Shown in pieces: positions 1 to 36,605 of a stretch of 36,605 bases of DNA; the stretch's first letter is position 1; every line of letters starts with the position of its first letter. The stretch lies in NCBI GenBank assembly GCA_937942475.1, contig CALDEP010000234.1, positions 1 to 36,605 on the forward strand, in the 5' to 3' direction. Source of the stretch: an uncultured Aureispira sp. (GTDB taxonomy: Bacteria; Bacteroidota; Bacteroidia; Chitinophagales; Saprospiraceae). Below the pieces are notes generated by a model. That model saw nothing but the letters and a program-made list of their open reading frames with translations, searched no databases and was not told where the DNA came from. A program made the position numbers and the translations under genes.

Positions 1-36
1 GTTTCAAAAAAATAGCTTCGCTGCTACTTCGTGGTC

Positions 37-104
37 GGACGTGTAACCCGTGCCTAGCCTTTGCGCTACTTAGCGCAAGCAAGCTCGTTCGTTACACTCA
101 TACT
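37..104. repeat. nested inverted repeat near window start
   Basis: A perfect 8-bp stem with a 2-nt loop (TTGCGCTA at 61-68, TAGCGCAA at 71-78) sits inside a wider inverted repeat (GTGTAAC at 41-47, GTTACAC at 91-97). This GC-richer patch stands out from the AT-rich surroundings. No reading frame explains it. It resembles an intergenic repeat or the terminator region of a gene lying left of the window; which one cannot be decided here. Confidence 0.5.
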
Positions 105-183
105 ACTCATTTTTTAAAACTTTCATCCTCAAAAATATTTAACAACACTTGTTCACTTTATTTCTTTCTCATTCCTTAAATAT

Positions 184-213
184 GATGCCAGATGATTTAA
201 GTGATCTGACATC
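184..213. repeat. hairpin, copy 1 of an ATCTGACATCCTA family
   Basis: The arms GATGCCAGAT (184-193) and ATCTGACATC (204-213) pair with one G-T wobble around a 10-nt loop. The right side, reading on to CTATTTC, closely matches the hairpin at 18380-18418. Apart from this and the inverted repeat at 37-104, I see nothing in the first 339 bases. Confidence 0.5.
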
Positions 214-339
214 CTATTTCTTATTTAGCCTTAGATTTACTTTCTTTGCTTGTCTTTACGTTGATTGAGTAGTCTTGATACGTTATCACAATGTTCGTAG
301 AGAAGATCAAATGAATTTTAACCATTTTTAAAAAAAACT

Positions 340-906
340 ATGGCACATATAAAAATTATTCAACACGAAGAGGCAGAAGGAGCTTTAAAAGAAATTTATG
401 ATGATTTAGTCGATTCAAGAGGTAAATTAGCCGAAGTACATAAAATACAAAGCCTTAATCCTAAGACGATTACTGCTCACATGGATTTGTATATGAAAAT
501 CATGTTTGGCAAGTCTCCTTTGCGTCGTTATCAACGAGAAATGATGGCTGTTGTCGTTTCTGTTTGTAATAATTGCTTATATTGTACAACACATCATGCA
601 GAAGCAGTTCAGCACTTTTGGAAAGACGCTACAAAGGTCGATCAATTGATAAAAGATTATACGCAAGTTGACCTTTCGAAAACGGATCGTTTATGGTGTG
701 ATTTGGCAAAACAGTTGACAGAAAAGCCTTCAGAAACAAGCCAAGAAATTTATCTCCAACCTTTAAAAGATTTAGGAGTAGGGGACCAAGCTATTTTGGA
801 TGCTACTTTGGTCATTGCCTACTTTAATTTTGTGAATCGAATTGTATTAGGTTTAGGCGTGAACTTAGAAGAGAAAGAAGGTGCAGGAGGTTATAAATAT
901 GATTAA
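340..906 (+). CDS. AhpD-like / carboxymuconolactone decarboxylase family peroxidase-related protein
   Basis: A 188-residue cytoplasmic protein, typical in length for the uncharacterised peroxidase-related branch of the AhpD/CMD fold. The signature is at residues 76-86, where C79 and C82 form a CxYC pair followed by H86, the redox-active cysteines and proton-relay histidine pattern of AhpD-like alkylhydroperoxidases. C76 adds a third nearby cysteine. Family knowledge suggests a thiol-dependent peroxide-reducing or related role; the actual substrate cannot be read from sequence. The ATG at 340 begins the conserved-looking N-terminus and no upstream in-frame start is needed. It is transcribed alone, 128 nt from the next gene, so it is probably monocistronic. 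Confidence 0.85.
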   Translation: MAHIKIIQHEEAEGALKEIYDDLVDSRGKLAEVHKIQSLNPKTITAHMDLYMKIMFGKSPLRRYQREMMAVVVSVCNNCLYCTTHHAEAVQHFWKDATKVDQLIKDYTQVDLSKTDRLWCDLAKQLTEKPSETSQEIYLQPLKDLGVGDQAILDATLVIAYFNFVNRIVLGLGVNLEEKEGAGGYKYD

Positions 907-1034
907 ATCAAGTTGTAATTTCTTGATCCTGCAATCCGTAAAATAAAGCATTCAATTAGAGCTGGCAAAAGTTGTCCACAAACCCTTTTTTTTAATTATT
1001 AAAGCTAAACAAGGTCTCTGTAAAACCCATTCAT

Positions 1035-1688
1035 ATGAAAAACTGTATTTGTTGTTTGAGTATTTTGCTTTTGGGCAGCCTTGTAGCTTGTTCTGGTCCA
1101 GAGGAATTAGAATCTAAACCAGCTCAGTTAAAGATCGCCCCAGCTACTCGCTTAGGTCATGTAGAAGAGGATACGATGGATACTCATATGGATAGTATTT
1201 TGTCCGTAGAAGCTGCTGAACAGGAAAAAAAGGCTCATTTAGAACTGGCAATAGAAAGAACTCAAGTATTGAAAAAAGCTTATGATGAGGAAACAGAGGA
1301 AATAGAAAGCTACGTTGAATTCATTCCTTTTACAACATTTCTTGGAACTCCAGTTGAATCAGGTACCTTAGAAATCATCCAATTTGGAGCGCAATACACG
1401 CGTATTTATGCAGACTATTTTGATGGAGAACCTATTGGTGGAAAACTATTTTTTATTCAAAATGATGCTTTGGTTGCCGTTGAAATTATTCAACTTAGAG
1501 AGCAAATAACAGAAAAAGGGGCTTCTATAAAGGAGGAGAGCACACATATGTTATACTATCATAATAACGTATTATTATCCACAATAGATTTATCAACAAA
1601 CGAGGCAGTTGAGGCAGGCAGTATTTCATGGCTTGACGAAAACTTGGTCGATTGGAAATTAGTGGAAGCACACATTAATAGAATATAG
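1035..1688 (+). CDS. lipoprotein of unknown function
   Basis: A 217-residue protein with a lipoprotein signal: a short basic start, a hydrophobic stretch and the lipobox LVAC with the acylated cysteine at residue 19. The mature part begins with a low-complexity, acidic and glutamate-rich region (about 20-105) that is predicted helical, followed by a beta-rich domain (about 105-215) with no motif I recognise. It probably sits in the inner or outer membrane facing the periplasm. The next gene starts 4 nt after its stop, so the two are very likely co-transcribed and may act together. Confidence 0.75.
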   Translation: MKNCICCLSILLLGSLVACSGPEELESKPAQLKIAPATRLGHVEEDTMDTHMDSILSVEAAEQEKKAHLELAIERTQVLKKAYDEETEEIESYVEFIPFTTFLGTPVESGTLEIIQFGAQYTRIYADYFDGEPIGGKLFFIQNDALVAVEIIQLREQITEKGASIKEESTHMLYYHNNVLLSTIDLSTNEAVEAGSISWLDENLVDWKLVEAHINRI

Positions 1689-1692
1689 AAAA

Positions 1693-2061
1693 ATGAGTAT
1701 GAATAAACATACTGAAATATACATGCCTCAGATTGAAGCTGGAATGAGTTATGAAGAAATAAGAACTTTAGCGATTAAAGATGGCCTAAAGGGGAAGGAG
1801 TTGAGCGCCTTGATGCGTGAATTGGATCGGCATATTTTGGCACGAGACGAAACGCATGCCGATCGACGTCAAGCGAAAGAAGGTATGTGGATTGGCATTG
1901 CATTTTGTGTGATTGCAGGCATGATGTCTCTATATGCCTTGTTCGATTCAGAAGGGCATTATATCTATATTGTTTATGCTATTTTTGGAGGTGGGGTCTT
2001 GATTTTTTATAATGGTTTGCAAAAGACCAAGTACTTGAACAAAGAGCACCTAGAGGAATAG
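1693..2061 (+). CDS. small two-helix membrane protein
   Basis: A 122-residue protein. Residues 1-63 are a charged soluble helical part with a GMSYEEIRTLAIKDGL segment that resembles a short helix-turn-helix or SHOCT-like repeat, though I cannot assign it. Residues 65-84 and 90-107 are two hydrophobic helices separated by a short acidic turn, so both ends should face the same side. It starts 4 nt after the lipoprotein gene, which implies one operon. A second possible start (Met3) lies 6 nt downstream and would hardly change the product. Function unknown. Confidence 0.7.
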   Translation: MSMNKHTEIYMPQIEAGMSYEEIRTLAIKDGLKGKELSALMRELDRHILARDETHADRRQAKEGMWIGIAFCVIAGMMSLYALFDSEGHYIYIVYAIFGGGVLIFYNGLQKTKYLNKEHLEE

Positions 2062-2069
2062 AGAATGCC

Positions 2070-2100
2070 ATCTACTTATAGAAACTTCAAATAAGTAGAT
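2070..2100. terminator. 10-bp perfect hairpin between genes
   Basis: ATCTACTTAT (2070-2079) and ATAAGTAGAT (2091-2100) form a perfect stem around an 11-nt loop, 9 bases after the stop of the two-helix membrane protein. There is no T-tract, so it may be a processing or attenuation hairpin rather than a classical terminator. It divides the lipoprotein operon from the zinc-ribbon gene. Confidence 0.4.
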
Positions 2101-2135
2101 CGTGCCAACCCAAGGTTAAAACTAGTAAGTACTCC

Positions 2136-2519
2136 ATGAAAAAAGAACAATGTCCTATTTGTTATACCGAATTGGAAGTCATTGAATGCGCTCCCTGCCA
2201 CGATTGTGGTCACCTTGAGTTAGAGCTAAAGCATTTTAAAGAAGACCTACACAAGTACACCATTTATGAGGTTTATAAAGGTTTGAAATTGCAATTGTGC
2301 GATTTCTGTGACGTCGATTTTGGTTCTTACAAATCAGCATATTTAGGGTTTAAGGACAATCGTAGAATTGGCTATGAGCATTTTGCTTTTGTATCAGAAG
2401 TAGAATCGCCTGCTTTAGAGAAGGATAAATTTTGTCCTGAATGTCAACAAAGACTTAAGTTTTTAAATTTTCTACGAGATTTGAGGGAAATGATTCAACA
2501 TGAAGCGGCTGCTAAATAA
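2136..2519 (+). CDS. cysteine-rich zinc-ribbon-like protein
   Basis: A 127-residue soluble protein without a signal peptide. It holds four or more CxxC-type knuckles: C6/C9, C18/C21/C24, C55/C58 and C100/C103. The first and the last (CPICY, CPECQ) look like classical zinc-ribbon halves, so two zinc sites are plausible. The C-terminal 20 residues are a charged helix. Such proteins often act in nucleic-acid or protein contacts, but nothing here names a partner. It is flanked by a hairpin upstream and starts 46 bases before the next gene. I do not recognise the family. Confidence 0.7.
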   Translation: MKKEQCPICYTELEVIECAPCHDCGHLELELKHFKEDLHKYTIYEVYKGLKLQLCDFCDVDFGSYKSAYLGFKDNRRIGYEHFAFVSEVESPALEKDKFCPECQQRLKFLNFLRDLREMIQHEAAAK

Positions 2520-2564
2520 AACAGCTATTAGGATTTAATAAAGGACAAAATACCCCCACATAAA

Positions 2565-3215
2565 ATGAAAATCCAATTACTTTTTTTAGCACTCTTTCTG
2601 GCATTAAATGCGTTTAGCCAAGATAACATTCAGGTGCAGAATTTAAGGTCTTGGCTATTCATAAATATAGACAACCCAATGTTTATAAATTATGATGAAA
2701 TTCCATTAAATGAAATTATCATTAAAGCTCCCTCTTGTAAAATAAGTACCCTAAAACAGGATGGATATTTTAGCCTTACTCCGTTGAGGAGGGGCCATAT
2801 TGATTTAAAAGTTTATAGAAAAATAAATCAAGACTCAATGCTTCTTTGGGAAGGAATATTTAGTGCTAAATACCTTCCTCAACCAAGCGCATTTATTATT
2901 AGAGGAAGAAACAGTATGTCAAAGCAAACATTTTTGGCTCAAAGAGGCATTTATACTGCCTTAGTAAATTATGGTATATCTATAGGATTTCCAGTGGCAC
3001 GCTATACCATAATCATTACTAAAGGAGAAAAATTACTACTTCTTAAAGATATGCTAGGAGGGGAATTTAGCCCAGAATTTAGAAAAAAACTTAAAGACTT
3101 ACTGACAGGAGGCGAACGAATCTTTTTCACGAACATTGAAATTAAATCTCGATATCACGATACAAAAACGGTCAATTCTATTGAAATTAAAATTGTCGAT
3201 AATAGCAGTCCTTAA
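2565..3215 (+). CDS. exported GldM C-terminal-domain-like protein
   Basis: A 216-residue protein with a signal peptide (residues 1-19, cleavage near AFSQ). The rest resembles the C-terminal periplasmic domain of GldM, the type IX secretion / gliding motor protein. It has an opening segment with IDNPMFINYDEIPLNEI, a GYFSLTPLRRGHIDLKV strand pair, a PSAFIIRGR element, and a closing G(D/E)RIFFTNIEI strand followed by an alternating hydrophobic ending. Full GldM has a transmembrane helix and about 500 residues; this one has only the final domains and no GldKLN neighbours. It may be an accessory periplasmic protein that contacts the same partners. The family match is by pattern only. Confidence 0.6.
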   Translation: MKIQLLFLALFLALNAFSQDNIQVQNLRSWLFINIDNPMFINYDEIPLNEIIIKAPSCKISTLKQDGYFSLTPLRRGHIDLKVYRKINQDSMLLWEGIFSAKYLPQPSAFIIRGRNSMSKQTFLAQRGIYTALVNYGISIGFPVARYTIIITKGEKLLLLKDMLGGEFSPEFRKKLKDLLTGGERIFFTNIEIKSRYHDTKTVNSIEIKIVDNSSP

Positions 3216-3245
3216 CAAGTAAGTATTAATCTATAAGCCTTATAA

Positions 3246-3947
3246 CTAATTTGCCCCTGTAGTATCCAATTCCCCAGATTGAATCATTTCCTGAATTTCA
3301 GCATCTATTAAGGCAGATTCTTCTTCATTAGGATAAGTCTCGTTATTGAACTGATAAAAACTTTCAACTCGTCTCATTTTTTCTCTACGAATAGGATCTT
3401 CTTCCGATTCGATCTGATCATTCACAAAAGCATCTGAAAAACCACAACCTAAGGAAAGGGCAACAAAGAAAAAACAGCTAAGCATGGAAAGAGATAATTT
3501 AGCAAAAGGAATTGGATTTCTAAGCTTAAATTCTTTTCGAGGGCTAAGTAGCATTAAGGGAATAAATAGAGCAAGAATAGACAAGCCTAAATCAATAGGA
3601 TCAAAGGTGCCAGGGATAATGCCGTAAAATTGCCCTAATTCATTGCCAATTCCAAGGATAAACACAATTGCCAGCCAGCCTAAGCTGATTTGATGCATTT
3701 GTTTTTCCCAAATTAACAAAATACTATAGGTAAAAGCATAAAGCCAAAGCGCATCGGGCAAACTATAAATCACCCAATTTGGCAAGCTGATTTCTGTCGT
3801 TAAGGCTCTCAATTCAGTAACTAGATGGATTCCGCCTAGATGTTCGATCCATTGGAATAACAGTAATGACTCTGAACGAAACCCAATATAAATGCCTCCT
3901 CCAATTAATAATGGGAGCATAACGTGTAGTAGTATATTTTTTTTCAT
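3246..3947 (-). CDS. VanZ-like polytopic membrane protein
   Basis: A 233-residue protein with hydrophobic helices near residues 8-22, 65-80, 88-102, 118-135 and 150-167. Residues 103-119 carry an E-x-x-Q ... F-D-x-x-D pattern (E103, Q106, D116, D119) similar to the conserved loop of VanZ-family proteins, whose role is not well defined. Residues 155-168 read like a lipoprotein signal (hydrophobic run ending LSLGC), followed by an acidic soluble tail of about 65 residues. It converges on the GldM-C-like gene with only 30 bases between the stops. The start ATG at 3947 gives a good first membrane helix. VanZ assignment is tentative. Confidence 0.55.
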   Translation of the reverse strand: MKKNILLHVMLPLLIGGGIYIGFRSESLLLFQWIEHLGGIHLVTELRALTTEISLPNWVIYSLPDALWLYAFTYSILLIWEKQMHQISLGWLAIVFILGIGNELGQFYGIIPGTFDPIDLGLSILALFIPLMLLSPRKEFKLRNPIPFAKLSLSMLSCFFFVALSLGCGFSDAFVNDQIESEEDPIRREKMRRVESFYQFNNETYPNEEESALIDAEIQEMIQSGELDTTGAN

Positions 3948-4017
3948 CTTGGTAATTTAGTGGTTGTTTAGAATTTAATAATAATTAAATATGAATTGTA
4001 AATCAACGAATCTAGCT

Positions 4018-4330
4018 GAAAATCTCCAATGAAACTTGGAGGTTAAAAATCTCCAACAGAGCTTGTTAGAAACCAAGAATAAAGCTTGTTAGGGAGAAAT
4101 ACCTAATGGGATAGGAGCGTCAGCTTCGACCCCATTGATAAAAGCTCCGCATACCATACAAGAAGCATCGCTTCGGCACCATTCATACAGGATCAAGATA
4201 AGAAGAGTAGGGATTCATTATTTTATATTCAGATGTTTTTTTTTCGGATAAAGGGTGTCAGAGCGATGCTCTTTTTAGCATTTTGTTTTTTTATTTTTTA
4301 ATAATAGTGTCAGGGCGACGCCCTTTGTAA
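4018..4330. repeat. repeat-rich intergenic region
   Basis: The 466-base gap between the VanZ-like and TPR-CHAT genes has no convincing gene but several degenerate repeats. AAAATCTCCAA occurs near 4019 and 4046; AGAGCTTGTTAG and AAAGCTTGTTAG occur at 4058 and 4081; GCTTCGACCCCATTGATA (4123-4140) and GCTTCGGCACCATTCATA (4170-4187) match at 15 of 18 bases. Three 13-nt hairpins with a 5-3-5 geometry lie at 4162-4174, 4260-4272 and 4312-4324. The last two lie in near-identical GTGTCA...CTTT settings but have different stems. Confidence 0.6.
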
Positions 4331-4413
4331 AATGGGGTATACATTTCTAAGTGAAAAACATAGTATTAAAAATCGTTAATTCTAAACAGTTTCTTAGTAT
4401 AAATGTTTGTATA

Positions 4414-7400
4414 CTATTTTGACACACGAAATTTTTTGTAATAAAGTCTAATAAACAAAAACAAGCTAGCAACCAGACCCAAAACGTACCAATACCAAGT
4501 GGAAGGTTTTAGTGTCAATGGAATGGCTTGTTGGTCGCCAATGCAAATCATACTCGCCCAAAAAAATGGATGGGCGGTAAAGCCCTTGTTATTTTGGAGG
4601 TACTGAATTTTTGCATTTTGCATCGCTTGATCTTTGGTCAGACCATTTGACAAACCAGTATAAAAAGATTGAACAACTTCGATACTTGTTTCGTCGTTGA
4701 GTTCCCACAAGGTCATGACGATACTAGGAATTCCAGCATACATGAAACTTCTGCCTAAAGAAATAATGCCTTCCCCTTGGGCATATTTTCCATAGCCCGT
4801 TTTACAAGCAGAAAGAACGACCAAATTGGCATTATTACCATTCAAATGCTGTGTCTCATAGGAGTACAATAAATTATCTTCTAAGGAATCTAAATTTTCG
4901 GTAAACAGCAAAGCCGAATAGGCAGGATGGTTGTAATCGACAAGACCATGCATCGCTAAATGAATCACACTATAATTTTGATGCTTTAACTGTTGCTTGA
5001 AATTATGCTCATTGGCTGCTTCATGCGTATAAAAATCACCTTTAAAACGCTGTTCAATTTGCTCCAATTCCGTTATTGTACCAGGAATAGGAGCGGCAGT
5101 ATTGTGGGTGTGAATTTCTTCGGCACTGCGTTCTTTTTTTAGCGCTGTTGGGAATTTTTGATAATCAAATTGAGTTCCATAATTGGCAGCAAAACCTAAG
5201 ATTTTTCCATTCGTAGTATTGACTTTTTTCTGATGATTAACCATAATAGCTGCCGAATATTCGTAATGAACCGAATAGTTCTGAATTAAATAGGGAAGCC
5301 TTTGATAATCAATTTCTTTGAGACTTGGTGCGCTAGTCAAGAGTACCTCAAAGGGAACATAATGCAAGGCTCTATCTGGGACAATAATTAAATGTTTTTT
5401 GCCCGCTAATAAAGGATCTTCCAAGACATTTTTATAGAGCCAATGGGCAGCATTGCAAAAGAGTGCATAGGCCTCTTTTTCTTGCTGTAAAATGAAGGTG
5501 ACATTGGATAAAGAACGTCGAAGGTTTTGAATTTTTCCATTAAATACATCGATATCTATATTTTGAATTTCTTTGATTTTGACGGCTTCTTTAGAGATGT
5601 AAATCACAAAAAAGTGGTTATCACTAATAAAGTATTCTATGAAGAGTTCATCTGCTGCTAAATGCGCTTGCACGGTTTCGGGGGAAACAATAGAATCTCG
5701 CCCATGATCCCAAGAGCGATAACTGGGATAGGTTGCTTGTAAATGCTGTTCAAAAGCATCCAATTCTTGTTCGAGCAACAATCTTTTTTGCAAATACAAG
5801 GCTTCTTTTTCGCTATTTTGCTCCTTCTTGGCTTCCAAAATATGCTCCTTGCATTGATCTATTTGAACAATATAGGTTTCTTCTTTTTGTAATAATTCTT
5901 TTGAAATGCCCGTGCCCCCTTCTTTATAATTGTTTCTAAATTTGAGAATGTTTTCATTCAACAAAGCCGATTTGCTATGTTCTGCATAATCAAAAATAGA
6001 CATTTTATACCTGTTGTTCTCTTGTTCTTTGTGCAAATGCCAGGCAGTAGCGGCTGCTTTTTCGTAGACAGGGCGAAGTCGATTGATGGATAATAATTTG
6101 GACTCGCTGTCAATGTAATTGTCTCTTAGGTAATTGGTTAGCAGGATGATGTTGTTAAAGTCATCGTGTGCTTTATGCAATTCTCCTTTTTCTACAAAAG
6201 CATCGCCTCTTTTTTGATAAGCTTCAATGGCAATGGACTTGTCCAATAAATATTCTAATAAGAGAATCTTATCATTCTGTGTTTCTGGGCTTTCATCCAA
6301 CATGAAAATTACACTATCCATATAAGCAATCGCTTTTTGATGCTGCCCTTCTTCTGCTGCCAAATGCCCTATTTTGAAATAAATAGAAGCAACTTTTGTT
6401 CCTTGATTGTTGTATTTTTGCCTTGCAAGATCCAAGGCTTTTAGATAATATATTTTTGCATTTTTATAATTTCCTAAAGCTTCCAAAGCACTGCCAATAT
6501 TCAAGTAAGCTTTGTCCACGCCCAATTGATATTGCTCTATATAGGCCATGTTTTTATCATAATAATCAAGGATAGAATCGTTGAAATTGAAGTGATTATA
6601 ATAATAAGCCATAGAAAGGTGCTCAAAATTATTTTCCCTTAGTTGAATGATTGGATCTTTAGATAGAAGGGGAATGTATTCTGGAATTTTTCCAAAGAAC
6701 AAATCTGCTTCATTCCTTTTTTCTTTCTTCTCATAAAGCCCTCCAATGCGTGTGCAGAGCTTGATGAGTTCTGCATAGTTTTTTAGTTTTTCATAAAGGA
6801 TAAAGGCATTTTTATAATACACAATCCCTTGTTCTACGTCTTCATTTTCCGAATACATACGACCTAAGTTGCTGTAATATTTGGCAACAGTCGAAGCGTC
6901 TTTTTTGTGATGATCTTTCAGCAGCAATTGATATTCGTACTCTAAGCCTTTATGGGTAAAATGAATGGCTTTTTCTATGCGCCCCTGTTGATATAAAATA
7001 GAGCCATACAACTGATAAATGTATTTAAAGGCCAAACTAGAATTTGGCAAACAACTTAAAGCCATTTGATAGGTGCTGTCCATGTGCACATCTATGCGAC
7101 TAAAATCACTTTCATTATTATAATAAATAGCATAAGTCGCAATCAAAGAAGCATTTACATAGCGCTTCCAATCTTTTTGCTGGCTCAGAATTCGACAAGC
7201 TTGTACGGCATTATCATAAGCCAACTGATAATCAGCAGCCCCCCACAAAGCCCAAGCTTTGGAGGTATAAAACAAGCCTAACAATCGACTGTCTGGAAAT
7301 AAACTTGCAGGTAATTTTTTAGAGATGTTGTTTAATAAGACAAGGGACTTTTGGAAGGAATCTTTTTGTGCCCAAATCGTAGCAGCATTAATCGTACAAT

Positions 7401-7599
7401 GTGCCAAGCCTTCTAAATTATTTTCTATTTTAAAGCCTTGTTTTGCCTTTTTATTTAGTCTTTTGGCTAGCCCTAAATCCATGTCTTCATAAATTAAAAA
7501 CTCACTACTATCAACCAGTTGTTGAGCCGATAATTGCTGTTGTGCTGGCAATGCTGTAGCGTAGAGGAATAGGAGTATATAGAAAGGAAGTAAAGGCAT
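4414..7599 (-). CDS. exported TPR-CHAT (caspase-like) protein with C-terminal membrane anchor
   Basis: A 1061-residue protein. Residues 1-20 form a signal peptide. About 30-500 are helical tetratricopeptide-like repeats with typical motifs (for example near 190-270 and 360-435), about 530-620 is a coiled coil, and about 640-1020 is a CHAT domain, a clan CD caspase-like peptidase fold. The catalytic pair is intact: H884 in a HLAMHG motif and C932 in LSACKTG, followed by the usual GEGI and FFWASM blocks. Residues about 1034-1054 form one membrane helix followed by a basic tail. The predicted layout puts the TPR and CHAT parts in the periplasm, anchored in the inner membrane. Targets are unknown. 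It is transcribed divergently from the 7730 gene across 130 bases. Confidence 0.85.
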   Translation of the reverse strand: MPLLPFYILLFLYATALPAQQQLSAQQLVDSSEFLIYEDMDLGLAKRLNKKAKQGFKIENNLEGLAHCTINAATIWAQKDSFQKSLVLLNNISKKLPASLFPDSRLLGLFYTSKAWALWGAADYQLAYDNAVQACRILSQQKDWKRYVNASLIATYAIYYNNESDFSRIDVHMDSTYQMALSCLPNSSLAFKYIYQLYGSILYQQGRIEKAIHFTHKGLEYEYQLLLKDHHKKDASTVAKYYSNLGRMYSENEDVEQGIVYYKNAFILYEKLKNYAELIKLCTRIGGLYEKKEKRNEADLFFGKIPEYIPLLSKDPIIQLRENNFEHLSMAYYYNHFNFNDSILDYYDKNMAYIEQYQLGVDKAYLNIGSALEALGNYKNAKIYYLKALDLARQKYNNQGTKVASIYFKIGHLAAEEGQHQKAIAYMDSVIFMLDESPETQNDKILLLEYLLDKSIAIEAYQKRGDAFVEKGELHKAHDDFNNIILLTNYLRDNYIDSESKLLSINRLRPVYEKAAATAWHLHKEQENNRYKMSIFDYAEHSKSALLNENILKFRNNYKEGGTGISKELLQKEETYIVQIDQCKEHILEAKKEQNSEKEALYLQKRLLLEQELDAFEQHLQATYPSYRSWDHGRDSIVSPETVQAHLAADELFIEYFISDNHFFVIYISKEAVKIKEIQNIDIDVFNGKIQNLRRSLSNVTFILQQEKEAYALFCNAAHWLYKNVLEDPLLAGKKHLIIVPDRALHYVPFEVLLTSAPSLKEIDYQRLPYLIQNYSVHYEYSAAIMVNHQKKVNTTNGKILGFAANYGTQFDYQKFPTALKKERSAEEIHTHNTAAPIPGTITELEQIEQRFKGDFYTHEAANEHNFKQQLKHQNYSVIHLAMHGLVDYNHPAYSALLFTENLDSLEDNLLYSYETQHLNGNNANLVVLSACKTGYGKYAQGEGIISLGRSFMYAGIPSIVMTLWELNDETSIEVVQSFYTGLSNGLTKDQAMQNAKIQYLQNNKGFTAHPFFWASMICIGDQQAIPLTLKPSTWYWYVLGLVASLFLFIRLYYKKFRVSK

Positions 7600-7729
7600 G
7601 TAGAAATTTTCTTGAGGTGAAGGCTTTGTAAAATAACGATTTTTATGAGGATAATGGTATTTTGCAGCTCATTTATAATGATCTAAGCTTTGTTGATAAT
7701 CTTGTTATATTGCAAAATAAAAATGTTCT

Positions 7730-8383
7730 ATGAAAAAAACATTCAATCGTATTTTAGATCGTATGACGCATTTGTTGAATGGTTTAGGGAGTGCCTATGA
7801 CAACATCCATCGTGACTCGGAAATACATCGAACAGGAACGGATTCTTATGAACAGGCGATACGAGTTGAAATAGAAGGACGTTTGGTGGAAATTATTGTA
7901 GAAGCAACTTGTTTAGCAGAAGTAACCAATACCCGAACATATCAAGGCGATTCAATCCCTGCTTTTGATCCATTAGCCTTTGATTGGTCTATTATTTTTA
8001 GTGTAGTTTTGCTTAATAATAAAGATGCTTTAACCTTGCTTTTGACAAAGGAAACGACTAAACATAAACTAACAAAACTACTTTGGAAACGAGATTTGGA
8101 AGTGTTTGACGATGCTTTTGATGCTGAATTTTGGATAGAAAGTAATAATCCTTATGCCTATGGAATGTTGTTGGATGCAGCATTACAACAGCAATTATTA
8201 GCCAATTTGGATCTTTTTGGAACACTAGAAATTCAAGCCAATAAGGTATACTACAAAGAATCCTTATTAAAACAAAAAGAATTAAAAGCCACAAGGATTA
8301 AGAAGCACTCTGAATCTATGTTAGGGATTTGTTTGACCTTAGCAAAAAAGGTTGATCTGTGGGAACCGCCCCTAAAGGTTTGA
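7730..8383 (+). CDS. unknown protein, first of two paralogues before a YegI-like kinase
   Basis: A 217-residue soluble protein with no signal peptide or membrane helix. I do not recognise the family. An N-terminal helical part (1-40) precedes a beta-rich segment containing IEGRLVEIIV (48-57) and WSIIF (86-90), then a C-terminal domain with FDDAFDAEFWIES (126-138), a leucine-rich helix, a short basic strand NKVYYK (171-176) and a final LAKKVD helix (204-209). The same elements occur in the same order in the 8513 gene, which suggests an old duplication. The pattern FDdxFxxxfxvxS...lxxLxxx...ixxxxvyyk resembles domains found in several cytosolic unknowns such as the DUF3137 group, but only loosely. 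It shares a divergent 130-base upstream region with TPR-CHAT. Confidence 0.65.
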   Translation: MKKTFNRILDRMTHLLNGLGSAYDNIHRDSEIHRTGTDSYEQAIRVEIEGRLVEIIVEATCLAEVTNTRTYQGDSIPAFDPLAFDWSIIFSVVLLNNKDALTLLLTKETTKHKLTKLLWKRDLEVFDDAFDAEFWIESNNPYAYGMLLDAALQQQLLANLDLFGTLEIQANKVYYKESLLKQKELKATRIKKHSESMLGICLTLAKKVDLWEPPLKV

Positions 8384-8393
8384 TCCTTTTAGG
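8371..8393 (+). terminator. weak hairpin overlapping the stop codon
   Basis: CCTAAAGG (8371-8378) and CCTTTTAGG (8385-8393) pair with one bulged base, and the right arm is followed by CCTTG and six T residues. The left arm covers the last codons of the 7730 gene. It may be a weak terminator or attenuator between the two paralogues, so downstream kinase expression could also have its own promoter in 8394-8512. Confidence 0.45.
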
Positions 8394-8512
8394 CCTTGTT
8401 TTTTATTGATTTTACTTAGGTGATTTTGCTTTCAAAAACTAAAGTTGTATCTTGGTTTTACTCAAAAATACTCCAACTGAAAAACTCTTATTAGAGAATA
8501 CAAAAGCAATTT

Positions 8513-9106
8513 ATGCTACATAGATTATTTGCTAAAGAAACATTTGAACACATAGAAACAGAGTTGAAATCTGTTTATCAGGCGCTTGGAGTAGAAGAAG
8601 GGACCTTGAAAGTGAAAAAACAGGCTGCAACTTACGCTAAACCTTATAGCTATATCGCAGAAGGCAGCATTGAAGGGCATCGTTTTGTGTTGAGTTTGAG
8701 CCAAACACCACTAAAAGTACAGGAATTAAAACAGCAGTTGGAATTAATCATTCAATGTGAAAATCCTAATTGGGCGACCTTGATCTTCCGAAAAAAAAAT
8801 GCACTTGAATCAGCCGCTAAAAAAACATTGGGTATAGAAGCCCTTCCTCAATTGAAAAATGTTAACTTGGATAAGTTGATGGTAGAGTCAAGTGATCAGG
8901 AATGGACGGAGGTATTGTTTGATGCTTCTATGGGAAAAAAAGCAGCCATTATGGATGAAATTAAATTTTCCTCTTTTGTCTTGGAACGAAAACGCTTGTA
9001 TGTAAAAATGCCTTGGTTGCCAGAGGATTTTTCAACAAGGCAAGCCTTAATTCAGGTATTAGATTTTTCGATTCGTTTGGTGAAAAAAATAGATGCACCA
9101 GAATAG
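8513..9106 (+). CDS. unknown protein, second paralogue before a YegI-like kinase
   Basis: A 197-residue soluble protein without signal or membrane helix. It parallels the 7730 product: IEGHRFVLSLS (53-63), WATLIF (87-92), a LDKLMVESSDQEW segment (119-131), the basic strand RLYVK (161-165) and the ending IRLVKKID (187-194). The two share order and hydrophobic pattern more than identity, so homology is likely but not proven. Its stop lies 41 bases from the kinase start, which argues for co-transcription. In this position it could be a regulator, substrate or partner of the kinase; that is inference from neighbourhood only. Confidence 0.65.
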   Translation: MLHRLFAKETFEHIETELKSVYQALGVEEGTLKVKKQAATYAKPYSYIAEGSIEGHRFVLSLSQTPLKVQELKQQLELIIQCENPNWATLIFRKKNALESAAKKTLGIEALPQLKNVNLDKLMVESSDQEWTEVLFDASMGKKAAIMDEIKFSSFVLERKRLYVKMPWLPEDFSTRQALIQVLDFSIRLVKKIDAPE

Positions 9107-9147
9107 GTCAATTTTTTAAGCCCTAAATTTTTAATAAAGCCCCCTTC

Positions 9148-11742
9148 ATGCCGAATGAATATCTTTTAAAAGAGAGTAGAATAGTTATTGAACTAGCTGC
9201 CACACCTTTTGCAGGAGGAGGAGAAGGTGATTTGTACAAAATAAAATCGCCAACAGCCTACCAAAATTATGTTGCCAAGCTTTACCACCCACACAAAATT
9301 AGCCAAGAACGGGAAGAAAAAACAGAATACCTGATAGAGCATCCACCCCTTGGACTTTCTGAGAATGGATCTATTGTCTGGATTAAAGATGCGCTGTACA
9401 CCAAAGATTATAAATTCGTGGGCTTTATCATGCCTTTTGCAAAAGGAAAAAAATTAGAGTTGTTGTGTTTGGGTAAACTGCCTAAAAAAATAGGAAAAAA
9501 CTGGGCACGCTTTGATCTAAAACATCCTGATGCTCTTAAATATCGACTGCGGATTTGTTTTAATTTAGCAGCAGCAATTTATCAAATGCACGCCACCGAT
9601 CATTATGTATTGGTGGATCTGAAGCCTGAAAATATTATCATACAACCCAACGGTTTATTGGCCATTGTTGATACCGACTCGGTTCAAGTGATCGAAAATG
9701 AAGTGGCTATTTTTCCTGCTCCTGTAGCAACGCCCGAATATACACCGCCAGAGTTTTATCGTAGTCATCGGCAAGAAAATGGAACGATTGGAGAGCCTTG
9801 GGATCGCTTTGGTTTGGCTGTGATTTTTTATAAATTATTGTGTGGCATACATCCCTTTGCAGGATCGGCAAAACCCCCTTATGATAATTTGGTTAGTTTG
9901 CACGAAAAAATTGAACATGGCTTGTTTGTACATCGTACACTCAACAGAAGTGTTTTTTCTGTTATTCCACCGCCCCATAAACAGTTTGAAAAATTAGATC
10001 CTAATTTACAAGAACTCTTCATTCAATGTTTTGAAGAAGGGCATCAAAACCCTGAGGCTCGACCTGCGGCGGATGAGTGGTGTTCGGCTTTGTTGGAAGC
10101 GATTGGAGATAGCACTTACGAGGCGCATTTTGCTCATATTTTGGGGCTTTGGGGTAGTTCTTCTAGGGGTAAAATACAAATGCCTTCTACCTTGTACCGA
10201 AAAAGCATCAAGGTTATTCACCCCAAATTTTGGTTGGAACAAAAAATTGAAGCTGCTTTTGATAGCTTGCCTGCTTTGTCTATTCCTCTACATCAAGCAA
10301 TAGAATCGGGTAAACAATCGGTCAAATTAGCGTTGACCTCCAAGGATTATTTGCTTTCTATAGGGCTGTTTTCTACTTTGTTTTACGCTATCTTATTTTT
10401 TACGCCTTTGGGAACCTGGTTGAGAGGAGATTTTTGGTTGTCAGAAGTTTGGCGGATTAATTTGGTTGCTCTTGTAGTAATGGCAAGTCCTTTGATTATT
10501 TTTCCTCGACTGATTTCTTGGGCTCGACATATTGCATCACCTGAACGGAAAGTTCGGAAATTGTGGAATAGCTTTCGATTAACCTATCCACAATTGAAAC
10601 AAGATGTAGTTGAAACCAAGCGCATTTTGTTAGAAAAAATTCTGACTCGTCACAAGAAAGAAATAAACGAATTTTCGACCAAATCAACTCAATATGAAAG
10701 GCCTTTAAAAGAATATTTAGAACAGCAAGATGCTAAGGTAAAAGCCTTGATGAATAAACGAAAAGTGGCTTTAAATGCCATTAGTGAAAAATATTTAGGG
10801 CAGGCGGTCAACAATCAGCTCTGTTCGGAGATGAAAGGTCGTAGCGTTCTTGCTTTAAACAAACGCTTGAACGATTTTTATCAAAAAAAACTAAATGCAG
10901 TAGGACAGAAAGAGACGCAAGCTTTGAATGATCATTATCAAAAAGAAAAGCTAAGCTTAAAAGAAAAAGATGCGAGCGAACAGGAAGCTTTGATGGAAGA
11001 AGCGCTGTGTATTTTTGATTGGAAGCACTTTTATGAAAAACACCTAGACAGTAGTTTATTGGAAGAGACGATGCTGAGAGATGTGCTAGACGATTATCAA
11101 ATAAAAGGACTAAAAGACATTCAGTCAATGGATTGGGATGAACGAGGGAATCTAATTCTTCGCCCTTACAAAGCGCAATTAAATAAAAATGGGAAGGTCA
11201 AACTCATTCGATTAACGGCTAAGTTGTACTCGAATTTAGAAAGCCTTAGAGCTATTTATCTGACGTACCAAGAGGGGATAAACTATGCTCAAACCCATGA
11301 TATTAATTATGGAAAAGCTTATTTTCAAGAGCGTTATGCGCTTAGACGAAAGCAATATGATGAAGCCTTAAAAAGCTTGGAGGATACTTATAAAGAGCAA
11401 GGAAAGAAGTTGGCGAAAACCGATTTTAAGGAAGAAAAGCAAGCTTTAAAAGACGACTTCAAAGCAGCTCAAGTATTATTACAACAATTAGTAGCCAAAG
11501 AAAAAGAGGCTGTTGATTTAGTCGAAGAAAATTATATCACGGAATATCAAGCCATCTACAAAGAGAGTGAAGTGGAAGTGCTGAAGGTAAAAGAAGTGGT
11601 GGAAGCCTTAAATGAAGGTTATAAAATAGAGGTCAATAAACTCTTAGCAACATCAAACGTAGAAAAAATCCAAATTTCTATGAAAGGAAAAATCGAACAA
11701 GCCAAGAAAGATATTGTGGAATTAGAGCGCCTTAAACTTTAG
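9148..11742 (+). CDS. YegI-like membrane-anchored protein kinase with coiled coil
   Basis: An 864-residue protein. Residues 15-320 are a protein kinase domain of the YegI/TerY-P-associated type: glycine-rich loop GGGEGDLY (23-30), lysine K44 in the VAK motif, catalytic VDLKPEN (D157, K159, N162), metal-binding DTDS in place of DFG (D175), a TPEYTPPE segment (195-202) and a HPFAG motif (235-239). Two hydrophobic helices at about 401-420 and 436-454 follow, then about 400 residues of charged helical coiled coil, with a possible degenerate helix-hairpin-helix near 636-660. With two membrane helices the kinase and the coiled coil should both be cytoplasmic. Characterised relatives sit with VWA and PP2C genes; none is in this window. 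Catalytic residues look intact. Confidence 0.85.
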   Translation: MPNEYLLKESRIVIELAATPFAGGGEGDLYKIKSPTAYQNYVAKLYHPHKISQEREEKTEYLIEHPPLGLSENGSIVWIKDALYTKDYKFVGFIMPFAKGKKLELLCLGKLPKKIGKNWARFDLKHPDALKYRLRICFNLAAAIYQMHATDHYVLVDLKPENIIIQPNGLLAIVDTDSVQVIENEVAIFPAPVATPEYTPPEFYRSHRQENGTIGEPWDRFGLAVIFYKLLCGIHPFAGSAKPPYDNLVSLHEKIEHGLFVHRTLNRSVFSVIPPPHKQFEKLDPNLQELFIQCFEEGHQNPEARPAADEWCSALLEAIGDSTYEAHFAHILGLWGSSSRGKIQMPSTLYRKSIKVIHPKFWLEQKIEAAFDSLPALSIPLHQAIESGKQSVKLALTSKDYLLSIGLFSTLFYAILFFTPLGTWLRGDFWLSEVWRINLVALVVMASPLIIFPRLISWARHIASPERKVRKLWNSFRLTYPQLKQDVVETKRILLEKILTRHKKEINEFSTKSTQYERPLKEYLEQQDAKVKALMNKRKVALNAISEKYLGQAVNNQLCSEMKGRSVLALNKRLNDFYQKKLNAVGQKETQALNDHYQKEKLSLKEKDASEQEALMEEALCIFDWKHFYEKHLDSSLLEETMLRDVLDDYQIKGLKDIQSMDWDERGNLILRPYKAQLNKNGKVKLIRLTAKLYSNLESLRAIYLTYQEGINYAQTHDINYGKAYFQERYALRRKQYDEALKSLEDTYKEQGKKLAKTDFKEEKQALKDDFKAAQVLLQQLVAKEKEAVDLVEENYITEYQAIYKESEVEVLKVKEVVEALNEGYKIEVNKLLATSNVEKIQISMKGKIEQAKKDIVELERLKL

Positions 11743-11840
11743 TGCTTGAATGAGGATGGGTTTTTAATTAAATAACTGATGTTATGCAAGTACCTTTTTT
11801 TCAGTATTAAAACTCATCGTTACTTTATTTAAGGAGTGTT

Positions 11841-11910
11841 TTAATGTTGAATTCTTAATGCTAAATTTTTAATGTTTGTTGTGCTATAAAGCATTCAACA
11901 TTAAGAACAA
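11841..11910. repeat. dispersed imperfect palindrome, copy A
   Basis: The stretch starting TTAATGTTGAAT and ending near GCATTCAACATTAAGAA is an AT-rich imperfect palindrome. It aligns over about 65 bases with 20907-20970, sharing AATGTTGAAT, AATTTTTAATGTTT and AAAGCATTCA blocks in the same order. It lies in the spacer between the convergent kinase and S74 genes. Function unknown; a small repetitive element or structured RNA end are both possible. Confidence 0.6.
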
Positions 11911-11970
11911 GTTTATAGATTAATTCTGATATTTTACCAGCAGATTTTTTTTTTGCGTAACATGAGTTAA

Positions 11971-12003
11971 ATAAGGCAGCTTGATAAAATCAAGCTGCCT
12001 TAT
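11971..12003. terminator. 14-bp perfect hairpin between convergent genes
   Basis: ATAAGGCAGCTTGA (11971-11984) and TCAAGCTGCCTTAT (11990-12003) pair perfectly around TAAAA. The repeat GAGTTAA flanks it on both sides. It lies 27 bases beyond the stop of the S74-type gene on the minus strand and 229 bases beyond the kinase stop. There is no T-tract immediately after either arm, so termination strength is uncertain, but position and stability fit a shared terminator. Confidence 0.65.
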
Positions 12004-12030
12004 GAGTTAATAGCTTATTTCAGCGTTTTG

Positions 12031-13389
12031 TTATTTACTCGGCTTTAACTGTTTTTGTAAAGTATCGTATTGTGCTTCCATGGTAGTACACTTTTCTTCT
12101 AAGCTTTGGATGGCCGTTTGTTGTTCTTGAATGGCTTTGGTTAATACAGGAACCAAACGGGTGTAATCGACTGCCCAAAGATCTTTAGATTCGTCTTCTG
12201 GAGCATAAACAGCTTCAGGAACTAATTTGAACAAGTCTTGAGCAACAAAACCAATATCTAAACTACTGCTATTGTCAATGAATAAAAGACCATTTTCGTC
12301 TGTTGTAGAATTGTGGTGTTGGTACTGTAAAGGGCGCAACTGCAAGACGGTTGAAAGACCATAAGGAATGCTTTTTCGTTGATCTTTTAGACGACCATCA
12401 GAATAAGTTACCCAAGCATTGGCACGTCCTCTACCTGTTCCAACGGCTGTATTATTAGGCAATTCTAAGGCATAAGCTGGTGTAAGTATTGTTTGTAAAC
12501 CAACTCTTGCATTTCCTCTAATAGACATGGCAGGCGTTCGAATATTATCAGAACCTTTCATGGTGAAAACGATTCCACCATCTGGGTCAGCATTATTGCC
12601 ATCTGTTTTTTCAAACACTAGAAAGTCTAAATTTGTACCTGCAAAATTACCATCGTAATAAATCTTAGCACGATCTCCAGAAACAACTCCATCCATAGGG
12701 ATCTCCCCTGCAAAACCAATCCCAAATGTTCCATTGATTTGCATTCCTCCACCATTCAATTCTAACCGTTGGTCAGGGGTTTGCGTTCCAATTCCTACAT
12801 GTTGCGTTGCTGTATTAATTGTAAACGTAGTCCAATTGTCAGTACCCGTATAACGAGTTCCAATTCTAAAGGTGTTTCCAGCATTAAGTGCCCCATCATA
12901 AAAGCCTATCATAGCACCTACAGAACCATTGTCTTGATACATTTCAAACCTTGGATTGTCATCCTCGTTATTATCATCTGTATCAGCTTCCAATCGAAGG
13001 ATCGCATCGCCAGCAGTGCCACTTGAAATGTGCGTAATAGTCAAAGGATTATCGGTGCCAATTCCTACCCGTCCAGCAAAATAAGCTCCTCTAGCACTAA
13101 TAGAAGCCGAAGGTAATTGCCAAGTTCCTGCTCTAACAGCATCAGAGTGGAAATGAAAAACACCACTACCACCTAAGATTAATGAATTGACATCATTATA
13201 ACTCATGTAGTCGTTGTTGATATTGGTAGCAGCATCATGTGATACATAAATATCTTGTCCACGAACAAATACATCTCCAGCTACATCTAGCTTTTCCAAA
13301 GGATTATTAGTGCCAATACCTACGTTTTGAGCAAATAAGGCGCTACTTAGAAACATCAAGGAACTCAATAAAGTAATTTTAATTTTCAT
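12031..13389 (-). CDS. exported VGIGT-repeat protein with C-terminal S74 chaperone domain (copy 2)
   Basis: A 452-residue protein. Residues 1-20 are a signal peptide ending ALFAQ. VGIGT-x-x-P motifs, common in Bacteroidota surface proteins, occur near residues 22, 107 and 199 and probably start beta-rich segments. The last about 125 residues are the endosialidase-type intramolecular chaperone (Peptidase S74): YSDGRLKDQ with S330 as the expected self-cleavage serine, IGFVAQDL, WAVDYTRLVPVLTKAIQEQ and a final coiled coil. In phage tail spikes this domain helps trimerise a beta-helix and then cuts itself off; the same role is inferred here. It begins 4 nt after the stop of its upstream paralogue, so both are one operon. 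No T9SS sorting domain is visible. Confidence 0.85.
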   Translation of the reverse strand: MKIKITLLSSLMFLSSALFAQNVGIGTNNPLEKLDVAGDVFVRGQDIYVSHDAATNINNDYMSYNDVNSLILGGSGVFHFHSDAVRAGTWQLPSASISARGAYFAGRVGIGTDNPLTITHISSGTAGDAILRLEADTDDNNEDDNPRFEMYQDNGSVGAMIGFYDGALNAGNTFRIGTRYTGTDNWTTFTINTATQHVGIGTQTPDQRLELNGGGMQINGTFGIGFAGEIPMDGVVSGDRAKIYYDGNFAGTNLDFLVFEKTDGNNADPDGGIVFTMKGSDNIRTPAMSIRGNARVGLQTILTPAYALELPNNTAVGTGRGRANAWVTYSDGRLKDQRKSIPYGLSTVLQLRPLQYQHHNSTTDENGLLFIDNSSSLDIGFVAQDLFKLVPEAVYAPEDESKDLWAVDYTRLVPVLTKAIQEQQTAIQSLEEKCTTMEAQYDTLQKQLKPSK

Positions 13390-13393
13390 AGCT

Positions 13394-14770
13394 TTAGTTT
13401 GAAGTTTGTTCTTTACTTGGATTTAATTGCTTTAGCAAGGCATTGTATTGCGTTTCGATGGCATTATACCTTTCCTCTAAGCCTTTGATTGTTGCTTGTT
13501 GTTCTTGAATAGCTTTGGTTAATACAGGAACCAGACGGGTGTAATCAACCGCCCAAAGATCTTTAGATTCGTCCTCTGGAGCATAAACAGCTTCCGTAAC
13601 TAGGTTGGCTAAATCTTGAGCAACAAAACCAATATCTAAACTACTACTATTATCAATTTGTAAAAGACCCTTTTCATCTGTCGTAGAATTATGGTGTTGG
13701 TATTGCAAAGGGCGTAATTGCAAGACGGTTGCAAGACCATAAGGAATGCTTTTTCGTTGATCTTTTAGACGACCATCAGAATAAGTTACCCAAGCATTGG
13801 CACGACCTCTACCCGTTCCAACGGCTGTGTTATTAGGCAATTCTAAGGCATAAGCTGGTGTAAGTATTGTCTGTAAACCCACTCGTGCATTTCCTCTAAT
13901 CGTTAGCGCAGGGGTGCGAATATTATCAGAACCTTTCATAGTGAAAGAAATCCCACCATCTGGGTCAAGATCATTGCCATCTGTTTTTTCAAAGACTAGA
14001 AAATCGTTGTAAACAGCAGGACCAAAATCACCATCATAATAGATTTTAGCACCGTCTGAACCAACAGGTCCATCCATAGGAATATCGCCTAAAAAGCCAA
14101 TCCCAAATTCTCCATTGAGTTGCATTCCTCCTCCATTCAGTTCTAGACGTTGATCTGGGGTTTGAGTGCCAATCCCTATGTTTTGAGTTTGAGTATTGAT
14201 GGTAAATGTAGTCCAATTGTCAATGCCACCATTACGAGTTCCAATTCTAAATATATTTCCAGAATTAAGTGCCCCATCATAAAATCCAATTAAAGCACCG
14301 CCTAGACCTCCATCTTGATACATTTCAAGTCTTGGGTTGTCGTCTTCATTGTTATTGTCTGTGTCGGCTTCCAATCGAAGAATTGCATCGCCAGCAGTGC
14401 CACTTGAAATGTGTGTAATGGTCAAAGGAGCATCTGTTCCAATGCCTACCCGCCCAGCAAAATAAGCGCCTCTAGCACTAATAGAAGCCGAAGGTAATTG
14501 CCACGTTCCAGCTCTAGCTTGGTCTGAATGAAAGTGAAAAATACCACCACTCCCTAAAGTTGAAGGGACAGCATCATTGTAGCCCATATAATCGTTATTT
14601 ACATTAGCGGCATCATCCTGTGACATATAGATATCTTGCCCACGAACAAGCAAATCTCCAGCTACATCTAGTTTTTCCAAAGGGGTATTGGTACCAATAC
14701 CTACATTTTGAGCAGGTAGGAGCTTGCTTAGTAGGAGCAAAAAAGCAAACAGAGTAATTTTAATTTTCAT
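13394..14770 (-). CDS. exported VGIGT-repeat protein with C-terminal S74 chaperone domain (copy 1)
   Basis: A 458-residue protein with the same plan as its downstream neighbour: signal peptide ending LLPAQ, VGIGT and related motifs near the N-terminus and near residues 107 and 199, and an S74 chaperone with S331 in YSDGRLKDQ followed by IGFVAQDL, WAVDYTRLVPVLTK and a coiled coil. Long blocks are identical between the two, especially from about residue 290 through the chaperone start, while the middle differs by scattered substitutions and small insertions (for example around 245-260). This points to a fairly recent tandem duplication, perhaps with gene conversion. It is the first gene of the pair. 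Confidence 0.85.
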   Translation of the reverse strand: MKIKITLFAFLLLLSKLLPAQNVGIGTNTPLEKLDVAGDLLVRGQDIYMSQDDAANVNNDYMGYNDAVPSTLGSGGIFHFHSDQARAGTWQLPSASISARGAYFAGRVGIGTDAPLTITHISSGTAGDAILRLEADTDNNNEDDNPRLEMYQDGGLGGALIGFYDGALNSGNIFRIGTRNGGIDNWTTFTINTQTQNIGIGTQTPDQRLELNGGGMQLNGEFGIGFLGDIPMDGPVGSDGAKIYYDGDFGPAVYNDFLVFEKTDGNDLDPDGGISFTMKGSDNIRTPALTIRGNARVGLQTILTPAYALELPNNTAVGTGRGRANAWVTYSDGRLKDQRKSIPYGLATVLQLRPLQYQHHNSTTDEKGLLQIDNSSSLDIGFVAQDLANLVTEAVYAPEDESKDLWAVDYTRLVPVLTKAIQEQQATIKGLEERYNAIETQYNALLKQLNPSKEQTSN

Positions 14771-15029
14771 AACTTTAATTTAAAATTTGAGATTAAGGGG
14801 GAATTAGATTTGTTTAATCTTCTTGTGAGAAGAAGCGTTAAAGAGGAACAAGATAGTAATTAAGCACTAATTTAAAGATAAATATTCTAAGAATCAGAGC
14901 GGAGGGAAGGGGAAATAGGAAATATTAGAGGGAACTTAAACCATACACTTATAGAGGCATTTAAAGGGAGATACTCTCCAAATATTTGTTTGAATTTAAT
15001 TTAAAACACCTGTTAAGCAAGCATAAAAA

Positions 15030-15067
15030 AAGGCTAATTTTTCATGTCAACATGAAAAATTAGCCTT
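15030..15067 (-). terminator. strong rho-independent terminator
   Basis: AAGGCTAATTTTTCATG (15030-15046) and its perfect complement (15051-15067) form a 17-bp stem around TCAA. On the minus strand it is followed by a run of seven T residues. It lies 24 bases after the stop of the 15092 gene and should end that transcript. The rest of the 321-base gap 14771-15091 shows nothing else I can support, though it must hold the promoter for the S74 pair. Confidence 0.9.
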
Positions 15068-15091
15068 CAAATAATATAAATAGCAAAAAAA

Positions 15092-15790
15092 TTAGCCTTC
15101 TGTTGCTTCAATATTGCTGACCAAATCATAAACTGCCATCATTTGAACCATATTTTTTTCTACTGGACTTAGGTCTAATTTAGTCATATCAATCGCTTTG
15201 GAAGCAATCGAGTCAGGCAATGCAATTTTTGCAATTTCTTCATCGCCAATGTAAATTTTATTAATGCCACTAGCGCCATGACGTTTTAATTTTGCCACTT
15301 CGTCATTCTTTAGGTCATAAAAAACACCATTTTCACGAATCAAGCCTTTTTTCTCATGATCAACAAAAACCTCTGTTCCTTTATTGGTAATTCTAAAAAT
15401 ATATTCATGCTCTTGGGCTAAGATATACATGACAGCATTTTGACCAGGACCAATATAATTCTTGTAAGCATAAGCAAAAATAGGATCGCCTAAATTAGAC
15501 AGAAAGACACCATTCCCAGAACGAGCGTTATCTTTGGTCAGAATTTGATCAATTTGATTGGACGAAATCTCATCTGTCCAAGGCATAAAACCACCTTTGA
15601 ACTGTTTGATCTTATCTTTCAGTTCTTTCAAATCTTGATCTACCTCACTTTCTGTGGGTTGTACATTACGCAAGAATTTTAATAAAAAATAGACGCCAAC
15701 CCCAAGGACAAGCATTACAAGTATAAAAGAAAGCATAAGCGCGTGTTTTTGTGTGGTAACAGGTTTATAATAGGCGTTCTTTTTGTGCAA
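15092..15790 (-). CDS. single-pass membrane protein of unknown function
   Basis: About 232 residues if translation starts at the TTG at 15790; the first in-frame ATG is at 15736 and would start inside the membrane helix. No ATG lies between 15790 and the upstream stop codon. Residues about 18-40 form one membrane helix, about 45-70 a charged helix, and 75-200 a beta-rich domain with alternating short strands (GDPIFAYAYKNYIG, EYIFRITNKGTEVFVD, NKIYIGDEEIAKIAL) that recalls the tubby/LURP-one type of repeating strand pattern, although I cannot confirm that. The soluble part should be periplasmic. It is transcribed alone, with a strong terminator after it. Confidence 0.65.
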   Translation of the reverse strand: MHKKNAYYKPVTTQKHALMLSFILVMLVLGVGVYFLLKFLRNVQPTESEVDQDLKELKDKIKQFKGGFMPWTDEISSNQIDQILTKDNARSGNGVFLSNLGDPIFAYAYKNYIGPGQNAVMYILAQEHEYIFRITNKGTEVFVDHEKKGLIRENGVFYDLKNDEVAKLKRHGASGINKIYIGDEEIAKIALPDSIASKAIDMTKLDLSPVEKNMVQMMAVYDLVSNIEATEG

Positions 15791-15836
15791 GGCACGAAGC
15801 CGACTCGTTTGTTACTTGTATTCCTTTGTTTAAATA

Positions 15837-16430
15837 CTATTGCATTTGTATTCTGTGAACTTTCGTACAAGTCTTGCAATAATACTTAAATAAGTATTGT
15901 TTAGCATGGGGCATATCTGAAGAAGGATTTTTCTCATAATCTACCTTGTCTTGTTCTGGATTTCCTTTCAGAGGGCTGTTGTGTACAGGACAACGCTCGA
16001 AGGTTTGTAACCCTTCATTGACAGATTTGTCTTCTTCTTCAAAGTCCTTGGCTTCTTTTTCCATCACCTTTGTACAAACAGGGCAATAGCGGCGATAATT
16101 TAATTGATAAGCAAAAGGATACTCATCGCCAGGAGTGTAGTCGGACGCATCTGCTCTGTAGTTATCACTAAGACTCATGTGTCTATTGTGCAAAGGGCAG
16201 CGAGACATCGTGTTTTTTTCTTCTCTCGTCATACCGCTCAACTGTACCGTTATGGCAGCCGCAGAATTACCATTTTTAGCTACTTTTACCTTTTTAGGTT
16301 TCTCATTTTTTTTGCTGTCTCCTTGTGCTACAACTGTTGCAGAAGTAGCCACAAAAAATAATAGGAAAAAACAACATACTTGATATAGACGTCCCAATCT
16401 ATCTGATTGTGTAAAATTCATTGTGTTCAT
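15837..16430 (-). CDS. exported protein with duplicated CxxH/CxxC zinc-ribbon motif (copy B)
   Basis: A 197-residue protein if it starts at the ATG at 16430; the frame is open to 16532 but the extra 34 residues would bury the signal peptide. Residues 14-36 are the signal (cleavage near VVAQ). A lysine-rich linker precedes two similar units: C78PLH81 ... C116PVC119 and C147PVH150 ... C185KTC188. Each unit reads C-P-x-H-N, a tyrosine-rich stretch with P-x-A-x-Q-Y/L, then C-x-x-C-T-K. Each should bind one metal ion, probably zinc, outside the cytoplasm. It is a clear paralogue of the 16753 gene. No known family comes to mind. Confidence 0.7.
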   Translation of the reverse strand: MNTMNFTQSDRLGRLYQVCCFFLLFFVATSATVVAQGDSKKNEKPKKVKVAKNGNSAAAITVQLSGMTREEKNTMSRCPLHNRHMSLSDNYRADASDYTPGDEYPFAYQLNYRRYCPVCTKVMEKEAKDFEEEDKSVNEGLQTFERCPVHNSPLKGNPEQDKVDYEKNPSSDMPHAKQYLFKYYCKTCTKVHRIQMQ

Positions 16431-16752
16431 TTTATTTGAATAAAGGTAAACGGTTATTATACTTTGTTGAGAATCTTCTCTCAAAGTATGCCTATTGTTA
16501 GTGGTTGGTATACTTCTTTTGATAAAAACCATACCAAATTGCCATGTTTGTTACTCACTTCCTTGTACACCCACTATTAGTTCTATAAATTGAAAATACT
16601 TTATAGAAGAATGATTTATAAGGTAGAAGTATTATCCTTATTAATAAACAAAAATAAAAAAAGCTAAGGAATCCATTAGGATATTGTAAGGCTTTTTTTG
16701 TTATTATGGCTATAAAAAAGCAATCCTTTCCATTTTTTCTCAAAAAGAAGGC

Positions 16753-17316
16753 TTACTTGCTTTCTGATTTAACAATTTTAGTACAGGTATTGCAATAATA
16801 TTTAAACGAATATTGTCTAGCATGTGGTGTGTTGGTGCTGGGTCTTTTTTCGTACATGGTGTTATCGTAATCAGGATTTCCCTTTAAGGGCGTATTATGT
16901 GCCGAACAACGCTCAAAGGATCCTTTTGGTGTCACAGGCATTTTTTGGCCAGAGTCTTTAGACATTATTTTGGTGCAAATTCGACAAAACCGACGGTAAT
17001 TTAGTTGATAAGCAAATGGATATTCATAACAAGTGGTATAATCAGAAGCATTGGCTCTATAATTATCACTCAAAGCCATTTCTTTGTTTTGGGAATGTAA
17101 GGGACATTCTGTGATCGTATTTTTTTCCTCTCTAGACATTTTACTAACCCGTTTTACGGTCGCATAATATTCTTGAGCCGCCAAGTAGTCTTGCTCCTGT
17201 TTGCTTAGTTTTTTTTCAGGAGGATTTTCTTCTTTTGCTTCTTGAGCAAGGATTCTATTAGAATTATCCACCAAGGATATGCCTAAAAAGAGTAAGCATA
17301 GTAAATAAAATTTCAT
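16753..17316 (-). CDS. exported protein with duplicated CxxH/CxxC zinc-ribbon motif (copy A)
   Basis: A 187-residue protein with a signal peptide (residues 1-25, ending ILAQ) and a charged linker. Unit one is C71PLH74 ... C111RIC114; unit two is C137SAH140 ... C175NTC178. SDNYRA, YPFAYQLNYRR and LKGNP blocks are shared almost exactly with the downstream paralogue, so the copies derive from one duplication, itself built from an older internal duplication. An extra cysteine, C96, is unique to this copy. The likely role is metal binding or a structural role in the periplasm or outside the cell. The copies are separated by 322 bases (16431-16752) without a convincing gene, so they may be separately transcribed. 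Confidence 0.7.
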   Translation of the reverse strand: MKFYLLCLLFLGISLVDNSNRILAQEAKEENPPEKKLSKQEQDYLAAQEYYATVKRVSKMSREEKNTITECPLHSQNKEMALSDNYRANASDYTTCYEYPFAYQLNYRRFCRICTKIMSKDSGQKMPVTPKGSFERCSAHNTPLKGNPDYDNTMYEKRPSTNTPHARQYSFKYYCNTCTKIVKSESK

Positions 17317-17475
17317 AGTAATTCATTTAATGTTGTGTGGTGCAGGGGGGTGACTTCTGTTAATTTACAGAAAATAAAGTGGTACGCTCTTATTAGGACA
17401 AATTTTTTGCCTAGCGCCTCTTTTTTTGAAGCTAATGTATAAACAAGAAACCCTTGTACGCTACTTAAATACAAA

Positions 17476-17509
17476 AAAGATTCCTAAAAAAGCATTTTTA
17501 GAAATCTTT
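17476..17509 (-). terminator. terminator overlapping a stop codon
   Basis: AAAGATTCCTAAAAA (17476-17490) and TTTTTAGAAATCTTT (17495-17509) pair with one mismatch around AGCA. The arm nearest the gene covers the last codons and the stop of the VanX-like gene. On the minus strand a T-run follows the stem. It should end the VanX-like transcript. Confidence 0.7.
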
Positions 17510-18286
17510 AACAGATTCGTTACAATCCCATTGCATATCAGAGAGCTTAAACCAAGCCCGACGGTAGGAGAAATGCCACCATTCAGTGGTGACCGTTTTG
17601 AAGCCATGTTTCTCCAAAGTAGACCGTAATAATTGACGGTTGTCTAAGGTTTCTTTCGGCAAATCTTTGTTTACCCAATAGGCTTTTCGACCAAAGTAAT
17701 CGTATTCCGTTCCCATTTCTAATGCTTCCCTACTATCTAATTGAATGATCGTTAAGTCAAGCGCCCCACCTCGACTATGCATAGAACCTCTGCTTGGTGG
17801 AGAAACGTAACGAGGGTCAGGGACTTTTTTCCAAAGTTTATACTGAGCGCTTTTAGGGCGGTAGCAGTCAAACATTTTGAAGCCTAAATTTTGTTCTTCA
17901 AGTTCTTTTTGGGCGTTTAATAAAGCTTTGGCAGTTGCTAGACGCAAATAACATTGGGCACAATCATAAATTTGCAACTCCATAAAATTATTGGTCGTAG
18001 CATACCTCAAATCAATTTCAATTTCAGGATGTAAATCTTCTAAATTAACCCAGGTGGTGTCATTTAGCTGGAAAATAGAATCCAATTCAGCAGGCGTAAA
18101 ACCAGGTTCGGGGATGGTGGCAGCTATAGCTTGAGAGAAAGCAAGCATTTCTGTTTTAAAACTGTCAATTGATGCTGCTAATGTAGTGGTTTGTTCTGAA
18201 GAAGGGGGAGGAGTAGAAGTACAGGCAACAGCAAGTAGGTAACAAACAATGCTTAATAAGAAGGAATATCCTTTGTAATAATTCAT
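17498..18286 (-). CDS. VanX/DdpX-like D-Ala-D-Ala dipeptidase, lipoprotein
   Basis: A 262-residue peptidase M15 family D protein with a lipoprotein signal: the lipobox LAVAC puts the acylated cysteine at residue 22, followed by a Ser/Thr/Pro-rich linker. The catalytic domain starts near 75. Zinc ligands fit SMHSRGGALD (H170, D177) and EWWH (H238); E235 fits the catalytic base and R143 in YRP the substrate-binding arginine of VanX. Relatives cut D-alanyl-D-alanine; in an ordinary chromosome without vanHA genes this suggests peptidoglycan recycling or turnover rather than glycopeptide resistance. Being a lipoprotein it acts outside the cytoplasm, unlike cytosolic VanX. All key residues are present. 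Confidence 0.9.
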   Translation of the reverse strand: MNYYKGYSFLLSIVCYLLAVACTSTPPPSSEQTTTLAASIDSFKTEMLAFSQAIAATIPEPGFTPAELDSIFQLNDTTWVNLEDLHPEIEIDLRYATTNNFMELQIYDCAQCYLRLATAKALLNAQKELEEQNLGFKMFDCYRPKSAQYKLWKKVPDPRYVSPPSRGSMHSRGGALDLTIIQLDSREALEMGTEYDYFGRKAYWVNKDLPKETLDNRQLLRSTLEKHGFKTVTTEWWHFSYRRAWFKLSDMQWDCNESVKDF

Positions 18287-18379
18287 TTTATCTAAGAGTC
18301 AAATTTTGCTGAGCGAATACTTAATAATAATTCCTTGATTAAGTTATTAAACGTGAAATGGAAGGCTCTGATTCAGAAA

Positions 18380-18418
18380 TAGGATGTCAGACAGACTTTT
18401 ATGCTATCTGACATCCTA
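18380..18418. repeat. hairpin, copy 2 of an ATCTGACATCCTA family
   Basis: TAGGATGTCAGA (18380-18391) and TCTGACATCCTA (18407-18418) are a perfect 12-bp stem. The right arm and following CTTC match the window-start hairpin at 184-220. It lies between the stop of smpB and the start of the VanX-like gene, so it could act as a terminator for smpB, though no T-tract follows on the minus strand. Confidence 0.55.
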
Positions 18419-18473
18419 CTTCAATCCCAAGGGTATTACAGAATTATTTCGAGTAATAATTCTTTTTAGAAAC

Positions 18474-18935
18474 CTATTGGTATTTTTTGCGCATACGATC
18501 TAAGGTACGTTTAGAATCGCGTTCTTTGAGCGTATCTCGTTTGTCGTAATTATTTTTACCTTTTGCCAAAGCAATTTCTAATTTAGCCAAGCCTCGTTCG
18601 GAAATAAACAAACGATAAGGTACGATAGAGTAACCTTGTTCTTTGACTTTATTGTGTAATTTTTTTAATTCTATTTTGTTGACGAGTAATTTTCTAGGTC
18701 GTTTGGGAATGTGGTTGTTGTACGTACCATATTTATACTCTGAAATGTGCATACTATTGACATACAATTCTCCCGATTTGATGATGCAATAAGCGTCACT
18801 CATATTGGCTTTTCCTGCTCGGATAGATTTAATTTCTGTGCCTTGCAGCATCATACCTGCCTCGATGGTAAACAGAAAGGAATATTCGTGTTTAGCCTTT
18901 TTATTAATAATTTCTATATTTTTCTTTAAGTCCAT
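18474..18935 (-). CDS. smpB: SsrA-binding protein SmpB
   Basis: A 153-residue protein, the normal length for SmpB, the partner of tmRNA in rescuing stalled ribosomes in the cytoplasm. Recognisable blocks are KKAKHEY near 12-18, GTEIKSIRAGKAN (32-44) with the oligonucleotide-binding fold start, NSMHISEY (60-67), KRPRKLL (78-84) and the basic C-terminal tail KRDTLKERDSKRTLDRM that inserts into the mRNA channel. The ATG at 18935 gives the standard N-terminus. No tmRNA gene is visible in this window. It stands alone, with a hairpin 56 bases downstream. Confidence 0.97.
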   Translation of the reverse strand: MDLKKNIEIINKKAKHEYSFLFTIEAGMMLQGTEIKSIRAGKANMSDAYCIIKSGELYVNSMHISEYKYGTYNNHIPKRPRKLLVNKIELKKLHNKVKEQGYSIVPYRLFISERGLAKLEIALAKGKNNYDKRDTLKERDSKRTLDRMRKKYQ

Positions 18936-19228
18936 TGTGATTTATCTTGGTGTTAATCTTTGTAAAAGATTAACTTTAATACAAACTATTTTATTTAAAA
19001 TACTTAAGCGGCTTTGAGCCAAGCACTAAATATTAGAGAAACATTCAAAAAAAACATTCAAAAACTAGGGATTCTAAAAATATACTTCTTATTTTTGACC
19101 ATGTTTTGATTTCGATAGCACCCAAATTACTACATTAAGTACTCTTATCAAAGCAATTTTTGAGTAAAAAAGTTCTTTCGATACAGTTTAAATTGTACGA
19201 AAAGAACAAAATAACATTAAAAAATAGA

Positions 19229-19636
19229 ATGAAAACACTAAAAAGCATCTTACTTCTAGTTCTTGTAACTACTTTTTTAATCAGTTGTGGAGGCGCATCT
19301 GATACCAATGAAAACACAACAGATACAGCAGAACCTACGACTGAAACTACCTCAGGCGAGACACCTGCTACCAATGAAGCGGCTGCGACTACCTCTGATG
19401 GAGCTAGTAAAATTACAGATGCAGTTGTACAACAAGCTTGTGATTGTCAAGAAAACGCTAGAAGAGAAGACAAAACAATTGACTTTTCTAAAGTAGGAGA
19501 ATGTATGGGCGGAAAGAACAAAATTCAGTTTGTTGCTGACTTATTAGGTGCAGATGCATCTGAAAAAGAACGTTCTGATGCAGAAGGCGCATTAGCTGAA
19601 AAAATGAAAGCTAAATGCCCTAAAGAATCTAAATAG
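19229..19636 (+). CDS. small lipoprotein with a four-cysteine domain
   Basis: A 135-residue lipoprotein when started at the ATG at 19229. The open frame reaches a TTG at 19160, but the 23 residues between are not signal-like. The lipobox LISC puts the lipidated cysteine at residue 20. Residues 22-60 are a Thr/Glu/Ala linker that probably spans from the membrane. The C-terminal domain has cysteines at 71, 73, 92 and 130 in a CxC-x(18)-C-x(37)-C arrangement, suggesting two disulfides or a metal site. The 31246 product has the same spacing. Function unknown. The next lipoprotein gene is 74 bases downstream. Confidence 0.75.
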   Translation: MKTLKSILLLVLVTTFLISCGGASDTNENTTDTAEPTTETTSGETPATNEAAATTSDGASKITDAVVQQACDCQENARREDKTIDFSKVGECMGGKNKIQFVADLLGADASEKERSDAEGALAEKMKAKCPKESK

Positions 19637-19710
19637 AATACTTGTATATTTTTTATAAAAGCTGATGACCTCAGCTTATATCTTTTTAACTCTTTTAATT
19701 ACACATAATT

Positions 19711-20016
19711 ATGAAAACGCTAAAAATCTTATCTTTTATGTTTATGTTCTCTGCTTTAGTTATTAGCTGTGGAGACGGTGCTGAAGCTCCTACTACTGAT
19801 GATACAACAGTTGTAGACGATGCAAAAGCTACTGCTGACAAAGCTGCTGAAGAAGCAAAAGCTGCTGCTGATAAAGTTGCTGCTGATGCAAAAGCTGCTG
19901 CTGACAAAGCTGCTGGAACTGTTGAAGGTGCTGTTGACGAAGCAGGTGCTGCTGTTGAAGGTGCTGTTGAAGACGTGAAGGAAGCTGTTGATGAGCACGA
20001 AGGACACGATCACTAG
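19711..20016 (+). CDS. small lipoprotein with alanine-rich 11-residue repeats
   Basis: A 101-residue lipoprotein; the lipobox VISC puts the lipidated cysteine at residue 20. After a short Thr/Asp linker, residues 39-93 divide into five consecutive 11-residue units (starting AKATADK, AKAAADK, AKAAADK, VEGAVDE, VEGAVED), giving an amphipathic helix like those of LEA-type or apolipoprotein-like proteins. The end, EHEGHDH, is acidic and histidine-rich and could bind metal. It may be a periplasmic spacer or stress protein, but that is inference. Its N-terminus (MKTLK) resembles the upstream lipoprotein, and a strong terminator follows. Confidence 0.75.
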   Translation: MKTLKILSFMFMFSALVISCGDGAEAPTTDDTTVVDDAKATADKAAEEAKAAADKVAADAKAAADKAAGTVEGAVDEAGAAVEGAVEDVKEAVDEHEGHDH

Positions 20017-20040
20017 AATCTAACGAATCTAAGTATAGAA

Positions 20041-20081
20041 AAAAAACACTTGACTGATAATTCAGTTAAGTGTTTTTTTTT
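20041..20081. terminator. bidirectional rho-independent terminator
   Basis: CACTTGACTGA (20047-20057) and TCAGTTAAGTG (20062-20072) pair with one G-T wobble around TAAT, with an A-run before and a T-run after. It can serve both the repeat lipoprotein on the plus strand and the DtxR-type gene ending at 20113 on the minus strand. Confidence 0.9.
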
Positions 20082-20112
20082 GTTAGAACAATATTGGTTT
20101 TAGACAAAAACG

Positions 20113-20775
20113 TTAGATCTGTTTGATGTACAAGTTTTGAGCGACTTTGTGGGTTACCGTGATTTGAGTATTTGGATCCATTTTGACCAACATAGATTGA
20201 TCGTATTCAAAAATAGAAACGACTTCTACTGTCGTTCCCAAAACTAGATTAGATTGTGCTAAATATTGTAAAAAAGGACTAGAATGCTCTTTTACGCCAA
20301 CAATAATTGCTTTTTCAGTACTTTTTAATTGAGATAAAAAGACCGATAAATGCTGCTCAAAATTACCGTGTTTGTCAGGAATGGGATCGCCATGTGGATC
20401 AAATTTAGGGAAACCCAAAAAAGCATCTAGGTGATCTATTAGTTTTTGAGATTGAATGTGTTCTAATTGCTCTGCAACAACATGGACTTCGTCCCAAGAA
20501 AAATTTAATTTATCGAACATAAAAGTCTCCCAAAGGCGATGTTTGCGTATCAGCTGAATGGCGGCATCTTTTCCTTTTTGACTGAGGCAAGCCCCCTTAT
20601 ATTTTTCATACAAAACATATCCTTTCTCTGTCAGGCGTTTGAGCATATCCGTTACAGAAGCGGCTGCGGTATTCATAGCGGTCGCAATAGCATTTGTTGC
20701 TACAGTGTCGTCGTTTTTTCCTGATAATTTGAAAATTGCTTTCAAGTAATTTTCTTCTGTAGGAGATATTGGCAT
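20113..20775 (-). CDS. DtxR/MntR family metal-dependent repressor
   Basis: A 220-residue cytoplasmic regulator. Residues 3-65 are the winged helix-turn-helix (SPTEENYLKAIFKL opening, ASVTDMLKRLTEKGYV recognition region), about 66-140 the dimerisation and metal-binding domain with RKHRLWETFM, the helix carrying H98 and E102, and FDPHGDPIP (125-133), and about 150-218 a FeoA-like SH3 domain. Family members bind Mn(II) or Fe(II) and then repress transporter genes. Length and three-domain form are typical. No metal transporter is adjacent, so its targets must lie elsewhere. Whether it senses manganese or iron cannot be fixed from sequence. Confidence 0.92.
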   Translation of the reverse strand: MPISPTEENYLKAIFKLSGKNDDTVATNAIATAMNTAAASVTDMLKRLTEKGYVLYEKYKGACLSQKGKDAAIQLIRKHRLWETFMFDKLNFSWDEVHVVAEQLEHIQSQKLIDHLDAFLGFPKFDPHGDPIPDKHGNFEQHLSVFLSQLKSTEKAIIVGVKEHSSPFLQYLAQSNLVLGTTVEVVSIFEYDQSMLVKMDPNTQITVTHKVAQNLYIKQI

Positions 20776-20906
20776 TGTACTATGGGTTTTCTATGTTTCT
20801 TGATCTTGGAAATAAATGTGATTTAGTGATTTGAATCAAGGGCTAAAATAGCAATAAATCGTACATTTAAAACAGGGCTATCTCATTTTGCAAGCTTACA
20901 TTTTTA

Positions 20907-20985
20907 AATGTTGAATGCTAAATGCTGAATTTTTAATGTTTTAATGCTAAAAAGCATTCAGCATTAAAAATTCAACATTAAACAT
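20907..20985. repeat. dispersed imperfect palindrome, copy B
   Basis: An AT-rich imperfect palindrome running from AATGTTGAATGCTAAATG to CAACATTAAACATT. It aligns with 11841-11910, with an added inner TTCAACATTAA on its right side. It lies between the DtxR-type gene start and the tatC stop. The remainder of the gap 20776-21048 shows nothing I can name. Confidence 0.6.
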
Positions 20986-21048
20986 TCTTGTGAAGCCTTT
21001 ATTCGCCTTTTTATTTATCAAAGACCTAATTTTAGCTCTTGATTCGCA

Positions 21049-21900
21049 TTAGTTATTCATTTCATCCGCTCGTTTCTTGGTTTGTTTTGCAGCAATATGG
21101 ATACTCAATTCATATAAAATATAGATAGGAATACCAATAATAATTTGTGTCATAACATCAGGAGGCGTTACAAAAGCAGCCACCACTAAAATTAAAACAA
21201 TGGCATGACGTCGATATTCTCGCATGAACGAGTCGGTCACCAAACCCATCTTAGAAAGATAAAAAACAATAATAGGCATCTCAAAAATAATCCCTACTGG
21301 TACCGTAAACATAATCATATAATTGATCAGAGAAGTTGCTTTTATCAGATTACCATTATCAGCAGCATTAATCATCGGCAATTCATAGCCCACCAAGAAA
21401 TTAATAGCAAAAGGCGCTAAAATAAAATAGCCAAAAGAAATACCCATCAAAAATAGCAAACTACTAACAACAACAACCCCATTGGCTGCTTTCTGCTCTT
21501 TGGGATACAAGCCTGGCTTGATGAATTTCCAAAATTCCCACAAAACAAATGGAAAGGACACGATTAAGCCGCCAAAAATACAGACTTTGATATGCAACAA
21601 AAACGCTTCCCCCATTTCTAAGGTAACCAAATTAATAGCCGTCGGGCTATAACACATCTTGTCGCCCATTTCCAACCAATGCGATAATTGACACATCAGT
21701 TTGTAGGTTAGAAAGTCTTCATTAAGAGGACCAAAAATAACTTTAGTGAAAATGGATTTGGTGGCAAAAAAAATAAAAACTGCCGCCACACAAACACTTA
21801 TAGCAATACGAATTAAGTGAATGCGTAATTCTTCAAGATGTTCAACAAAAGACATCTCTTTTTCTTCTTGGTCTGTAGGGCTATTTGCTATATCAGGCAT
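21049..21900 (-). CDS. tatC: Sec-independent protein translocase TatC
   Basis: A 283-residue inner-membrane protein when started at the ATG at 21900 (MPDIANSP); the frame is open to 21975, but the extra 25 residues look unlike a TatC N-terminus. The hallmark FVEHLEELR block lies at residues 18-26, the first cytoplasmic site that recognises twin-arginine signals, followed by six membrane helices and the conserved PFVLWEFWKFIKPGL loop (about 124-138). With TatA-type partners it moves folded proteins across the inner membrane. A roughly 35-residue periplasmic insertion between helices 1 and 2 holds several cysteines. No tatA or tatB is beside it in this window. Confidence 0.95.
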   Translation of the reverse strand: MPDIANSPTDQEEKEMSFVEHLEELRIHLIRIAISVCVAAVFIFFATKSIFTKVIFGPLNEDFLTYKLMCQLSHWLEMGDKMCYSPTAINLVTLEMGEAFLLHIKVCIFGGLIVSFPFVLWEFWKFIKPGLYPKEQKAANGVVVVSSLLFLMGISFGYFILAPFAINFLVGYELPMINAADNGNLIKATSLINYMIMFTVPVGIIFEMPIIVFYLSKMGLVTDSFMREYRRHAIVLILVVAAFVTPPDVMTQIIIGIPIYILYELSIHIAAKQTKKRADEMNN

Positions 21901-22013
21901 AATATGTATTCGTACTAATGGAACAATAATTCGTTCCCAAACGATTTGTTTAAATAAAATGGACATAGTGACCATCCTTTCTGTAAAAGTACAAAAGTCT
22001 TATGAATAGCGCC

Positions 22014-23075
22014 TTATTTATCCTTTATTCTTAATGGAATATTTTTTCGTCTCTGATCTGTGACCTCATAGGTTCCTTCCCATTCCATGCCTTGACTACT
22101 TTTTGCATAATAACGATAGGTTCCTTTTCTTTTGATTGTTTTGGCTTCGTAATCTTCTTCCTTGATGGGACCTCTAGTACAGCTCCAAATAGAGCGAATC
22201 TGTCCAATCACATAGCCATCTTTATCGCCATCATAAACCGTAATGGTTCCTACCCCCTTGTGTTCACTTTGACTAGCGAAGAAAACCACTAAAGTTGCTT
22301 CATTTGCAGGGATAGCATTTTCAGCCGCTTCTTTCTTTATTACATCTTCAGCCGCTTTTTCAGCAGCCTTTGTTGCTATTTTTTCTCTTTCTATTTGTGC
22401 TGCTTTTTGAGCGGCACTTGCTTGTGCGTTTTTCTTAATGCTTTCTTCCTGTTTAAGATCATAGGCTACTTTGTCAGCAGAACTCAAGCCCTTGAATGGG
22501 TGACTCAATGTCATAGAAGCATAGCCTTGATCAGGAATGTCTACTTTTTTGACATTGGAATACTGTGACAGGTGCACACTGTATTTGTCTTGAATTGGTA
22601 AGTAAAAAAGTGCTAAACCTTTGGCGGCTGTTGTCTGAGTGTAGGTCTTTCCTGAACTACTTTCTACCTGAACTACTTCGCCTTCAATTCCTTCTCCATT
22701 ATAATCTTTATAATAAAAAGAATACTCAATAAATCGATGGGTATATCTTCTGCCTCCAATGGCACTATATTCTCTATTCCCCGTCTTAATTAATTTATCG
22801 TTCGAATATTCGCCACTAACAGTAGTGAAATTTTCATTATTAGGCAACAAGGTTTTTACGATTCCAGAAGCATTGGTCATCGCTGTGACTTTAGTCCCTT
22901 TGTTTCCCTTAAACAACACTTTTGAATTGGCAAAAGGTTGATTGTTCGGTTGCAAAAAAGTAAAGGTTGCTAAGGTTTCTGTTTTGCTAGGTCTTAGTTG
23001 GCTTTGGGCTAGTAGAGACGTAGAAAGTAAGGTGGAACCGAATATAAACGCAAGGCAATACAATAGAGATTTCAT
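22014..23075 (-). CDS. exported beta-domain protein of unknown function
   Basis: A 353-residue protein with a signal peptide (1-23, cleavage near LLAQ). Residues about 35-95 and 125-180 are two beta-sandwich-like segments of the carboxypeptidase-regulatory type (NQPFANSKVLFKG ... TNASGIVKTLLP; GEGIEGEVVQVES ... AAKGLALFYLP). A helical coiled coil rich in Ala/Lys/Glu runs from about 205 to 250, and a separate C-terminal domain (255-353) has GTITVYDGDKDGYVIGQI. I do not recognise the whole. It is probably periplasmic or surface-exposed. It lies 38 bases upstream of the tatC open frame on the same strand, 113 bases from its chosen start. Confidence 0.6.
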   Translation of the reverse strand: MKSLLYCLAFIFGSTLLSTSLLAQSQLRPSKTETLATFTFLQPNNQPFANSKVLFKGNKGTKVTAMTNASGIVKTLLPNNENFTTVSGEYSNDKLIKTGNREYSAIGGRRYTHRFIEYSFYYKDYNGEGIEGEVVQVESSSGKTYTQTTAAKGLALFYLPIQDKYSVHLSQYSNVKKVDIPDQGYASMTLSHPFKGLSSADKVAYDLKQEESIKKNAQASAAQKAAQIEREKIATKAAEKAAEDVIKKEAAENAIPANEATLVVFFASQSEHKGVGTITVYDGDKDGYVIGQIRSIWSCTRGPIKEEDYEAKTIKRKGTYRYYAKSSQGMEWEGTYEVTDQRRKNIPLRIKDK

Positions 23076-23120
23076 AGGAAGATTTTACTAGAATGAAGGA
23101 AGTGGTTAATTCAAGGTTTA

Positions 23121-23285
23121 CTAAGGAACAGTAAATAAATAAGATGAACATTTGAATAATCTTTCTGCCTCAAATTTCACTAAAGAATCGAGCGTGTAGC
23201 TCGCTACACTTCTCATCTTTAGCAAAATTTGAAACAAAAATCTAGCTTCAAATTTTGTTCATCTTATTTATTTACCATTCCTAAG
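23121..23285. repeat. 165-bp nested inverted-repeat element
   Basis: Nearly the whole segment folds on itself. The outer arms 23121-23156 and 23247-23285 share GTAAATAAATAAGATGAACA exactly, with matching CTAAGGAA-type ends. The inner arms 23170-23200 and 23203-23232 pair over about 30 bases around a 2-nt centre. There is no open frame. It resembles a miniature inverted-repeat element or a very long bidirectional hairpin, lying between the minus-strand genes at 22014 and 23357. Confidence 0.8.
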
Positions 23286-23302
23286 CCAACAACTATTCCA
23301 AA

Positions 23303-23335
23303 AAAAAACTATTCTTTTTGTAAGAATAGTTTTTT
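23303..23335 (-). terminator. rho-independent terminator
   Basis: AACTATTCTT (23307-23316) pairs perfectly with AAGAATAGTT (23322-23331) around TTTGT, extended by A and T runs on the outside. On the minus strand it lies 21 bases after the stop of the acidic protein gene and should end that transcript. Confidence 0.85.
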
Positions 23336-23356
23336 GTATAGAATAGATATGTTTTT

Positions 23357-24061
23357 CTATAGTCGATCCATAATAATCTGAATTAAATCCTCATCTTGAT
23401 AAGCATCACTATCGCTTTTAATTTCTTTGATAAGGTCATCGTCTAAGTATAATTCTCTAAAAATTTGAAGGGTATTGCTTTTTTCTTTATTGTCTTTTGA
23501 GTGGTAATTGTGTAGTAATTGAACGGCAGCTACCTCTTTTTGCAAAAACTTGTTGTTAAGAATAGGAAAGCTAGAATCAATTTTGGGAGAATCATTGGTA
23601 CTTGGACCACGACTAAAAACGCTAACAAAATCACGTGGTTTACGAATATTAGATCCTAAAAGACCTTCTTCGTTAACTTCGTTGTGTGCTTGTAGATCTT
23701 CTTTCGTTACTTTTCTCGCCAATAGAAAATCATCCTCCTCCAAACCCAAATCTTCCCCTTCCAAAGGGTCTCTGCTTTTTCTAGGATCACGCATTGCTGT
23801 TGCTTTAGGAATCGTAATTCCTTTGCTTGCCGCTTCTTTTTCAGCATCTTCTTGCTGTTCTTTTTGCAACTGTTCTCGCTCTGCTTTTATGGCTTCCTCT
23901 TCTTCAGTTGTATACTCAGAATTATTGGTTTCTTGTTCCAAAGCGGCATTAATGCCCATTAGCTCATCTTCCTTTTTGTCTTCAAAAACACCATTAATGG
24001 AGCGTTTTTGTAGGTCTTCTTCCTCTTCGTCGTAAATTTTCTTTGCTCTTTGCTTTGCCAT
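23357..24061 (-). CDS. acidic, charged protein of unknown function
   Basis: A 234-residue cytoplasmic protein if started at the ATG at 24061 (MAKQRAKKIY). The frame is open to 24148, but that stretch overlaps the repeat-like sequence upstream and is not protein-like. Residues 10-85 are very rich in Glu and Lys and predicted helical and disordered; about 90-170 include a KATAMRDPRKSRDP stretch; about 175-234 form a more ordered helical end (FLQKEVAAVQLLHNYH ... DLIQIIMDRL). I do not recognise it. No partner is implied by neighbours. Confidence 0.6.
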   Translation of the reverse strand: MAKQRAKKIYDEEEEDLQKRSINGVFEDKKEDELMGINAALEQETNNSEYTTEEEEAIKAEREQLQKEQQEDAEKEAASKGITIPKATAMRDPRKSRDPLEGEDLGLEEDDFLLARKVTKEDLQAHNEVNEEGLLGSNIRKPRDFVSVFSRGPSTNDSPKIDSSFPILNNKFLQKEVAAVQLLHNYHSKDNKEKSNTLQIFRELYLDDDLIKEIKSDSDAYQDEDLIQIIMDRL

Positions 24062-24292
24062 GATATTGCTTTGAATTAGAATGGGCGATGTTATATCTAC
24101 GAATACTTCGTGGATTTTTTGTTTTCTATCGAAAAAGCAAAAAAACATCTATGCATCTATTTGATTATCAGTAGCTTGGTTTAATGAGTGTTTGAAATTC
24201 ATCTTACTGGTAATCAGGTAGATACGAGTTCTGAGCGAAGTATTAATATAGTTACCACTAAACTAACAAATTTTTCATAAAAATCCTAACAA

Positions 24293-25195
24293 CTAAGATT
24301 CTAATACTTCATAAACTAAACCTTCTCGCATAGCATGGTCAGAAACGACCAAATTTAGAGTCTTCGTTTTTTGATGAATAAATTTTATCAATAAAACAGA
24401 CATCACAATCAACTTTGCTCTAGTAGAACTTAAATTTTCGGTTCTTAAACGTTCTTCATAATCAGAATCAACGAGTTGTTGGCAAATCGTAAAAAAAGCA
24501 TCGGCACTAATAAAACCAAATAGAGCCGTTTCGTCTTTGGCGCCATTCATACTGTCCAACACATCAAAAGAACCTGCGGCACCAATTAAATGCTCTATAG
24601 AATGCAAGGATAATTGTTCGATTAATTCAACTAATGCTTGCTCCAAAAAATCATTTAAGTCCTGTATGTCCTTATTATTAATAGGATCTGAACGATGAAA
24701 TTTCTTAAAGAGCACTGCCACACCAATTGGATAACTTTTAGCCCAATACACTCGATCTTGATTGGCAAGGATAAACTCAACGCTTCCACCACCAATATCC
24801 ATAATCAACGAAGGCATAGGACTTAAAGGAGCTGCGGAACGCACGCCTTTATAGATTAAGTCGGCTTCTTTGTCACCTGCTATAATTTGTATACCAATAC
24901 CGGAAACAGCTTCTACGGCTTCCAAAAATTCCGAACTATTCGAGGCGCTGCGCAAAGCAGCTGTACCAACGGCAATCGTTTTGATGCTAGGATCGTTTTT
25001 TAGAAAGTCGTGGAATGCCTTAAAAGCATCTACGCCACGTTGAAACGCTTTGGGACCAATTTGGCGAATGCCTTCTTCTGCTAATTCCACATAATGCCGC
25101 CCTTCGAGGCTGCGAGTGAATTTTTTGGAGGGACCAACTTCAAATAAGTTTAAGGTGAAGGTGTTGGTGCCGCAGTCAATAATGGCTATTTTCAT
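24293..25195 (-). CDS. exopolyphosphatase / Ppx-GppA family phosphatase
   Basis: A 300-residue ASKHA-fold enzyme of the short Ppx/GppA type. The first phosphate-binding loop is IDCGTNTFTLNLFEV (6-20), TAALRSASN (78-86) is the typical second block, and DIGGGSVEF (133-141) the second phosphate loop; PIGVAVL follows. Family members remove phosphate from polyphosphate ends or from pppGpp; which one is undecided. It lacks the C-terminal HD domain of long forms, which is normal for Bacteroidota homologues. The ATG at 25195 opens directly on the first strand. It is transcribed alone. Confidence 0.92.
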   Translation of the reverse strand: MKIAIIDCGTNTFTLNLFEVGPSKKFTRSLEGRHYVELAEEGIRQIGPKAFQRGVDAFKAFHDFLKNDPSIKTIAVGTAALRSASNSSEFLEAVEAVSGIGIQIIAGDKEADLIYKGVRSAAPLSPMPSLIMDIGGGSVEFILANQDRVYWAKSYPIGVAVLFKKFHRSDPINNKDIQDLNDFLEQALVELIEQLSLHSIEHLIGAAGSFDVLDSMNGAKDETALFGFISADAFFTICQQLVDSDYEERLRTENLSSTRAKLIVMSVLLIKFIHQKTKTLNLVVSDHAMREGLVYEVLES

Positions 25196-25310
25196 GGCTT
25201 GAAATGTTAGTTTTTTTAATTAAATACTAATCGGTTACTTAAGTAGATGGACAAAATTAGTAGCTTAAAAATTGGAGTATATTTTTTTTGCTAACGAGTT
25301 GCAAAACGTA

Positions 25311-25328
25311 GCTTTAGCGGGCTAAAGC
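25311..25328. repeat. short perfect hairpin
   Basis: GCTTTAGC (25311-25318) and GCTAAAGC (25321-25328) pair around GG. It lies between the Ppx/GppA start and the 25393 gene stop. A second inverted pair, GGACAAAAG (25351-25359) and CTTTTGTCC (25382-25390), lies just beyond that stop and may be the actual 3' end signal, although no T-run follows. Confidence 0.45.
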
Positions 25329-25392
25329 GAGGCTTTTCAAGGAAGATAGCGGACAAAAGATGCCCAATTTAATGTTAATTACTTTTGTCCAA

Positions 25393-26784
25393 CTACTTAC
25401 TTCGGGCAATTTCTTTAACACTAGGAGGAACAAGTAGTTTATAATGTGCTTCTTTAAACTCGTTCGACACAGGAGGAACAACTCCAAAGACATTCCAGTA
25501 AGCGGCTTTTGACATCGAATCCCAATGAATCATTAAGTATTGAAATTGATGCGATTGAAACTGATTTAAGCCTATTAATACAATAATAAGCGTATTTAAA
25601 AGGTGTTTTTTAAATTTGAAAGCAGCAATATGTTGCAATAATGCTGCTGTGGGGAGTGTTAAGACAGCGTATGTTTCTACAAAAGGACGCATTCCCAAAG
25701 AACCTCCATACCACCAACACCACCAAGAAGCGACCACGTATAAATTGATAACTAAATAAAAGCTAATGATTGGAAATAATTGTTTCTGTTGTTTGTACAA
25801 AGAATAGAGCCCAAACCAAGCCAATAAAGCAAGAGGTGTATATAGAAACCAACCTTTTCGGTAACTAAATAAGACTTCCCAAACCTTTGGTTCAAACCAA
25901 TAAAATCGTTCTTTGTTTTCCGCATAACTATTGATGAAATAAAACCCAGTTGCTTTATACCAATAAAGAACCTGAGGGACAAATGCCAGCATAAAGCAGC
26001 ACAAGCCAAGAAGGATTGCTCGCCAATGTTTTAGGAAGAAGTGCATTCGCTCTAAGAACGTTGCTTTATTGTGTACGCCAATAAATACGGGAACAATAAA
26101 GAAAACCATATTGGGCAGCCGAGTCACTGCAATAAGTCCACAAGTCAGCCCTAAACTTAACATATACCACCAATGCGTGGTTTTGTACCATCGGAAACTT
26201 AAAAATAAAGCCAAAGAGAAGAGAAAAAATGAATAACTATGCGACATCATGTAATCATAAATCGTATAGTGAAACAGGTTGGTTCCCAAGGCAAATAGGA
26301 GTAGCGTCATTGCCACTACTTTATCTTCATAATATTGAAGTAAAACGCTTCGAAGGAGCAAGAGTGCAAGAATGGAGTAGATGATAATGCCCATTGCTAC
26401 CCAAAATAAATAAACGGAAGCGAGGTCATTGGTGCTTTTTGTCGAATAGGAAGCTTCTATATGTCCCATCAGAAAAAAAGGACTTGCCAAGATAGCAGGA
26501 CCTACACTGTACTTATTCACTTGAACGGTTTCGTTTTGGGCGTTGGCTGTAGAAACCAGAAAATTTTGATGCCGCTTGCTGTTATAAAACTTGAAATCAT
26601 AATCACCATCTATAAACCAAAGGCGTAGATAGGAATAATATCCTGTCATATCATACTTTAGAATAAGCTCAGGATTTTTATAAAAACATTTAGAACTTTT
26701 GTAAATAAAAGCAATGGCACTGTAAAGAAGGATAGCAGCAAGGGAGTAATTCCTGAAATTCTTTAAAAATGGAGGTATGGGCAT
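25393..26784 (-). CDS. polytopic membrane protein, glycosyltransferase-like
   Basis: A 463-residue protein with about ten hydrophobic helices between residues 14 and 420. An N-terminal loop with YDMTGYYSYLRL (44-55) follows the first helix; this is the place where GT-C/family 39 mannosyltransferases carry acidic catalytic residues, here D45. A VTRLPN segment (about 214-219), common in such proteins, supports that class. The likely role is transfer of sugars from lipid carriers at the inner membrane, by inference. Its ATG follows directly on the stop codon of the TetR gene (TAGATG), so the two form an operon and the regulator may control it. Confidence 0.6.
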   Translation of the reverse strand: MPIPPFLKNFRNYSLAAILLYSAIAFIYKSSKCFYKNPELILKYDMTGYYSYLRLWFIDGDYDFKFYNSKRHQNFLVSTANAQNETVQVNKYSVGPAILASPFFLMGHIEASYSTKSTNDLASVYLFWVAMGIIIYSILALLLLRSVLLQYYEDKVVAMTLLLFALGTNLFHYTIYDYMMSHSYSFFLFSLALFLSFRWYKTTHWWYMLSLGLTCGLIAVTRLPNMVFFIVPVFIGVHNKATFLERMHFFLKHWRAILLGLCCFMLAFVPQVLYWYKATGFYFINSYAENKERFYWFEPKVWEVLFSYRKGWFLYTPLALLAWFGLYSLYKQQKQLFPIISFYLVINLYVVASWWCWWYGGSLGMRPFVETYAVLTLPTAALLQHIAAFKFKKHLLNTLIIVLIGLNQFQSHQFQYLMIHWDSMSKAAYWNVFGVVPPVSNEFKEAHYKLLVPPSVKEIARSK

Positions 26785-27381
26785 CTATTTGAAAATTCCT
26801 TTACTCTTCATTAGGAAATAGTTGTCAAAAGCCTCTTTAACAGAAATATTATGTTCTTGCAAAAACTTAGGATTAGAAACCGCTTGGATGAACATCTTGT
26901 CAGTCAAAGCCAAAATTTTGGGATCAATATCATTGAGTACACCCGTTTCGATGCCTTGTTGGTAAAACTTTTCGGCAGCATAGAGCGCACGATCGCTAAA
27001 GGCATCCATTTTGACAAATAATTCTGGATGTTTGATTTTGGTGTCGTGTAAGAATTGACCAGAAATTTCAGCTAACATAATAGACGCTGTTTTGATAATT
27101 TCAAAAAAACGTTCTGAAAAATCAATGTTGTCGTCCACTAATAAATCTTCAAAGGTGATGATTTCTTGAATTTTGTATTGAACAACGGCATCAATAATTT
27201 CATCTTTAGAAGAGAAATACTTGTATAGAGTTGCTTTACTGATGTTGAGTTTTTTGGCAATCTTATCCATCGTAAATTTCCCTAAACCATACTGCAAGTA
27301 TAGTGTAGCCAGTTCTCTTACCCAAATTTCTTTGACATAAGGATCATCTACGCGTTCTTTATCTAATGGTTTTCTCCCCAT
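26785..27381 (-). CDS. TetR family transcriptional regulator
   Basis: A 198-residue regulator with the DNA-binding helix-turn-helix at about 20-62 (LYLQYGLGKFTMDKIAKKL, then ISKATLYKYFSSKDEI). The C-terminal 130 residues are an all-helical ligand and dimer domain with no recognisable ligand signature. A short stretch at the N-terminus (MGRKPLDKERVDDP) is basic, as in many TetR proteins. It is the first gene of a two-gene operon with the membrane protein, with zero spacing. Likely autoregulated, by analogy only. Confidence 0.9.
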   Translation of the reverse strand: MGRKPLDKERVDDPYVKEIWVRELATLYLQYGLGKFTMDKIAKKLNISKATLYKYFSSKDEIIDAVVQYKIQEIITFEDLLVDDNIDFSERFFEIIKTASIMLAEISGQFLHDTKIKHPELFVKMDAFSDRALYAAEKFYQQGIETGVLNDIDPKILALTDKMFIQAVSNPKFLQEHNISVKEAFDNYFLMKSKGIFK

Positions 27382-27440
27382 GTTTGGATTGCTTGAAACA
27401 GTTTTTTTTATTCGTGATAAGTTCTCTAATCAGTTATTAT

Positions 27441-27483
27441 AATACTTAGCTGCGCTGAGTCTTCGAGTTCTCCACGAAGTATT
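27441..27483. repeat. inverted repeat with AATACTT ends
   Basis: AATACTTAG (27441-27449) is inverted as CNAAGTATT ending at 27483. The inner part CGAGTTCT...CGAAGTATTA also occurs near 24218-24243 with small changes, and a related TACTTCGTGG lies near 24103. This suggests a dispersed short repeat in spacers beside regulators and unknown genes. Confidence 0.4.
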
Positions 27484-27578
27484 ATTATTACTAAAGTAAA
27501 AATACAAAAAAAACAGCGAACCCTCAAATCTTATATAGAAGGTAGAATAGTCTAAATAGAAGGATGCTGCGCTGCTCC

Positions 27579-28595
27579 TTATTCTTTGCACCAATCGTAG
27601 AAATAAGACTCGTATTTTACACAAAGCGTATCTGGAAAACGAATCATATCTCCTACATCCATCCTAGCTTGGTAAGCTGAACTGATTTTCATACTTAAAT
27701 TATAAACTTCAATGCTTTTTTGATCTGCTAGATAAAGGCTATCCATTCGATCAATTAAACTATCAATATTCATGTGATAATCTTGATGATGGGAGGGAGG
27801 AATCACCTTTTCTTTCTCGTGAGGCGCCATGAGTAAAAAGCCCAAAAGTCCAATTAGGGCGATCAAAAGCCCAATAACTCGATATTCTAAATATAAACCC
27901 ACCACAAAGCCAACCAAGATCACAAAAGCTAAGGCACCAGCAATAATTTTTCGTTTGGGACCATCTAGGAATGGGCTATCACTAGCGTTGCTGTTTTGAC
28001 TATTATTCGAAAACCAGCTTAAAACAGGTATTTTGTCAACCAACTCTCTATCTTCTGTAATGAAGGTTGGTGGAGCTGTTTTGTACCGTGTTATGACAAA
28101 AATACCAATAATTAAAGGAATCAAAAAGAGCTTACCAATTTTAGAATTAGAAACTCGAAACCATATAATTGAAAAAGGAAGCACCACCCAGAAAATTCGA
28201 ATAATAGCATCCATGCTATAAATTTCCATCGCTCCAGATAAACTCTCACTACCAAAAAAGCATTTCAAGAGCCACCAATAAGACGTTAAGGTTAGTCCAA
28301 TCCACTTTGCCAAAAAACTAATGTCAATCGTGTTGACACCATGCACAATCGCAACCAAGTTGAGGATAATAAACAAGACCACAGGCGTAACAATAAAGGC
28401 AATAAAGGTGCCTACAAATCCACGAGAAATGTAAATGGCTCTATTTACACCTCGTTCTTCCATGATGTTTCTTAATCTAGAAAGCAGGAAAAGAACAATT
28501 AAGAAGATAATTAACCAAAAAACATATTTTTGAGGATTTACGATAACATGACTTAAAAACTCTCCCCAAGATTGAGAAAGGAAGATGGTATTCAT
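27579..28595 (-). CDS. polytopic membrane protein of unknown function
   Basis: A 338-residue protein with about seven hydrophobic helices: near 24-41, 58-85, 97-112, 130-146, 153-166, 216-235 and 240-256. A hydrophilic loop of about 45 residues (167-213) separates the first five from the last two, and a soluble tail (260-338) contains a helix with MDSLYLADQKSIEVYNLS and two cysteines near the end. I do not recognise any family. The start ATG at 28595 gives a sensible N-terminus. It is 123 bases downstream of the hydroxylase gene on the same strand and may be co-transcribed with it. Confidence 0.6.
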   Translation of the reverse strand: MNTIFLSQSWGEFLSHVIVNPQKYVFWLIIFLIVLFLLSRLRNIMEERGVNRAIYISRGFVGTFIAFIVTPVVLFIILNLVAIVHGVNTIDISFLAKWIGLTLTSYWWLLKCFFGSESLSGAMEIYSMDAIIRIFWVVLPFSIIWFRVSNSKIGKLFLIPLIIGIFVITRYKTAPPTFITEDRELVDKIPVLSWFSNNSQNSNASDSPFLDGPKRKIIAGALAFVILVGFVVGLYLEYRVIGLLIALIGLLGFLLMAPHEKEKVIPPSHHQDYHMNIDSLIDRMDSLYLADQKSIEVYNLSMKISSAYQARMDVGDMIRFPDTLCVKYESYFYDWCKE

Positions 28596-28718
28596 ATTAA
28601 TTGTTTTTTAGTGAAAAATGGTTCTTATTAAATGAACGCTTTTAGCAGTATAAAAAGTTCGTTTAGAATTTTTAAGGAATGGTCAACGCATTTTTTGAGC
28701 AAAAAAATTAGACAGGCT

Positions 28719-29645
28719 CTAAGGCGTATCGGTTGTTTTTTGTTGTTCCCAATCGGCACGCATTTCATCTGCCGTCATGGTACTTCCGTCATGACTCCAA
28801 CCTGGAGGCATCAAAATATATTTTAACTTATCTGAAAAAGTAGGCGCTTTGTAAATGTCTTTTCCCAAATTGATGAATTCGTGACTCGCAATTTTTATAG
28901 GATTATAGGTGTTAATATTAGTAGTAATGCCATAGACAACAGGCTCGTTTGGATCTTCTTCCATAAAAGTTCCAAATAATCGATCCCAAATAATAAGAAT
29001 GCCAGCATGGTTTCTGTCTAGGTAAACAATGTTTTTGGCATGATGTACCCGATGGTGTGAAGGGGTGTTGAATATAAATTCAAACCAAGCAGGAAGGCGT
29101 TTGATGTGTTTGGTATGCACCCAGAATTGATAAATCAAACTGATAGAAATTTGTGTTAAAATCATCAAAGGTGGAAAGCCTAAGAAGGGCAACCATAAAT
29201 ACCACAGGTATTTATAAAACAATTCTGTCCAACTTTGGCGCAAGGCTGTACTTAAATTATAATGCACCGAGGAATGATGGTTTACGTGAGCAGCCCAAAG
29301 CAAACGCACTTGATGCGAAAAACGATGGTGAAAATAAAAAGTAACATCGTCTAAAAAGAACAATAAAACCCAACCTAGAACGGTAAAAGAGAGCGCCTCG
29401 TTGAACAAACCATAGTTGGTGTAGATGATTGTAAAAAGAATAAGTGCGGTAGATTTGGTAATCAGATCAATAAAAACAGATCCTAGCCCCATCGAAATAC
29501 TTGCTGTAGCGTCTTTTAGTTGATAATTATCAGCTCGTTCTTTATAATTTATATAAGCCTCGATTAATATTAATAGACTAAAAAAGGGGATTGCATAGAC
29601 AATAGGATTGTCAAATTCTAATATTGGTTGTATGAATTCCCACAT
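28719..29645 (-). CDS. sterol desaturase / fatty acid hydroxylase family protein
   Basis: A 308-residue integral membrane di-iron enzyme. Three or four hydrophobic helices surround the histidine clusters that bind the two iron ions: HHRFSH (106-111), HVNHH (120-124), HTKH (177-180) and HHRVHH (197-202), with an RNHAG (211-215) segment and DRLFGTF after it. These enzymes use oxygen to hydroxylate or desaturate lipid chains or sterol-like molecules, or cleave ether lipids (alkylglycerol monooxygenase-like); the substrate is not decided here. All expected histidines are present. The start ATG at 29645 directly precedes the first membrane helix. Confidence 0.92.
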   Translation of the reverse strand: MWEFIQPILEFDNPIVYAIPFFSLLILIEAYINYKERADNYQLKDATASISMGLGSVFIDLITKSTALILFTIIYTNYGLFNEALSFTVLGWVLLFFLDDVTFYFHHRFSHQVRLLWAAHVNHHSSVHYNLSTALRQSWTELFYKYLWYLWLPFLGFPPLMILTQISISLIYQFWVHTKHIKRLPAWFEFIFNTPSHHRVHHAKNIVYLDRNHAGILIIWDRLFGTFMEEDPNEPVVYGITTNINTYNPIKIASHEFINLGKDIYKAPTFSDKLKYILMPPGWSHDGSTMTADEMRADWEQQKTTDTP

Positions 29646-29768
29646 AATTAATGGTAGATTATTTTTTATAATATAAAATGGAGATACTATGCAAGATAAG
29701 CCTAAAATGTCGTTTAATGGATACAGTTTTACTTAAAAATGAAATAGAACTGGTATATTCAGTACTTT

Positions 29769-29930
29769 AAGTACCTAGTCTTAATTAATCGACACATTTT
29801 TGAAAGGCTATTTTTTCGCCATCCTTCATTATTTTTATCAGCAATAGCGATGCTATTCCTAATAAAAATGCTTCGTTTGACAAAAAAATATCTGCTCCCA
29901 AAAATGACGATTAATTAACCCTATGTACTT
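29769..29930. repeat. 162-bp nested inverted-repeat element
   Basis: The outer arms AAGTACCTAGTC TTAATTAATCG (from 29769) and its complement (to 29930) match at about 20 of 23 bases. The inner arms 29831-29848 and 29852-29869 pair at about 16 of 18 bases around GAT, with weaker pairing between. The whole segment can fold as one long hairpin with a 3-nt centre, like the 165-bp element at 23121 but with unrelated sequence. There is no open frame. Confidence 0.75.
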
Positions 29931-29933
29931 ATG

Positions 29934-30084
29934 ATAACACTCCGTTGATTTTTTAGTTTTTCTATAAAAAACATAAAAAAGCATCTTGCATTAGTTTGAT
30001 TATCAGATTTTTAGCGTTTTAATTAACAAAAGTACACCCTGCTGATAATCAAACTAATACGATTTTTCAACGGAGTAATGTTAT
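29934..30084. repeat. inverted repeat pair flanking the TPR gene start
   Basis: ATAACACTCCGTTGA (29934-29948) is matched by TCAACGGAGTAATGTTAT (30067-30084), with a 3-nt indel, and GCATTAGTTTGATTATCAG (29988-30006) by its complement at 30042-30060 with one mismatch. The inner motif TTTGATTATCAG also occurs near 24162. It lies just upstream of the 30120 gene, so a regulatory role is possible. Together with 29769-29930 it fills almost all of the 474-base gap. Confidence 0.6.
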
Positions 30085-30119
30085 GAAATCTATTTAATTA
30101 AAAACCTAGACGATTGTCC

Positions 30120-31253
30120 ATGCTGCTATCGAGAAAAATGCTTTACTTATTGATCCTGACACCTTGTTTCCTTTATGGGCAAACGGGCGAGGATTTGAGC
30201 AAGATGTCTTGGGAAGCCTTGGTGGAAAAAGTAGACGATTATCAGGACAAGCGTTCTTATGTTGCCTCGTTTCCTTATGCTTTGCAAATGATGGAATTAG
30301 CAAAAGAACGTTATGATAAAAAAGAATCCGTCTATGGCTTGATTTTAACCAAAACCGCAAGGGCTAGTGAAGCAATGGGCGATTGGAAATTGACTCAAGA
30401 AATTCGACAGGAATTAGTAGAAGTTGCGGCTACCATCTATGGAAAACAGTCGTTAACGTATGCCTCTACATTGGTTCAATTGGCAGCGGTCGAAATGCAG
30501 TTGAAGCATTATGCAAAAGCAGAAGAATTGTGTTGGGAGGTTAAAAATATCAAAATTAAAAATCCTCTAAACCAACGCTATTACGCCATTGATGCTTTTA
30601 ATCGCTCTGTCGATCAACATAAAGACAAGGAAAAACGGAAGACGGTCTATAGAATTTACTTGGATGTAAAAGTAATTTTAGTTAGTAGTTTGATAACGCT
30701 GGCTTCTACTTACAAGGCAGTTGGAGATCTTGAAGCGTATGATTTGACCAATGAAATTGCACTAAAAGAGACTTCTAAAACGGTGGAATATGTGTTAAAT
30801 AGTTCTGGAGGGGTGATTTCTGACAAGATTGTATCAGATATGTATAATTTGTTTAGCATTTTCGAGGATTTTAAGAATTATAAAAAAGGAGAACAATTGT
30901 ATTTGTCCACGATGAATTTGACTAGAGGATCTGACTTGTATCAGCCTTTGGCGTACAATTTGGCTACTATTTATGTTAAAATAGGAGAGTATACGGGCGC
31001 AAAGTTAATTTACACCAAACTTCTTCAGAATGCCGAGCAGGTTTATGGGACTGAAAGCCTTCCATTTTCAGACGCCTTGGCTGATTTAGCCGCTTTTTAT
31101 ATGTTAATAGAAGACAGTTCACAGGCTGCGAAGTTGTATTTAAAATCCAAAGGGATTGTTCAACGATTAGAAGGTAGAGAAAGTGAACGGTACAAAAAGT
31201 TGAATAAGGAGCTTAAAAATGTTTACAAAGTCACACAGCAACGAGATGAATAA
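30120..31253 (+). CDS. exported TPR-like protein
   Basis: A 377-residue protein from the ATG at 30120; a TTG 6 bases upstream and an ATG at 30138 are alternatives. A signal peptide ends near LYGQ (residue about 21). The rest is helical with tetratricopeptide-like units, clearest near 90-130 (SLTYASTLVQLAAVEMQL) and 270-350 (YQPLAYNLATIYVKIGEY, PFSDALADLAAFYML), the latter matching the TPR/kinesin-light-chain pattern. It is probably a periplasmic scaffold. It overlaps the next gene by 8 bases, so the pair is one operon. Confidence 0.75.
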   Translation: MLLSRKMLYLLILTPCFLYGQTGEDLSKMSWEALVEKVDDYQDKRSYVASFPYALQMMELAKERYDKKESVYGLILTKTARASEAMGDWKLTQEIRQELVEVAATIYGKQSLTYASTLVQLAAVEMQLKHYAKAEELCWEVKNIKIKNPLNQRYYAIDAFNRSVDQHKDKEKRKTVYRIYLDVKVILVSSLITLASTYKAVGDLEAYDLTNEIALKETSKTVEYVLNSSGGVISDKIVSDMYNLFSIFEDFKNYKKGEQLYLSTMNLTRGSDLYQPLAYNLATIYVKIGEYTGAKLIYTKLLQNAEQVYGTESLPFSDALADLAAFYMLIEDSSQAAKLYLKSKGIVQRLEGRESERYKKLNKELKNVYKVTQQRDE

Positions 31254-31920
31254 AAGCTATTTTATAGGATTGATTTTTTGTCCCATGTTGTTGTTTGGAC
31301 AAATCACGGCAACAGACGAAGCCTTTGGTAAAGCTTGTGCTTGTTTTAATGCCCTTGATTTTGTCAATTTAGATCAAAAATACATTACTACAAAAGCCGA
31401 CAGTTGTATCCAAGAGGCGTTGTATACCAATTTGACGGGTGTTCTAAAAGAAAATAAGACGAGTCTGGAAGACAGCGAAGGCATGTTGAACGTCGCCAAG
31501 TTGATGCATGAATATTTGCTCGAAAACTGTGTAGGATTTCAACAGTTTTCTAAACAAATGGCAACAGAGCAAGTGACAGAAGTTAAGCAAAAAAATAAAT
31601 CCAGTATTGGATTGCTCTATAGTTTTAGCACCAATCAACAATTTCCCATTATCACCATTATTACAGAAGACAACGAGGCTTTAGAATTTATTTGGTTTCG
31701 AGAATTCGACGGTTCTACTCGATTTATGAAGGGGCTCAAAGGCTATGAAAACACGGTTGTAGAAATAATTTGGAAGGAGGTTGAATTGTACGATGTTGTG
31801 ACTCAATCTTATCCTTTTTATAAGGAAATTATTCTGATCGAAGAATTGAAGGTGGTGGAGAAAAAGGAACGTAAGGCTTGGTTGCGAAGTTTTGAGAAGG
31901 GGCAGCGGAATCGGAAATAA
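31246..31920 (+). CDS. exported protein with a four-cysteine domain
   Basis: A 224-residue protein from the ATG at 31246, which overlaps the TPR gene end by 8 bases; the frame opens at 31219 but those 9 residues would spoil the signal peptide. The signal ends near LFGQ (residue 19). The N-terminal domain carries C31xC33, C54 and C95, the same spacing as in the 19229 lipoprotein. Residues about 115-185 are a beta-rich domain (FSTNQQFPIITIITEDNEA, EFIWFREFDG), and the C-terminus is basic. Translational coupling suggests it works with the TPR protein. Confidence 0.7.
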   Translation: MNKSYFIGLIFCPMLLFGQITATDEAFGKACACFNALDFVNLDQKYITTKADSCIQEALYTNLTGVLKENKTSLEDSEGMLNVAKLMHEYLLENCVGFQQFSKQMATEQVTEVKQKNKSSIGLLYSFSTNQQFPIITIITEDNEALEFIWFREFDGSTRFMKGLKGYENTVVEIIWKEVELYDVVTQSYPFYKEIILIEELKVVEKKERKAWLRSFEKGQRNRK

Positions 31921-32072
31921 AGAGAAGCTTGAAAAGTAAATACGACAATGATTTATAGTTTATCTGTCACAAAAAGAGAAATATAAGCAGAACAGCACAA
32001 AATCAAAAAATTTAGTTTCCCTTATGTTTTCGATAAAAGGCAAAAAAGCATAACTTCACGCTCAAAGCAGAT

Positions 32073-32097
32073 AAGATTGGAAAAATCCTATCTTTTT
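32073..32097 (+). terminator. possible terminator of the TPR operon
   Basis: AAGATTGGA (32073-32081) and TCCTATCTT (32086-32094) pair with one internal mismatch around AAAA and run into further T residues. It is 152 bases beyond the operon stop and 97 bases before the receptor gene. Evidence is moderate; the rest of the gap shows nothing else. Confidence 0.4.
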
Positions 32098-32193
32098 GCA
32101 CGAAACTATTTTTAAGATAAGACTACCCTTCTTTTTAGATTATAACCCCAACTATAATCCTTTCAACAAAAGGCTAGTTTAAAAAAGTTTAAC

Positions 32194-34584
32194 ATGAAGT
32201 TACAATTTAATTTGTTGTTGATCATCCTACTCTTGATGCTAAGTCAATTAGCGATGGCACAACAAAAAAGTGGTGTTCGAGGAACGGTGTTAAGTAAAGA
32301 AACAGGGGAACCTTTAATTGGGGCAACCGTTTACTTAAAAGGAACAACCTACGCTTCTTCTTCAAATGTAGACGGTGATTTTAACATTGCTGGTGTTCCT
32401 TATGGGGATTATGTTTTGAGAGGAATGTATTTAGGCTATGATTCTATCGAAATAGAAGTATCTATTGGAAGCAAAATGGTTAATCAAAATCTTTTGATGG
32501 AAGAATCATCTACCACGATAGATATTGTACAAGTAGATGAAGGTAAAACTGCGAGACAAAATGATGTTTCTGTTTCTTTAATTAGAATTACCCCCAAGGA
32601 TATCAAACGGATTCCAGCAGCGGGTGGAGAAGCCGATTTTGCACAATATTTACAAGTATTGCCAGGGATCGTTTCAACAGGAGATCAAGGTGGACAATTA
32701 TACATACGTGGAGGTGCGCCAGTTCAAAACAGAGTTTTGTTGGATGGAATGACCTTATTTAATGCCTTTCACTCTATTGGTTTTTTCTCTGTTTTTGAAA
32801 CAGATATTATTCGTAGTGCAGACGTTTATACAGGTGGTTTTAGTGCCAAGTATGGTGGTCGTTCTTCGGCAGTAGTTGATATTAAAACAAGAGAAGGAAA
32901 TAAAACACGTTTTGCAGGAATGCTAAATGTGAATCCATTTGTTGCCAAAGGGATTTTTGAAGGACCGATTGTTAAATTTAGTGAAGAAACGGGTTCAAGT
33001 ATTTCTTTTTTAATGACCATCAAACATTCTTATTTAAGACAAACATCTCCTTTACTATATAGTTATGCTAACGAAGGGGGCGTATTGCCTTATAATTTTA
33101 CAGATGGACATGCTAAAATTTCATTCAATACCAACAATGGTAGTCGTATAAATGTCTTTGGTTTTTACCATAGTGACAATGTGCGCTTTGATGGCTTGGC
33201 GGCTTATGATTGGGATGCTGCTGGAGGTGGTGTTGATTTTAGAATTGTTCCAGGTGGTGCTCAATTAGCCTTAGATGGAACAATTGCTTATTCCATTTAT
33301 GGTTCTGAGTTTAATGAGTTGGGAACAACTAGCAAAGTACGTCGAAGTGATGTTGCTAGTTTTAATGCCAACCTAAATGTAACTTATTACCTACCAAAAT
33401 CAAGAGTAGTTAATTTTGGAGTAGAGATCAACAGTTTGGCTACTTCATTTGAATATTCTACTGGTAGTAATACTGGGGTAACTCAGGGAGATAAAAATTC
33501 TCCTCAAACAAATATTGAAGCCGCAATATATGCTCATTTTCAAGGACGTTTTGGACCAGTAGTTATTGAGCCAAGTATTCGTATGCAAGCGTATGCTTCT
33601 TTAGGAGAAGTTGCGATAGAGCCTAGATTGGGGATCAAGTGGAATGTTACAGACTTTTTCCGTATCAAAGCAGCAGGGGGTTTGTATTCTCAAAACTTAA
33701 TTTCTTCTGTTGATGAGCGAGATGTTGTTAATTTATTTGTTGGTTTCTTGGGGGCACCAGATGATGGAGTATATCGTTTGAGTGTTAACGATAATGGGGA
33801 TCGTGTATACGAAAAAATGACAACCCGTTTACAAACATCTATTCATGCTATTTTTGGCTTCGAGGTAGATTTGGGTAAAAACCTTACCTTGAATCTAGAG
33901 CCTTATTATAAGTTCTTCCCTCAAATTGTTTCTCTGAATAGAAATAGAGAAGCTGGAGATATTGGTAAAAACTTCTTAGCAGAAACGGGCGATGCTTATG
34001 GTATTGACTTTTCAGGAACTTATGATAAAGATCAATTGTACTTATATGCTTCTTACTCTTTGGGCTACGTGACTAGAAATGATGGACTGCAAACGTATTT
34101 TGCCCATTTTGATCGTCGTCATAATGTGAATTTTGTAGGAGCGTATCAATTTAGAATTGGCAAAAAGAAACCAGCATCAGATGAGGATAAAGTGAACAAG
34201 CGCACCGAATATCCGTTTGAAGTTGGTGTCCGTTGGAATTTAGGTTCAGGCTTTCCATTTACAAGAACACAGGGTTTCTATGCTAGTCAATCTTTTCTTG
34301 ATGGAATTAGTACCAATTACTTGACAGATAATAACGATCCAAATACAACGCTAGGAATTATTTATGAAGAAGAGTTGAATCAAGGTAGATTGCCATTTTA
34401 TCATCGTTTAGATATTTCTTTCAAGTACACACTTGATTTGGTGAAAGACATGAAATTGACTTTGGGAATAAGCGTAACCAATGTTTATGATAGAGAAAAT
34501 ATTTTCTATTTTGATCGTATAGAATACAAGAGAATTAATCAGCTGCCAATTATGCCAGCTTTAAATGTGAACTTAAAATTCTAA
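32194..34584 (+). CDS. TonB-dependent outer-membrane receptor
   Basis: A 796-residue protein. Signal peptide 1-23 (cleavage near LAMAQ). Residues about 27-110 form a carboxypeptidase-regulatory-like domain (VRGTVLSKETGEPLIGATV), typical of Bacteroidota receptors, and about 130-230 the plug (LYIRGGAPVQNRVLLDGM; TGGFSAKYGGRSSAVVDIKT). The remaining residues are a beta barrel with alternating strands and an aromatic C-terminal F. It probably imports a siderophore, cobalamin, peptide or glycan using TonB energy; the ligand is unknown. There is no SusD partner beside it, which argues against a classic polysaccharide locus. A strong terminator follows. Confidence 0.92.
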   Translation: MKLQFNLLLIILLLMLSQLAMAQQKSGVRGTVLSKETGEPLIGATVYLKGTTYASSSNVDGDFNIAGVPYGDYVLRGMYLGYDSIEIEVSIGSKMVNQNLLMEESSTTIDIVQVDEGKTARQNDVSVSLIRITPKDIKRIPAAGGEADFAQYLQVLPGIVSTGDQGGQLYIRGGAPVQNRVLLDGMTLFNAFHSIGFFSVFETDIIRSADVYTGGFSAKYGGRSSAVVDIKTREGNKTRFAGMLNVNPFVAKGIFEGPIVKFSEETGSSISFLMTIKHSYLRQTSPLLYSYANEGGVLPYNFTDGHAKISFNTNNGSRINVFGFYHSDNVRFDGLAAYDWDAAGGGVDFRIVPGGAQLALDGTIAYSIYGSEFNELGTTSKVRRSDVASFNANLNVTYYLPKSRVVNFGVEINSLATSFEYSTGSNTGVTQGDKNSPQTNIEAAIYAHFQGRFGPVVIEPSIRMQAYASLGEVAIEPRLGIKWNVTDFFRIKAAGGLYSQNLISSVDERDVVNLFVGFLGAPDDGVYRLSVNDNGDRVYEKMTTRLQTSIHAIFGFEVDLGKNLTLNLEPYYKFFPQIVSLNRNREAGDIGKNFLAETGDAYGIDFSGTYDKDQLYLYASYSLGYVTRNDGLQTYFAHFDRRHNVNFVGAYQFRIGKKKPASDEDKVNKRTEYPFEVGVRWNLGSGFPFTRTQGFYASQSFLDGISTNYLTDNNDPNTTLGIIYEEELNQGRLPFYHRLDISFKYTLDLVKDMKLTLGISVTNVYDRENIFYFDRIEYKRINQLPIMPALNVNLKF

Positions 34585-34613
34585 GATTGAACGAATTTTG
34601 GTTTGAAAAAAAT

Positions 34614-34653
34614 AAAAAAAAGTTAGTGATTGAGGTCACTAGCTTTTTTTTTT
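34614..34653 (+). terminator. rho-independent terminator after the receptor gene
   Basis: AGTTAGTGA (34621-34629) and TCACTAGCT (34636-34644) pair with one G-T wobble around TTGAGG, flanked by an A-run and a T-run. It lies about 30 bases after the receptor stop and separates it from the OmpA-like gene. Confidence 0.9.
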
Positions 34654-34778
34654 GAACGAATTGTCAATAAAAAGACAAATAAGTGCCAATAATTAAAAAA
34701 AATTATACTTTTTGCTTAGATTAACTGCAAGTTTTATGGATATTTCAATTTCAACAGATATTTTTGCAGTTGTATGAC

Positions 34779-34794
34779 ATTTGTTATAACAAAT
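34779..34794. promoter_or_regulatory. 16-bp perfect palindrome upstream of the OmpA-like gene
   Basis: ATTTGTTATAACAAAT is a perfect palindrome 83 bases before the start at 34877. A wider inverted pair AACTGCAA (34723-34730) and TTGCAGTT (34764-34771) lies upstream. Either could be an operator in the promoter region; no matching site was seen elsewhere in the window. Confidence 0.4.
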
Positions 34795-34876
34795 ATGCTA
34801 ACATCCGTTTAACAAATGCCCTTGTTCTAATACAATATATCCGCCACCAAATTATCTAATAATAAAAACTGTTAAA

Positions 34877-36541
34877 ATGAAGAAGTTATTTTTAGGCTGT
34901 TTCCTAATGCTTTGTTGTGCTACTCTTTCTTTCGGGCAAGAGGAGGCTGTCAAAGATAGTATGGAAGTATTCTTTAAACTAGACAAGGCCAACTTGTTGG
35001 ACGAAAGCACAGAAGCTATTACAGCTGCTTTTGAGAAAAATAAAGAAAGAATATTAAAAGTTCGTGTTACAGGTCACACTTGTGATTTGGGTTCTGATAA
35101 CTACAACATGGGACTTTCTGAAAAGCGTGCCAACTCAGCGTTTGAATACGTGAAGACTATGGGAGATGCTTACCAAGAAAAAACAGAGTTGTTTTTCTAC
35201 GGTGAGAAAGAACAAAAATACGATACTAGAGATGAAAATCGTCGTGTATTTGTCCTTTTCTTCTTAGAAGATGATGATAGAGACACACTAATCAAAACTG
35301 GTTGTGCAGAAGCTTTCATCGAAAAAGGTACGTACAGACCTACTAAGACAAAAAAATCTGCTTTCGCACTAAAGTCTTTTGATAATACTAAAGTGTTGAA
35401 ATCAAATAATATTTCTGTCGAAGATACTGAAGGACGTAAATTGTACTTTAACTCTGTTGTACATTTCAAAGCTACATTTGAAGGAGCTGAATTAGCTGCT
35501 AAAAAAGCAGTTAAAATCAAAATGCCATTAGTAAATGAGCAAAAAGAAGGTTACACATTCTACGAAGGAGTAGACAAAGGAGGAAAGATTGTTTGGAAAA
35601 ATACAGGAAAGCCTTGTGAACTAACAGCTGCTGATAACTGTGAAACCTATGATTTCGATTGGATGAATAGTGGTTACTGTGCTTGTGCTATGCAAAGAGA
35701 ATGTGAAGACGATTGTAATGACGATGCTTTCTCTGGTGTAGACAGACCTGATTTGACAGCGGCTAATATCCGTTACAGTGCAGAGAAAACAGTTGCAGAA
35801 TTTGAAGACGGTACTTATGCTGACTTGAATGCAGTAACTGTTATTGATGATAACAACAAAGAAGAAGATTTAGATCTTTGTGAGCAGTTTGAGTACGGTA
35901 TTGCTACTAGCGATTGGTTCCCGAACAAACACAAGATGAAAGATTTGAAAAATATCATTGTTAAGTCTGAAACTTCTCCAGCTAGTAAAACAACTCGCCT
36001 ATATCTTAAAAAAGAATCTTTGAAAGATGTAAGTGAGCCTGTTATTTTAGTAGGAGATCGTCACACAAAAGGATATGCAAAATATGCTGACAATGTTGTT
36101 TCTCCAACACCTTGTTTAGGTTCTGTTAACTGTGAGTACCTTGTTTACGATGTACCATCTACAGGTGTTTACAAAGTAGGTGACTGGAATTCAGGTGCTG
36201 GTAAACCTAAAATGGAAGACAAATGGGTTTTGAAAGTTCGTTTGTTGAAAGAATCTGTTGTATTTGTTGGTAACAAAAAAACAGGTGAGGTTTATAAAGC
36301 TAAAAACGCTACTCGTAACGACAAAACTAGACCAAAAGAGTATGTTATCTACGATTGTGATAATGTAGGTGATTTGGTAGTTTATGTTCAAAATTCAACG
36401 AAGCCAAAATTCAAATTATACCAAGAAGCGCTTGTTTCTGAATTGAAATACAAAAAAGCAGCTAACATGTATGTAATGAGAAGATTGAAATTTACTAAAG
36501 TTCAAGACTTTAGTGAAGCTGAATTGACAAAATGTAAATAA
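34877..36541 (+). CDS. exported protein with N-terminal OmpA-like domain and long unknown C-terminus
   Basis: A 554-residue protein. Signal peptide 1-20 (ending SFGQ). The OmpA-like peptidoglycan-binding domain follows directly (about 28-130): VFFKLDKANL, VTGHTCDLG (64-72), DNYNMGLSEKRA (74-85) and ENRRV (120-124) with the arginine and aspartate used for diaminopimelate binding. Most OmpA-family proteins carry this domain at the C-terminus, so the order is unusual. Residues 140-554 are beta-rich with a cysteine cluster near 266-280 (CACAMQRECEDDC) and further cysteines, none of a family I know. Its own terminator follows, so it is monocistronic. Confidence 0.8.
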   Translation: MKKLFLGCFLMLCCATLSFGQEEAVKDSMEVFFKLDKANLLDESTEAITAAFEKNKERILKVRVTGHTCDLGSDNYNMGLSEKRANSAFEYVKTMGDAYQEKTELFFYGEKEQKYDTRDENRRVFVLFFLEDDDRDTLIKTGCAEAFIEKGTYRPTKTKKSAFALKSFDNTKVLKSNNISVEDTEGRKLYFNSVVHFKATFEGAELAAKKAVKIKMPLVNEQKEGYTFYEGVDKGGKIVWKNTGKPCELTAADNCETYDFDWMNSGYCACAMQRECEDDCNDDAFSGVDRPDLTAANIRYSAEKTVAEFEDGTYADLNAVTVIDDNNKEEDLDLCEQFEYGIATSDWFPNKHKMKDLKNIIVKSETSPASKTTRLYLKKESLKDVSEPVILVGDRHTKGYAKYADNVVSPTPCLGSVNCEYLVYDVPSTGVYKVGDWNSGAGKPKMEDKWVLKVRLLKESVVFVGNKKTGEVYKAKNATRNDKTRPKEYVIYDCDNVGDLVVYVQNSTKPKFKLYQEALVSELKYKKAANMYVMRRLKFTKVQDFSEAELTKCK

Positions 36542-36567
36542 AAACACCTTGTGTGTTCTTATCATAG

Positions 36568-36604
36568 AAAGCCACTTCCAAATTTTGGAGGTGGCTTTTT
36601 TTTG
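36568..36604 (+). terminator. rho-independent terminator at window end
   Basis: AAAGCCACTTCC (36568-36579) and GGAGGTGGCTTT (36587-36598) pair with one G-T wobble around AAATTTT and continue into a T-run. It ends the OmpA-like transcript. Confidence 0.92.
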
Positions 36605-36605
36605 T

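Follow-up and report, generated by a model that had tools for sequence, protein, structure and literature searches.

A protein of predicted CCDC47/TtfA fold encoded beside a membrane-anchored YegI-family kinase in Aureispira: hints of a kinase and adaptor pair

The stretch of DNA analyzed here (36,605 nucleotides from an uncultured Aureispira species; hereafter, the window) contains two small genes ahead of a gene for a YegI-like kinase, and the question it raises is what the small proteins might do for that kinase. The original prediction held that the two are paralogous and that they may take the partner role, in the sense of replacing the phosphatase and VWA protein usually found beside such kinases. 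All three open reading frames were confirmed on the forward (+) strand; they encode 217 (Orf1, 7730..8383), 197 (Orf2, 8513..9106) and 864 residues (the kinase, 9148..11742). Genes further on include those for SmpB, a DtxR-type repressor, TatC and Ppx-GppA, and a link to type VI secretion (TssO, E 0.054) was dropped in view of them.

The kinase matched the Pfam Pkinase profile (E 2.3e-16) and E. coli YegI (24% over 404 residues, E 1e-16 in BLASTP), and it was placed in the YegI/TerY-P family by tree as well. In its kinase domain (residues 24-312; 9217..10083), the pattern of K44, D157, K159, N162 and D175 (of DTDS) is present, and these residues are invariant in 16 aligned family members. A Kyte-Doolittle scan returned two hydrophobic segments, residues 401-419 and 434-457 (10348..10518); of the 23 family kinases scanned, 22 have such segments near residues 380-460, those linked to VWA and PP2C genes included. 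The family assignment, the intact catalytic residues and two hydrophobic segments in keeping with the membrane helices of the original prediction were all confirmed; by its sequence the kinase belongs to the YegI/TerY-P family, is intact and is anchored in the membrane. The long coiled coil that had also been proposed is probable: the tail (about residues 480-864; 10585..11739), judged by composition alone, is charged and proline-poor, with two prolines in residues 505-864 and 26-43% E/K/Q/R per 72-residue block. Residues 331-864 are 52% identical between two related genomes (G000 and G004), and residues 1-330 are 81% identical. PD-T4-6 and PglW were rejected as identities for the kinase, as their matches cover the kinase domain only.

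The same kinase family is found in the TerY-P triad and in E. coli, where yegI, pphC and yegL stand together, and a VWA-PP2C-kinase trio (kinase against E. coli YegI, E 4e-20) occurs elsewhere in the same genome as the window. The window differs from that triad (features as given in the available portion of PMC11090510) in having no VWA or PP2C gene and in having predicted TtfA/CCDC47-fold proteins instead. A Pfam scan of the kinase sequence gave no C-terminal zinc ribbon or OB fold, Pkinase being the only profile to reach the cut-off. That the kinase lacks its usual partners was thus upheld, since no window ORF scanned had a VWA or PP2C match in Pfam and the profile labels agreed. This absence is not special to the window kinase. 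This genome yielded nine family kinases (from 15 scored of 28 first-look candidates), and just one has VWA and PP2C genes among its nearest genes, and 43 Saprospiraceae kinases, none seen with VWA or PP2C neighbors (two lie at contig ends), form one supported group in the tree. Kinase loci in the genome contigs were located using alignment A4 (66 loci); the same search using the kinase alone returned nothing.

Orf1 and Orf2 were compared at several levels. BLASTP gave nothing (E 3.1); profile-profile comparison gave E 8.7e-13 over 186 columns. Control comparisons using two reversed and five column-shuffled profiles gave E 0.3-0.69, and the best value from 20 other neighbor families, each compared with both alignments, was E 0.0061. 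The Orf1-type profile also recovered Orf2-type proteins among 233 same-strand kinase neighbors (E 1.7e-16 to 6.2e-05), and a tandem gene array in the Aureispira genome Cli_1 bridges the two families. As originally proposed, Orf1 and Orf2 are, on these profile comparisons, true distant paralogues. The motifs said to be shared do occur in the same order in both proteins; IEG, VES/IES, YVK/YYK and KKID/KKVD fall in the same alignment columns, but the W...IF stretches do not align. Between G000 and G001, dN/dS is about 0.2 for both genes. Profile searching of the 233 neighbors yielded no further convincing relatives; one gene upstream of a kinase (L112, E 0.004) was discarded as a candidate extra Orf2 because of its match to the efflux protein OEP.

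At E up to 1, Orf1 hit nothing in Pfam, NCBIfam or PADLOC, and for Orf2 Pfam gave only a sub-threshold CdiA_C match (E 0.052). CdiA_C and GutM were rejected as identities for either protein, their Pfam matches being weak and below the cut-off, as were VWA, PP2C and known defense proteins, on account of the lack of a family match and a different predicted fold.

Of the two small genes, Orf2 is the conserved one. It is present in all nine genomes of the genus group (G000-G008), was found in none of 295 other Bacteroidota genomes searched (although its profile does find the Cli_1 arrays) and lies directly beside a family kinase in all eight whose contig continues (gaps of 17-145 bp); because G004 and G008 are near-identical, these amount to seven independent cases. 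The pairing involves two kinase clades and occupies two separate sites, and the tree and neighborhoods show an adjacent Orf2 for all six kinases of the window kinase's clade. Orf1 is at the locus in three of the nine genomes and absent from six; the full triplet is found in two (G000 and G005), a third (G001) being cut by a contig end. The predicted conservation of a small protein beside the kinase hence holds for Orf2 and fails for the triplet as a unit: the core consists of two genes, those for Orf2 and the kinase. A leader directly 5' of Orf2 (8489..8512, + strand; alignment of G000, G001, G004 and G008) is kept even in genomes without Orf1. A stem-loop resembling a terminator (8371..8393, + strand) lies where Orf1 ends, ahead of Orf2; it is a weak candidate, as the consensus scan found two such elements against 3.3 expected by chance. 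In G001, the same gap contains a 28-nt perfect palindrome.

The two AF2 models, built from 6 and 8 sequences, scored pLDDT 78.2 for Orf1 and 79.9 for Orf2, with pTM 0.78 for each; they are not independent of one another, since Orf2-type rows went into the Orf1 model. The best structural matches of both models were chains of 7tm3, 6w6l and 9i78 (rmsd 3.4-4.0 over 175-190 residues), with Z, in descending order, of 13.1, 12.4 and 11.7 for Orf1 and 12.9, 12.5 and 12.2 for Orf2, in Z-score lists confined to folds that Foldseek ranked high, where lower-ranked folds cannot appear. The matched chains of 7tm3 and 6w6l we take to be CCDC47, a component of the PAT complex of the multipass translocon. The matched 9i78 chain was assigned likewise, since it has 371 residues and its aligned ranges (86-368 and 98-375) fit the CCDC47 residues docked in that structure (76-370, 371-417 and 417-447, according to the available text of PMC12572126). 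Mycobacterial TtfA (trehalose monomycolate transport factor A, 6t84) followed, with Z 11.2 for Orf1 (rmsd 4.3, 157 residues) and 11.6 for Orf2 (rmsd 4.8, 162 residues), and Foldseek E-values of 2.9e-4 and 5.5e-6, respectively. Foldseek TM-scores were modest: the three matches of Orf1 below E 0.001 had 0.38-0.58, and the match of Orf2 with TtfA had 0.49 and 0.53. The next-best matches were type III secretion chaperones, which with YbjN have a similar core topology (Z 5.3-8.6; at best 8.6 for Orf2 and 8.0 for Orf1) but are shorter and match well below the CCDC47-bearing chains and TtfA. When sequence profiles (A1, A2 and A8) were run against PDB sequences, neither CCDC47 nor TtfA was among the hits up to E 10. 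The models thus predict that Orf1 and Orf2 share a CCDC47/TtfA/type-III-chaperone fold.

A shared fold does not give a function. The known members of the CCDC47/TtfA fold sit at the cytosolic face of polytopic membrane proteins. TtfA is anchored in the membrane, has its C terminus in the cytoplasm and is a binding partner of MmpL3 (PMC6593404, in the part available), and its helix-then-domain layout recurs in the anchored relatives of Orf1 and Orf2; the window proteins differ in having no N-terminal helix and a kinase next door rather than MmpL3. CCDC47 is eukaryotic and, in the accessible portion of PMC7505659, is a single-pass protein that exposes a large globular domain to the cytosol and has its own coiled coil at the C terminus. 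No paper naming both CCDC47 and TtfA was found in the literature searched.

Members of the wider family occur in Aureispira, in other Saprospiraceae and in a small number of Bacteroidota beyond them; searched viral contigs held no Orf2 relative. An N-terminal hydrophobic helix (line drawn at 1.6) is present in eight of 15 Orf1-type proteins (alignment A2) and in 11 of 12 Cli_1 relatives, the twelfth scoring 1.56. None was found in the Orf2-type proteins scanned or in Orf1 and Orf2 of the window, which are taken to be soluble proteins. In three genomes a related domain lies at the ends of SulP transporters; it is matched by the Orf1 profile (E 1.2e-7) and not by the Orf2 profile (E 0.19). DUF3137 (PF11335) gave weak matches to relatives, reaching seven members in a set of 15 and 10 in a set of 17 (E up to 1; the best was 1.1e-05), and profile comparisons gave E 0.00027 to 0.45, roughly, as they used 29 ORFs chosen by position, at least one from the wrong strand and a few short. 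Membership of Orf1 and Orf2 themselves was rejected, neither matching DUF3137 in Pfam at E up to 1.

The explanation we favor, tentatively and with a little under even confidence, is that Orf2 works on the cytosolic side of the membrane as the kinase's dedicated adaptor or as a regulatory subunit, and that Orf1 is an optional second copy. The short hairpin would hold the kinase in the inner membrane, a topology that would leave the catalytic domain and the long, probably coiled tail in the cytoplasm. Since many relatives of Orf1 and Orf2 carry their own N-terminal helix, and some are fused to a transporter, while the window proteins have neither, we infer that the kinase supplies the membrane anchor of Orf2. 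Docked there, Orf2 would bind the kinase and either tie it to a client membrane protein or gate its activity, and Orf2 itself may be phosphorylated (at T40). Orf1, probably transcribed separately, would be an optional second adaptor that perhaps serves a different client or acts as the partner in a heterodimer.

It is rather less likely that Orf2 and Orf1 are substrates of the kinase and not subunits, and that once phosphorylated they act on another membrane machine, as TtfA does with MmpL3. Genes adjoining a kinase gene often encode the kinase's substrate, and T40, the sole Ser/Thr invariant across nine Orf2 sequences, lies in a basic stretch. One Thr that stays unchanged across nine related sequences counts for little, and an equivalent site in Orf1 is not established. 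The parallel with TtfA draws on its requirement for MmpL3 transport (PMC6593404, in the part available).

We consider it unlikely that Orf2 and the kinase are neighbors by descent only, in a conserved chromosomal region and without joint function. Every case falls within one genus group, several of whose genomes share the site near SmpB. In Cli_1 (titled Aureispira), the Orf2 profile has seven matches, on contigs 490, 137 and 181, and the ten kinase matches are spread over ten other contigs; the relatives were not seen beside kinases, and the closest counterpart there of the window kinase (L089) comes after a YhhN gene instead of an Orf2. This separation lowered our confidence in the adaptor-subunit reading. 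Against descent alone, the pair is kept at a second site (G002) and with another kinase clade (G006 and G007), and CHAT-TPR, S74 and other neighbors come and go while Orf2 and the kinase stay together. That second clade has no Orf2 in G000, G001, G003 and G008, so the pairing is not exclusive. Vertical inheritance explains part of the linkage, which is confined to a single genus group.

A bolder reading, which we hold to be improbable, would make Orf2 and the kinase a bacterial, phosphorylation-controlled counterpart of PAT and TtfA, in which a kinase controls a CCDC47-fold module and this module oversees membrane protein insertion, assembly or activity. The wider unnamed family (tandem anchored arrays, SulP fusions and kinase-linked forms) would then be a bacterial branch of a CCDC47/TtfA superfamily. 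Slightly less credit still goes to the idea that Orf2 is dedicated to chaperoning or assembling the membrane kinase, like a type III chaperone or CCDC47 in membrane protein biogenesis; the models match both folds, but no such neighbor accompanies eight of the genome's nine known family kinases, and the family in general thus needs no adjacent chaperone. Finally, replacement of VWA and PP2C by Orf1 and Orf2, the role originally envisaged, can be set aside as very improbable: the pair does adjoin a kinase from which both are missing, but its predicted fold matches neither, Orf1 is missing from the locus in six of nine genomes, and many family kinases do without any of these neighbors.

Among the papers listed for YegI, TerY, TerY-P, PphC/YegL and Aureispira and Saprospiraceae kinases, no title or abstract opening described this arrangement, and the finding hints at an undescribed pair of kinase and adaptor. 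TerY-P-family kinases are seen here without phosphatase and VWA neighbors, flanked instead by GNAT or predicted TtfA/CCDC47-fold proteins. A protein family outside Pfam coverage gains a predicted fold and a testable role, and part of it is tied by genome position to a membrane kinase. CCDC47 in animals and TtfA in mycobacteria serve membrane machines as accessory proteins; a small, kinase-linked bacterial relative may offer a simple new system for learning what this fold does.

Open reading frames were found at all three positions named in the original prediction: Orf1 (7730-8383, plus strand, 217 aa), Orf2 (8513-9106, plus strand, 197 aa) and the kinase (9148-11742, plus strand, 864 aa). The kinase matched Pkinase in Pfam (E = 2.3e-16) and is homologous to E. 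coli YegI; Orf1 and Orf2 had no match at a usable level in Pfam, NCBIfam or PADLOC. The contig (C234) belongs to genome G000, which has eight relatives in the same genus (G001-G008). Between G000 and G001, dN/dS was ~0.2 for Orf1 and Orf2.

The neighborhood was compared across these nine genomes. Orf2 was present in all nine, and it adjoined a kinase in 8/8 assessable genomes, of which G004 and G008 are near-identical. Conservation of the triplet held for Orf2 and the kinase and failed for Orf1, which was at the locus in only three of the nine: G000 (Orf1-Orf2-kinase), G001 (Orf1-Orf2, with the contig ending 36 bases later) and G005 (kinase fragment, Orf1, Orf2, kinase; the fragment is closest to the GNAT-linked type). 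G003, G004 and G008 have Orf2-kinase without Orf1, and G002 has GNAT-kinase-Orf2-kinase at a different site. The order in G006 and G007 is GNAT-kinase-Orf2, and the window-type kinase was absent among the matches listed for them. The bases preceding Orf2 were conserved in the genomes compared, whether Orf1 was present or absent. A terminator-like stem at the end of Orf1 was not above chance; in G001, the gap between Orf1 and Orf2 holds a perfect 28-nt palindrome with no loop (L054, 14493-14548). Orf2 and the kinase look like one unit, and Orf1 looks like a separate, optional gene. A 1061-aa TPR-CHAT protein (4414-7599, minus strand), divergent from Orf1, is encoded at the locus in G000, G003, G004 and G008 and was not seen there in G001, G002 or G005-G007. 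On the other side lie two tandem paralogues (12031-14770, minus strand), both with a Peptidase_S74 (endosialidase chaperone) domain at the C terminus.

The features of the TerY-P triad were taken from the available text of PMC11090510, and the E. coli yegI neighbors were checked to be pphC and yegL. G000 encodes at least nine YegI-family kinases (15 of 28 first-look candidates were scored). One of the nine (L065) has VWA and PP2C genes upstream, one (L062) a GNAT gene upstream, and one, the window kinase, Orf2 as a neighbor; L064, L066 and L067 have none of these, nor AcrB/OEP neighbors. YegI-family kinases also occur two or three in a row (L063, 2610-14220; L100, 1862-13273; L108), the three of L063 in G000 and the row of L100 being preceded by genes for an AcrB-type RND pump and OEP. 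Seven genus-group genomes have a GNAT acetyltransferase gene directly upstream of a YegI-family kinase (L062, 5886-9905; L055, L059, L060, L073, L083, L084), assigned via Pfam for L055 and via a profile for the other six. A tree built from 73 kinase domains, rooted at the midpoint only, put 43 Saprospiraceae kinases in one group (support 98/98), and VWA or PP2C neighbors were seen with none of them (two are at contig ends). Eight more kinases without such neighbors fell outside this group, so the tree does not place the loss or lack of VWA and PP2C partners in one event. The six kinases of the window's kind that are linked to Orf2 grouped together (83/91), as did the seven GNAT-linked kinase rows (100/100), of which three also adjoin Orf2.

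Profile comparison shows Orf1 and Orf2 to be homologs. In a direct BLASTP they gave no match (E = 3.1); the Orf2 alignment (9 rows) matched the Orf1 alignment (15 rows) with probability 97.8 and E = 8.7e-13 over 186 columns, bearing out the proposed paralogy. Four of the five shared motifs originally listed aligned, and the W motif did not. The match persisted when the window Orf1 and its nearest relative were taken out (E = 6.8e-11), and when the Orf2 profile was compared only with mostly membrane-anchored relatives (E = 1e-08), soluble relatives (E = 8e-07) or kinase-linked Orf1 (E = 1.6e-07). In the controls, E was 0.3-0.69 for two reversed and five column-shuffled comparisons, and 20 other neighbor families (excluding those >600 aa or with <4 members) gave a best E of 0.0061 against both alignments. 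Nine tandem genes of the Aureispira isolate Cli_1 (G352; L200, 7117-13322) matched the Orf1 profile, and seven of these also matched the Orf2 profile; by sequence, they are a bridge between the two families. An alignment of six of the nine plus one more Cli_1 gene matched Orf2 (E = 8e-17) and kinase-linked Orf1 (E = 5.5e-17), with E = 0.16-0.74 for three control families.

A second tandem array, of five family members, was found in G029 (L075, 6868-10441). An N-terminal hydrophobic helix is common among relatives (8/15 in the Orf1-type alignment, 11/12 from Cli_1) and occurs in nearly all proteins of the two arrays. The Orf1 profile matched in 7/296 Bacteroidota genomes, its own included; the Orf2 profile matched only its own. 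When eight additional genomes were searched with the Orf2 profile, Cli_1 gave matches at seven places (best E = 1.3e-16) and the remaining seven genomes gave none. Three Orf1-profile matches lie at the C terminus of SulP transporters (L191, 1-1938; L188, 1369-3402; L189, 1348-3192), found in G000 and in two further genera; the SulP ends match the Orf1 profile with E = 1.2e-7 and do not match the Orf2 profile (E = 0.19). Some relatives come close to DUF3137. That family is multiplied in G000-G008 (3-8 matches per genome); 47 of 51 other searched relatives have none or one.

AlphaFold models had pLDDT 79.9 and pTM 0.78 for Orf2 (alignment of 6 rows), and 78.2 and 0.78 for Orf1 (8 rows, 6 of them Orf2-type). 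The same four chains ranked highest in structural alignment for both: Z = 12.9 (7tm3_4), 12.5 (9i78_4), 12.2 (6w6l_7) and 11.6 (TtfA, 6t84) for Orf2, followed by SycT at 8.6, and 13.1 (7tm3_4), 12.4 (6w6l_7), 11.7 (9i78_4) and 11.2 (TtfA) for Orf1, followed by 8.0. In Foldseek, TtfA was the sole match below E = 0.001 for Orf2 (5.5e-6), and three of the four chains matched Orf1 (1.6e-4, 1.7e-4 and 2.9e-4); Foldseek TM-scores were modest, and the rmsd in VIA-align was 3.4-4.8. We take the matched chains of 7tm3 and 6w6l to be CCDC47. That of 9i78 reads as CCDC47 by its fit to the docked residue ranges, given in the accessible part of PMC12572126 as 76-370, 371-417 and 417-447. Because no sequence similarity of CCDC47 or TtfA to the Orf1/Orf2 families was found, the TtfA/CCDC47 fold is a structural claim, modeled from thin alignments.

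On the best reading, put just short of an even chance, the membrane kinase has its own dedicated adaptor of the TtfA/CCDC47 fold. Toward the kinase, Orf2 may act as subunit, substrate or chaperone. That the two are neighbors only, with no joint function, is improbable. This view gained slightly from Cli_1, where Orf2-profile matches (three contigs) and ten kinase matches (ten other contigs) were not seen together, the contigs being short; the Cli_1 kinase most like the window's stands after a YhhN gene. The same result lowered the adaptor reading slightly, from an even chance. The Orf2-kinase arrangement was not found in the listed titles and abstract openings of papers on YegI, TerY, TerY-P, Aureispira kinases and Saprospiraceae kinases, and no paper in the library searched names TtfA and CCDC47 together. 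According to the available text of the sources, TtfA binds MmpL3, whose transport needs it (PMC6593404), and CCDC47 is a multipass translocon component with a large cytosolic domain (PMC9630114, PMC7505659). The two proteins each serve polytopic membrane proteins, and by analogy Orf2 should be located at the membrane face, where the membrane protein at hand would be the kinase.
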